NCBI GenBank assembly: GCA_024277725.1 | Contig: JAJRUP010000013.1 | Span: 1 to 48,283, forward strand | Direction: 5' to 3' | Length of the DNA stretch: 48,283 nt | Source of the DNA: a bacterium | GTDB lineage: Bacteria; CG2-30-53-67 | In this document: piece after piece, positions 1 through 48,283 of the stretch | How positions within the stretch are numbered: the stretch's first letter is position 1 | How the letters are laid out: each line of letters begins with the position of its first letter | The notes under the pieces: generated by a model | What the model saw: the letters and a program-made list of their open reading frames with translations, nothing else | Told to the model about the DNA's origin: nothing | Databases searched by the model: none | Position numbers and translations under genes: made by a program

Positions 1-12
1 GAAGTCATCAAC

Positions 13-135
13 AGGCCGAGGGCGGGTAAGCCCCGGCCTGGGGTGGGGGTGGAACCATTTGAATTTACTTCAAATGGCGGGGGAGGATTCTCCTCCCCCG
101 CCTCGTAAAAAGGCGTTCTTCGACTTTTTACGAGG
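13..135. repeat. Cluster of four nested hairpins
   Basis: Four inverted repeats follow one another, the last three sharing bases at their edges. They are an imperfect GC-rich stem at about 13-39; a 9-bp perfect stem at 55-63/69-77; a 12-bp perfect GC stem at 76-87/91-102 with a 3-base loop; and a 12-bp perfect stem at 101-112/124-135. Neighbouring stems cannot all be fully paired at once. The tail at 121-142 resembles the ends of the repeats at 28501 and 33844, so this is probably a member or composite of that intergenic family. It could also be the 3' end of a transcript entering from outside the window. Confidence 0.75.
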
Positions 136-142
136 TCATCAT

Positions 143-548
143 TTTTGAAGAGCAAAAGATGTGCCAAGGATCGTCTCGTCTTGCAGACGACGGCATCGGA
201 AGATGTAACACCTTGATTTTCTGCAGGATTCATGAGTATTCCTCCCGCTTGTATTCGGGGTGGGAAATGACCGGGAAAAGTGTCCGGTTTTCATACAGCC
301 CGTGCGAAAGGGAGATGCGAAATGACCCGATCTTATTGAAAACATGAAAGATCAGGCTTTGATCTCAAAATCGGTCACTGTCCGGATTCCGGTCATCCCG
401 AACAAAGAAGGGAGAATAACAAAAACCCTTTGAAAATCAGTGGATTGAAATATTTTCTCCAGGAAATCCCAAATGGCATAACCGTTGCATTCAGCCGATA
501 TGTGACCGGTATTTTTCTGCAACCTGATCGTTGAAAATGGAGGCGATT
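143..548. other. Non-coding stretch upstream of the cytochrome gene
   Basis: Only short reading frames without credible ribosome binding sites or recognisable products occur here on either strand. No RNA gene is evident. It presumably contains the promoter of the cytochrome gene, but I see no clear hexamer pair with good spacing. Confidence 0.5.
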
Positions 549-1718
549 GTGCTTTCCGTAGCCCGGCTTTCGATATTCTTTTTCCTCGTCTTCCTCTTCC
601 GGGCGGAAAAGTGTAGTGGAGAAGATATGCCTTCCGGGGATCCGGCTTATCAATATGTCTTTATTCCGGCCGAGATCTGCGCCGAATGTCATCCGAAGAT
701 CTATGCCATGTGGAAAGAATCGATGCATGCCCATTCCGTGGATGATCCGATCTTTGAGACCTCTTATGCACTGGCCTATCTCGCCGCCGGTGAAAAGGCG
801 AAGAAACTCTGTTTGAGGTGCCATGCCCCGACGACCCTGCAGACCCGTGATTATGAGAAGCGTTTGCCGATTACTGCCGAAGGAGTCACCTGCGACTTCT
901 GTCATTCCGTGCGCAGTGTGGATCTTGGGGACCCTGAGGATCCTTTTTTTATGAATCTGGAGATGCTCAAAGGAACCGACTGGCGGCGGGGGCGTTCCTT
1001 TCATGACCGCCGGATTCCCGATTCTCTCCGGCAATCCGAATTCTGTGCCGCCTGCCATGAGTATACCGCCGAAAACGGAGTAACCCTCCTTGGGACTTAT
1101 TCGGAGTGGAAGGCGGGTCCCTTATCCCGGAACAATACCCCATGCCAGGGATGTCACATGGCATCCGTAAAAGGCGCTCCCCGGGATCACCGGATGGTCC
1201 GACTCGGCAAAGGAATTGCCGCGGATATGACCTCCGGTGGGGCGGTGAATCTCCGGGAGTCGCCGGGAGATCTGCAGGTTCGGGTGGAACAAGTGGATCG
1301 CGACGGCGGCAACTTGACCGTCCGGGTCGGGATCCGTAATGCCGGAAGCGGACATCGTATCCCGACAGGGATACCCTCCCGGAGCCTGACACTGATCTGT
1401 GAGGTTCAATCGATCGCCCAGGGCGGCATCCTGACCCGGTCGAAGGTCTTTCGCAAACACCTGGTGGATGATGAAAGCGGGGAAGAGTTTGCCGATGATG
1501 CCGGGCTCTTTTTAAAACCGGCACGGATTCTTGATGATAACCGGCTGTTGCCGGGCGAAAGCCGGACGGCGGAGTTCAAGTTCCTTGTCGCACCCGAGGA
1601 GGAACTGCTGGTCAAGGCCTATGTCAATTATCTTTACCAACCGGTCCTGCTGCAGAAAACCGAGATGGTCATCCACGGGAGCGGGGACGAGAAAAGAGTC
1701 GGTGCCGTACGGAATTAA
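549..1718 (+). CDS. Five-haem c-type cytochrome (cytochrome c554-like family)
   Basis: This is a predicted exported electron-transfer protein of 389 residues. A hydrophobic signal peptide covers about residues 1-22. Five CXXCH haem motifs follow at about 44-48, 88-92, 115-119, 166-170 and 199-203. The spacing and the EGVTCDFCH segment resemble the multihaem cytochrome c554/c-prime family. The last 170 residues lack haem motifs and look like a beta-rich domain. I chose GTG 549 because a GGAGG (539-543) sits five bases before it and the signal peptide then starts cleanly. TTG 531 and ATG 537 in the same frame are alternatives. The gene is 20 bases upstream of a small membrane protein, which may anchor it or pass it electrons; that partnership is inferred. 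The redox partner and substrate cannot be read from sequence. Confidence 0.85.
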   Translation: MLSVARLSIFFFLVFLFRAEKCSGEDMPSGDPAYQYVFIPAEICAECHPKIYAMWKESMHAHSVDDPIFETSYALAYLAAGEKAKKLCLRCHAPTTLQTRDYEKRLPITAEGVTCDFCHSVRSVDLGDPEDPFFMNLEMLKGTDWRRGRSFHDRRIPDSLRQSEFCAACHEYTAENGVTLLGTYSEWKAGPLSRNNTPCQGCHMASVKGAPRDHRMVRLGKGIAADMTSGGAVNLRESPGDLQVRVEQVDRDGGNLTVRVGIRNAGSGHRIPTGIPSRSLTLICEVQSIAQGGILTRSKVFRKHLVDDESGEEFADDAGLFLKPARILDDNRLLPGESRTAEFKFLVAPEEELLVKAYVNYLYQPVLLQKTEMVIHGSGDEKRVGAVRN

Positions 1719-1738
1719 CCGGACAGGAGGGAATCGCC

Positions 1739-2044
1739 ATGGAAAATGTCCCACGTAAATCCGCACTCTTCGTGCAAATCGCAATGGTTTTCTGTTTTAA
1801 TCTCTTTATCCTGAGTTTTTTCGGGTGGTTTTTCTACCTGATCTACAGTGCGCATCAACTCAACGAATCGACCGGACCGGGCAGCGGGATTGCCTTTGTC
1901 GCAATCCCGATTGTAGCCATTCTTCTCTGGGTTGTGAATTATACCTCCTGTGGTTTGCTGACCGATGAGACCGCCCGAATTTTCGGGCGTGGCAGTGGTC
2001 GAGAACAGGAGGAGAGCGGGCATCCGGTGGAGTTTTCCGGTTAA
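1739..2044 (+). CDS. Small two-helix membrane protein, unknown function
   Basis: The 101-residue product has two long hydrophobic segments, at about residues 9-36 and 51-72, joined by a short polar loop, and a charged C-terminal tail. No catalytic motif or haem site is visible and I do not recognise the family. AGGAGG lies about eight bases before ATG. The gene starts 20 bases after the five-haem cytochrome and is probably co-transcribed with it, so an electron-transfer or anchoring role is possible but unproven. A short palindrome (CGCCCGAA/TTCGGGCG) occurs inside the coding sequence near 1973-1990. Confidence 0.75.
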   Translation: MENVPRKSALFVQIAMVFCFNLFILSFFGWFFYLIYSAHQLNESTGPGSGIAFVAIPIVAILLWVVNYTSCGLLTDETARIFGRGSGREQEESGHPVEFSG

Positions 2045-2174
2045 AAGAGGGACACGATGATGCCCCCGGTCCTGTACCCGGCAGAGGGGCGAACCCGAAA
2101 AAAATATCCTCCCCGCACCCTTGGGGAGATTCCGGATGATGTAACGTCCCGTCATGGACGGACAGGAGGAGATT

Positions 2175-2651
2175 ATGGCGACGGCAGATGAACTTTTGGG
2201 GAACAAGCTCTTTCGGGATATTTCAGCACTGAACCTGGAGAAGGTCCTGTTGATTGCAGAGGAGGTGACTTTTGCGCCCGGTACACGGATCTTCCGCGAA
2301 GGGGAGCAAGCGGGCGCCCTTTACGTGATCCTTGAGGGGATCCTGGATCTTACTTTCCAATTCAAGATCGGTGAGGTGGAAAGTGAACTGACCCTTGACT
2401 CGAAAGGAAAAGGGGAATCGGTGGGTTGGTCGGCGCTGGTCCCGCCGCACCGGTATACCCTGACGGGGGTCTGCCGGAAATCGGTAAAGGCTCTTTCCAT
2501 GGACGGCGATTATCTCCTCAATATTTGCCGGGATGACCGGAACTTCGGATTTCTCCTCATGCGGAACATCGCCGGAATCGTGGGAACACGGATGAAACAG
2601 CTTCAGACGATGTTTATTCAGGAAGTCCAGCGAGGAATCAATATGCCCTGA
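2175..2651 (+). CDS. Stand-alone cyclic-nucleotide-binding domain protein
   Basis: The 158-residue protein is essentially one cNMP-binding beta-barrel of the CRP/FNR effector type followed by a C-terminal helix. It begins with a typical 'F..L' lead-in. The phosphate-binding-cassette region has GESVG followed by PPHRYTLT, where the Glu and Arg match ligand-contacting positions of the family. There is no DNA-binding helix-turn-helix, so it is not a transcription factor by itself. It probably senses a nucleotide and acts on a partner protein. AGGAGG sits about five bases before ATG 2175; an in-frame ATG at 2154 lacks a binding site. It lies between the cytochrome pair and the DsrE2 gene. Confidence 0.8.
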   Translation: MATADELLGNKLFRDISALNLEKVLLIAEEVTFAPGTRIFREGEQAGALYVILEGILDLTFQFKIGEVESELTLDSKGKGESVGWSALVPPHRYTLTGVCRKSVKALSMDGDYLLNICRDDRNFGFLLMRNIAGIVGTRMKQLQTMFIQEVQRGINMP

Positions 2652-2875
2652 ATCATGCGTCATTTTTTTCTTTCCTTTTTGTTTTCTTTCTGGTAAGTTA
2701 ATCGCCTCATAGTATCTTTTGCATCTTCGATTCACCTTGGCCGACAAGGGACTGAGTCCATGGAGGCGGTCATGGGGGGATCGAACGTCAAAGGGGGGTA
2801 CCGCAGGCCGTCATGGCCGGGGGAAATCTTAACCGTAGGCGAACGATGAACGTTCGACCTAAAGGAGGAGAGTGT

Positions 2876-3379
2876 ATGGGTACAAAGATGACAATCATTG
2901 CAACAAAAGGGACGCTTGATTGGGCCTATCCGCCTTTTATCCTCGGTTCTACTGCCGCATCACTCGATTTTGATGTGACCATTTTCTTCACCTTTTACGG
3001 ACTCACTCTGCTGAAAAAAGAGATTACGGCGCAAGTCAGTCCTCTCGGAAATCCGGCCATGCCGATGAAGATGCCCATGGGGCCCAAGTGGTTCCGGAAT
3101 ATCAACTGGAACATCCCCAATATTATCCAGGCCAATATCCCCGGCTATGAAACCGTTGCCACGGCGCTCATGAAAAAGACGATCGCCAATGTCGGTGTTG
3201 CCTCCATTGAGGAACTGAGAAGCCTCTGTCTGGATGCCGGTGTAAAAATGATGGCCTGTCAGATGACGGTCGATCTTTTCGGTTTTGAACAAAGCGAGTT
3301 TATCGACGGTATCAAGTTTGTCGGCGCGGCTTCCTATCTTGATGTTGCGAGTGAATCGCAGATCAATCTCTTTACGTAA
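2876..3379 (+). CDS. DsrE2-like (DsrE/DsrF/DrsH-like) protein
   Basis: The 167-residue protein matches the DsrE2 family across its length. It has an N-terminal ATKGTLDWAYPP strand-loop, an FFTFYGL segment, a Pro/Met-rich stretch around residues 58-70, and a C-terminal DAGVKMMACQM motif with Cys118 and Cys128. Family members often accompany TusA- and rhodanese-type sulfur carriers in sulfur oxidisers and are thought to handle persulfide sulfur. No TusA or rhodanese gene is seen here. An AAAGGAGG precedes ATG 2876; an extension to 2813 is unlikely. The 220-base leader contains an 8-bp inverted repeat (2781-2788/2850-2857), possibly regulatory. Confidence 0.85.
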   Translation: MGTKMTIIATKGTLDWAYPPFILGSTAASLDFDVTIFFTFYGLTLLKKEITAQVSPLGNPAMPMKMPMGPKWFRNINWNIPNIIQANIPGYETVATALMKKTIANVGVASIEELRSLCLDAGVKMMACQMTVDLFGFEQSEFIDGIKFVGAASYLDVASESQINLFT

Positions 3380-3398
3380 GTCTTTATTTGCGCTCCGC

Positions 3399-3427
3399 TT
3401 GACACAATCCTGTGGCCCTGGTATTCG
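3399..3427 (+). promoter_or_regulatory. Sigma70-like promoter for the DUF4242 gene
   Basis: TTGACA (3399-3404), a 17-base spacer and TATTCG (3422-3427) lie 48 bases before the start at 3476. The -35 is perfect and the -10 weak, so the gene may be transcribed separately from dsrE2. Confidence 0.45.
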
Positions 3428-3475
3428 GGTAGAAAGGACTTCTGCCCGTTACCGGGGTATTTTTTTGAGGTGGCG

Positions 3476-3727
3476 ATGCCGAAATTTCTCACCTTTCATC
3501 ATGAACCGGGGAAAAGCTGGGAGAAACTGGAAGAGGCCTACACGCGCCTGGCCAAAGAAACCACGGCCGTCTGGATCCGGACTTACTATGATCCGGGAGA
3601 AGGGCATCGAATCTGTGAGTGGGATGCACCGAGTGATGAGACCCTGGTGGTGATCTTCAAACGGATGGGGATCTCTTTTGAAAAGATCGTTTCCGTGGAA
3701 GAGGTTCTGCCGAGTCGATGGCGGTAA
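3476..3727 (+). CDS. DUF4242 family small protein
   Basis: The 83-residue protein begins MPKFLTFHH and contains the WIRTYYDP and CEWDAPSDETL segments, followed by a helix with GISFEKI. This is the pattern of DUF4242 (SCO4226-like, ferredoxin-like fold, some members nickel-binding). The length is normal. GAGG five bases before ATG 3476 supports this start over GTG 3470. Histidines near the N terminus and one Cys could bind metal, but that is speculative. It has its own candidate promoter and ends just before the nonamer repeat array. Confidence 0.75.
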   Translation: MPKFLTFHHEPGKSWEKLEEAYTRLAKETTAVWIRTYYDPGEGHRICEWDAPSDETLVVIFKRMGISFEKIVSVEEVLPSRWR

Positions 3728-3739
3728 ATATACAATCTG

Positions 3740-3820
3740 TTCAAGCAGTTTAAACCGTTCAACCGGCTCAAACCGTTTAGAGCGCTTGAACTGCTTAAAC
3801 AGTTTGAACGTTTTAAACGA
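3740..3820. repeat. Array of nine degenerate 9-bp repeats
   Basis: Nine consecutive nonamers can be laid end to end from 3740, including TTCAAGCAG, TTTAAACCG, TTCAACCGG, CTCAAACCG, CTTGAACTG, CTTAAACAG, TTTGAACGT and TTTAAACGA. The consensus is close to YTYRAACNG, and each unit is nearly self-complementary around TTTAAA. The array lies exactly where DUF4242 (+) and the GGT-like gene (-) converge, and the GGT stop codon falls in the last unit. It could fold from either strand and act as a bidirectional 3' end; that role is inferred. Confidence 0.85.
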
Positions 3821-5417
3821 CGATTGCCACACCGCCCCTGCGGTGGTCTCCGGCCCCCGCCATCCTGTCTGAACCCGGCATCCGGGTTACGGCATGGACC
3901 CCTCCGAAGAAGAGATTGGTTTCTTTCCAGCGAATCCGTTTTGCAGGATCGCAGAGGTGGGCGGCAATCTGCGCCTCGATCCCCGGCTCCTGGTTCAGCA
4001 CTCCCTGCTCCCAGTGAATCCGCGGGGCATTTACGACCTCCCGGATCTCCATCTTAAAATCGATCAGGTTGACAATCGACTGGACGATGGCGGAACGGAT
4101 CCGGTTGCTTCCGCCGCTTCCGAGGACCGCCACCGGGTCCGCACCCTGCAGGATGATGGTGGGGGCCATCATGGACGATACCCGTCGGCCCGGTGCGTGT
4201 TGATGAAACCCGCCGGGGTTCAGGTCTTCTTCTCCGAGCATGTTGTTCAGCATGATGCCGGTGTCGGGGAGAAAGATCCCCGATCCCTCACCGTTCGATG
4301 CCGTCATGGAAGCGGCGTTCCCGAATGGATCCAGAATGCTGATGTGGGTGGTGCTGGAACTGCCGCCGGAAAGATCCATTTCCTCCGGGTGGGGGCTTTC
4401 TCCCTTCAACAGGCGGTGGAGCTGCCGCCTGTATTTTGCGATCCTTTTCGGCAAGAGAAACTCCGGAAACTCCTCCGGCCGATCTTCCGGAAGCCTCTGC
4501 CAGGATTCCCGGACGGCATTGGTGATCTGCATGGCACCGATGAGGGCATTGAGAACGGAGGCACACTGCCGGGCGTCTGCTGAAAGATTGATGTCCTCGA
4601 GGAGCTTCAGGCAGAGTGCGATCAAGGCACCTCCTGTCGAGGGCGGTGGATTGGTGAGGATCCTGTAACCCCGGTATTCAAATACCAGAGGGGAGCGGAT
4701 CCTGACCTGATAGGACCGGAGGTCTTCTCCGGTGAGGAGAAAGCCGTCATCGGAGCATGCCGTCAGTAGTTTTTCCGCAAGCGCACCTTCATAAAAAAGG
4801 GTAGGGCCCTCACGGGAAAGGGCCTCCAGTGTATCTGCAAAGTCCGGGAGGATCAGAAGGTCCCCCTCCTGCAACAATTTCCCACGGGGTGCAAAATAGC
4901 TTTTTCCCGGGTGGGTGAGCGTGAGAATCGGTTCGAGGAGAGCGATAAAATAGGCCTGGTGCAGGTTGATCACAATCCCTTGACGTGCGAGTTGTATCGC
5001 CGGTTGCAGCACATCTTCCAGGGGGAGGATGCCGTAGCGACGATGGGCTTCAAAGAGGCCGGCGATGCTGCCCGGGACGGCAACCGAAGCGGGACCGACG
5101 TGAAATTCCTGATGGGTTGTGCCGAAATTGACATTGACGGGAAAAAAATCTTTTTTCGTGGGACGATGGGGATTGCCGAGGCCGGGCATGTTGACGAAGA
5201 AGTCGAAGAGGCGTGCCTCATGACGTTCCCTGAAATAGAGGTTCAAAAAACCGCCGCCGCCTGCTGAGGTCAATGTCAGTTCCGCCAGGAAAGAGGTAAA
5301 GGCGGCGGCGACAACGGCGTCGACGGCATTTCCCCCTTGTCGCAGGATTTCGGCTCCGGTCTGTGCCGTCGCTTCGTGGCCGGCGGCAATGACTCCTTTG
5401 GCATGATGCCCCTTCAA
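3813..5417 (-). CDS. Gamma-glutamyltransferase-like Ntn-hydrolase, cytoplasmic
   Basis: The 534-residue protein has the full GGT architecture. A large-subunit region carries GHEATAQTGAEILRQGGNAVDAVVA, shown here only by its position (about 13-37). Self-cleavage is predicted before Thr356 in the SSSTTHIS motif, and GSGGSNRI in the small subunit forms part of the active site. The family cleaves or transfers gamma-glutamyl groups from glutathione-like amides. There is no signal peptide, whereas classical GGTs are periplasmic, so the substrate is probably intracellular. The start is TTG, overlapping the M20 stop as TTGA with GAGG upstream, which indicates translational coupling. It is the third gene of the ligase-amidohydrolase-GGT operon. 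Substrate identity is unknown. Confidence 0.88.
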   Translation of the reverse strand: MKGHHAKGVIAAGHEATAQTGAEILRQGGNAVDAVVAAAFTSFLAELTLTSAGGGGFLNLYFRERHEARLFDFFVNMPGLGNPHRPTKKDFFPVNVNFGTTHQEFHVGPASVAVPGSIAGLFEAHRRYGILPLEDVLQPAIQLARQGIVINLHQAYFIALLEPILTLTHPGKSYFAPRGKLLQEGDLLILPDFADTLEALSREGPTLFYEGALAEKLLTACSDDGFLLTGEDLRSYQVRIRSPLVFEYRGYRILTNPPPSTGGALIALCLKLLEDINLSADARQCASVLNALIGAMQITNAVRESWQRLPEDRPEEFPEFLLPKRIAKYRRQLHRLLKGESPHPEEMDLSGGSSSTTHISILDPFGNAASMTASNGEGSGIFLPDTGIMLNNMLGEEDLNPGGFHQHAPGRRVSSMMAPTIILQGADPVAVLGSGGSNRIRSAIVQSIVNLIDFKMEIREVVNAPRIHWEQGVLNQEPGIEAQIAAHLCDPAKRIRWKETNLFFGGVHAVTRMPGSDRMAGAGDHRRGGVAIVV

Positions 5418-6625
5418 AGACCGTTTTCCTCCAGATCGTGGGTTTGGAGCAGCCGGATGACGGCCCAGCAGAGTACTTTCACCGCTTCCGGGATGGCCGC
5501 CTCATCCACGTCGAAAAGATTGCTGTGCAGGTAATGACGGGTATCCTTGGCGGGGTTCCCCGTGCCGATCCGGAAGTACGTTCCGGGAACTTTTTCAATA
5601 TAGGAAGAGAAGTCTTCGCCGCCGAGGGAGGGCTCCTGGAGGGAGACGACCCGGTCGTCGCCGAGGATCTCCACAGCGCTTTGCTCCAGGATGCGGGTGA
5701 TGACGGGATGATTGTTCAGCGGCGGAGAGCCCCGGTCGATATTCAGGCGGTAGCGTCCTCCCATCCCCTCCGTAATGCCCCGGACCTTTTTTTCGATCTG
5801 TTCCATGATCAGGTCCCGGGTTTTGTTGAAGGTTGCCCGGATTGTTCCGCGCAACTCCACGTGATCACAGATGACGTTTTCGGCGGATCCTCCCCGGATC
5901 ATCCCGATCGAAACCACCGCCGGATGGACCGGGTCGATCCGGCTGCTCACGATCAGGTGCAGGGCATGGATGACCATGGCGGCGATCGAGATGGCATCGA
6001 CGGCGAGATGCGGTTTGGCGGCGTGGCCGGTTTTTCCATAAATATGAATCGAGAAGAGATCCGCCGAGGCCATCATTACCCCCTCCTTGAGTCCGATAAC
6101 ACCTGTGGGAAGAAGAGGGAAGCTGTGAAAACCGAGCATCACGGAGACGGGGGGATTCTCCAGGACACCGGCCCGGATCATCCGGTCGGCCCCCAGGACC
6201 CGCTCTTCGCAGGGTTGAAAGATGAACTTGACATTCCCCTTCAGTTTGTCGCGATACTGCGAAAGGACTTGGGCCGCACCGATGAGAGTGGCCATATGAA
6301 GGTCATGGCCGCAGGCATGCATGACGCCGGGGACCTTGGAACAATAGGAGGTCTCTTTCATGTCCTGGATCGGCAGGGCATCCATGTCGGCCCGGATCCC
6401 GATGGTGCGTCCAGGTCCGACACCGCGCAAAAGCGCCGTAACACCGGTCATGGCAATGCCGGCTTCCACCTCAAGGTTCATCTCACAAAGGCGGTCGCGA
6501 AGCAGCGCAGCCGTCCGGACCTCTTTGTTCCCAAGTTCGGGATGCTGATGAAAGTGTCTTCGAAGTGCGACCAGTTCCTCCTGGATGGCATGGACCTTTT
6601 CTTTGATGTCTTCGACGTCGATCAT
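5414..6625 (-). CDS. M20-family amidohydrolase (N-acyl amino acid / hippurate hydrolase type)
   Basis: The 403-residue zinc-dependent amidohydrolase has RRHFHQHPELG near residue 22, a metal-binding HACGHD at about 103-108, the catalytic/metal Glu pair in FQPCEE at about 137-141, and a dimerisation domain with GKTGHAAKPH. The subfamily removes acyl groups from amino acids or hydrolyses amino-acid conjugates. The length is normal and no signal peptide is present. It starts within the stop codon of the GCS2 gene (ATGA) and overlaps the GGT-like gene at its other end, so the three proteins are made together. Acting on a gamma-glutamyl or N-acyl conjugate of the neighbouring enzymes is an inference. 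Confidence 0.9.
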   Translation of the reverse strand: MIDVEDIKEKVHAIQEELVALRRHFHQHPELGNKEVRTAALLRDRLCEMNLEVEAGIAMTGVTALLRGVGPGRTIGIRADMDALPIQDMKETSYCSKVPGVMHACGHDLHMATLIGAAQVLSQYRDKLKGNVKFIFQPCEERVLGADRMIRAGVLENPPVSVMLGFHSFPLLPTGVIGLKEGVMMASADLFSIHIYGKTGHAAKPHLAVDAISIAAMVIHALHLIVSSRIDPVHPAVVSIGMIRGGSAENVICDHVELRGTIRATFNKTRDLIMEQIEKKVRGITEGMGGRYRLNIDRGSPPLNNHPVITRILEQSAVEILGDDRVVSLQEPSLGGEDFSSYIEKVPGTYFRIGTGNPAKDTRHYLHSNLFDVDEAAIPEAVKVLCWAVIRLLQTHDLEENGL

Positions 6626-7734
6626 GGCTTCATTTTCTCCATCAGGTCATCGACGACCGCAAGGAGGCTGCCGGTTTTTTCAAAGACCCGGAGTTGATGA
6701 TGGGCGCTGGTTCCCTGTGAGAAAATCCGGTCGACCTGTTCCAGATAGGGGAGAGTCCCCAGTGTGCCGGCTGTGTCGTTCAGACGGGTCAGGAGGTTTT
6801 TCACGGCCCGGCGGATGGGGATTGTCCGGTGGGTCGTATAATCGATAAAATAGCCGTCGAGACCGTGTCGTGCCGCCTGCCACCGGTTTTCCTCCACCAG
6901 CTGGCGCAGTGGAATCCCGGGGAGTTCCTTCCGGTCGTAGAGCCTGCAGAGCCAGACGACGAGGGTCTGGATCAACGCCGTCAGGATCAGCATGTCCTCC
7001 ACCGTTGAGGGAGAGTCACAAACACGCACCTCAACCGTGCCGAAGGTCGGATGGGGTCGTGCCTCCCACCAGATCTCCCGGGTGCTCTCGATCGTCCGGG
7101 TGGAAATGAGAATTTCTACGAGTTTCTCAAATTCCACCCAGTTTTTGATCCGGGGCGGCAGACCCGCCGTTGGAAGGACTTCAAAGATGTTGATCCGGGA
7201 AGAGTACAAACCGGTGTTGTATCCGCACCAGAAGGGGGAACTGGTCGAAAGGGCCAACAGATGGGGCAGATACCCTCGCAGGATGTTGAGAGTTGCCGTT
7301 GTCTTGTCTCCGTCGCTGATCCCGATGTGCACATGAAAGCCGCAGATGTTCAGGCGCCGTCCCAAAATCTGGAACTCTTTTTGCAAACGCTGGTACCGTG
7401 GGTCGGGCGTGACAATCTGATTCTTCCAGGAGGAAGAAGGATGCGTGGAGGCGCACAGGAGGCCCAGCCCCTGTTCTTCTGCGATCTTGTGGGTCAGGGC
7501 AAACAATTCCCGGAGATTGTCCTCAACCTCTTTCGGGTTGTGACAGATGCGGGTGTTGACCTCCAGGGTGGATTGAGTAAACTCCGGTTTGATCCGTTCA
7601 TGGAGGGACGGAGGAACCCGCTCAAGGATATCGAAAATTCTTGAGGCAAGATGGCGTGTCTTTCGATCCACAATCTGCATTTCCACTTCAACGCCGATGG
7701 TGGGTCCCTCTGAGCCGTTGAATGGAAGGGCCAT
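6622..7734 (-). CDS. Carboxylate-amine ligase, GCS2 family (YbdK-like)
   Basis: The 370-residue protein belongs to the glutamate-cysteine ligase family 2. Visible signatures are IGVEVEMQIVD at the N terminus, PEFTQSTLEVNT near residue 50, ICGFHVHIGI, and a C-terminal FGTVEVRVCDSPST. Members form an amide between glutamate (or another carboxylate) and an amine using ATP. E. coli YbdK has only weak glutamate-cysteine ligase activity, so the true product is uncertain. I prefer ATG 7734, with AAAGG upstream, over GTG 7740. It is the first gene of the operon with the M20 and GGT-like genes, preceded by a promoter and a small ATCCCC/GGGGAT hairpin near 7769-7783. Confidence 0.87.
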   Translation of the reverse strand: MALPFNGSEGPTIGVEVEMQIVDRKTRHLASRIFDILERVPPSLHERIKPEFTQSTLEVNTRICHNPKEVEDNLRELFALTHKIAEEQGLGLLCASTHPSSSWKNQIVTPDPRYQRLQKEFQILGRRLNICGFHVHIGISDGDKTTATLNILRGYLPHLLALSTSSPFWCGYNTGLYSSRINIFEVLPTAGLPPRIKNWVEFEKLVEILISTRTIESTREIWWEARPHPTFGTVEVRVCDSPSTVEDMLILTALIQTLVVWLCRLYDRKELPGIPLRQLVEENRWQAARHGLDGYFIDYTTHRTIPIRRAVKNLLTRLNDTAGTLGTLPYLEQVDRIFSQGTSAHHQLRVFEKTGSLLAVVDDLMEKMKP

Positions 7735-7811
7735 TTGCACCTTTTGGATTGACGAGAATCCCCTTCGGGGATGCGCATGCTTCCAATGAAGTCCCGCAAC
7801 GATTTTCTTTT

Positions 7812-7840
7812 ATACTATCGAATGTTCCGGCGGAATTCAA
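7812..7840 (-). promoter_or_regulatory. Sigma70-like promoter for the GCS2-M20-GGT operon
   Basis: Read on the minus strand: TTGAAT (7840-7835), 17 bases, TAGTAT (7817-7812). It lies about 80 bases upstream of the GCS2 start and back-to-back with the promoter of the SerA-like gene. Confidence 0.55.
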
Positions 7841-7904
7841 GCGGAGTCTTTGTCCCGGAATGAGAAGCAGGCGGGGTTGTTTTTCATATCGGTATGATTC
7901 ACCG

Positions 7905-7932
7905 TTGACATTCGGTATTCGAACTGTATATA
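7905..7932 (+). promoter_or_regulatory. Sigma70-like promoter for the SerA-like gene
   Basis: TTGACA (7905-7910), a 16-base spacer and TATATA (7927-7932) lie 32 bases before the ATG at 7964. A 230-base region holds both divergent promoters, so common control of the two units is possible. Confidence 0.6.
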
Positions 7933-7963
7933 TGAGGAAGAAAACAATCGGAAAGGAGTTGCG

Positions 7964-9562
7964 ATGAAAATTCTGGTAGCTGCAGCCCTCGATCCGGCAG
8001 GTCTCGCCTTGCTGAAGGGTGTGGCACACGTCGAGGTTTTACCGTCTCCGGAGTGTACAACGGAAAAATTACGGCGGAAGATTGTGGAGGTCGAGGCACT
8101 GATCGCCGGCACCCGGACCCCCGTGAGCCGTGAAGTGATTGCGGCAGGAGATCGGCTTCGGGTGATCGGCCTGTTAGGGGTCGGCCGCCCGGCTCTCGAC
8201 GTGGAGGCCGCCACACGGAAAGGGGTGCTGGTTCTCCATGCACCGGGCAGTGTGACCGTCTCTGTTGCGGAGCATGCACTGGCATTGATCTTTGCGCTGG
8301 CCCGGAAGACGACGATGGCCGATGCGATCATGAAAAAGGGGAGTTGGGACCGGCAACCGTTGAAGGGACGGGAACTCCGGAAGAAGGTACTCGGGGTGAT
8401 CGGCTTCGGGGCCGTCGGTTCTCTGGTGGCGGCACGCGCCGCCGGACTGGAAATGGAGGTGGTCGTCTGCGATCCCTATCTGGCTGCCGACACGATCCGG
8501 CGGCAGGGGTTCCGGCCGGTTTTGCTGCCGGAGTTGCTGGAGTCCGCTGATGTGATCACGCTCCATGTCCCGCTCAATGTCGAAACGAGAGGGTTGAGCG
8601 GAAAGGAGGCGCTCTCCCGGATGAAGCGCGGAGTATTGCTGGTGAACTGTTCCGCCTCGGAGGTTGTCGATGAAACCGCCCTCTACGATCTTCTGATCAA
8701 GGGGCAGGTGCAAGGTTTTGCGCTTGATCTTCACCGGAAGGAACCATTGGAAGAGCATCCGCTCTATCTTTCCGACCGGGTGATTTGCACTCCCGAACTT
8801 TCCGCCTATACGGAAGAAGCCCTCAGCGGCGGATCGATGGAGATATCGAACTCCGTTATCGATTACCTGAAACGGGGGATCATTTCCCACGCCGTTAACC
8901 TGCCCGGCGGAGAACGGACAGGCGCTCCGGGGGATGTCCTCTGGCTTGACCTGGGCGAAGCGCTGGGACAGTTCGTCAGTCAGCTCCACCCCTACGGAAT
9001 CCAGGAGGTGATCGTTGAATGCGCCGGGGAAGATGGACTGCCGGGTATCTCTGCGTTGACCCAGGCAATCCTGGCGGGACTTTTGCATCCCGTCGTCGGG
9101 GACCGGGTCAATCGTGTCAATGCCCGAAGCCTTGCCGAAGAAAGAGGAATCCGGATTTCCGAAATGCGGAAAAGTACCAGCCCGAATTACCGGAAACTGG
9201 TGACGGTAAGGGTGAAAACCGATCCGGAGGAAGGAGAAGTCTCCGGCACCCTCTTGGATGATCGTATTCCCCGGATTGTCCGGATCGACGGATTCGATCT
9301 GGAGGCCGTACCCGACGGGGATTTTCTCGTCATCTTCAACCGGGACCGGCCCGGTGTGATCGCCGATGTCGGGGAAGCGCTGGGTCGGCACGGAATCAAT
9401 ATCGCCCAGATGTACAACGGCCGGGATGCGGTGGGCGGAAAGGCGATTACCCTGCTGTGTGTGGATGCAACGGTTTCCGGGGAGACGCTTAATGAGATCC
9501 GGGCATTTCCGAATATTCTGACGGCGTTGCATGTGAATCTGCAGGGCGCCGTCTCCCGGTAA
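7964..9562 (+). CDS. SerA-like protein (D-3-phosphoglycerate dehydrogenase fold) lacking catalytic Arg and His
   Basis: The 532-residue protein has the complete layout of long-form PGDH: catalytic and Rossmann domains (about 1-310), intervening domain (about 320-450) and C-terminal ACT domain (about 454-525). NAD-site features persist: GFGAVG (147-152) and Asp170. Active-site positions do not. The usual NCARGG motif is NCSASE (Arg to Ala231). The usual TPHLGAST is TPELSAYT (His to Glu278). The N-terminal RAGVGVDN is LLGVGRPA, and the GNT substrate loop is SVT. Only Glu260 of the triad remains. I infer it is not a working PGDH; it may be a ligand sensor, since the ACT domain retains NRDRPGVIADVG and INIAQM. 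AAAGGAG precedes ATG. The 3' end overlaps the convergent gene by 74 bases. A sequencing error is unlikely because the reading frame is intact. Confidence 0.85.
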   Translation: MKILVAAALDPAGLALLKGVAHVEVLPSPECTTEKLRRKIVEVEALIAGTRTPVSREVIAAGDRLRVIGLLGVGRPALDVEAATRKGVLVLHAPGSVTVSVAEHALALIFALARKTTMADAIMKKGSWDRQPLKGRELRKKVLGVIGFGAVGSLVAARAAGLEMEVVVCDPYLAADTIRRQGFRPVLLPELLESADVITLHVPLNVETRGLSGKEALSRMKRGVLLVNCSASEVVDETALYDLLIKGQVQGFALDLHRKEPLEEHPLYLSDRVICTPELSAYTEEALSGGSMEISNSVIDYLKRGIISHAVNLPGGERTGAPGDVLWLDLGEALGQFVSQLHPYGIQEVIVECAGEDGLPGISALTQAILAGLLHPVVGDRVNRVNARSLAEERGIRISEMRKSTSPNYRKLVTVRVKTDPEEGEVSGTLLDDRIPRIVRIDGFDLEAVPDGDFLVIFNRDRPGVIADVGEALGRHGINIAQMYNGRDAVGGKAITLLCVDATVSGETLNEIRAFPNILTALHVNLQGAVSR

Positions 9563-11822
9563 AGCCTCGGAGAAATTGCAGGACCTCCCGGTGGACGGCG
9601 GAACCCTTCTCCAGGATGATGACATGCCGGTCCGTATCCACCATGACCAGCTTCTTTTCCTGTGATGCGATCCCTTCGTAGATCATCTTCGCGCTGACGG
9701 AATCGACCGTCGGGTCCTCTTTTCCCTGGATGATCAAGGCAGGGCAATAGACTTCCGGCAGTACTTCTTCCGTCCTCTCCATGGTATGCTGGAATTCCTT
9801 GAGGGCGCTGATCGGAATATTCTGGTAGTTGATCTCCGGATTTTCCGGATCGCCCCGTGTGAAACGCTTGATACCGTCGAGGTAGGGCAGGACACTGACT
9901 AACTGATTGATTCGGTGGACGAGACCGGCGAAGAAGATGTTCTTGTCGCGGATCTTCAGCGGCGTAGAGATCGTAACGAGACCGTCTACTACGTTTCCCT
10001 TTTCTTCCGCCAGCATGAGCGCCAGATTCCCTCCCATGGAAAAGCCGATAACCACGACCTTCTCACAGACCTTGCGCAGGACATCCCACCCCCGAAGGGT
10101 GGAACGGTACCATTGGCTCAGGGTTCGAAAATCAAGATCACAGGGGGAAGTCCCGTGTCCTTTCAGGCGGACGCCGTAAACCCCGAAGCCCTGTGACGAG
10201 AGAAATTCACCGAGGGGACGTATCTCGGCAGGGGATGCCGTAAATCCGTGGATCAACAGGATCCCGACATCCTGCGAGCTGTGATCGGCGGGGGGGAAGA
10301 AGAAAGGGGCGCCGGAGAAGGTTTTCGTTTCCTGCCGGTTGATCTCGTCATATTTCGCCGCACAGAAGATGTCTCGGTCTCTTTCGTAACTGCGCAGGTC
10401 ATCGTCATAGAGCATTGCCGCACAGGATCGGGGTTGGTTGAGCTTGTCGAAATGGGTCAGCACCTCCCGGATGGCTTTCCGAATGGCCGGGATGGGCCGC
10501 ACTTCGTTATAGCGAACCTTCAGGAAGTTTTTGATCCGGATTTCATCAAAATCGTATTCTTCCCCCAGGGCCGGGAGAAAGAAGTAACGGTCTTCCCGGA
10601 TCCGGATCAGGCCGACGGCGGCCGCCTGCAGAAGGATGTCCCGGATGTCCCGATTGTTGTGGGAGAGCAGGGAGTCGTAGCGATCCGGGTTCAACAGACT
10701 GCGGTGCAGAAAAACCTGTTCCGATTTCTGGACCTTCTTGATCGTCATATAGAGCGCCTGGTCGAAGAAGTCCCGGGAGACTTCCCGCTGCTTGTAATGT
10801 TGGAGCAGCTCAAAGATCAGTTCCGCACAAAGGTGCCCGATGTTCACGGTAATAAGGGAATAGATCGATTGCATGTAATCGACCATGATCCGTTCGGAAA
10901 GGATCTCCGATCGGATCATCTCCATCCGTGTCAGCAGTCGGGAGGAGGCACTCTTGAGAATACGTCTTTTCTCAACAAAGTACCGTGTGCGCAGCAACGA
11001 GACATCGGTTCGTTTGAAGTAGTCCGGGATCTCGATCGGCTTTCCCAGGCGGATGTCCATATCCGTATCCTTGAAAAGGATATTCCCCTCGATGATCAGT
11101 TCCTCTTCCATCCGTTCATTGGTGATCTTTCCGAGGCGTTCCGCCACCTTGATCAGAAAGTTTTCATCGCCCCGCAGAGGGTAGAAGGTGATATTGGCCG
11201 GTACGATCCGAACGGGTTCGGAGGCGATCTCCAGTGCCCGGTCGATATCCTCGGCATGGAGCATGGCTGCGATCTCGTTCATCTTCTGATCGTTTTTCCG
11301 TTCATAGGCCAGACGGAAGAGATCCCGGATCTGTTGGGCATAGAGGGCGATCACGGCGGCGCCGGTATGGGGTTTTCGGTATTTCCCTTTTTCACGGGAA
11401 TAGATGCGAAAGCGTCCTTTCGGCCCCAGAACCCGGCGGTTCTTGATCATCGCCCCTTCCGGGAAGATCACCGCCTTGTATCCCCGGTTGATCTCGCAGG
11501 CCATGAAATGGATGACATTCTCCAGGTCGGTCGGGATGGCACCGATCCCTGCCAGGTAATGTCCGAAGGCACCATCGTTGAAAAGTTCCGGTGCCGCCAG
11601 TGAGCGGCACATGATCCCCGTGTGGTCATAGATCAGATATTGGGGGATAAAGGTCTCGAAACGGGCGAAGTGATTGAAGAGGAAGATATCCCCTTGCCGG
11701 AACTGATCTTCCAGATTGTGAAGCTTGATATTGACCTTCAGGAACCGGCGCAGGATGTCGAGAACCAGCCGCGTCTTCTTGTAACTCTTTTCATTGATGA
11801 TGAGGTCTTTCTCCGACACCAT
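9489..11822 (-). CDS. PlsC-like acyltransferase fused to an alpha/beta hydrolase
   Basis: This is a 777-residue two-enzyme fusion. Residues 1-270 carry a glycerolipid acyltransferase domain, with motif I NHFARFE (50-56) and FPEG (120-123). A helical middle region (about 280-510) has no family I recognise. Residues 515-755 form an alpha/beta hydrolase of the monoacylglycerol-lipase/esterase type: oxyanion HGF (525-527), nucleophile GFSMGG (Ser595), acid Asp703 or Asp707, and His733 in DRH. One polypeptide therefore seems able both to add and to remove acyl chains, plausibly in phospholipid remodelling at the inner membrane. No transmembrane segment is obvious. GAGGAG precedes ATG 11822. The last 25 residues are low-complexity and overlap the convergent SerA-like gene. 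Confidence 0.85.
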   Translation of the reverse strand: MVSEKDLIINEKSYKKTRLVLDILRRFLKVNIKLHNLEDQFRQGDIFLFNHFARFETFIPQYLIYDHTGIMCRSLAAPELFNDGAFGHYLAGIGAIPTDLENVIHFMACEINRGYKAVIFPEGAMIKNRRVLGPKGRFRIYSREKGKYRKPHTGAAVIALYAQQIRDLFRLAYERKNDQKMNEIAAMLHAEDIDRALEIASEPVRIVPANITFYPLRGDENFLIKVAERLGKITNERMEEELIIEGNILFKDTDMDIRLGKPIEIPDYFKRTDVSLLRTRYFVEKRRILKSASSRLLTRMEMIRSEILSERIMVDYMQSIYSLITVNIGHLCAELIFELLQHYKQREVSRDFFDQALYMTIKKVQKSEQVFLHRSLLNPDRYDSLLSHNNRDIRDILLQAAAVGLIRIREDRYFFLPALGEEYDFDEIRIKNFLKVRYNEVRPIPAIRKAIREVLTHFDKLNQPRSCAAMLYDDDLRSYERDRDIFCAAKYDEINRQETKTFSGAPFFFPPADHSSQDVGILLIHGFTASPAEIRPLGEFLSSQGFGVYGVRLKGHGTSPCDLDFRTLSQWYRSTLRGWDVLRKVCEKVVVIGFSMGGNLALMLAEEKGNVVDGLVTISTPLKIRDKNIFFAGLVHRINQLVSVLPYLDGIKRFTRGDPENPEINYQNIPISALKEFQHTMERTEEVLPEVYCPALIIQGKEDPTVDSVSAKMIYEGIASQEKKLVMVDTDRHVIILEKGSAVHREVLQFLRGFTGRRRPADSHATPSEYSEMPGSH

Positions 11823-11953
11823 GCAACGGCTCCTCTTGCGGGAATCCTAAGTTACTGGAATTATTATAATTTTACCATTTATTTTCAGAAACAGCAAGGC
11901 AGGGAAAACGGATTCTATCATTTATATTGCAGGAGGTCTGTGAAATGTTTTCC

Positions 11954-11982
11954 TTGTAACCCCCTTTCTCCAAAGATATAAT
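11954..11982 (+). promoter_or_regulatory. Strong sigma70-like promoter for the phoH operon
   Basis: TTGTAA (11954-11959), a 17-base spacer and a perfect TATAAT (11977-11982) lie 27 bases before the phoH start codon. The resulting leader would be very short. Confidence 0.7.
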
Positions 11983-12008
11983 AGGGTTGAATTTTTCAGG
12001 GAGTTGAT

Positions 12009-12980
12009 TTGGCGGAAAAGCGTGCACAGACCCTTCTGAGTGTCGACCCGGCCAATATGCCTCTTCTTTACGGGCGCAATGATGAGAATCTTGACCTGAT
12101 CGAGAAGCTTTTCAAGATCCGGATTTCCGCCCGGGGCAAAAAGATGGAGCTTCGCGGAGAGACGGAAAGGGTGGACCAGGCCCGGAATGCCCTGGAGGAA
12201 TTGAACCGTTCCCTTTCCAACGGGACGATCCAGGCCGAAGATATGGGGTTTGCCATTCGCGCCCTGGCCGACCATGGCAAAGTAGTGCTGACGGAACTGC
12301 TCAGCGGGGGGATTCGTGTTCCCTCCCGCAAGAAGGTGATCCTCCCCAAGACCCCGGCCCAGCGCAGGTATATTGATGCAATCCGGCGTTACGACGTGGT
12401 CCTCGGGATCGGACCGGCGGGGACCGGCAAGACCTACCTGGCGATGGCCATGGCCGTTTCCGCTTTGTCCAACCAGGAGGTGGGGCGGATTATCCTGACC
12501 CGTCCGGCGGTGGAGGCGGGTGAACACCTTGGCTTTCTTCCCGGCGATCTTTATCAGAAAATCCATCCCTATCTGCGTCCCCTCTATGATGCGTTGTACG
12601 ATATGATGGATCCCGACCGGGCGAACCGGCTGATCGAGCGGGGAACAATCGAAATTGCACCGTTGGCGTATATGCGCGGCCGTACTCTGAATGACTCCTT
12701 CATTATCCTCGATGAGGGACAGAACACGACCCGGGAGCAGATGAAGATGTTTCTGACTCGTCTCGGATTCAATTCCCGGGTTGTGTTGACGGGGGATATT
12801 ACCCAGGTCGATCTTCCGAAGGAAAAGCGTTCCGGTCTGATCCATGCCAAGGAGATCCTGGATGGAATTACGGGAATCCGGATCTCGCTTTTTTCGAATA
12901 AAGATGTGATCCGTCACAAACTGGTGCAGGACATCATCCGGGCCTATGAGAAAGATGAAAAAGTGACGGAAGAGAAATGA
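12009..12980 (+). CDS. phoH: PhoH-like ATPase
   Basis: The 323-residue protein has an N-terminal KH-like region (about 15-70) and a PhoH ATPase core with Walker A GPAGTGKT (135-142) and Walker [10 protein letters not shown] (231-239). The family is linked to RNA metabolism and usually sits next to ybeY, as here. The start is TTG at 12009 with GGGAG upstream; no ATG is nearby. It ends one base before the 7TM/HD gene, so the two are tightly coupled. Length is typical. Confidence 0.93.
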
Positions 12981-15500
12981 GTGCCGCCGATGATCAACGG
13001 TAAGGAAAGTCGCAAAAAGAGCAAAACCCTCTCCGATCGGATCCGGCTCCGGTGGGAAACGTTCCGTAAATTTTTGCAGAACGGTTTCCGGATTGAGGGG
13101 GTTCCCTTTTACCAAGCCCCCCGGTTTCTGAAGGCGCTCCTGATTTGCAGCGTCGTGGTTGCCCTCAGTTTTCTCCTCCTGCCCGATATCGAGTTTGTTT
13201 CCTCCCGGTATCAGATCGGCTCCATCAGTCCGAAAAACATCAAGGCACCGCAGGACCTGGATGTTCCGGATCTGAAAGCGACCGAAGAGAAACGCCGACA
13301 GGTCATGGAAGACACCTTGTCGGTTTATGATTTTGATCTGGTCATCGTAACGCGATTGGGTAAGGAAATCCAGGACGCTTTCACGCTGATGAATCGCTAT
13401 TACGTGGGAAAACGTCTCCGGGCTGAAAACCAGGGGCTGGAGAAGGAGGTGGTCCGGGAACGACAGGGCACTCCCCCGGCCGAAGGAGAAGAACCGCCGC
13501 GTACGGAGAAGGAATTGCTGGAAGAGGGACATCGGAAGTTTGAGGAGATCCTGCAAATCAAGCTGCCCAAAAAGACGATGCAGGTCCTCGACCGGGAAGA
13601 GTTCTCTTCCGACCTTGCCGCGGCGGTCAATCTCCTGGTGAAGATGGTGATGAACCGCGGTGTGGTCAGCAGTCCCGATCTGCTCCTCAAAGAGGCGGAT
13701 AAAGGGATCGTGATTAAGGGGATCGGTGAGGACTTCGAGAAAAAGATCTCCGATATCAACGTCTTCCTGGACTTGAAATCGGCCCGCAAAAGTATTGCCG
13801 AATATTCCGATCCTTTTTTCGCGTCCCTTCCCCGCGATACGGCAAAGGCCGTCAGAGAGGTCGCCTCTCTTCTGATCGTTCCCAACCTGACCTTTAACAA
13901 GAACGAAACGGAACTGCGCAAGGCCCGGGAACGGGATGCCGTCAAGACGGTCTACTTCAAGATCCAGAAGGGGGAGATGATCGTCCGGGAAGGGGAGCGG
14001 ATTACGGAACACCATATGGTGAAACTCAATGCGCTCAATGCGACGCAAAAAGAGAGCAATCTAGTTCAGACCTTCTTCGGGCTTGTCTTCTTTAACGCCA
14101 TCCTTCTCGGAATCTTCCTGATCTATATCAACCGTTTCAAACAGCCGATCTCGCAGGACCTGCAGAAACTGACTCTCCTCGGCCTGATTATTGTCGGTTC
14201 CCTGGGGTTGATCAAGGCCTTTTACTGGGTTGCGCAGATTGTGATGGCGAACCTGGAATTCGTGGAACCCTCATCCATCCTTCTCGGGATTCCCTTCGCC
14301 TTCTGCGGCATGATGATCGGTGTCCTCTTCGAAATCCGGATCTTCATCTTTCCGATCCTCATGATCAGTATTCTCTCGGGAATGATGATCCATGAAGACC
14401 TTTCTTTTACTCTCTACGCCTTGGTCGGCAATGTGATTGCCGCATTGACGGTGCAGAACTGCCGACGGCGGAGCGCTCTGCTGCGGGGCGGAATGATCGT
14501 GGGGGGGACGAACATTCTGACGGCATTGTCGATCTCTATTCTCCACAACGATTTGAGTTTGGCCCGGGGGGTGGATGATGCCGTCTTTGCCTTTTTCGGC
14601 GGTCTCCTCGTTTCCGTCCTGGTCTCCTGGCTTGTCCCGCTGCTGGAAAGTCTCTTCAAGATCACAACGGATATCCGTCTGCTGGAACTTTCCGACACCA
14701 ATCAGCGCGTTCTCAAGGATCTCCTCGTCCATGCACCGGGGACTTATCAGCATTCTCTGATGGTCGGGAACCTGGCCGAGGAGGCGGCCGAAGCGGTGGG
14801 AGCGAATCCGCTCCTGACCCGGGTCAGTTCGCTCTACCATGATATCGGCAAGATTCAAAAGGCGGAGTATTTCGTGGAGAACCAGATCAATCTGGAAAAC
14901 CGTCACGACAAATTAACGCCGAGCATGAGTGCCCTGATCCTGATCTCTCACATCAAGGATGGTGTGGAACTGGCAAGGGAGAACAAGCTCCCGCCGGCGA
15001 TCCTCGATATCATTCGTCAGCATCACGGAACGAGTCTGATTACCTTTTTCTTTCAAAAGGCCAAGGACCGGGAGAATCCTTCCATCCATGCCGTCAAGGA
15101 GGAGGACTTCCGTTATCCCGGTCCCAAACCGCAGACGAAGGAGGCGGCGATCGTCATGATTACCGATGCCGTCGAGGCGGCCTCCCGGGTCCTTGCCGGT
15201 CCCAATCCGTCCCGGATTGAGGGGATGGTGAACAAGATCCTGGAGCGGATCTACATTGACGGTCAGCTCGATGAATGCGACCTGACCCTGAAGGATCTCC
15301 GGAAGATCAAACGGAGCCTGCTGCCGATCCTGACGAGCATCCATCATCACAGGATCGATTATCCTTCCGTAAAGTTGACGGACGAAAATGGGGGAAGCCG
15401 CAAGGATGAAAATCCAGCTCAATCGGCAGGGGTCGATGCCAAAGGATCCCGGGGAACTGGCGACATCGGTCTTGAAAAAAGTCTTCGAAATCGTCCGTAA
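12981..15500 (+). CDS. 7TM-HD family protein (PgpH-like c-di-AMP phosphodiesterase candidate)
   Basis: The 839-residue membrane protein has one N-terminal helix (about 48-68) and an extracytoplasmic region to about 365 (7TMR-HDED). About seven membrane segments follow to roughly residue 560, then a cytoplasmic HD domain with YQHSLMVGN, SLYHDIGK and RQHHGTS metal-ligand motifs. Firmicute PgpH proteins with this layout hydrolyse c-di-AMP; activity here is inferred. GTG 12981 directly follows the phoH stop, with GGAAGAG as binding site; ATG 12990 is possible. The charged last 40 residues run 95 bases into ybeY in another frame and are probably dispensable. The position between phoH and ybeY is the common arrangement for this family. 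Confidence 0.9.
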   Translation: MPPMINGKESRKKSKTLSDRIRLRWETFRKFLQNGFRIEGVPFYQAPRFLKALLICSVVVALSFLLLPDIEFVSSRYQIGSISPKNIKAPQDLDVPDLKATEEKRRQVMEDTLSVYDFDLVIVTRLGKEIQDAFTLMNRYYVGKRLRAENQGLEKEVVRERQGTPPAEGEEPPRTEKELLEEGHRKFEEILQIKLPKKTMQVLDREEFSSDLAAAVNLLVKMVMNRGVVSSPDLLLKEADKGIVIKGIGEDFEKKISDINVFLDLKSARKSIAEYSDPFFASLPRDTAKAVREVASLLIVPNLTFNKNETELRKARERDAVKTVYFKIQKGEMIVREGERITEHHMVKLNALNATQKESNLVQTFFGLVFFNAILLGIFLIYINRFKQPISQDLQKLTLLGLIIVGSLGLIKAFYWVAQIVMANLEFVEPSSILLGIPFAFCGMMIGVLFEIRIFIFPILMISILSGMMIHEDLSFTLYALVGNVIAALTVQNCRRRSALLRGGMIVGGTNILTALSISILHNDLSLARGVDDAVFAFFGGLLVSVLVSWLVPLLESLFKITTDIRLLELSDTNQRVLKDLLVHAPGTYQHSLMVGNLAEEAAEAVGANPLLTRVSSLYHDIGKIQKAEYFVENQINLENRHDKLTPSMSALILISHIKDGVELARENKLPPAILDIIRQHHGTSLITFFFQKAKDRENPSIHAVKEEDFRYPGPKPQTKEAAIVMITDAVEAASRVLAGPNPSRIEGMVNKILERIYIDGQLDECDLTLKDLRKIKRSLLPILTSIHHHRIDYPSVKLTDENGGSRKDENPAQSAGVDAKGSRGTGDIGLEKSLRNRP

Positions 15501-15858
15501 AGACGGCGAGGTCAGCCTCCTGCTGGTCGATGACCCGACGATCCGAAAACTCAACCGGGAATACCGTGGCCTGGATCGCCCCACCGATGTACTCTCCTTT
15601 GCCTTGAACGAGGGAGATTCCCCCGATCCTTCACCGGAGATGTGGGGGGATATCGTGATCTCCGTTGAGTGTGCCCTCCGTCAGGCGGAAACGTACGGTC
15701 ACTCCTTTGAGATGGAGATGGCCCGTTTGCTGATTCATGGCGCTCTGCATCTCCTTGGATACGACCACGAGATTTCTGAAAGCGAAGACAAGCGGATGCG
15801 GATGCGGGAGGCCGGAATCCTTCAGGTGTTGCAGGAGGAAGGATTGATCCGGCCATGA
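15406..15858 (+). CDS. ybeY: Endoribonuclease / rRNA maturation factor YbeY
   Basis: The 150-residue protein carries the zinc signature HGALHLLGYDHE, and LNREYRGLDRPTDVLSFAL in its N-terminal half. YbeY is a single-strand endoribonuclease involved in 16S rRNA maturation and 70S quality control. The start ATG 15406 fits the family N terminus (MKIQ-); ATG 15388 is an alternative adding six residues. Either start lies inside the preceding HD gene, a 95-113 base same-strand overlap that suggests translational coupling. Confidence 0.93.
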   Translation: MKIQLNRQGSMPKDPGELATSVLKKVFEIVRKDGEVSLLLVDDPTIRKLNREYRGLDRPTDVLSFALNEGDSPDPSPEMWGDIVISVECALRQAETYGHSFEMEMARLLIHGALHLLGYDHEISESEDKRMRMREAGILQVLQEEGLIRP

Positions 15859-15894
15859 GGAATGATGATATGAGAAAGGATGCGATCAAGAGAA

Positions 15895-17205
15895 ATGGCA
15901 TTTTTTAAACGAAAGAAAAAAGACCAGCGAATTGATGAAATCACGGCATGGGCGGAGTCCTACCGGGAGGGGCGGAACAAAGAGGAAGAGGACCTTCTTC
16001 AGGCACCTGCTCCAACGGAAGCAGTGAACGCCGAGGAAGAAAGGGAGGCTGCAGAAACCCTTGGAGGAACTCCCTTAACCGTCGATCTCCTGGAAGAAAT
16101 TGATACCGACCCCCTCCGGGAGGTTGAAGAAGTCCTGCCGCAGGGAGAAGAGGAGCCGTTTCAGCAGGAAAGGGTCGAACCGGAGGAGTCCGACGGGAGG
16201 ATCGAGGTCCTCGGAACGGTGGAGGAGAGGACCGGGGAAGTTCGACCCGTTGAGGAGGAGGCGGAACCGGAAGTCGAGGAGACGTCCGCCGCAATCTCTT
16301 TCTTCCAACGATTGCGTGCGGGGCTTTCCCGTACACGGGAGGGGTTGATCGGCCGGATCGACCGGCTCTTTTCGGTAGGCAAAAAAATCGATGCCGAGAC
16401 CCTGGAAGAGTTGGAAGAGATCCTCGTCGAATCCGATATCGGCGTCGGGAATGCCCTGGCCCTGATCGAGAAGATCCGGGAACGGATCGGGAGGAAGGAG
16501 CTGAAGGATGCACAGGTTATCAAGGAGTGCATCCGGGAGGACCTGGCTGCCGTGCTCGCCGGAAACGACTATGCCCTGAACCGTCCGGAGAACGATCCTT
16601 ATGTGATCATGGTGGTTGGCGTGAACGGGGCCGGCAAGACGACAACCATCGGCAAACTCGCCCATCGATACACCCGGGCGGGGGAAGGCGTGTTGTTGGC
16701 CGCCGGGGATACCTTCCGGGCGGCAGCAACGGAGCAGCTGGAGATCTGGGGGGAGCGGGTCGGTGCGGAAGTGATTCGTCATCAGAGCGGCGCCGATCCC
16801 TCGGCCGTGGTCTTCGATGCCCTCAAGGCGGCCGCATCCCGTCAGGTTCCCGTCGTCATTGCCGATACGGCAGGCAGACTGCACACCCAGGTCAACCTGA
16901 TGGAAGAGTTGAAGAAGATGAAGCGGGTCATGGGCAAAGTGGTACCCGGTGCTCCGCACGAAGTACTCCTGGTTCTCGATGCCACTACCGGACAGAACGC
17001 CCTGTCGCAGGCCCGGATCTTCCATGAGACCGTCGGAGTGACCGGGATTGTGTTGACCAAGCTTGACGGAACGGCAAAGGGGGGGATCGTCACGGCCATT
17101 ACGGCGGAACTCGGTATCCCCGTCAAGCTGATCGGGATCGGCGAAGGAATGGAGGATCTGCGGGACTTCCATCCCGAAGAGTTCGTCAGTGCATTGTTCG
17201 AATAA
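15895..17205 (+). CDS. ftsY: Signal recognition particle receptor FtsY
   Basis: The 436-residue SRP GTPase docks ribosome-nascent-chain complexes at the inner membrane. An acidic Glu-rich A domain spans about 15-132, then the N domain. The G domain has GVNGAGKTTT (about 242-251), DTFRAAATEQL, DTAGR and TKLDGTAKGG. ATG 15895 (MAFFKRKKK, a typical FtsY start) is preferred. ATG 15880 adds five residues and lies nearer an AAAGGA. It follows ybeY by about 36 bases and is probably the last gene of the phoH operon. Confidence 0.95.
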   Translation: MAFFKRKKKDQRIDEITAWAESYREGRNKEEEDLLQAPAPTEAVNAEEEREAAETLGGTPLTVDLLEEIDTDPLREVEEVLPQGEEEPFQQERVEPEESDGRIEVLGTVEERTGEVRPVEEEAEPEVEETSAAISFFQRLRAGLSRTREGLIGRIDRLFSVGKKIDAETLEELEEILVESDIGVGNALALIEKIRERIGRKELKDAQVIKECIREDLAAVLAGNDYALNRPENDPYVIMVVGVNGAGKTTTIGKLAHRYTRAGEGVLLAAGDTFRAAATEQLEIWGERVGAEVIRHQSGADPSAVVFDALKAAASRQVPVVIADTAGRLHTQVNLMEELKKMKRVMGKVVPGAPHEVLLVLDATTGQNALSQARIFHETVGVTGIVLTKLDGTAKGGIVTAITAELGIPVKLIGIGEGMEDLRDFHPEEFVSALFE

Positions 17206-17267
17206 TCGGGAAGTGAATCGTTCTGCGATGCTATTGTCATATCAACCATGGATTGACGGGAACCTTT

Positions 17268-17345
17268 CCCCCTCACCTCAGTCCTCTCCCCAAGGGGAGA
17301 GGAAGTATTCCTTCTCCCTGCGGGGAGAAGGTTAGGATGAGGGGG
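17268..17345. repeat. Palindromic intergenic element with CCCCCTCA ends
   Basis: The 78-bp element has imperfect 24-bp terminal inverted repeats (CCCCCTCACC... against the complement of ...GGATGAGGGGG). It also has two internal hairpins, CCTCTCCCC/GGGGAGAGG and CTTCTCCC/GGGGAGAAG. Elements of this appearance recur in intergenic DNA of many bacteria. It lies 62 bases after ftsY and may serve as its 3' end. It encodes no transposase. Confidence 0.8.
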
Positions 17346-17452
17346 ACGATCCCAACCGACAGTATAAAGTTGACAGGGCGATAGGCTTCGTGAAGGGGTT
17401 GCTCTCCCCCTTCGGAGGAGTTGGGAAATACTCTATAAAACGGATCTTTCAT

Positions 17453-17479
17453 TCCTGTCGATCCTGTTCATCCTGTCGA
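17453..17479. repeat. Three tandem 9-bp repeats, TCCTGTYSA type
   Basis: TCCTGTCGA, TCCTGTTCA and TCCTGTCGA are contiguous and followed by ACAGG, which can pair back with CCTGT. It is a second nonanucleotide family, distinct in sequence from the array at 3740. Confidence 0.75.
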
Positions 17480-17500
17480 ACAGGTTTGATCTTTGTTTTT

Positions 17501-17595
17501 AATCTCTTTTAGGGTCTAATTCCCCGCAGCTTGCTGCGAGTGATGTGCCGAATAGAGAAGTTGATACCCCGCTGCTTGCGGCGGGGTAGTTCATT
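17501..17595 (+). repeat. REP/BIME-like double-hairpin repeat, copy 1
   Basis: The 95-bp unit is almost identical to the reverse complement of 48068-48163; one substitution and one single-base indel are seen. It contains two hairpins with CTTG in the loop: CGCAG/CTGCG (17525-17538) and TACCCCGC/GCGGGGTA (17565-17588). This paired-palindrome structure resembles REP/BIME elements. No REP-associated transposase gene lies in the window. Confidence 0.85.
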
Positions 17596-17647
17596 TTTCT
17601 ATCTTTTCTCTTTTGCCTTCTCTCTTTCCATTTCCTTAGTTTTGCTT

Positions 17648-17674
17648 TTCTCTGTGTTCTCTGCGAGCTCTGTG
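17648..17674. repeat. Three tandem 9-bp repeats, NKCTCTGYG type
   Basis: TTCTCTGTG, TTCTCTGCG and AGCTCTGTG are contiguous and followed by GTGA. This third nonamer family lies between the REP-like unit and the 3' end of the flavoprotein gene. The remainder of the 17206-17705 gap is pyrimidine-rich and shows no gene. Confidence 0.65.
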
Positions 17675-17705
17675 GTGATTGCTTTTGTTTTTATCTTCTT
17701 CCGGT

Positions 17706-19094
17706 TCATCCGTTGGACCAATCGACCGGGAATATCTTCCCCGGATTCAGAATCCCCTGTGGGTCGAGGGCCTCTTTGACCTTCTGCATGGCGGAAAGAA
17801 GGGGAGGGGCGATCTCCATCCCGATGAATCTTGATTTGACCATGCCGATACCGTGCTCCGCCGAGATCGTTCCTTCCAGGCGCAGCACCTCCCGAAAGAT
17901 CTCCACCACGCAGGCCTCCGCTTCCTCCTTCCGGGAGGCCTCGGTCAGGATGTTGACGTGGAGGTTCCCGTCGCCTGCATGGCCGAAGGTCAGGATCCGC
18001 ATCTTCCTTTCCCGTGCCAGTGCCTGCAGGTAATCAAGAATCTCCGGAACCCGGCTGCGCGGTACGGCGATATCCTCATTGACCTTGGTCAAGCCCATGC
18101 GGTTGATCGCCTGTGAGATGGATCGGCGGGCCTTCCAGAGACGTTCTCCCTCGGTGCGGTCCGCGGCCGACAGGATGTGGACGGCCCCCTCTTCACGGCA
18201 GATCCCTTCAATCCGTGCGATCCCCCGGTCGGTCTCCTCCGGTCCTCCGTCGACCTCAATCAGCAGGTAGGCCGCTCCATGGGCGGGCAGGTCCAGACGG
18301 AACTGCTTTTCCACCGCTTCCACACAGCTTCCATCCATGAATTCCAGGGTGCTCGGAATGATCCGGGCGGCAATCGTCCGGGCGACGGTCCGGCCGGCAT
18401 CCCGGTGGTTCGCAAAGACGGCCAGGGCCGTGCGGCACGTTTCCGGTTTGGGGATCAATCGCAACGTGATTTCCGTCACCACCGCGAGGGTCCCCTCGGA
18501 CCCGACGAGGAGACGTGTCATGTCATAGCCTACGACCCCCTTCACGGTCTTGACACCGGGACGGATGATTTCGCCGGAAGGAAGCACCGCTTCCAGTCCC
18601 AGTACGTAATCGCGTGTGACACCGTACTTGAGGGAGCGAAGTCCACCGGCGCCGGTCGCCACGTTGCCTCCGAGTGTGGAAAATGCCATGCTCCCCGGAT
18701 CGGGCGGATAGAAAAGGTCCATTATCTCTACGGACTTCTGAAAGACCCCGTTGACGACACCCGGCTCGACCACGGCATAAAGGTCTTCCGGAACGATCTT
18801 TTTGATCCGGTTCATGCGGGTCATCACCAAAGAGACTCCGCCTTGCACCGGCACCGAACCCCCGGCGAAACCCGAACCGGCCCCCCGGGGATAGAGGGGA
18901 ATCCCCTCACGGTTGCAGATCGACAGGATCCTGGAAACTTCCTCGGTACATTCAGGATAGAGGATGATCTGCGGTTTGTATTGTACCTGTGTGGCGTCGT
19001 AGGCATGGCTGATGCGGCCCTCGGGAGAAGTGTCCACATCTTCCTCGCCGACGATTTTGCTAAACTCTTTAATGAGATCCGGGCCGATTGTCAT
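17706..19094 (-). CDS. FAD-linked oxidase, GlcD / D-lactate dehydrogenase family
   Basis: The 462-residue flavoprotein has an N-terminal FAD-binding PCMH domain with PRGAGSGFAGGSVP, DPGSMAFSTLGGNVATGAGG (about 131-150) and VGSEGTLAVVTE. Its C-terminal domain has FGHAGDGNLHVNI and EHGIGMVKS. The family oxidises 2-hydroxy acids such as glycolate or D-lactate to 2-oxo acids. No GlcE or GlcF (iron-sulfur) partner is adjacent, so it may work alone or with an unlinked subunit. AAAGGA precedes the ATG. The substrate cannot be assigned. Confidence 0.9.
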   Translation of the reverse strand: MTIGPDLIKEFSKIVGEEDVDTSPEGRISHAYDATQVQYKPQIILYPECTEEVSRILSICNREGIPLYPRGAGSGFAGGSVPVQGGVSLVMTRMNRIKKIVPEDLYAVVEPGVVNGVFQKSVEIMDLFYPPDPGSMAFSTLGGNVATGAGGLRSLKYGVTRDYVLGLEAVLPSGEIIRPGVKTVKGVVGYDMTRLLVGSEGTLAVVTEITLRLIPKPETCRTALAVFANHRDAGRTVARTIAARIIPSTLEFMDGSCVEAVEKQFRLDLPAHGAAYLLIEVDGGPEETDRGIARIEGICREEGAVHILSAADRTEGERLWKARRSISQAINRMGLTKVNEDIAVPRSRVPEILDYLQALARERKMRILTFGHAGDGNLHVNILTEASRKEEAEACVVEIFREVLRLEGTISAEHGIGMVKSRFIGMEIAPPLLSAMQKVKEALDPQGILNPGKIFPVDWSNG

Positions 19095-19396
19095 GGTCGG
19101 TTCCTTTGCAGGGTGTTTTTTTAGTTTGAAGACTTTGTGTGCTCACTCAATGGAGAGATCTTAACGCAAATGGGAGGCAACTTGCAAACGGGAAGGTACT
19201 TTATGAGAAATGTCACGAACAAGAACTCTTGCCTGTACCTGGAGGATCTTGGGGGGCAATTCTTTATTGTTGACAAAGGGGATTGTGCTGTGACCTCGTG
19301 GGTCGTGGGAATGAGCAAAGTTCATTAAGATGGTGCATTTGTCAATATCAAGGATTTGATCCTCCGGGGAGCTTTTTCCGTACGTGAGGCTGCCTT
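19095..19396. other. Non-coding gap between the flavoprotein and smc genes
   Basis: Only a 63-codon frame without a ribosome binding site or recognisable product is present. The left part must hold the minus-strand promoter of the flavoprotein gene; I see no convincing hexamers and no terminator hairpin after smc. Confidence 0.5.
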
Positions 19397-22300
19397 TTAT
19401 GCGGTCATTTGTGCTTCGTGTCCGTCGTTAAAGCGGACCGAGACCATCTTGGAGACTCCCGGTTCCTGCATGGTAATGCCGTAAAGGGCGTCTGCCTGTT
19501 CCATGGTGTTTTTGTTGTGCGTGATGACGATAAACTGAGTCTTCTCGCTCATCTGTCTGAGCATCTCCGTGTATCGGTTGACGTTCGCATCGTCGAGAGG
19601 CGCATCCACCTCGTCCAGCAGGCAGAAGGGACTCGGTTTGACGAGAAATCCCGCAAAGATCAGGGCCACGGCGGTCAGTGCTTTTTCCCCGCCGGAGAGG
19701 AGTGACAGTTGTTGCAGTTTTTTGCCGGGAGGTTGCGCGATAATCTCGATTCCGGCATCCAGGACGTCCTCTCCTTCATCCAGCTTCAGTTCCGCCTGAC
19801 CTCCCTGGAAGAGGGTTGTGAAAACCTTCTTGAACTTCTCGTTGATGGCATCGAAGGCCTCCTGAAAACGTTGTCTGGAGGTACGGTTGATTTTCCGTAT
19901 GGCGGCCATCAGGCTGTTGACCGACTCCTGCAGGTCTGCCTCTTGTTCCGTCAGGAAGTCGAAACGTTCCTGCAAGGCATTGTATTCTTCGATGGCGGTG
20001 ATGTTGACTGCACCCATCTGGTTGATCTTCCTGTTCAGTTCCTCTAACCGTTCTTCGGCAACCGGTCGGTCGAGTTCCATGTCCAGATAGGAGGGAAAGA
20101 TCGCTGTCAGGTCGACCTGATATCTTTCCTGAATTCTTGCGAGGAGCTGTTCCATCTTCATTGATTGTTCGGTCCGCCGCACGTCGAGGCTATGGAGTTC
20201 CCGGTTGAGCGTTTCCGTTCGTAGGCGCAACTCCTTGAAGGCCTCCTGTTCTTTATGTAACTCGTTGCGTCTCTTTTCGAAGAAATCCTGCTCACGAACG
20301 AGACGGGTGCGGGCTTCCTCCCGGGTGTCGAGAAGGTCGTGGATCCTCGATGCGGCGGCGGTTTTTTCTTCCTCCACCTGGACGATTCGCCTTTGTGCCT
20401 CTTCAATTTCCCGACGGCGGGCGGTGATCAGGTTGTGGAGGTTTTCAAGATTCCGTCGGTTGTTTTCCGCATGGGAATGAAGAGAGGCGCTTTTTTCCCT
20501 GTCCGCGGCGATCCGGACGCGTGCTTCCGTGATGTTTTTTCTCTGCTCTTCGATGCCGGTCCGCAACTCCCCGATTTCCTGCAGGAGGGCTGTTGTGGAG
20601 GATTCCAGCAAGAGCTGTTTTTCCTGCAGATCTCCCAGCTCGCCCCGAAGGACGGTGAGATGCTCTTCCGTGGTCGCAATCTCCAGAGCCCGGGTTTCAT
20701 CCTCCCGCGCAAGACTCTCAATCTTCCGGTCGAGATATTCCACTTCATGTTGGAGGGAGGAGACCTCTTTCTCCTCTTCCCGGCTTGCCCGCTCCATGGC
20801 TTCCAGTGCCGTGAGCTGTTCTCCCTTTTGCTGCCGGATATCGGCGATCTCCTGCTGTAGCCGGTCCCGTTCTTCCACGGTCTGTTGCAGCCGGTTTTTC
20901 AGGGACTCCAGGGAATGGGTGAGTTCTCGAATCTCCCGTTTTCTGCGGATAAAACCGCCACCTTTCTGCCGGGAGATCCCCCCTTCGATCGCACCGGATG
21001 GATCGAGGACCTCCCCATTCAGGGTCACCAGGGTGCGGCGAAATCCGTTTGTACGGAAGAGGGAGACCGCCTGCTCCAGATCCTCCATAACGACAACGCT
21101 TCCTAAAAGATACTCCGCGACACCCCGGTATTCCGGCGCAAAACGGACCAGTTGAAGGGCTTCACCGATAACCCCCGTTCCTTCACGAACGACAAAGGGA
21201 GTGCGATCCTTGAGCTTCGGTTGCAGGGGAATAAAGGAACCCCGTCCGATCTGATGTTCCTTCAGGTGGGCGACGGAGCGGAGGGCATCGTCCAGATCGT
21301 CGATAATCAGGCTCTGATAACGGTTGCTGATGGCCGCTTCAATGGCGGTTTCCACCTGCGGGTCGGTCTCGAAGATATCGGCCACAAAGGAGTGAAAGCG
21401 GGGAAGATCCGGGTTTTGCTCCGGTGTGTGATCTCTGACGAGCGTCCGGATGCCGTCATCATAACCTTCCAGATTTTCCTGGAGTTCCTGAAGGGTTTCC
21501 AGACGGGAGCTTTCCTGGCCGATCTGTTCCCGGAGTTGGGAAACTTTTTCCATGACAACCGTCAGGGCCTCCTGTTTCTGTTCAAGGTGTTGCAGGACGG
21601 CATTGTAGCCGGCACGTGCGGAATCTACGCGGTCTTTGTGGGCACGGAGGGCTTCCTCCTTCTCCGCAAGGCGTTGACGATTCCCGGTGAGGAGCCCCAT
21701 CTGCTCAGTCCGGTTCCGGTCATAACCGCTGTGTTCTTCAATCAGAGTTTCCTGTCGCTGCAAGAGGTTCTCGATCCGGTTCTTCAGAACGCCGATCTGC
21801 TGTTTCAGGTCAAAGAGACGGTTCTTCTCCACTTCCAGGGTCTGTTCCTTTTCATCACGCACGGCCCGTCGGGCATCACAGGCGTTTACCTTTTCCCGGA
21901 GGGCTTCTTCCTCTGCTTCGTTGCGTGCCGAAAGGGCGCGTCGTTCCTCCTCCAGCCGGGCGATATTTTCTTCAATTTCGACGATCTCCTCTTTTAGCCG
22001 GCGGATCTCTTTTTCGGCCCCTTCGCCGACGGAGTGGAGGTGTGCGATGTTCCCGTTTAAAACTTCGATGCGGTTCTCTTCACCGGTGATGTTCGACTCG
22101 ATCTCCCGGACTTCCTCCTGCAGGAGGCCTAATGCCTTTTCCCGGTCGAGCACGTCCAGTTCCAGGTCCTCGATCTGTGTCTCTTTGGCGGCGGAAAGGG
22201 TGAGTAACTCGGTTTCTTCTTTCTTGTTTTTTGCAAACTGCCCTTCCAGCTTATCCCATGCCTCCCGCAAGGAGGAATAGTCGCGGGAGGAGAGATGAAG

Positions 22301-22987
22301 TTCCACCTCCCGGATCTCCTCTTTGTATTTTTTGTACCGTTCGGCCTTCCGGGCTTGACGGTTCAGGGAATTTCTCTGACGGGTAACCTCTGCGATGATA
22401 TCCCGGACACGGGAAAGGTTGTCCTGTGTCCGTTCCAGCTTACGGAGGGCTTCATCCTTGCGGGCCTTGTATTTGGAGATGCCGGCGGCCTCTTCGAAAA
22501 GGTACCGCCGTTCTTTGGGTTTTGCATTCAGGATGGAGGAGATGTTTTCTTGTCCGATAATCGAATAGGCCTTGGCTCCCATACCGGTATCCATAAAAAG
22601 TTCCCGGATATCGCTCAACCGACAGGGGATCCGGTTGATCAGGTATTCGCTTTCACCGGAACGGTAATAGCGCCGTGTAATTTGTACCTCTTCAAAAGCG
22701 GAGAAGTCATTCGTTCCGCTGGGATCGAGGTCCGTCACCACAAGATTCACTTCGGCCATCCCCATGGGGACCCGTGAACGGGTGCCGCTGAAGATGATGT
22801 CCTCCATCTTCTCACCACGGATCTGTTTGGCGCTCTGTTCGCCCAACACCCACCGGACGGCATCGGAAATATTACTTTTTCCACACCCGTTGGGGCCGAC
22901 AATGGCGGTGATCCCCCGTTGGAAATTGACTTTCGTTCTTTCCGCAAAGGATTTGAAACCCGTAACCTCGATGCTTTTAAATCGCAT
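19397..22987 (-). CDS. smc: Chromosome segregation ATPase SMC
   Basis: The 1196-residue protein has the complete SMC architecture: Walker A GPNGCGKSN (31-39), long coiled coils, a hinge around 510-650, ABC signature LLSGGEKAL (about 1096-1104) and Walker B CLLDEVDAPLDD (about 1122-1133). It compacts and segregates the chromosome as a dimer with ScpA/ScpB, which are not in this window. ATG 22987 (MRFKSIEVTGFKSF) matches the family N terminus and has AGGGAGA seven bases upstream; longer upstream frames are not coding. It has its own promoter. Confidence 0.97.
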   Translation of the reverse strand: MRFKSIEVTGFKSFAERTKVNFQRGITAIVGPNGCGKSNISDAVRWVLGEQSAKQIRGEKMEDIIFSGTRSRVPMGMAEVNLVVTDLDPSGTNDFSAFEEVQITRRYYRSGESEYLINRIPCRLSDIRELFMDTGMGAKAYSIIGQENISSILNAKPKERRYLFEEAAGISKYKARKDEALRKLERTQDNLSRVRDIIAEVTRQRNSLNRQARKAERYKKYKEEIREVELHLSSRDYSSLREAWDKLEGQFAKNKKEETELLTLSAAKETQIEDLELDVLDREKALGLLQEEVREIESNITGEENRIEVLNGNIAHLHSVGEGAEKEIRRLKEEIVEIEENIARLEEERRALSARNEAEEEALREKVNACDARRAVRDEKEQTLEVEKNRLFDLKQQIGVLKNRIENLLQRQETLIEEHSGYDRNRTEQMGLLTGNRQRLAEKEEALRAHKDRVDSARAGYNAVLQHLEQKQEALTVVMEKVSQLREQIGQESSRLETLQELQENLEGYDDGIRTLVRDHTPEQNPDLPRFHSFVADIFETDPQVETAIEAAISNRYQSLIIDDLDDALRSVAHLKEHQIGRGSFIPLQPKLKDRTPFVVREGTGVIGEALQLVRFAPEYRGVAEYLLGSVVVMEDLEQAVSLFRTNGFRRTLVTLNGEVLDPSGAIEGGISRQKGGGFIRRKREIRELTHSLESLKNRLQQTVEERDRLQQEIADIRQQKGEQLTALEAMERASREEEKEVSSLQHEVEYLDRKIESLAREDETRALEIATTEEHLTVLRGELGDLQEKQLLLESSTTALLQEIGELRTGIEEQRKNITEARVRIAADREKSASLHSHAENNRRNLENLHNLITARRREIEEAQRRIVQVEEEKTAAASRIHDLLDTREEARTRLVREQDFFEKRRNELHKEQEAFKELRLRTETLNRELHSLDVRRTEQSMKMEQLLARIQERYQVDLTAIFPSYLDMELDRPVAEERLEELNRKINQMGAVNITAIEEYNALQERFDFLTEQEADLQESVNSLMAAIRKINRTSRQRFQEAFDAINEKFKKVFTTLFQGGQAELKLDEGEDVLDAGIEIIAQPPGKKLQQLSLLSGGEKALTAVALIFAGFLVKPSPFCLLDEVDAPLDDANVNRYTEMLRQMSEKTQFIVITHNKNTMEQADALYGITMQEPGVSKMVSVRFNDGHEAQMTA

Positions 22988-23019
22988 GACCGGTCTCCCT
23001 TTTTGTAAATTTGCGTGGA

Positions 23020-23048
23020 GGTATAGCATAAAGCCGATGTAATGTAAA
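23020..23048 (-). promoter_or_regulatory. Sigma70-like promoter for smc
   Basis: Minus strand: TTTACA (23048-23043), 17-base spacer, TATACC (23025-23020), 33 bases before the smc ATG. It is back-to-back with the DUF4388 promoter. Confidence 0.55.
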
Positions 23049-23145
23049 GAGAAAAATACAACAAAATGATCCCCATGGCACGAATACCACAATATCTTGT
23101 GTGATTTGTTCTGCTTATGAACGTCATTGTTTTGAAATAAATATT

Positions 23146-23174
23146 TTGACATATTCGGAAAAGGATGAAATAAT
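23146..23174 (+). promoter_or_regulatory. Sigma70-like promoter for the DUF4388 gene
   Basis: TTGACA (23146-23151), 17-base spacer, AATAAT (23169-23174), 38 bases before the ATG at 23212. Confidence 0.7.
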
Positions 23175-23211
23175 GATTTTAGATACTTGAGGATAACGGG
23201 AGGAGGAAAAG

Positions 23212-23667
23212 ATGGCCCATTTCGCTGACGGATACACACTGGAAGATATTCTTTTGATCACCTCCTTGCAACAAAAAACCGGTGAGCTGACACTGGAGAC
23301 GGATCGTGGTAAGGGGACTCTGCGGTTTCTCAACGGCAATATCGTCGATTCCGATTCGCCGAGTTCGACGGCCATTGGTGATCTTCTGGTTTTGAAAGGG
23401 ATGGTCACACAGCAGGATGTTGAGAACTCTCTGCAAAAGCAGCGGAGCAATCCCAAAAGCGGGAAGTTAGGGAAGATCTTTGTGGAAGAGGGCCGGGTCG
23501 ATAATTACTGTATCCAGACCATGGTCAAGGAACAGATTTTTTCCGCGATCCAGGATTTCAGTACTTGGAAGAATGTCTGTTTTACCTTCCAGGAGAAGGA
23601 GGTCGTCGCTTCCGATGATATCCACGTCAGCCTGACCGACATCATTGACCGGATGGCCGTCGATTAG
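23212..23667 (+). CDS. DUF4388 domain protein
   Basis: The 151-residue protein starts with the DUF4388 (PatA N-terminal-like) pattern: a helix 'L.DIL..L....TGELTLE', then a beta hairpin ending 'LRFLNGNIVDSDS' and a helix around AIGDLLVLKG. Family members often sit in regulatory or gliding-motility systems of delta-type bacteria and lack a catalytic site. GGAGG precedes the ATG. The gene is monocistronic, with a strong promoter and an intrinsic terminator 28 bases after the stop. The function is unknown. Confidence 0.85.
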   Translation: MAHFADGYTLEDILLITSLQQKTGELTLETDRGKGTLRFLNGNIVDSDSPSSTAIGDLLVLKGMVTQQDVENSLQKQRSNPKSGKLGKIFVEEGRVDNYCIQTMVKEQIFSAIQDFSTWKNVCFTFQEKEVVASDDIHVSLTDIIDRMAVD

Positions 23668-23694
23668 CGTTCATCCGTTTTTCGGCTCGAACCG

Positions 23695-23728
23695 ACCTGC
23701 CCGGGAAAGTTTCCGGGCAGGTTTTTTT
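23695..23728 (+). terminator. Intrinsic terminator after the DUF4388 gene
   Basis: A 10-bp GC-rich stem ACCTGCCCGG/CCGGGCAGGT with a short loop is followed directly by a run of seven T. Confidence 0.93.
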
Positions 23729-23772
23729 GTCCTGGTCCGGTTTCCCTGCCACGGGGACGTGGAAAAAAAAGA

Positions 23773-23800
23773 TTGTCAAAACTATGATTTTGCGTTATCT
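23773..23800 (+). promoter_or_regulatory. Candidate promoter for htrA
   Basis: TTGTCA (23773-23778), 16-base spacer, TTATCT (23795-23800), about 90 bases before the start. The -10 is moderate. No CIRCE or other heat-shock operator was recognised. Confidence 0.4.
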
Positions 23801-23892
23801 AAGTAGAAAATCGCCGGCTCCCCGGCATCCCATTCCTTTTTGTCGAAGAATGGACGCCGGATATTATGATGTTATTATGGAGGTGTTATACG

Positions 23893-25419
23893 ATGGGTAG
23901 GCAAAAAACTGCAACTTTTCTCTTTGCCGTTGTCATGTCGTTTCTGTGCGGATTGTTGATGTCCGCCTATCTGGGGTGGACCCCGTCTGTTAACGCAGCC
24001 TTTGATTTTTTCAAGCCCCGTGAAGTGGCCCCTCCACAGAAAGAGGCTGCCAGGGAATCCCAAACCTCCCATCCTCTTCCGATCCGTTCGGCGGGGACCG
24101 TCTCTTTCGTCGACCTGGTCAAGAAGGAAAAGCCCGCCGTGGTGAATATCAGCACTACGCAAGTGGTGAAACAGAAGGGGTTTAATCACCCCCGCATGGA
24201 TCGGGGACAAAACCCCCTGGATGAATTTTTCGGGGATGATTTCTTCCGGAGATTTTTCGGGGATCAACCCCCCCGTGAATTCAAATCGAAAAGCCTCGGT
24301 TCCGGTTTCATTATCGACAAGGCGGGATATATCCTGACCAACAATCATGTCATCGAGAACGCCACGGAGATTACAGTCAAACTCTCCAATGAAAAGGAAT
24401 TCAAAGCGGAACTGGTCGGGCGCGACCCCAAAACGGATATCGCCGTCATCAAGATTGAAGATACCCAGGACCTCCCGGTGGTCAATATCGGGAATTCCGA
24501 CAAGCTTGAGGTGGGGGAATGGGTTGTGGCAATCGGCAATCCCTTCGGCCTGGAACAGACCGTAACGGCCGGCATCGTCAGCGCAAAGGGGCGGGTCATC
24601 GGATCCGGTCCTTACGATAACTTCATTCAGACCGATGCCTCGATCAATCCCGGAAACAGCGGGGGGCCTCTCTTTAACGTTCACGGGGAGGTGATCGGGA
24701 TCAACACGGCCATTGTTGCAAGCGGTCAGGGGATCGGTTTTGCCATCCCCATCAATGTGGCCATGGATATCCTGCCGCAATTGAAGGAGAAAGGGAGTGT
24801 CACCCGGGGGTGGCTGGGAGTGATGGTTCAGCACATTACCCCCGATATTGCGGAAAGCATGAATCTGAAGAATATCGACGGTGCCCTCGTTGCGGAAGTT
24901 GTCAAAGGCGGACCGGCGGGAAAAGCCGGTTTGAAACGGGGGGATGTCATCATCCGGTTCGACGGGAAGAAGATCGGCAAGATGCGGGATCTTCCTTCAA
25001 TGGTCGCCTACACACCGGTCGGCAAGGAAGTGAAGTTGGTTCTGCTGCGCAGGGGAAAGGAAAAGACCTTCGTCGTGAAGATCGGGGAACTGAAAGAGGA
25101 TAAGATTGTCCGGCAGGAGGAGGAAGCCGTCGGTGATCTGGGTATCAAGGTCCAGGGGATTACGCCGGAACTGGCCGACTATTTTGATCTGCAAACGGAT
25201 GAAGGGGTCGTCGTCGTCAGTGTGGAGCGATACAGTCCGGGAGCCGAGGCCGGGATCCGGCGGGGAGATATCATCCAGGAGGTGAATCAAAAACCGGTCC
25301 GCACGCTTCAGGACTATCGGCAGGCACTGAGCATGAAAAAACAAGGAGAGCCCTCACTCTTCTGGGTCAAACGGGGATCAAACACACTCTACTTTGCCGT
25401 GCGAAGTGAGAAGAAATAG
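23893..25419 (+). CDS. degP: Periplasmic serine protease HtrA/DegP (Do family)
   Basis: The 508-residue S1C protease and chaperone has an N-terminal signal sequence or anchor (about 6-36). The trypsin-like domain carries catalytic His152 (TNNHVIE), Asp182 (TDIAVIK) and Ser256 (NPGNSGGPL). Two PDZ domains follow, about 285-375 and 395-495. It degrades or refolds damaged envelope proteins. GGAGG nine bases before ATG 23893 supports this start over 23866. It is flanked by its own candidate promoter and a convergent small gene. Confidence 0.95.
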   Translation: MGRQKTATFLFAVVMSFLCGLLMSAYLGWTPSVNAAFDFFKPREVAPPQKEAARESQTSHPLPIRSAGTVSFVDLVKKEKPAVVNISTTQVVKQKGFNHPRMDRGQNPLDEFFGDDFFRRFFGDQPPREFKSKSLGSGFIIDKAGYILTNNHVIENATEITVKLSNEKEFKAELVGRDPKTDIAVIKIEDTQDLPVVNIGNSDKLEVGEWVVAIGNPFGLEQTVTAGIVSAKGRVIGSGPYDNFIQTDASINPGNSGGPLFNVHGEVIGINTAIVASGQGIGFAIPINVAMDILPQLKEKGSVTRGWLGVMVQHITPDIAESMNLKNIDGALVAEVVKGGPAGKAGLKRGDVIIRFDGKKIGKMRDLPSMVAYTPVGKEVKLVLLRRGKEKTFVVKIGELKEDKIVRQEEEAVGDLGIKVQGITPELADYFDLQTDEGVVVVSVERYSPGAEAGIRRGDIIQEVNQKPVRTLQDYRQALSMKKQGEPSLFWVKRGSNTLYFAVRSEKK

Positions 25420-25446
25420 CACCACACTGTTTGTACACAGGATCAT

Positions 25447-25821
25447 TCAATAACCCGGCACCCAGACATTTTCCCAGTAGCCGTTGTCCACGTAGTCCTG
25501 TACATAGTGTCCTTCGATAAACCTGCCGTAGCCGTCATAATGTCCGGGTACCCAGAATCGCCTCCAGCGCTGTTGCGGGATCCATCGCTTCTCATAATGT
25601 CCCGGGGACGGGGCGACTGAGGTATAACCTGCGGCAGGCCGGCAGGTCGGTTGCCCGTAGGCGGGCGGGGTGCTGATCAGGCGGTTCAATAAAAGCATCG
25701 ATGCCGCACCGATCGCCACGCCCTGCCAGCGATGTCGACTTCGGTCTCCCGCCGTGGCCGGGGAGACGAACATGACGCCGACCAGAAGGACGGACATGAA
25801 AAATGCCGTTGTTCTTTTCAT
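25447..25821 (-). CDS. Small secreted protein rich in Trp/Tyr/Gly repeats
   Basis: The 124-residue protein has a clear signal peptide (about 1-24, ending ATA-G). The C-terminal half carries repeated aromatic motifs (GHYEKRWIP, FWVPGHYD, EGHYVQDY, WENVWVPGY) similar in style to YXWGXW-type periplasmic proteins. A GA/LL membrane-like stretch lies around 36-50. The role is unknown, perhaps envelope-associated. AGGAGG precedes ATG 25821; the longer in-frame start at 25884 has no better support. It converges on htrA with 27 bases between the stops. Confidence 0.75.
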   Translation of the reverse strand: MKRTTAFFMSVLLVGVMFVSPATAGDRSRHRWQGVAIGAASMLLLNRLISTPPAYGQPTCRPAAGYTSVAPSPGHYEKRWIPQQRWRRFWVPGHYDGYGRFIEGHYVQDYVDNGYWENVWVPGY

Positions 25822-25990
25822 CTTTTCCTCCTTTCCTGGCTGAAAAGGTTGTCCGGTTTCTCCGGGACCCATTGTCTCTTTCAATGAGTTATACGGGAGA
25901 ACCGATTCCTTTATTCATTTTCCGTGGACAGACGCTGCATTTTTGAGTATAAAAGTACTGTCTGACGTAATTTGAAGGACAGATGCCGTA

Positions 25991-26530
25991 ATGAAAACCG
26001 GATGGATCATTCTTGTGGCTTTTTGCATCTGCTTCCAGACCGGTGGGGTAAGGGAGACGGAAGGTGCTGCCATGACATTTGAGATGACCTGTTCGGCCTT
26101 TCAACAGGAAGAACGGATTCCCGTGCAGTACACCTGTGATGGGGAAAACGTTTCTCCGGCGCTGACATGGAATTCTCCACCGGTGGGGACGGCCTCCTTT
26201 GTACTGGTTTGCGATGATCCTGATGCCCCGGCGGGGACCTGGACCCACTGGCTGGTCTATAACATCCCGGCCGGAAGCAGGGGACTTGCGGAAGCCGTCC
26301 CGAAAAAGGAAAGTCTTGCCGACGGTACCCTCCAGGGGATCAACGATTTTAAACGAACCGGTTATGGCGGTCCGTGTCCGCCGGGGGGAACCCACCGTTA
26401 TTATTTCAAATTGTACGCCTTAGACTGCAAATTGGATCTGCCGCCCGGTGCAATCCGAAAGTCGCTGCTTCACGCGATGGAAGGGCATATCCTCGGAAAG
26501 GCGGTGCTGATGGGACGTTATAAACGCTGA
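25991..26530 (+). CDS. YbhB/YbcL family Raf-kinase-inhibitor-like (PEBP) protein, exported
   Basis: The 179-residue protein has a signal peptide (about 1-28) and a PEBP fold, shown by CDGENVSPALTW, DDPDAPAGTWTHW and GPCPPGGTHRYYFKLYALD. Eukaryotic PEBPs bind phospholipid headgroups and kinases; the bacterial role is unclear. GAAGGA lies upstream of ATG. It is 17 bases before the TlpA-like gene, suggesting co-transcription. Confidence 0.9.
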   Translation: MKTGWIILVAFCICFQTGGVRETEGAAMTFEMTCSAFQQEERIPVQYTCDGENVSPALTWNSPPVGTASFVLVCDDPDAPAGTWTHWLVYNIPAGSRGLAEAVPKKESLADGTLQGINDFKRTGYGGPCPPGGTHRYYFKLYALDCKLDLPPGAIRKSLLHAMEGHILGKAVLMGRYKR

Positions 26531-26547
26531 CGACAAGGATCATCAAG

Positions 26548-27084
26548 ATGGCTTCTACACGAACGAAAATTATTGTTCCTCTCCTTTTTATTGCGGGGCT
26601 CGCGCTGGTTTACATGGTGCAGGAAAACTCCCGGCATGGTGAGAGGGTCCCCGTGGTTGCGGGGACAAAAGCGCCGGATTTTACAGTCCGCGATCTTCAG
26701 GGAAAGGAAGTCATCCTGTCCGATTTTCGCGGCAGACTGGTTTTTCTGAACTTCTGGGCGACCTGGTGCCCTCCCTGCCGGGAGGAGATGCCTTCCATGG
26801 AACGCCTCTACCGGTTCATGAAGGGCAAACCCTTAACTCTTCTGGCCGTCAGTGTTGATACCAATGCCGCAACAGTGGAACGTTTCCGGCGGGCACGGGG
26901 ATATACCTTTCCCATATTGATCGACGAAGGCCAGAAGGCAGCCACGCTTTACCAGACGACGGGGGTTCCTGAGACCTTCATCATCAGCCCGGAAGGCACC
27001 ATTCTCTATAAGATTGTCGGGCCGGAGGACTGGGCGACGGAAAAAAGCCTGACCTTTCTTTCTCAGCTCCTGCCCAAGTTGTAG
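26548..27084 (+). CDS. TlpA/ResA-like membrane-anchored thiol-disulfide oxidoreductase
   Basis: The 178-residue protein has an N-terminal anchor (about 9-25) and an AhpC/TSA-type thioredoxin fold with the redox motif WCPPC in NFWATWCPPCREEMP, and a cis-Pro region GVPETF. Such proteins reduce periplasmic disulfides, classically apocytochrome c haem-binding cysteines, which would suit the multihaem cytochrome in this genome; that link is inferred. It follows the PEBP gene closely. Confidence 0.92.
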   Translation: MASTRTKIIVPLLFIAGLALVYMVQENSRHGERVPVVAGTKAPDFTVRDLQGKEVILSDFRGRLVFLNFWATWCPPCREEMPSMERLYRFMKGKPLTLLAVSVDTNAATVERFRRARGYTFPILIDEGQKAATLYQTTGVPETFIISPEGTILYKIVGPEDWATEKSLTFLSQLLPKL

Positions 27085-27180
27085 TCGTTTTGCGGACGTT
27101 TCCACCGTTTTCCTGTTGTCGAACACGATACAGTAATGCACAACCTGCCGTTTTGTTTGGGAAAACGGGTCTATTTCTCC

Positions 27181-27209
27181 TTGACAGGGAAATGGGCCTA
27201 TGCTAAGTT
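27181..27209 (+). promoter_or_regulatory. Sigma70-like promoter for the HU/IHF gene
   Basis: TTGACA (27181-27186), 17-base spacer, TAAGTT (27204-27209), 95 bases before the start codon. Confidence 0.6.
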
Positions 27210-27303
27210 ATTATTAATAAAAAGAAATCAGGCCAATATGCCGAATACCCAAATGTGCATGGGGAACCTTTGGGGTTTCATTTGACAGGGCAAGGAGGAC
27301 AAG

Positions 27304-27582
27304 ATGACAAAGGCAGAGCTGGTTGAGACCGTCGTAGAAAACATCAACGGCTTGACCAAAAAGCAGACGGAAGTCATTGTCAATACGATCTTTGAGAGCA
27401 TTAAAGATGCTCTGGCCCGGGGAGACAAGGTCGAATTGAGGGGATTCGGCAGTTTTAAGATCCGGCAGAGGCAGTCCCGTGAGGGAAGAAATCCGAAGAC
27501 CGGTGAAATGGTGGCGGTGCCGGCGAAGCGCGTTCCTTTCTTTAAGGCCGGAAAAGAACTGAAGATTCGTGTCGATAATTGA
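27304..27582 (+). CDS. HU/IHF-family DNA-binding protein (IHF-beta-like)
   Basis: The 92-residue nucleoid protein has the signature [23 protein letters not shown] and C-terminal PFFKAGKELK. It is closer in style to IHF than is the second HU gene at 36731. AAGGAGG precedes the ATG. Its own promoter and terminator make it monocistronic. Confidence 0.93.
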   Translation: MTKAELVETVVENINGLTKKQTEVIVNTIFESIKDALARGDKVELRGFGSFKIRQRQSREGRNPKTGEMVAVPAKRVPFFKAGKELKIRVDN

Positions 27583-27616
27583 GAAAAATCCTTCTCCTCT
27601 TTCTTGGCGGAATCAG

Positions 27617-27645
27617 AACCCGGTCGATTGTTGACCGGGTTTTTT
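27617..27645 (+). terminator. Intrinsic terminator after the HU/IHF gene
   Basis: A 9-bp stem AACCCGGTC/GACCGGGTT with a 7-base loop is followed by a T run. Confidence 0.92.
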
Positions 27646-27794
27646 CGTCGATTGTTTTTATGATAATATTCTATAATTCTGCTTTTTTCTTGACTCAATA
27701 TATTTTTAATGATATTTAGATATTCAAATAAGCTTCTACCATTTGTCTTCGTCGGAGTAAAGAAATCTTGAACATGACTATAGGGAGGTAGATT

Positions 27795-28124
27795 GTGGGA
27801 TCCGATAAAATAATCACATTGACTGATCAGAACTTTGAAAATGAGGTAAAAGCATCCCAAATCCCCATACTGGTCGACTTCTGGGCTGAATGGTGTGCAC
27901 CATGCAGAATGGTTGCTCCCGTTCTGGACGAACTTGCCGAGGAGTTTGACGGAAAGGTAAAGATCGGAAAGCTGAATGTTGACCAAAACCGGTCGGTAGC
28001 CGCCCAGTACGGGGTCATGTCCATTCCGACGCTGATCCTCTTCAAGAATGGCGAGTTGGTGGAGCAGATGGTCGGTGCACAACCGAAAGAGAATCTGCAA
28101 AAAGTGATACAATCCGCTTTGTAG
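27795..28124 (+). CDS. trxA: Thioredoxin
   Basis: The 109-residue cytoplasmic thioredoxin has the active site WCAPC in [15 protein letters not shown] and the cis-Pro loop SIPTL; length is normal. It starts with GTG at 27795, with GGGAGG seven bases upstream. The 150-base AT-rich leader includes TTGACT (27690) with a poor -10. It is followed after 27 bases by an ArsR-type regulator, probably in one transcript. Confidence 0.95.
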
Positions 28125-28151
28125 ACCTGTTGAACCCAACCGAGGAAAACT

Positions 28152-28460
28152 ATGGACTTTGAGAATGCGGCTGAGCTCTTGAAGATAATGGGGCATCCGA
28201 CACGGTTGCGTATCCTGATGCATCTGAAGAGCGAGAACAAATGTGTAAAGAATATCTGGGAGAGTCTGGCACTTCCGCAGGCGAATGTCTCGCAGCATTT
28301 GATCCTGATGAAGAACAAGGGAATCCTTGATTCGGAACGCAAAGGCTCACAAATCTGTTATTTTCTGAACAATGAAAATGTCTTGAGTATTCTCAATTTC
28401 CTCGAAGCCTCGACTGAGGAAGTAAAACCGGTCGCCGACAACGGTCTCAAATCTCTCTGA
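28152..28460 (+). CDS. ArsR/SmtB-family transcriptional regulator
   Basis: The 102-residue winged-helix protein has LLKIMGHPTRLRILMHL, then the recognition region LPQANVSQHLILMKNKGIL and a beta wing SERKGSQICYFL. Only two cysteines are visible, Cys31 and Cys69. The ArsR-type CVC metal motif is absent, because Cys31 is followed by VKN. Coupling to thioredoxin suggests thiol or sulfide sensing rather than arsenic, but this is inference. The regulator probably controls its own operon. Confidence 0.88.
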   Translation: MDFENAAELLKIMGHPTRLRILMHLKSENKCVKNIWESLALPQANVSQHLILMKNKGILDSERKGSQICYFLNNENVLSILNFLEASTEEVKPVADNGLKSL

Positions 28461-28500
28461 GGCCGCCTTTTCCTGCCGGAAAGATTCCTTTCGCAACCTC

Positions 28501-28585
28501 CATCCTTGACGGCTTTGAAAAAGTCCGTTTGCAGGTTATGCCTGCGGCGTGCCCCGCTTTTCATGAATTCCCGCCGCCTTCGGCG
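28501..28585 (-). repeat. Dispersed intergenic repeat, copy 1
   Basis: Read on the minus strand this 85-bp segment aligns with 33844-33928. Both begin with a CGCC.AAGGCGGC hairpin and share GCGGGGCACG plus GCAGGC and TAACC (22 of 24 core positions) and a GTCAAG end. It fills much of the 28461-28895 gap. The rest of that gap shows no gene. Confidence 0.75.
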
Positions 28586-28766
28586 TCTTATAGATGAATA
28601 ACCCCTGGGATGGTCAGGTTTCGAGTTCGCAGCTCGCGTAACGGTGAGTATGCCTCATTCCTCAAAATCTTCGCGCGAAGCCGCCGGAGTTTCTTGCCGT
28701 GTCGTTGAACCCTCACTTTTTTCGAGTCCATAACGCTTCGGACCTTCCCGGCGCATCCTTTCACTA

Positions 28767-28794
28767 TTGTCCGTATAAGACGGGTATGTTATAT
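28767..28794 (+). promoter_or_regulatory. Candidate promoter for murJ
   Basis: TTGTCC (28767-28772), 16-base spacer, TTATAT (28789-28794), about 100 bases before murJ. Confidence 0.45.
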
Positions 28795-28895
28795 TGCCAC
28801 GGAATTTTTCTCTTTTCTGAAGCCTTCTCCTTCTCCCATGCCGTGCAGGGGGGATCTTCCGAAGGTGTGCTGCATTGACCTGAAACAGAGGGAAC

Positions 28896-30470
28896 ATGGG
28901 AAAAAACCGGGAGATTGCAAAGGCCGCCGGGGTCATCGGCGGCGCCACCTTCTTAAGCAGGATCCTGGGGTACCTGCGGGATGTCATCGTGGCCAATCTC
29001 TTCGGTGCCGGTCTGGCAACGGATGCCTTCATCGTCGCCAACCGGATCCCCAACTACCTGCGCAGGCTCTTCGGTGAAGGGACATTGAATGCCTCGCTGG
29101 TCCCGGTATTTTCGGAATATCTGAACCGGCGGTCACACGATGAAGCCTGGGAACTGGCCAACGTGGTCATGAGTTCCATCTCCGCGCTTCTGACCCTGCT
29201 GACCCTCCTCGGAATCTTTTTCGCCCCCTTTGTGGTCCGGGTTCTGGCTCCCGGTTTTTCCGACAATCCCGAACAGTTTGCACTGACCGTTCTGTTGACA
29301 CGGGTGACCTTTCCCTTTGCCGTCTTCATCGGTCTTTCCGCCGCGGTGATGGGGATTTTAAATACCCTGAAGCATTTCGGCGCGCCCGCCCTGGCTCCGG
29401 CCATCCTGAATATCATGATGATTCTCTGTGCCCTTTTTCTGTCGCCCCATCTGTCCGTGCCGATCCTGAGCCTGTCGATCGGTGTCCTCCTGGGGGGGCT
29501 CTTCCAGTTCCTGGTGCAGGTCCCTTTTCTCCGGCGGAAAGGATTCCGTTTCCGCTTCCGTTTTTCACTGCGACACAGCGGATTCCGGCGTGTCGTCCGG
29601 CTGATGGTCCCCGGCGTTATCGGCCAGAGCGTTTTGCAGATCAATATTTTCATTGGGAATATCCTGGCTTCCTTTCTGCCCACGGGGAGCATCTCTTTCC
29701 TTTTTTTCGCCGACCGACTGGTGCAGTTTCCCCTGGGGGTTTTCGGCATCTCCGCCGCCACGGCCATACTCCCCACACTGTCCCAGCATGCCGCCGAAGA
29801 AAACCTTCCGGGGATGGTGGAAGCTCTTGCACGCACCATGCGGCTGGTCCTTTTTCTTATGGTTCCCTCCCTGGTCGGTCTGGCCGTTCTGAGTGTACCC
29901 ATCGTCAGTGCCCTTTTCCAGCGGGGGAATTTCGGTTATCCTGCGACCCTGGCCACGGCGCAGGCCCTCCTGTTCTACTCTTTAGGACTCTGGGCCTTTG
30001 CCGAAGTCCGCGTAGTCGCCCAGATCTACTATGCCATGCAGGACACCTGGACCCCGATGAAGATCGGCGCTATCGCGGTGCTGGCCAATATCGTGCTGAG
30101 TCTGCTGTTCATGGGACCTCTGAAACACGGCGGTCTGGCGCTGGCCAACTCGCTCTCCTCGATGCTGAACGTTGCCGCACTGGTCTGGATCCTCCGCAGG
30201 CGGGTCGGCCCGATCGGTGGGACGGCCTTTTTACGCCTCCTGTTGAAAATCCTTCCTGCATCCGCCGTCCTGGGGCTCTGTGCCCATTACGGTGCGGGAA
30301 CCGAGCTTTGGAAACTTCATGGACATACAATGGCAAAATTTTATAAACTGGGTTGGGGAATCTTTCTCGGCGGCGGTGCCTATACCGTAATGTGCCTGCT
30401 GCTCCGTGTTCAGGAGGTCTGGATCGTCCGGGACTGGCTCTTCAGACATTTCGCGGGATCACATCGTTGA
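28896..30470 (+). CDS. murJ: Lipid II flippase MurJ
   Basis: The 524-residue polytopic membrane protein has about 14 hydrophobic segments and the MurJ/MviN N terminus AGVIGGATFLSRILGYLRD (about 9-27), with TDAFIVANRIPNYLRRLFGEG following. It flips lipid-linked peptidoglycan precursor across the inner membrane. AGAGGGA precedes ATG. The downstream deacetylase-like gene starts 22 bases after the stop, so both may be co-transcribed. Confidence 0.95.
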   Translation: MGKNREIAKAAGVIGGATFLSRILGYLRDVIVANLFGAGLATDAFIVANRIPNYLRRLFGEGTLNASLVPVFSEYLNRRSHDEAWELANVVMSSISALLTLLTLLGIFFAPFVVRVLAPGFSDNPEQFALTVLLTRVTFPFAVFIGLSAAVMGILNTLKHFGAPALAPAILNIMMILCALFLSPHLSVPILSLSIGVLLGGLFQFLVQVPFLRRKGFRFRFRFSLRHSGFRRVVRLMVPGVIGQSVLQINIFIGNILASFLPTGSISFLFFADRLVQFPLGVFGISAATAILPTLSQHAAEENLPGMVEALARTMRLVLFLMVPSLVGLAVLSVPIVSALFQRGNFGYPATLATAQALLFYSLGLWAFAEVRVVAQIYYAMQDTWTPMKIGAIAVLANIVLSLLFMGPLKHGGLALANSLSSMLNVAALVWILRRRVGPIGGTAFLRLLLKILPASAVLGLCAHYGAGTELWKLHGHTMAKFYKLGWGIFLGGGAYTVMCLLLRVQEVWIVRDWLFRHFAGSHR

Positions 30471-30492
30471 GGCCCTTTCGAACTGTGGTGGA

Positions 30493-31716
30493 ATGATGTC
30501 GAAAAAGAAAAAACCGGTTTCCCGAAAAGGGGGGCGAAAAAAGAACCGTTCTCTCTGGATTACGATCGGTGCCGTACTGTTTTTTCTCATCGCCGCCGTC
30601 TCCATCCTGCTCTATTTTGAAGTTCACCGTGAACGGATCGAAAAGTGGGTCGCAGGCGCCAAAGACCATTCCCGCGAGAGGATCTCTTCGGTTGCGCTCG
30701 ACGTTGTGATGCATCGAGTCGACCGGTATCTGGACAATCTTTTGAAAGAGCACCATGTTTCCCGGAAGAATGTCCGGGTTCATCGAAGTCGCAAAAAAGG
30801 TCCGGAAGGAACATTCCTCTACAAGCGTATTGAAGTCGATCTCCGCCGGAAAGAAACGGCTCTTCTTTTCCGGGAGAAACTGCAACAATATGTCCGAAAG
30901 TTTCCCCAGGCCCTCTTCCTGATACGGCGGGAGATTACGGGGAAGAAGGAACGGATAACCCTGAGCCTGCGTGTGGGGGACACGATTGTCCGACGTATTA
31001 TACTGGTCCCCCTGGAATCGGCGGAAAGAACTGCGAGGGAATCTTCAGGGCCGCGGGTCGCGATTATTGTGGACGATATCGGTGGAGATCTTGCCCCCCT
31101 GAAGACCCTAATCGATCTCGATGTGCCGATCACCTTTTCCGTTCTGCCGGATCTGAGTCATTCCGCTCAGGCCGTCCGGATGATTACCGATCACCATCGG
31201 GATTTGATGCTTCACCTGCCGATGGAGCCCCTCGATTATCCGAAACACCAACCCGGAGAGGAGGCCCTTTTCGTGAGAATGGGGGAAAAGGAGATCCGGG
31301 AGCGCGTCCGGAAATTACTGGATCAGTATCCGGAAATCATCGGTGTAAACAATCATATGGGATCGCGCTTCACCCAGGACCGTGACCGGATGGGGGTTGT
31401 CCTGGAGGAAATCGAAAGACGAAACCTTTTTTTTGTAGACAGCCTGACGTCAGGTGATTCCGTTGCCTACAGGGAGGCAAAGCGGTTGGGCGTTCCGACG
31501 GCAAAGCGGAACATTTTTCTGGATCATGTTGTCCGTTCCGATGCCGTGGAAAAACAGATTGGGCGTTTGATCGAACTGGCAAAGAAAAAGGGCTACGCCA
31601 TCGCCATCTGTCATCCACATCCGGTTACCCTGGAGGCACTCCACAACGCCCTGGGGCGATTTCGTGCCGCGGGGATCGAGATCGTACCCGTTTCGGAGTT
31701 GATCGATCGGTCGTAA
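30493..31716 (+). CDS. Divergent polysaccharide deacetylase (YibQ-like)
   Basis: The 407-residue protein has a Lys/Arg-rich N terminus, one membrane helix (about 20-40), a roughly 130-residue periplasmic linker and a C-terminal divergent polysaccharide deacetylase domain. Characteristic parts are VAIIVDDIGGD, FSVLPDLSHS, LMLHLPMEPLDYP, NNHMGSRFTQD and FVDSLTS. The family is linked to cell-envelope maintenance; in enterobacteria it accompanies EnvC, which is absent here. The start at ATG 30493 (or 30496) is preferred; the upstream frame overlaps murJ. Confidence 0.88.
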   Translation: MMSKKKKPVSRKGGRKKNRSLWITIGAVLFFLIAAVSILLYFEVHRERIEKWVAGAKDHSRERISSVALDVVMHRVDRYLDNLLKEHHVSRKNVRVHRSRKKGPEGTFLYKRIEVDLRRKETALLFREKLQQYVRKFPQALFLIRREITGKKERITLSLRVGDTIVRRIILVPLESAERTARESSGPRVAIIVDDIGGDLAPLKTLIDLDVPITFSVLPDLSHSAQAVRMITDHHRDLMLHLPMEPLDYPKHQPGEEALFVRMGEKEIRERVRKLLDQYPEIIGVNNHMGSRFTQDRDRMGVVLEEIERRNLFFVDSLTSGDSVAYREAKRLGVPTAKRNIFLDHVVRSDAVEKQIGRLIELAKKKGYAIAICHPHPVTLEALHNALGRFRAAGIEIVPVSELIDRS

Positions 31717-31732
31717 TTCGGTAGGTTATATC

Positions 31733-32806
31733 ATGCTTTGCTTGGGGATTGAAACTTCCTGTGATGAGACATCGGCCTCGGTCGTTGAAAACGGACGAAG
31801 GATCCGTTCCAACATCATCTCTTCACAGATAGAGATTCACAGCAAATACGGAGGGGTTGTTCCGGAACTGGCATCGAGGCGCCACGTCGAGCAGGTGAGT
31901 ACGGTGGTGGATGCCGCTCTTCGGGAAGCCGGGGTCTCCCTAAAGGAGATCGATCTGATCGGGGCGACGTGCGGCCCCGGTCTCATCGGCGCTTTGCTGG
32001 TGGGCCTCTCCTACGCCAAGGCATTGGCTTTCGCCGGCAGGATTCCCTTTGTCGGGGTCCATCATGTCGAGGGGCATATCCATGCCGTGACGCTGGAGGA
32101 AGAGGTTCCTTATCCCTACCTTTGTCTGGTGGTTTCCGGCGGGCACACGGAGCTGATCCATGTGCGCAGGTTCGGGGAGTACAGGATATTGGGGAAAACC
32201 CGGGATGATGCCGCCGGGGAGGCCTATGACAAAGTCGCCAAGATGATGGGGCTGGGATATCCCGGCGGACCCGTACTCGATCGTCTTGCGGCGGACGGCA
32301 ATTCCCGGTTTACCCGTTTTCCCCGTTCCATGCTGGCCGATGAATCCCTCGATTTCAGTTTCAGTGGACTGAAAACGGCGGTACTGAATTTTCTCTTGCG
32401 GAACGGCTGGGGCCCGGAAGGGGAGGGGGCCGAAGGGTTGCAGGAACATTTAAGTGATATTGCCGCCTCCTTTCAGGAGGCTGTTATTGAAGTCCTGATG
32501 GCAAAAACGATGAAGGCTCTTCATCAGGAAGGTCTGCAACGTGTCGCCCTTGCGGGTGGTGTTGCAGCCAACAGGATGCTCCGGAGACGTCTGGCCGAGG
32601 CCGCCGAGGCGGAAGGATTTACCTGTTTTCTGCCGTCCTCTGTACTCTGTACGGACAACGCCGCGATGATTGCCGCTGTTGCTTCCGGTTATTCTGCAAT
32701 GGGAATGGAGGATGATCTGACCTTGAATGCCGTTGCCGGACTCCCTCTGGGGCATCGCTTCGCCCGGGAGGCGGTACAGGAAAAGGGAGGTTCTACCGGA
32801 CCATGA
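31733..32806 (+). CDS. tsaD: tRNA N6-threonylcarbamoyladenosine synthase subunit TsaD
   Basis: The 357-residue ASKHA-fold enzyme transfers the threonylcarbamoyl group to A37 of ANN-decoding tRNAs. The signatures are GIETSCDETSASVV, the metal-binding HHVEGH and VSGGHTEL, with a C-terminal LAGGVAANRMLR. Length is typical. It starts 16 bases after the deacetylase gene and its TGA overlaps the dus ATG by four bases. Confidence 0.96.
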   Translation: MLCLGIETSCDETSASVVENGRRIRSNIISSQIEIHSKYGGVVPELASRRHVEQVSTVVDAALREAGVSLKEIDLIGATCGPGLIGALLVGLSYAKALAFAGRIPFVGVHHVEGHIHAVTLEEEVPYPYLCLVVSGGHTELIHVRRFGEYRILGKTRDDAAGEAYDKVAKMMGLGYPGGPVLDRLAADGNSRFTRFPRSMLADESLDFSFSGLKTAVLNFLLRNGWGPEGEGAEGLQEHLSDIAASFQEAVIEVLMAKTMKALHQEGLQRVALAGGVAANRMLRRRLAEAAEAEGFTCFLPSSVLCTDNAAMIAAVASGYSAMGMEDDLTLNAVAGLPLGHRFAREAVQEKGGSTGP

Positions 32807-33834
32807 AGATCGGTTCGTTAAACATCGGGATGGGGCTCATTATGGCGCCGATGGCCGGGGTCACAGGCTTCCCTTTTCGCAGGATCACACATCGTCTCGG
32901 CGCGGATCTGGTTTGTACCGAAATGATCTCTGCGGCGGCTTTGTCGCGAAGTCCGAAAATCTGTGAACCCTATCTGCCGCATCCGATGGATGCCCGACCG
33001 ATTTCCGCCCAGATCTTCGGCGCCCATCCCGGGGAAATGGCAAAGGCCGCGGCATTCCTGTCGGAAAGGGATGTCGATCTGATCGATATCAACATGGGAT
33101 GTCCCGTGAAAAAAGTGATCCGCTCCGGTTCCGGGGCCGCCCTGCTCCGGGACATCCATCACGCCGCCTGTGTGGTACGTAGTGTGGTGCGTGCGACGCC
33201 GCTGCCGGTGACCCTTAAGTACCGTTCCGGTTGGGACAGCGAAACCCTATGCGCCGTGGAAATGGCACGCATGGCGGAATCGGAGGGAGTAGCCGCTGTG
33301 ATCCTCCATCCCCGCACGAAAACCCAGGGGTTCGGCGGTCGGTCGGCATGGGAACATATCGAAAAGGTCAAGGCTGCGGTAACGATTCCGGTGATCGGAA
33401 ACGGTGATATCAAGACACCGGAGGATGCCGCCGAAATGTTCCGACGGACCGGGTGCGACGGTATCATGATCGGTCGTGCGGCACTGGGGGATCCCTGGAT
33501 CTTTGACCGGATCCGCACCTATCTTCTCACCGGAGATGTGCCCCCCCGTCCGTCTCCGGCAGAGATCCATGCGGTTCTGCGGGACCAACTCACCTGTGAA
33601 GTCGAACTTTCCGGTGAAGCCCGGGCCGTCTTTAAAATGCGGAAATTTGCATCCTGGTATTCCCGGGGACTGCCGGCGTCAACGGCCTTCCGGGACCGGA
33701 TAAATCATGTCCTGACTTATGAGGATTTCCTCGGGGAGATGGAATCCTTTTTCTTGAAGATTAATGAACCCGTAAAAAGCCCGGCTTTCAACGGCAAAAC
33801 AGGAAGCTGCCATCGCTCCGCTTGCGAATCCTGA
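32803..33834 (+). CDS. dus: tRNA-dihydrouridine synthase (DusB-like)
   Basis: The 343-residue flavoenzyme reduces uridine in the tRNA D-loop. It has MAPMAGVTGFPFR, the catalytic Cys in NMGCPVKKV, HPRTKTQGF and IGNGDIKTPEDA, with MIGRAALGDPW near the FMN site. It is coupled to tsaD by ATGA. The C-terminal tail (about 15 residues, ending in Cys/Ser/His-rich sequence) is atypical, and the gene stops ten bases before a dispersed repeat, so the tail may come from repeat insertion. Confidence 0.94.
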   Translation: MKIGSLNIGMGLIMAPMAGVTGFPFRRITHRLGADLVCTEMISAAALSRSPKICEPYLPHPMDARPISAQIFGAHPGEMAKAAAFLSERDVDLIDINMGCPVKKVIRSGSGAALLRDIHHAACVVRSVVRATPLPVTLKYRSGWDSETLCAVEMARMAESEGVAAVILHPRTKTQGFGGRSAWEHIEKVKAAVTIPVIGNGDIKTPEDAAEMFRRTGCDGIMIGRAALGDPWIFDRIRTYLLTGDVPPRPSPAEIHAVLRDQLTCEVELSGEARAVFKMRKFASWYSRGLPASTAFRDRINHVLTYEDFLGEMESFFLKINEPVKSPAFNGKTGSCHRSACES

Positions 33835-33843
33835 TGTGATTGC

Positions 33844-33928
33844 CGCCAAAGGCGGCAAAGATCATCTCAAGCGGGGCACGCTGCAGGCGTAACCGGCAGA
33901 TGGATTTCTTGCGAGGGCGTCAAGATCG
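33844..33928 (+). repeat. Dispersed intergenic repeat, copy 2
   Basis: The 85-bp segment aligns with the reverse complement of 28501-28585. It has GCCGCC/GGCGGC at its left end and ends GGGCGTCAAG. It occupies the dus-ntrB gap and would be read into an artificial N-terminal extension of NtrB if an upstream start were used. Confidence 0.75.
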
Positions 33929-33989
33929 GCGAAAGGGATTCGGTACCGTCCGTATGAGTTCTGCAAGAAAACCGACAGAGGACCGTTCC

Positions 33990-35084
33990 ATGGATGACGT
34001 GCGGGAATATTACGAAAATATCCTTGCCGGATTGGTCGACGGGATCGTTGTGGTGGACCCGAAAGAGCGGATTATGACCTTCAGTTCTTCCGCCGAACAG
34101 ATGACCGGTTTCAAAGCACGGACGGTACAGCAACAGCCCCTCCGGAACGTCTTTGCAGACGAGAAAAAACTCCATCGTCTGGTCGAAAAAACCCTGGCCA
34201 CGGGAAGAGGACATACCGATTCGAGTTTCTCCTTCAAGGCCTGCCGGTGGGAACACCGCGATCTCGGGTTGACCACCTCCCCCCTCCTTGACCGGGACGG
34301 GAATCCATCCGGTGTGGTGATCGTCTTTCGGGATCTTACACGCATGAAATCACTGGAGGAGCGGGTCCGTCAGGGAGAGCGGCTTGCCTCCCTCGGGGTT
34401 CTGGCCGCCGGGATGGCCCATGAGATCAAAAATCCGCTGGGAGGGATCCGAGGCGCCACGCAATTGCTTCGTGAGGAACTGTCACCGGAATCCTCCTGTT
34501 ACGAATACACGGATGTCATGATTCGGGAGGTCGACCGGCTGAACAAGATTGTCGAAGGCCTCCTCGATTTCGCACGTCCCGTACCGCTCCATCTGCGGGC
34601 CATGAACGTCCATCAGGTGCTGGACCATGTGGCGGAACTGGTGGAACTGGAGTATACGGGGAAGGCGATGGGGATCGTCCGAAAGTACGACCCGAGTCTG
34701 CCGGAAATTTTGGGCGATCCCGATCAGTTGACACAGGTTTTCCTCAACCTTTTCCGGAACGGAATGGATGCGATGGGCGGTGCGGGAGAATTGACGCTGA
34801 CCACACGGATTCTTCCCGGTTATCAGGTGTTAAGCGGCGATCCCGTCAAACGCCGGATGATCTCCGTTGAAGTGGAAGACCGCGGCTGCGGCATTTCCCC
34901 GGAAGAACTGAAAAAGATCTTTCTTCCCTTTTATACCGGGAAACCGGACGGTGTGGGGCTGGGGTTGGCATTGTGTCATCGGATTATCGAAGAACATGGC
35001 GGCAAGATCGATGTCGTCAGCCGTCCGCAGGCAGGGACCTGTGTTCGTACATCGCTGCCGGTGGTTGCCGGTACGGAGCCGTAA
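33990..35084 (+). CDS. NtrB-type PAS sensor histidine kinase
   Basis: The 364-residue soluble kinase has a PAS domain (about 8-115), HisKA with phosphorylatable His144 in AAGMAHEIKNPLGG, and an intact HATPase with N-box FLNLFRNGMDAM and EDRGCGIS. It has the NtrB/GlnL layout and no membrane segment. ATG 33990 has GAGGA seven bases upstream; ATG 33954 and a TTG inside the repeat at 33840 are less likely. It is paired with the sigma54 activator 43 bases downstream. Whether the signal is nitrogen status is not shown by the sequence, as no glnA, glnB or amtB is nearby. Confidence 0.9.
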   Translation: MDDVREYYENILAGLVDGIVVVDPKERIMTFSSSAEQMTGFKARTVQQQPLRNVFADEKKLHRLVEKTLATGRGHTDSSFSFKACRWEHRDLGLTTSPLLDRDGNPSGVVIVFRDLTRMKSLEERVRQGERLASLGVLAAGMAHEIKNPLGGIRGATQLLREELSPESSCYEYTDVMIREVDRLNKIVEGLLDFARPVPLHLRAMNVHQVLDHVAELVELEYTGKAMGIVRKYDPSLPEILGDPDQLTQVFLNLFRNGMDAMGGAGELTLTTRILPGYQVLSGDPVKRRMISVEVEDRGCGISPEELKKIFLPFYTGKPDGVGLGLALCHRIIEEHGGKIDVVSRPQAGTCVRTSLPVVAGTEP

Positions 35085-35127
35085 TCTCCCTGTTTTTTCG
35101 AAACGGGGAAGTCCTGTTGAGGGTGAT

Positions 35128-36579
35128 ATGATCGACAAAAAAATCATGGTCATCGATGATGACGAGAGCATGCGCTGGGTCATCGGGAAAGCGCTCGAAA
35201 AGGAACAGTACGAAGTCCTGACGCTTGACTCCGCCGAGGCCGCAATGACGCGTCTGGAAACGGAGTCCTGGCCCTTGCTGATCCTCGATATCCGCATGCC
35301 CGGGATGAGCGGTCTGGAATTTCTGCAACAACTCCATGCATCGAAATGTCCCGCACAGGTCATCGTCATGACCGCACAGGCCACCATGAATAATGCCGTC
35401 GATGCGATGAAGTGGGGGGCCTTCGATTATCTTACCAAACCCTTCGATATGGAGACGCTCAAGGTTATTGTTGCCAAGGCCTTTCATGTTCTGGAACTGA
35501 ACGATGAAGTCGAAACATTGAAGGAAGAGATCAGGGACAAATTCGAGGCCGATACGGTCGTCGGCGAAAGTGCCGCCATGCAGGAGATTTTCAAGACCAT
35601 CGGCCGGGTTGCTGCGCGGGATGTGACGGTCCTCCTGACCGGAGAGAGCGGGACCGGCAAGGAGGTCCTGGCCCGGGCGATCCATTACCACAGCCCGCGA
35701 TTCGGAAAGTCCTTTGTGGCCGTTAATCTTGCTGCAATTCCCGATGACCTGATGGAATCGGAACTGTTCGGCCATGGAAAGGGGGCCTTCACCGGGGCGA
35801 TCTCCCGGAAGATCGGAAAATTTGAACAGGCCAACGGGGGTACCCTTTTCCTGGATGAAATCGGTGACCTGAAGATGAACCTGCAAACCAAGCTCCTTCG
35901 CGCCCTTCAGGAAAAGGAGATCGAGCGGGTTGGAGGGACGGGACCGATCCCGGTGGATGTGCGCATCCTGGCGGCGACCCATTGCGATCTCCAGGAGAAG
36001 GTCAAGGAGGGGCTTTTCCGGGACGATCTGTTTTTTCGCCTCAATGTGGTACCGATCCGGATCCCACCGCTCCGGGAACGGAAAGAGGATATCCCGCTGC
36101 TGTTGAAATTTTTCCTGGAAAAGGCCCGTCATGAACTGGGTACGGAGGTGACCGGCTATACGGAGGCAACGCTGGACTGCCTGCTGCAATACTTCTGGCC
36201 GGGAAACGTTCGGGAACTGGAAAACCTCGTCAAACGTGCGGTGGTGATGTCTCGGGGGCCGAATCTGACGTCGGAATATATCTGCAGCATCCTGCAGGAC
36301 GGCACAAAGAAAGAGGAGGCCGGGAAAAACAATTTCGATCTTCTCCTGCGCAACAACCTCTCCGACTTTGTTCAGAGAATGGTCCTGGCCGATGCCCGGG
36401 ATATCCGTAAGCTCGTTCTCGACCGGATCGAGGCCCCCCTGATTGAAATGGTCATGAAGGAGGTCGGTGGGAACCAGATCAAAGCCGCCCGTCTTCTCGG
36501 GATCAACCGGAATACCCTGCGAAAAAAAATCCGGGAATATCACATCGATCCCAAGTCTTTCCGGACGGTACCGAAATGA
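35128..36579 (+). CDS. NtrC-type sigma54-dependent response regulator
   Basis: The 483-residue protein has a receiver domain with Asp54 (LILDIRMPGMSG), an AAA+ domain with Walker A GESGTGKE (172-179), the sigma54-contacting GAFTGA (219-224) and Walker B GGTLFLDEIGD, and a C-terminal Fis-type helix-turn-helix (NQIKAARLLGINRNTLRKK). It activates sigma54 promoters when phosphorylated by the adjacent kinase. GAGGG precedes ATG 35128; upstream in-frame sequence belongs to ntrB in another frame. Confidence 0.94.
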   Translation: MIDKKIMVIDDDESMRWVIGKALEKEQYEVLTLDSAEAAMTRLETESWPLLILDIRMPGMSGLEFLQQLHASKCPAQVIVMTAQATMNNAVDAMKWGAFDYLTKPFDMETLKVIVAKAFHVLELNDEVETLKEEIRDKFEADTVVGESAAMQEIFKTIGRVAARDVTVLLTGESGTGKEVLARAIHYHSPRFGKSFVAVNLAAIPDDLMESELFGHGKGAFTGAISRKIGKFEQANGGTLFLDEIGDLKMNLQTKLLRALQEKEIERVGGTGPIPVDVRILAATHCDLQEKVKEGLFRDDLFFRLNVVPIRIPPLRERKEDIPLLLKFFLEKARHELGTEVTGYTEATLDCLLQYFWPGNVRELENLVKRAVVMSRGPNLTSEYICSILQDGTKKEEAGKNNFDLLLRNNLSDFVQRMVLADARDIRKLVLDRIEAPLIEMVMKEVGGNQIKAARLLGINRNTLRKKIREYHIDPKSFRTVPK

Positions 36580-36630
36580 GGCAGAACTCCGGAAGCCCAA
36601 AAAAATAAAGGGTTGAAGGCACTTTTCTCC

Positions 36631-36659
36631 TTGACAACTTCGGAATCCGTTGCTATTTT
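36631..36659 (+). promoter_or_regulatory. Sigma70-like promoter for the second HU gene
   Basis: TTGACA (36631-36636), 17-base spacer, TATTTT (36654-36659), 72 bases before the start codon. Confidence 0.6.
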
Positions 36660-36730
36660 GTTTTTCATCTATCTCACATACAGTCAACCATTTCCCAATA
36701 ACATAAACATCTTTCAGAGGAGGACGTTTG

Positions 36731-37000
36731 ATGACTAAAGCAAAGTTGATCGAAACGATGGCTTCAGATGCGAAGATCAGCAAGGCCTCTGCCGGAAAGG
36801 CATTGGACTCCATGATTAAATGCGTCACCAAGTCCCTCAAGAAAGGGGACAAGGTCACCCTGGTCGGTTTTGGAAGTTTCTCCGTTGTCAAACGAAAAGC
36901 CCGGACGGGTCGTAACCCCAAGACCGGCGAAACGATCAAGATCAAGGCCAAAAAGGTGCCGAAGTTTACTCCGGGAAAAGGCCTCCGCTCCGCTCTCTAA
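36731..37000 (+). CDS. HU-family DNA-binding protein
   Basis: The 89-residue protein has [21 protein letters not shown] and a short C terminus. It is the second HU/IHF-type gene in the window and only moderately similar to that at 27304, so the two are paralogues that may form hetero- or homodimers. GGAGG precedes the ATG. It has its own promoter and ends in a terminator at 37092. Confidence 0.93.
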
Positions 37001-37091
37001 AAGAGGCGGAAAAGCTAAAAATCTATACCGTTGGGACCTGAATCAAAGAGATGGGATGCTTCGAAGGGTCGCAATGCCGTTGATTGCGTCG

Positions 37092-37129
37092 AATGAGGCG
37101 ATGGAAATTTTCCATTGCCTCATTTTTTG
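37092..37129 (+). terminator. Intrinsic terminator after the second HU gene
   Basis: A 14-16 bp stem (37092-37107/37109-37124), perfect except for one G-T pair, is followed by a T run. It lies directly before the tRNA promoter. Confidence 0.9.
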
Positions 37130-37131
37130 TC

Positions 37132-37160
37132 TTGACATTATCTTGCTAAATCCATTAAAT
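37132..37160 (+). promoter_or_regulatory. Promoter for tRNA-Val
   Basis: TTGACA (37132-37137), 17-base spacer, TTAAAT (37155-37160), 24 bases before the mature tRNA. Confidence 0.65.
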
Positions 37161-37183
37161 TTATACAGAAAATTTGTGGATAA

Positions 37184-37260
37184 AGGCGGTTAGCTCAGTT
37201 GGTTAGAGCGCCACGTTGACATCGTGGAGGTCGCTGGTTCAACTCCAGTACCGCCTACCA
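37184..37260 (+). tRNA. tRNA-Val (anticodon GAC)
   Basis: The 77-base cloverleaf has acceptor stem AGGCGGT/ACCGCCT with an A1-U72 end pair, a D arm GCTC/GAGC, anticodon stem CCACG/CGTGG with loop TTGACAT (anticodon GAC) and T arm GCTGG/CCAGT with loop TTCAACT. The CCA end is encoded. It decodes GUC and GUU. Confidence 0.96.
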
Positions 37261-37314
37261 TGTTTGGATTGTAATTCTGGGGAACATTTGTGAAATAAGC
37301 AGAATCGGCTGCAG

Positions 37315-37359
37315 GGGCATCACAGCAGTTTTCATGGATGTGATGCCCTTTTTGTTTTT
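37315..37359 (+). terminator. Intrinsic terminator or attenuator before thrS
   Basis: A perfect 10-bp stem GGGCATCACA/TGTGATGCCC (37315-37324/37339-37348) is followed by TTTTTGTTTTT. It ends only 17 bases before the thrS ATG. It may terminate the tRNA transcript or regulate read-through into thrS. No separate promoter is visible between it and thrS. Confidence 0.85.
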
Positions 37360-37375
37360 GAAAGCATCTTGTATC

Positions 37376-39325
37376 ATGGCGGGTGAAAAGATCAAAATTC
37401 AACTTGCGAAAGGTCCTGCCGGAGAGTTTGATACGGGAACGGATATCGCGACGGTATTAAAAACCCTGGCTCCGGACGACCGGAACCGTCCCGTCTGCGC
37501 AAAATGGAATGGAAAGTCTGTGGACCTCAGTTTTTCCATTACCCAACCTGCAGAAGTGGAAGGCATTCCCCTCGATTCTCCGGAAGGAGAGGATATCCTC
37601 CGTCATACGGCGGCCCATATTATGGCCCAAGCCGTGAAAGAACTCTTTCCCGGCACCCAGGTGGCTATCGGCCCGACCATCGAGAACGGGTTCTATTACG
37701 ATTTCGATACCGAACGTCCCCTGACACCGGAGGATCTGGACAAGATCACCCAACGGATCAAGGAAATCATCAAGAGGGATCTTCCCGTCGTTCGGAGCGA
37801 AATGCCCCGGGAGGAGGCCTTGGCCCTCTTTGCCGGGCGTCAGGAAAATTACAAGGTGGAACTGATCAACGACCTGGCGGATGAAGCGACCGTTTCACTC
37901 TACACCCAGGGGGATTATGTCGATCTCTGCCGGGGGCCGCATCTTCCGAAAACCTCCCTGCTGCGTCATTTCAAACTCCTCAGTGTCGCCGGGGCCTATT
38001 GGCGGGGCGACGAAAAAAAACCGATGCTCCAGCGAATCTACGGAACGGCTTTCGCCCGGAAGGAAGATCTCAAGAAGTACCTGCACATGCTTGAAGAGGC
38101 CAAGAAACGGGATCACCGGAAACTGGGCCGGCAGCTGGAACTTTTTGAGATCAATGATACGGCCGGCGGAGGATTGATCCTCTATCATCCCAAAGGGGCA
38201 CTGCTCCGCTGGATCCTGGAAGATTTCGAAAAACAGGAGCACCTCAGGCGAGGCTACCAACCGGTCATCGGTCCCCAGATCCTGAAAAGTGATACCTGGC
38301 GCATCTCGGGTCATTACGATTATTACAAGGAAAACATGTATTTCACCGAGATTGAAGGGAAGGAATACGGCATCAAGCCGATGAACTGTCCGGCGCACAT
38401 GATGATCTATCAGTCCAAGACCCGCAGTTACCGTGATCTCCCGATCCGCTTCTTTGAACTGGGCACGGTACACCGGCATGAAAAAACCGGTGTCCTTCAC
38501 GGTCTCCTCCGGGTCCGTGGATTTACCCAGGATGACGCCCATATCTTCTGTCTTCCGGAACAACTGACCGACGAAATTATCGGGGTCATCGATTTTATCA
38601 AGGATGTCATGAATGTCTTCGGGTTTGAGTATACCCTGGAGATCAGTACCCGTCCCGAGAAATCGATCGGATCCGATGAAGACTGGGAGCGGGCGACAAA
38701 GGCGCTGCAGGATGCGCTCCTTCGCCATGACCTTTCCTACGAGATCAATGAAGGCGACGGCGCTTTTTACGGTCCGAAGATTGATGTCAAGATACGGGAT
38801 GCCATTGGACGGAGCTGGCAATGTGCAACCATCCAGTGTGATTTCACCCTGCCGGAACGTTTCCAATTGACTTATGTCGGTTCCGACGGTTCCGAGCATC
38901 GACCGGTCATGCTCCACCGGGTAATTTTCGGTTCCCTGGAACGATTCATGGCGGTGCTCATTGAACATTATGCGGGAAAATTCCCCCTGTGGCTGGCCCC
39001 GACACAGGTGGTCATCATCAATATTACGGACCGGCAACTTGCCTACGCCGGGAAGCTGAAGGAACGGTTTGATGCCGCGGGGATCCGGACGGAACTGGAT
39101 GGGCGGCAAGAAAAGATGGGGTACAAAATCCGGGAAGCGCAGATGAAGAAGATCCCCTACATGGTGATCGTCGGTGACCGGGAGATGGAATCGTCCCGGA
39201 TTTCCCTGCGTTCCCGGGATCGCGGAGATCTCGGAACCCGTGAAGTTGAAGAGACCCTGCAGATGATCCGTACTGAAATCGATGAAAGACGTGACGGAAC
39301 GGAAACGGACGAAATTGGTACATAA
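37376..39325 (+). CDS. thrS: Threonyl-tRNA synthetase
   Basis: The 649-residue class II synthetase has a TGS domain (about 1-65), an editing domain with HTAAHIMAQ, and a catalytic core with MNCPAHMMIY (zinc Cys), FELGTVHRHEKTG and HRVIFGSLERF. A C-terminal anticodon-binding domain starts around residue 545. ATG 37376 (MAGEKIKIQL) is the sensible start although the ribosome binding site is weak; ATG 37334 would begin inside the terminator stem. It heads the thrS-infC-rpmI-rplT cluster. Confidence 0.96.
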   Translation: MAGEKIKIQLAKGPAGEFDTGTDIATVLKTLAPDDRNRPVCAKWNGKSVDLSFSITQPAEVEGIPLDSPEGEDILRHTAAHIMAQAVKELFPGTQVAIGPTIENGFYYDFDTERPLTPEDLDKITQRIKEIIKRDLPVVRSEMPREEALALFAGRQENYKVELINDLADEATVSLYTQGDYVDLCRGPHLPKTSLLRHFKLLSVAGAYWRGDEKKPMLQRIYGTAFARKEDLKKYLHMLEEAKKRDHRKLGRQLELFEINDTAGGGLILYHPKGALLRWILEDFEKQEHLRRGYQPVIGPQILKSDTWRISGHYDYYKENMYFTEIEGKEYGIKPMNCPAHMMIYQSKTRSYRDLPIRFFELGTVHRHEKTGVLHGLLRVRGFTQDDAHIFCLPEQLTDEIIGVIDFIKDVMNVFGFEYTLEISTRPEKSIGSDEDWERATKALQDALLRHDLSYEINEGDGAFYGPKIDVKIRDAIGRSWQCATIQCDFTLPERFQLTYVGSDGSEHRPVMLHRVIFGSLERFMAVLIEHYAGKFPLWLAPTQVVIINITDRQLAYAGKLKERFDAAGIRTELDGRQEKMGYKIREAQMKKIPYMVIVGDREMESSRISLRSRDRGDLGTREVEETLQMIRTEIDERRDGTETDEIGT

Positions 39326-39373
39326 CATCCGCCGGTGTGGGTGTCCCGGCACAATCTGATGGGAGGTGGTTCT

Positions 39374-39994
39374 ATACAACGAAGAGGCCCTCGAGGCAAA
39401 CAGCAGCGGAAGGAACGGATCAATGACGAGATCCGTGTCCCCGAAGTCCGGGTAGTGGATGAAGATGGAACACAACTCGGGATCCTGTCAACGCAGGAAG
39501 CTCTCCGGATTACAGAGGACAAAGGACTGGATCTGGTGGAAGTTGCGCCCATGGCCAAACCACCGGTCTGCCGCATCATGGATTACGGGAAGTTCCAGTA
39601 TCAGAAAAGCAAGAAGGCCAATCTCGCCCGGAAGAAGCAGCAGATCATCCATGTCAAAGAGGTGAAACTGAGGCCCAACACGGAGGAACATGATTTCGCC
39701 TTCAAGCTGCAGCATGCCGAACGATTTCTCAAGGATGGAAACAAGGCCAAGATCACCGTTCGCTTTCGCGGCAGGGAAATGATGTATGCCGATCGGAGCA
39801 AGGAAATGCTGGTGGATTTTGCCAACCGGCTTTCCGAAATCAGCGTCATTGAACTGATGCCGAAACGGGAAGGCCGGACGGTTGTCATGATCCTGGCGCC
39901 CAAGGCAGCGGCTGTTGGCTCCGGGAAAAAGAAACCGCCTGTTGCCTCCAACAAGAAACCGGCTCAGGAGAATCCGCCTGCGGCCGATTCATAA
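39374..39994 (+). CDS. infC: Translation initiation factor IF-3
   Basis: IF-3 is about 206 residues here. It has [15 protein letters not shown], the [19 protein letters not shown] hinge region and a C-terminal domain with [13 protein letters not shown], plus a Lys/Pro-rich tail. GGGAGG (39361-39366) sits seven bases before ATA 39374, and the next residues (QRRGPRG) are a normal IF-3 start. In-frame ATG 39359 would overlap the ribosome binding site. IF-3 genes classically use rare starts such as AUU so that IF-3 represses its own synthesis, and AUA fits this. It follows thrS by about 48 bases. Confidence 0.93.
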
Positions 39995-40020
39995 TTTTCT
40001 TTCTAAAGGAGTGCCCGAAA

Positions 40021-40218
40021 ATGCCGAAGATCAAGACACACCGCGGAGCGGCAAAGCGTTTCAAAAAAACCGCTTCCGGGAAGATAAAACGGAGCAAGGC
40101 CTATGCCAGCAATATCTTGACGACAAAATCGCGGAAACGGAAACGGGGACTGCGGAAGTCCACGACGGCCGACAGTACCAATCTCAAAACGATCCGAAAG
40201 CTCATTCCCTACGTGTGA
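40021..40218 (+). CDS. rpmI: 50S ribosomal protein L35
   Basis: The 65-residue basic protein begins [17 protein letters not shown], the L35 signature. AAAGGAG lies 10 bases before the ATG. It sits between infC and rplT as in most bacteria. Confidence 0.97.
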
Positions 40219-40279
40219 GCACCCGTTCCGCCACGTTGCCGTGAATCAATTGTAAAGTACGTACCAGGAGGAAACAGTC

Positions 40280-40645
40280 ATGCCGAGAGTCAAAGGGGGT
40301 AATCGACGTCTTACCCGCAGGAAGAGGATTTTAAAGCAGGCAAAGGGGTTCTATGGAGCCCGTAAAAACCTGTTTCGTACCGCCATCGAAGCGGTGGATC
40401 GATCGATGCAGGAGGCCTACATCGGGCGGAAACTCCGGAAACGGGATTTCCGGTCTCTCTGGATTATCCGGATCAATGCTGCCGCCCGGGAGCAGGGGAT
40501 TTCCTACAGCCGCTTAATCCAGGGACTGAAAAATGCACAGGTTGGAATCAACCGTAAGATGATGGCCGAACTGGCCGTTCACCATCCTCAGGATTTTGCC
40601 CAACTGGCGGAGATTGCCAAGAACAACCTTGCACCCCAGTCCTGA
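40280..40645 (+). CDS. rplT: 50S ribosomal protein L20
   Basis: The 121-residue protein has the L20 signatures MPRVKGGNRRLTRRKRILKQAKGFYGARKNLFRTA (at 1-35) and WIIRINAAAREQGISYSRL. It binds 23S rRNA and in many bacteria represses its own operon. AGGAGG precedes the ATG. Confidence 0.97.
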   Translation: MPRVKGGNRRLTRRKRILKQAKGFYGARKNLFRTAIEAVDRSMQEAYIGRKLRKRDFRSLWIIRINAAAREQGISYSRLIQGLKNAQVGINRKMMAELAVHHPQDFAQLAEIAKNNLAPQS

Positions 40646-40680
40646 TACTTCTGTTTTCATTGGCTCTATAGCAGCAAGAC

Positions 40681-40766
40681 ATCCTGCGAAGGATACACCC
40701 TGTACTGCAGGGTGTTCGATGCACCGTGTACCCCGCGCATTCCGGTTCTTGCCGTCATTGACGGCA
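40681..40766 (+). promoter_or_regulatory. Structured leader between rplT and pheS
   Basis: Three hairpins lie in the 195-base gap: ATCCT-GCGA-AGGAT (40681-40694, GNRA loop), then immediately ACACCCTG/CAGGGTGT (40695-40715), and TGCCGTC/GACGGCA (40750-40766). None has a T run. A regulatory leader for pheST is possible. No phenylalanine-rich leader peptide was found. Confidence 0.5.
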
Positions 40767-40840
40767 GTCACCAACAGGTTATTTTCCGAATTCTGAAGAT
40801 CGGTGAGGGGGGGTGCAGGCTGCATGACGGACAAGGCGAT

Positions 40841-41866
40841 ATGTCTGAACTAATTGAAAAACTGAAAACCATCGAGTCCGATACGGAGAAACGGCTCCTG
40901 CAGGCGTCCACCCTGGCGGAGGTTCAGGATTGTAAGGTCCGCATCCTGGGAAAGAAGGGGGAATTGACGAAACTCCTTGCCGGGATGAAGGATCTGTCTC
41001 CTGCCGAGCGCCCTGTCGTCGGGAAGGTTGTCAACGAGGTCAAGCAGAGACTGAACCGCTCTTTTGAGCGACGCAGTGGGGAGATCGAACATCAGGAACG
41101 GGAACAGCGTCTTCGTGAGGAACGCCTTGACATTACCCTCCCCGGACGTCCCCGACATCGCGGCGCTCTCCACCCGATTACCCGGACCTTTCAAAAAATC
41201 GAAACCATTTTTACGGGTCTCGGCTTTCAGGTGGCCGAAGGACCGGAGATTGAAGAAGATTTCTACAATTTTGAAGCCCTGAATATTCCCAAGGACCATC
41301 CGGCACGGGACATGCAAGATACCTTTTATATCGCCGAGGAGGTTCTTCTGCGGACCCACACTTCCCCTGTCCAGGTCCGAACCATGAAAAAACAGTCCCC
41401 GCCGGTCCGGATCATCGCCCCCGGAAAGGTCTACCGCTGTGATGCCGATGTTTCTCATACTCCGATGTTTCACCAGGTGGAAGGACTGTTGGTGGACCGC
41501 GGGATCCGTTTCGGTGATCTCAAGGGGATTCTGGAGATCTTCCTTCACCGGATGTTCGGGGAAGATGTGGGGATCCGTTTTCGGCCGAGTTTTTTCCCCT
41601 TCACGGAACCTTCCGCCGAAGTCGATATTGCCTGCGTGATTTGCAACGGGAAGGGATGTCGCGTTTGCAAGCATTCCGGATGGCTGGAAATCCTCGGTGC
41701 AGGGATGGTCGACCCCGAGGTCTTCCGAAGCGTTGGTTACGATCCGGAAGAGGTTTCGGGATTTGCCTTCGGCATGGGGGTGGAGCGGATCGCGATGCTG
41801 TGTTACCGGATCGACGATATCCGGCTCTTTTTTGAAAACGATCTGCATTTCCTGTCACAATTCTAA
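40841..41866 (+). CDS. pheS: Phenylalanyl-tRNA synthetase alpha subunit
   Basis: The 341-residue class II catalytic subunit has an N-terminal coiled coil, GRPRHRGALHPIT, FEALNIPKDHPARDMQDTFY, motif 2 around VYRCDADVSHTPMFHQVEG and motif 3 GFAFGMGVERIAML. ATG 40841 (MSELIEKLK) matches the family; the frame open upstream to 40712 is not conserved-looking. Its binding site AAGG is weak. It pairs with pheT 102 bases downstream. Confidence 0.96.
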   Translation: MSELIEKLKTIESDTEKRLLQASTLAEVQDCKVRILGKKGELTKLLAGMKDLSPAERPVVGKVVNEVKQRLNRSFERRSGEIEHQEREQRLREERLDITLPGRPRHRGALHPITRTFQKIETIFTGLGFQVAEGPEIEEDFYNFEALNIPKDHPARDMQDTFYIAEEVLLRTHTSPVQVRTMKKQSPPVRIIAPGKVYRCDADVSHTPMFHQVEGLLVDRGIRFGDLKGILEIFLHRMFGEDVGIRFRPSFFPFTEPSAEVDIACVICNGKGCRVCKHSGWLEILGAGMVDPEVFRSVGYDPEEVSGFAFGMGVERIAMLCYRIDDIRLFFENDLHFLSQF

Positions 41867-41968
41867 ATGGTCCTGTTCAGAAATAGTGCGACGCACTTCA
41901 ATGCCACCGTATTTGCGAATCGGGCCACATAAGATGAACAAGCGACAAATTAAAGATGAGAACTTCCG

Positions 41969-44374
41969 ATGCTGATCAGTCTCAACTGGTTAAAAGATTT
42001 CATCGCCCTTGAAGGGTCCGCCGGGGAGCTTGCCGAACGCCTGACCATGGCCGGTCTGGAGGTGGAATCGGTGCAGTCTCTGTCGGAAGGATTCGAGCAC
42101 TTGGTGGTCGGCCGGATCCTTCAGAAAGCCCCCCATCCCGACTCCGATCATTTGACCCTTTGCCGGGTCGACGTGGGGAAAAAAGAGCTCCGGATCATCT
42201 GCGGCGCTCCCAATCATGAGCAGGGCGACAAGGTGATCGTCGCCCTGCCGGGTGCCCGTCTACCCAACGGCATGGAAATCGTCCCCACAACGATCCGTGG
42301 GATAGAGTCCTTCGGTATGATCTGCTCCGAAAAAGAGATGGGCCTCTCCGATGATTCCACCGGTGTGATGATACTTCCGGAAGATGTCGTCGTAGGAACT
42401 CCGGCGGCGGACGTTCTGGGACGTAACGATACCGTCCTCGAAATCGATTTGACGCCGAACCGTCCGGATTGCCTCAGTCATTTCGGTGTGGCTCGGGAGA
42501 TTGCTGCCTTAACGGGTTTCCCCCTGACCCCTCCCACGGTGAAGATCGTGGAAGAGGGGCCAAAGATCGCGACGCGGACCTCCGTCCAGGTTCATGAACC
42601 GGACCTCTGTCCCCGTTATACCTGTCGCGTGATCGAGAACGTCTCCATCGGCCCCTCACCGCTCTGGATGCAGGAAAGGCTGCGTGCGGTGGGGCTCCGG
42701 TCGATCAACAATGTTGTGGATGTCACCAACTATGTTCTCATGGAACAGGGGCATCCCCTCCATGCCTTTGACTATGATCTTCTCAGTGGAAACCGGATCG
42801 AGGTCCGTCGGGCGGAAAAGGGGGAAAAGACACGCACCCTGGACGATGTGGAACGAACCCTCGACTCCGGAATGCTGGTGATCTGCGATGCGGAAAAACC
42901 GGTCGCTATTGCCGGTGTCATGGGGTGCGGCAACAGCGAGGTCAACGACGGGACCCGGCGGATCCTCCTGGAAGCCGCCTGTTTCCAGCCGACCTCGATC
43001 CGAAGGACGGCAAAAAGACTGGGACTGCATTCGGAATCGTCCCACCGTTTTGAGCGGGGGACGGACATTGAAGGGTTGGTAACGGCCCTGGATCGCGCCG
43101 CCTCCTTGATCCAGTCTCTGGCCGGAGGCACGGTTGCGAAGGGACGGATCGATGTCTACCCGGTGCGCCCTCCAAAAAGGGTGATTCCCCTGCGTGTCGC
43201 AAAGGTGAAAGAACTGCTCGGGATTTCGCTTTCTCCGGAAGAGACCGGTCGGATTCTGGGAAGCCTTCAGCTGCCCCTGGAGTACAGTGATAAGGAAACC
43301 CTTCAGGTCGGCATCCCGACCTTCCGGGTTGATCTGGAACGTGAAATCGATCTCATCGAAGAAATCGCCCGGATTTATGGTTACAACCGTATTCCGAGTA
43401 CCCGTCTGACGGCAACACTTGAGCCGGGAGGAACGACCCGGAGTCGGCAATTGACGATGCAGGTGCGCCAGGCCCTGGTGGCGGAAGGATTTTTCGAGAC
43501 AATTCACTACAGTTTTCACAATCCCGACGACCTTGATCTGCTCGGATTGGAGGTGGACGACCCCCTGCACGATCCGATCGCGATTCAGAATCCCCTGAGC
43601 CGGGATCAAAGCGTCATGCGGACCACACTTCTCCCCGGCCTGCTTCACAATCTGCAGCAGAACCTGAAGCGTTTCCGGTCCGATGTACGCCTCTTTGAAG
43701 TGGGGCGTGTTTTTCAAAAAACCACGGATCGTCCTGCCCTGGAAAGGGACCGGTTGGCCGGCGTGGTTTCCGGACTGGAAGTCCTGCCGGGATGGGACCG
43801 GGCACCGCGAGAGGTCGATTTCTTTGACGTCAAGACCATCCTTGAAAGCCTCATGAGCGGGATCGGCATTCCGTCCCTGCGGTGGGTTGCACTGGAAACG
43901 CTCCCTTACCTCCATCCCGGGAAAAGTGCATGGCTCAGGAAGGATGGTACGTCTCTCGGTTTTCTGGGGGAACTGCATCCGGAAGTCATGAAACGCTTTG
44001 ATCTGCCGCAGCGGGCCCTCTATTTTGAACTCGATCTTGAGGCGACTTTTCAGGCGGCTTCGGAAGCGGTCCTCTACCGTCCGGCGATTCGATTCCCTGC
44101 CGTGGAACGGGATATCGCGCTGATTGTCGACGATGACCTTCCGGCCGGGGCGGTCGATTCAATGATCCGGGAGGTTGCACCGGACCTCATTCGTGATGTC
44201 CGTCTTTTTGACCTCTACCGGGGAAAGCCGATCCCCGCCGGCAAGAAAAGCCTTGCCTTTTCCATTCGCTTTCAGGCCGAAGACCGGACCTTGACGGACA
44301 AGGAGATCAACGGTATCCGTGACAAGATCGTGGAGCAATTAAAGGAAAGATTCGGTGCTGCCCTGCGTGATTAG
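41969..44374 (+). CDS. pheT: Phenylalanyl-tRNA synthetase beta subunit
   Basis: The 801-residue subunit has an N-terminal tRNA-binding (EMAP-like) domain, the B3/B4 editing domain, a B5 domain with the [14 protein letters not shown] segment, and a C-terminal ferredoxin-fold anticodon-binding domain ([16 protein letters not shown] onward). Length is standard. The 102-base pheS-pheT gap contains a short AGTGCG/GCACT-type palindrome near 41885-41898. Confidence 0.96.
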
Positions 44375-44437
44375 ATTCGACAGGCGCATCAGATTTTGAA
44401 GTCCCCCGTTACGAATAAAACTGCTTAGAGGGTAGAC

Positions 44438-45511
44438 ATGGTCCCGACGGTTGAATGGAAAGATGGAAAGGTTCGGCTCATCGATCAGACCCGATTGCCC
44501 CGGGAAGTCGTCTATATCGATTATACGGATTACCGGGACGTGACCGGAGCGATTCGGGATCTCGTGGTCCGGGGAGCGCCTGCCATCGGAGTGACCGCTG
44601 CCCTGGGGGTTGCCCTGGGGGCTCAGGAGATCGAAGCAGACCGGCATGAAGAATTTCTCGCCCGTTTACAGCCGATCTGTGATCACTTGGCGTCGGCGAG
44701 ACCCACGGCGGTCAATCTCTTCTGGGCAATCGAAAGGATGCGTAAATTTGCCGCAGCGCAGAACAAACTCTCTCTGAAAGACTTGAAGAAGGCCCTCATT
44801 GAAGAAGCGGTCCGGATGGGGGAGGAGGACATTGCCGTCAATCGCGCCATGGGCGCCTTCGGTGCGGAATTCGTCGGGGATCCTGCAACGATCCTGACAC
44901 ACTGCAATGCCGGGTCGCTCGCCACGGTCGGTTACGGCACGGCCTTGGGGGTGATCTATGCCGCCCGGGAGCAGGGGAAACAGGTCCGGGTCTTTGCGGA
45001 CGAAACGCGCCCCATACTCCAGGGAGCCCGCCTGACCGCCTGGGAACTGATGGAAGAAGGGGTCGACGTCACTCTCATTACCGATAATATGGCCGGCCAT
45101 TTCATGAAGCAGGGGATGATCGACCTGGTGGTGGTCGGAACGGACCGGACCGTGGCCAACGGCGATGTGGCCAATAAGATCGGGACCTATTCCGTGGCTG
45201 TTCTCGCCAAGGAACATGGTATTCCCTTCTATGTGGCTGCCCCGACCTCCACGATCGACTTTTCCATTCCCACGGGCGACGGGATCCCCATCGAAGAGCG
45301 GGATCCTCGTGAGGTGACCTGTATCTGTAATCAGTTAGAGATCGCACCGGAGGGGGTCAAGGTGAAAAGCCCGGCCTTTGATGTCACCCCGGCACGCTAT
45401 ATCACGGCCATCATCACGGAAAAAGGGGCTTTCCGGCCCGCTGATCTGCACAAACTGAACGATCCGGAAGCCGATCCGGAAAGTTTCCGGCTTCATCCGG
45501 CCGGTGCATAG
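44438..45511 (+). CDS. mtnA: S-methyl-5-thioribose-1-phosphate isomerase
   Basis: The 357-residue enzyme of the methionine salvage pathway has VVRGAPAIG, the catalytic Cys in [28 protein letters not shown] and [20 protein letters not shown]. No other mtn gene is adjacent, so salvage may be completed elsewhere or MtnA may act in a short salvage route. AGAGGGT precedes the ATG. It is 63 bases after pheT and may be co-transcribed. Confidence 0.95.
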
Positions 45512-45552
45512 GAGGACCCAGGAAGGGGAGGGGATCTCTCCATTCGCTTTTT

Positions 45553-46077
45553 CTATCGTTGCTGTTTCCGGATCACCGTCACCCAGAGTTTCCGCCTGCC
45601 CCATTCCGTGGCGTCCTGGTGAGACCTGAAAAACACATCAATGTGATCCCCCTGGATCGCCCGCCCCTTATCGTGGACCACTCCCCATCCGTATCCGGGA
45701 ACATGCATCCGTGTGCCGTAGGGATAGCGGCGGATATCGGCAGCGATGATCCCTTTCTTCGCACGCGTCCCATCTGCCGTAATCCCCACTTTTTTCCGTT
45801 TTCCCTTGCTGGGACCGCTTGCGTAGACCGGTGGACCGATACAGCATTGCCGCCTCCACTCACAGCATTTCCGGCAGGCGCAATAGGCCGTGACGGTCAT
45901 GAGGATCCGTTCCTTTTCTTTCCCCCAGCCGGGGGGAAGAAGGCAACAGGCCAGGGTTTGGGTGAGGAAGAAAAGGAGGAGTAAAAGAGAGAAAAGAAAA
46001 ACCGCCCTCCTCGCGGGAGGGCGGTTCCGAAGTATCGGAGGATTGTAAACCGATCCGTGATGGGCCACTTCAGACAA
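45553..46077 (-). CDS. Exported 3D (Asp-Asp-Asp) domain protein
   Basis: The C-terminal half is a 3D double-psi beta-barrel with VTAYCACRKCC, GITADG, GTRMHVPGYGWGVVHDKG and GDHIDVFF, carrying the three conserved Asp residues. Related domains occur in murein lytic transglycosylases and resuscitation factors, so peptidoglycan cleavage is likely. A Cys-rich insert (CCEWRRQCC) is unusual. The long form (TTG 46077, or GTG 46068) includes a hydrophobic signal stretch ending LACC, possibly a lipoprotein signal. However, its N-terminal codons run through an intrinsic terminator and its T tract. ATG 45900 has a strong AAAGGA but gives no signal peptide. I favour the exported form on family grounds. 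Confidence 0.7.
   Translation of the reverse strand: MSEVAHHGSVYNPPILRNRPPARRAVFLFSLLLLLFFLTQTLACCLLPPGWGKEKERILMTVTAYCACRKCCEWRRQCCIGPPVYASGPSKGKRKKVGITADGTRAKKGIIAADIRRYPYGTRMHVPGYGWGVVHDKGRAIQGDHIDVFFRSHQDATEWGRRKLWVTVIRKQQR
45990..46026 (-). terminator. Intrinsic terminator on the minus strand, inside the 3D gene
   Basis: Minus strand: an 11-bp stem AACCGCCCTCC/GGAGGGCGGTT with a 5-base loop is followed by TTTCTTTTC. It lies 44 bases after the response-regulator stop and within the predicted N-terminal codons of the 3D protein. Confidence 0.9.
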
Positions 46078-47053
46078 AAAGTTTCCGGATCAGGGATGTG
46101 CGATTCTTGACCCCGACCTTGTCGAAGATATGTTTCAGATGTACCTTGACCGTATGTTCACTGATGAACATCCTCTCCCCGATTTCCATATTGCTGAACC
46201 CTTGAAAGATCAGAGTCACCAGCTCTTTTTCCCGCTTGGAAAGTCCGTGACGGATCGCAAAAGTATCGGGGTCGAAGGGGAGGTTCTTCAGGGGGACCTG
46301 GGTCATAACCAGGGTATAGTCATTCCCCCGGGGATCCTTCGGATCTCTTTCCAGCGACATGATCAGCATCTGTAGTGTATGTCCGTCGGGAAGGGTCCAC
46401 TCCGTCTCCGTCCGGTTGGATCGTTTTCGTCGCCGTGCCACCAAGGTCGTCGCATAGAGGTTCTTCAACAGCTTGATGACCGAGGGATGCAGACCATAGG
46501 GCGGTTTCGTCCGCGTCCGCGTGCCGGTACTGTAGCGGGAAAAGATCGCCTGGGCACCGGGATTCATGTAGATCGGTGTGCCTTCCGCGTCAAAGAGGAT
46601 CATGGCCGGCGGCGCTTCATTGCAGGCCTGTTCGAAAACCCGCCGTTCTTCCTTCATCCGGCGGAAAGCATCATCGTAGGCCATCTTGTCCCGGATCGAG
46701 GCCCGTACCCAGGCCAGCAGTTCCGCTTCCTGAATCGGACGGGTGAGATACTTGTCCGCTCCTCCGTTCAGCCCCGAGACGATGTCGTCGGTTGAGGTCC
46801 GCTCGGCGGTAAAAAGGATCACCGGGATATGGGCCGTCTTCGGGTTCTTTTTGATCCGTTTGCACAGTTCAATTCCGTTCACCTCGGGCATGTTCACGTC
46901 CAGAATCACAAGATCTATATTGTTCCTTTTCAGGATTTTATTCGTCTCTTTCGGGTTCTGCGTTGCATGTACGTAATACCCATTCAGTTCCAGGATGGTT
47001 TTGGAAAGGAGTAAATTATCCTGAATGTCATCAACTACCAAGATTTCGTTCAT
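46070..47053 (-). CDS. LuxR-type response regulator with receiver, PAS-like and HTH domains
   Basis: The 327-residue protein has a receiver domain with acidic pair DD8-9 and phosphoacceptor Asp52 (VILDVNMPEVNG) and Thr82. The usual receiver Lys is Arg105 (YLTRPIQ rather than LTKP). A PAS-like middle domain (about 135-240) follows, then a LuxR/FixJ helix-turn-helix (LSKREKELVTLIFQGFSNMEIGERM at about 271-295). It overlaps the kinase stop by four bases, so the two are coupled. The regulon is unknown. Confidence 0.9.
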   Translation of the reverse strand: MNEILVVDDIQDNLLLSKTILELNGYYVHATQNPKETNKILKRNNIDLVILDVNMPEVNGIELCKRIKKNPKTAHIPVILFTAERTSTDDIVSGLNGGADKYLTRPIQEAELLAWVRASIRDKMAYDDAFRRMKEERRVFEQACNEAPPAMILFDAEGTPIYMNPGAQAIFSRYSTGTRTRTKPPYGLHPSVIKLLKNLYATTLVARRRKRSNRTETEWTLPDGHTLQMLIMSLERDPKDPRGNDYTLVMTQVPLKNLPFDPDTFAIRHGLSKREKELVTLIFQGFSNMEIGERMFISEHTVKVHLKHIFDKVGVKNRTSLIRKLFV

Positions 47054-47847
47054 TGTTCTTCCTCACAAAAGTCTAGAGTAAATTCAATGCAGCCTTTTTT
47101 CCGGGAAACACCCAGTTTCCCTTTCATTAATCTCATGTAAAAATCGGCCAGGTGCAAAGCAAACTTCGTTTTTCCGGGAACCCTGCTGCTGGAGTTCCAA
47201 ACCAGTAATTCCCGGGGATCCATGATTCCCCGGCCGAGAAATTGAATAGCAATCCGGAAATCCTGTGAGGATGGTGCCTCACCCGTATTCCGGATCTTCC
47301 CCAGGGACACACGAATCTCCCGGGGCTGAAAGAGCTCCTCCCCTTCGTGAATGATCTGCATAAAGATCGTGTGCAACTTCTGCTCGTCGCCTCTGATTCG
47401 ATAAGAGCCTTTCGCTGCCCGATAGATCAGGGGAGGGGCCTCCGCCGGCCGGCCTTCCCGTATCCGTTCCATTGTAGACGTCAACAGAACATTAAGTGCC
47501 AGCGATGCCGGTCGGAGCTTTTGCTCGTGGCGAATCACTTTCGTGTAGTCGATCAGTTGATCAAGCGTCGAGAGAAGGAGGTTCCCTCTTTTCAGAATAA
47601 TTCTGAGTTGCTTCTGCTGCTCCTCATTCAGTTTGCCGATCCGCTTGCTCAGCAGGATCTCTGTGAATCCGAGGATCGTGTTCAACGGAGAACGGAGGTC
47701 ATGAGAAAGGGCGGAGATAATTGCATCCGTTTCCGGAAGCTCTTCCCAGTCAAACCGCATGGAGGACCCACTCTTCCGAAAAGAGACTTCGTAGATATTC
47801 TCCGCTAAACCACATGCCGTTTTCAGCTCCTGCTTACTCCTTGACAA
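47050..47847 (-). CDS. Histidine kinase with degenerate ATP-binding domain
   Basis: The 265-residue soluble protein has an intact HisKA helix pair with His49 in ALSHDLRSPLNTILG. The following CA domain is worn down. The N-box region reads IFMQIIHEGEE instead of the usual N..NA.K pattern. The G1 box Asp is missing (FLGRGI). No GxGLGL-type lid is seen. It may act as a phosphotransfer scaffold or phosphatase for the coupled response regulator rather than as an autokinase; this is inferred. TTG 47847 is a possible start with GGCAGG upstream. ATG 47760 is the alternative. Confidence 0.75.
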   Translation of the reverse strand: MSRSKQELKTACGLAENIYEVSFRKSGSSMRFDWEELPETDAIISALSHDLRSPLNTILGFTEILLSKRIGKLNEEQQKQLRIILKRGNLLLSTLDQLIDYTKVIRHEQKLRPASLALNVLLTSTMERIREGRPAEAPPLIYRAAKGSYRIRGDEQKLHTIFMQIIHEGEELFQPREIRVSLGKIRNTGEAPSSQDFRIAIQFLGRGIMDPRELLVWNSSSRVPGKTKFALHLADFYMRLMKGKLGVSRKKGCIEFTLDFCEEEQ

Positions 47848-47914
47848 ACCTGCCGCTCAATCTACCAGGAGATTCTGCTCACGCAGGGTAGACCCCCTCC
47901 TGGACAATATTACA

Positions 47915-47943
47915 ATTATAGCACTTTTCTTTGATTCCCACAA
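47915..47943 (-). promoter_or_regulatory. Sigma70-like promoter for the kinase-regulator operon
   Basis: Minus strand: TTGTGG (47943-47938), 17-base spacer, perfect TATAAT (47920-47915). The leader of about 60 bases can form competing hairpins (CCAGGAG/CTCCTGG or TCTACC/GGTAGA). Confidence 0.65.
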
Positions 47944-48067
47944 TGGAAGAAGTTAGTTATTTCGGGGCGAAAATTGCTACAATTTAACACTTTAGATAAA
48001 CCTTTAAGAAACAACGTGGTAACATACAACACTTCAAGTTAAATGTAAAGCTTTATTTTGCTTTTTT
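47944..48067. other. AT-rich non-coding stretch
   Basis: It shows no gene, tRNA or strong terminator. A weak AAAGC/GCTTT stem with a T run lies near 48048-48067. Confidence 0.45.
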
Positions 48068-48163
48068 AATGAACTACCCCGCCGCAAGCAGCGGGGTATC
48101 AACTTCTCTATTTCGGTACATCACTCGCAGCAAGCTGCGGGGAATTAGACCCTAAAAGAGATT
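48068..48163 (-). repeat. REP/BIME-like double-hairpin repeat, copy 2
   Basis: It is an inverted copy of 17501-17595, 96 bp long, with one substitution and a single-base insertion. Both GC hairpins are preserved, including TACCCCGC/GCGGGGTA. Beyond it, 48164-48283 has no gene I can support. Confidence 0.85.
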
Positions 48164-48283
48164 AAATGGTCCTGTTCATTGATACAGTAATACACCGAGA
48201 GAACCTGCTGATGTGGGAGGATCTCCTCTCTGTGTATATGATGCACAGGCTCTTTGAGAATACGCGTAGGTAAGGATCATTCC

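Follow-up and report, generated by a model that had tools for sequence, protein, structure and literature searches.

What does a bacterium keep a phosphoglycerate dehydrogenase (PGDH) for once the residues that carry out its chemistry have gone? This question is raised by a gene in a 48,283-nucleotide stretch of bacterial DNA, here called the window (contig JAJRUP010000013.1 of assembly GCA_024277725.1). An uninterrupted frame of 532 codons on the plus strand, at 7964-9562, encodes a SerA-like protein of 532 amino acids (P0001), referred to below as pseudo-SerA. Pfam profiles identify in it 2-Hacid_dh, 2-Hacid_dh_C, PGDH_inter (ASB) and ACT, so that the substrate, NAD, ASB and ACT domains of a type I SerA are all present and in order. 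P0001 also scores above the threshold of the NCBIfam PGDH equivalog model TIGR01327 (494.8 bits; cut-off 454), and its closest solved relative by sequence is the PGDH of Mycobacterium tuberculosis. No DNA-binding or output domain was found in pseudo-SerA. The gene and its domains are as follows.

7964-9562, plus strand: pseudo-SerA, type I PGDH-like, with R231A and H278E and the phosphate-binding residues gone (open reading frame, profiles, alignment, structure model)
8276-8797, plus strand: NAD-binding domain, residues about 105-278; GxGxxG (147-152) and D170 present, Arg and His of the triad gone
8942-9286, plus strand: ASB or PGDH intervening domain, residues about 327-441; seven of seven positions conserved in canonical enzymes present
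9326-9511, plus strand: ACT domain, residues about 455-516; N459-x-D461 and N479 present

The predicted fold agrees with this architecture. An AlphaFold2 model of P0001, built from an alignment of 16 sequences (mean pLDDT 85.6, pTM 0.73), superposes on M. tuberculosis PGDH (1ygy_A) with a TM score of 0.90 (528 columns, 2.8 A). Against the human PHGDH structure containing NADH and 3-PGA (6cwa), the target-normalised TM score is 0.96 (300 columns, 1.5 A).

In the 2HADH enzymes, Arg, Glu and His form the catalytic triad, the Arg being the most conserved active-site residue and essential to orient the substrate; the Arg-Ser motif, which binds phosphate, is invariant in SERA, and the change of the catalytic His with which activity is retained is to Lys, in SerA type IIIK (PMC6303947). 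Residues of P0001, whose numbering is used throughout, were compared with those of 41 ordinary full-length type I SerAs from the fetched genomes. P0001 has Ala in place of R231 and Glu in place of H278, and it retains E260; of the N-terminal substrate residues, R49 is changed to G, S50 to T, R70 to L, D76 to P, N77 to A and N97 to V. The gene had first been described in a sequence-only reading as an open frame of 532 codons for a full-length SerA paralogue that has lost the catalytic Arg and His and the N-terminal substrate Arg and Asn while keeping its NAD fold and ACT domain. All of this stands: the frame was called again at the same place, four domains and TIGR01327 were recovered, a separate canonical serA occurs in relatives, the alignment places the substitutions where they had been claimed (among them R49G, S50T, R70L, N77A and N97V), and GxGxxG, D170 and the ACT residues D461 and N479 are present.

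Three further copies are encoded in related genomes with shared synteny, at 78% identity in a genome of the same genus as the window's own assembly (G000), here G001, and at 57% and 55% in two MAGs of a sister genus, G003 and G005. Arg231 and His278 are gone from all four copies, and the loss of the active site is a clade-wide property of the gene lineage. In the four members, position 231 is A/T/A/A, position 278 is E/A/D/D and position 260 is E/E/P/R; Arg49 is replaced by G/G/A/E, the R49-S50 pair reads GT/GT/AA/EI, and R70 is Leu in all. None has the Arg-Glu-His triad of a PGDH, or the variant with Lys for His known from type IIIK, and every one lacks both the Arg-Ser motif that binds phosphate and the type I Arg of beta4-alpha4. 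Glu260 had been singled out as the one catalytic residue to remain, which is true of P0001 and not of the clade: the sister genus has Pro or Arg there, only the genus of the window keeps the Glu, and its status as a conserved catalytic remnant was rejected.

The losses are not spread evenly. Among 83 positions that are at least 95% identical in the 41 ordinary enzymes, all four paralogues keep the canonical residue at 54 and all four lack it at 18; the latter cluster mostly round the active site and include R49, S50, R70, A71, D76, N77, N97, A230, R231, G232, H278 and G280. The conserved ASB positions are all kept (7/7, with 0/7 lost in all four paralogues), as are 10 of the 12 in the ACT domain, where one is lost in all four. 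Each paralogue retains the Rossmann signature, with G147, G149 and G152 and the acidic D170 after beta-B. In the ACT domain, N459, D461 and N479 are the counterparts of Tyr461, Asp463 and Asn481, which bind serine in M. tuberculosis PGDH (PMC6300728), and a canonical SerA from the family of pseudo-SerA has the same N/D/N. In addition, the paralogues all agree on R75, P76, S230, E233 and H257, where most canonical enzymes have another residue; these newly fixed pocket positions could serve a new ligand or a new chemistry. With the His that acts as base and acid, the Arg that polarises the substrate and the Arg residues that bind phosphate all lost, the PGDH reaction should be impossible, and we infer that pseudo-SerA is without PGDH activity.

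How widespread is such a protein? Across 386 genomes, and outside the family, nothing exceeded 44% identity among matches at E <= 1e-115, and a contig search returned only the two sister-genus copies and ordinary relatives, among them a Mariprofundales MAG SerA. All copies seen belong to a single candidate phylum, very probably GTDB CG2-30-53-67, which has been described with mixed dsr genes (PMC11406059). No paper on a bacterial SerA pseudoenzyme was found in the open-licence literature. In the tree the four paralogues are split from the family's canonical SerA and from all other SerAs with a support of 100/100 and on a stem of 1.1-1.2; a joint clade with the family's canonical SerA gave a borderline result (p-AU 0.048) on this long branch. 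In genus g2 of the family, the contig of G004 stops at the 3' end of the acyltransferase gene that adjoins pseudo-serA elsewhere, where pseudo-serA would start, and in G002 neither this acyltransferase nor GCS2 was found. In the G005 copy (L041:6416-7927), 26 codons are missing in frame between LFD and NRDRPG, which takes out the ASB-ACT linker and the first ACT strand (26 residues, at the ACT start); the gap ends share the 5-base repeat AACCG, and the gap reflects either a genuine deletion or a collapse in the assembly.

The neighbourhood of the gene is conserved as well.

3813-5417, minus strand: gamma-glutamyltransferase (GGT) of the GCS2 operon (profiles; not seen here in the G001 stretch)
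5414-6625, minus strand: M20 amidohydrolase/peptidase of the GCS2 operon (profiles, synteny)
6622-7740, minus strand: GCS2/YbdK-type glutamate-cysteine (carboxylate-amine) ligase, divergent neighbour (profiles, synteny)
7811-7819, minus strand: TATACTATC (GATAGTATA on the minus strand), invariant in four intergenic regions
7905-7932, plus strand: promoter-like TTGACA-N16-TATATA, below the threshold of a strict scan
7952-7958, plus strand: ribosome binding site AAAGGAG (sequence)
9489-11822, minus strand: acyltransferase-alpha/beta-hydrolase fusion, convergent neighbour, overlapping the 3' end of pseudo-serA by 74 bp

In all four genomes pseudo-serA is divergent from GCS2-M20 and convergent with the acyltransferase-hydrolase fusion, and GGT follows GCS2-M20 in G000, G003 and G005. 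Within the family, GCS2 was found in exactly the four genomes with pseudo-serA and not in G002 or G004, the G004 contig breaking off where both would start. A further genome, G006, has GCS2-M20 without pseudo-serA, so that the pairing is not obligatory. Glutathione synthetase-type genes are present in all eight genomes of the phylum. The fusion protein of 777 amino acids occurs in seven of these eight; its overlap with pseudo-serA (9489-9562) is absent from G003, and antisense to its gene runs a 451-residue frame (10248-11603, plus strand) without a family match, probably a shadow ORF. A multihaem cytochrome, a cyclic-nucleotide-binding regulator and a DsrE-like protein (531-3379) adjoin the GGT operon. 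There were no Rfam matches near pseudo-serA.

The sequence-only reading had credited the gene with a good promoter and a good ribosome binding site. The latter is borne out by AAAGGAG, 5 nt before the ATG. For the former, TTGACA stands at -59 with TATATA 16 nt later, and the orthologues of all three relatives are likewise preceded by one TTGACA each, but the strict scan upstream of pseudo-serA returned no promoter, and the element is plausible only. TATACTATC stands nearer to GCS2 than to pseudo-serA and is possibly the -10 element of the divergent GCS2 operon.

Two readings were rejected. One takes the gene for a duplicate in decay; in its favour, the gene evolves at roughly twice the rate of the canonical copy in the same pair of genomes (dN/dS by Nei-Gojobori of 0.128 against 0.067, G003-G005), and one copy of the four has an internal deletion of 26 residues. 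However, dN/dS is 0.13-0.20 for the whole gene (0.19 for G000-G001), 0.10-0.24 by domain and therefore far below 1 in each, and about 0.09-0.13 in neighbouring genes. Within the pairs G000-G001 and G003-G005, the three regions of the gene span 0.10 to 0.23. Four open frames persist across two genera at 55-57% identity, with the upstream TTGACA and the synteny retained. The gene is thus under selection and not decaying; dN/dS leads us to reject this very improbable reading. Alternatively, pseudo-SerA might be the organism's real and sole SerA with a divergent active site, no other PGDH-like gene having been found in the assembly of the window. A second, canonical serA, proposed early on as a check, is present in addition to pseudo-serA in the genomes G001, G003 and G005, whereas a search of the whole G000 assembly found no second PGDH. 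In G001 canonical serA is preceded by a class V aminotransferase and followed by purA. In G000, the gene of this aminotransferase is cut by the end of contig C124, at base 13285; the downstream neighbour priA lies on a separate contig (C7), and purA (PF00709) is missing from the entire assembly. As purA is a core gene of the purine pathway, its absence is most simply put down to an assembly gap, which most likely holds the canonical serA of G000 too. With this break, the missing purA and both serA genes in a genome of the same genus, the sole-SerA reading was rejected as extremely improbable. The G000 assembly is rated 99.4% complete, yet the break removes canonical serA and purA.

Clade-wide loss of catalytic residues together with purifying selection is one mark of a pseudoenzyme, and it is seen here. 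We consider pseudo-SerA to be, rather probably, a pseudoenzyme paralogue of type I PGDH that is kept as a regulator responsive to NAD(H) and amino acids. From an ACT sensor conserved while the chemistry was lost, the sequence-only reading had proposed a repurposed sensor of serine or another ligand. The ACT domain is kept and the catalytic residues are gone, and such a sensor is one candidate role, but ACT does not stand out from the rest of the protein in its preservation. The scaffold of the catalytic domain and the ASB domain are comparably constrained, so that a picture in which only the sensor is conserved is too narrow. Selection maintains a four-domain, ACT-bearing protein that probably binds NAD(H). 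Such a protein most likely forms assemblies, of its own kind or mixed with canonical SerA, across the usual nucleotide-binding, ASB and ACT interfaces. Its conformation may respond to an amino acid at the ACT interface, to NAD(H) in the Rossmann cleft, or to both; this response would in turn regulate a partner, either canonical SerA or the divergently encoded gamma-glutamyl/glutathione-type enzymes. NAD(H) and amino-acid binding, oligomerisation, regulatory output and the identity of ligand and partner are all predicted. The full version, in which a two-input sensor (NADH/NAD and an ACT-bound amino acid) couples serine/cysteine supply to the adjacent glutathione-type metabolism, either through mixed assemblies with canonical SerA or through control of the GCS2-operon enzymes, we regard as unlikely in its entirety.

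A specific form of the regulator reading is a HisZ-like subunit in obligate co-assembly with canonical SerA, conferring serine sensitivity or stabilising the tetramer. In all three relatives pseudo-SerA coexists with a canonical SerA built on the same architecture, and the conserved positions of ASB and ACT, the subunit contact regions of type I, are kept in pseudo-SerA. The two genes are nevertheless unlinked, canonical serA lying with the aminotransferase and purA; canonical SerA has a complete ACT and ASB of its own and no obvious need for a regulatory subunit, and pseudo-SerA is just 38% identical to it, which leaves this form rather unlikely. A different course would be that pseudo-SerA is still an enzyme, with another reaction or substrate served by relocated residues, for example R75, E233 or H257. 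The retained NAD motif and the five invariant positions R75, P76, S230, E233 and H257, which set the paralogues apart from the canonical majority, speak in its favour. CtBP proteins have a His at the position equivalent to H257 that is not known to act as the catalytic base, which speaks against relocation. The old catalytic positions vary freely, with no alternative triad conserved there. A swap of His for Lys can leave type IIIK SerA active (PMC6303947), but none of the four members has Lys at this position, and the triad Arg, essential for substrate orientation (PMC6303947), is lost from all of them. Continued catalysis of this kind is therefore quite unlikely.

If pseudo-SerA is a regulator, it would offer a bacterial case in which the widespread 2-hydroxyacid dehydrogenase fold was kept for sensing after its chemistry was lost, with the ordinary SerA of the same genomes as a natural control. 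The case also matters for annotation: at 494.8 bits against 454, pipelines would confidently call the gene serA, and in G000 a pathway call would rest on a sole 'SerA' that is very probably unable to perform the reaction.

Compared with known systems, pseudo-SerA resembles type I PGDH (SerA/PHGDH; M. tuberculosis 1ygy and 3dc2) in domain order, fold (TM 0.90), NAD motif, the Asp and Asn of the ACT domain and the TIGR01327 match. Unlike these enzymes, it has neither the catalytic Arg nor the His, the Glu is gone in two of four members, and the phosphate-binding Arg-Ser, Arg70, Asn97 and other residues are missing. With CtBP1/2 it shares an NAD(H)-binding 2-hydroxyacid dehydrogenase fold in regulatory use, which is established for CtBP and proposed for pseudo-SerA; CtBPs have a known transcriptional output. 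ANGUSTIFOLIA, the plant CtBP homologue, is eukaryotic, belongs to the CtBP branch and not to SerA, and has no ASB or ACT domain. It is nonetheless, like pseudo-SerA, a relative of the 2-hydroxyacid dehydrogenases without the catalytic residues (PMC6303947). CtBPs, unlike pseudo-SerA, keep the Arg-Glu-His triad (see also PMC6303947). Finally, SerA type IIIK and 2HADH subfamily X4 offer natural parallels, with the catalytic His substituted and the Glu lost (PMC6303947); unlike pseudo-SerA, type IIIK keeps its Arg and is active with Lys, and type III enzymes are built without the ASB and ACT domains.
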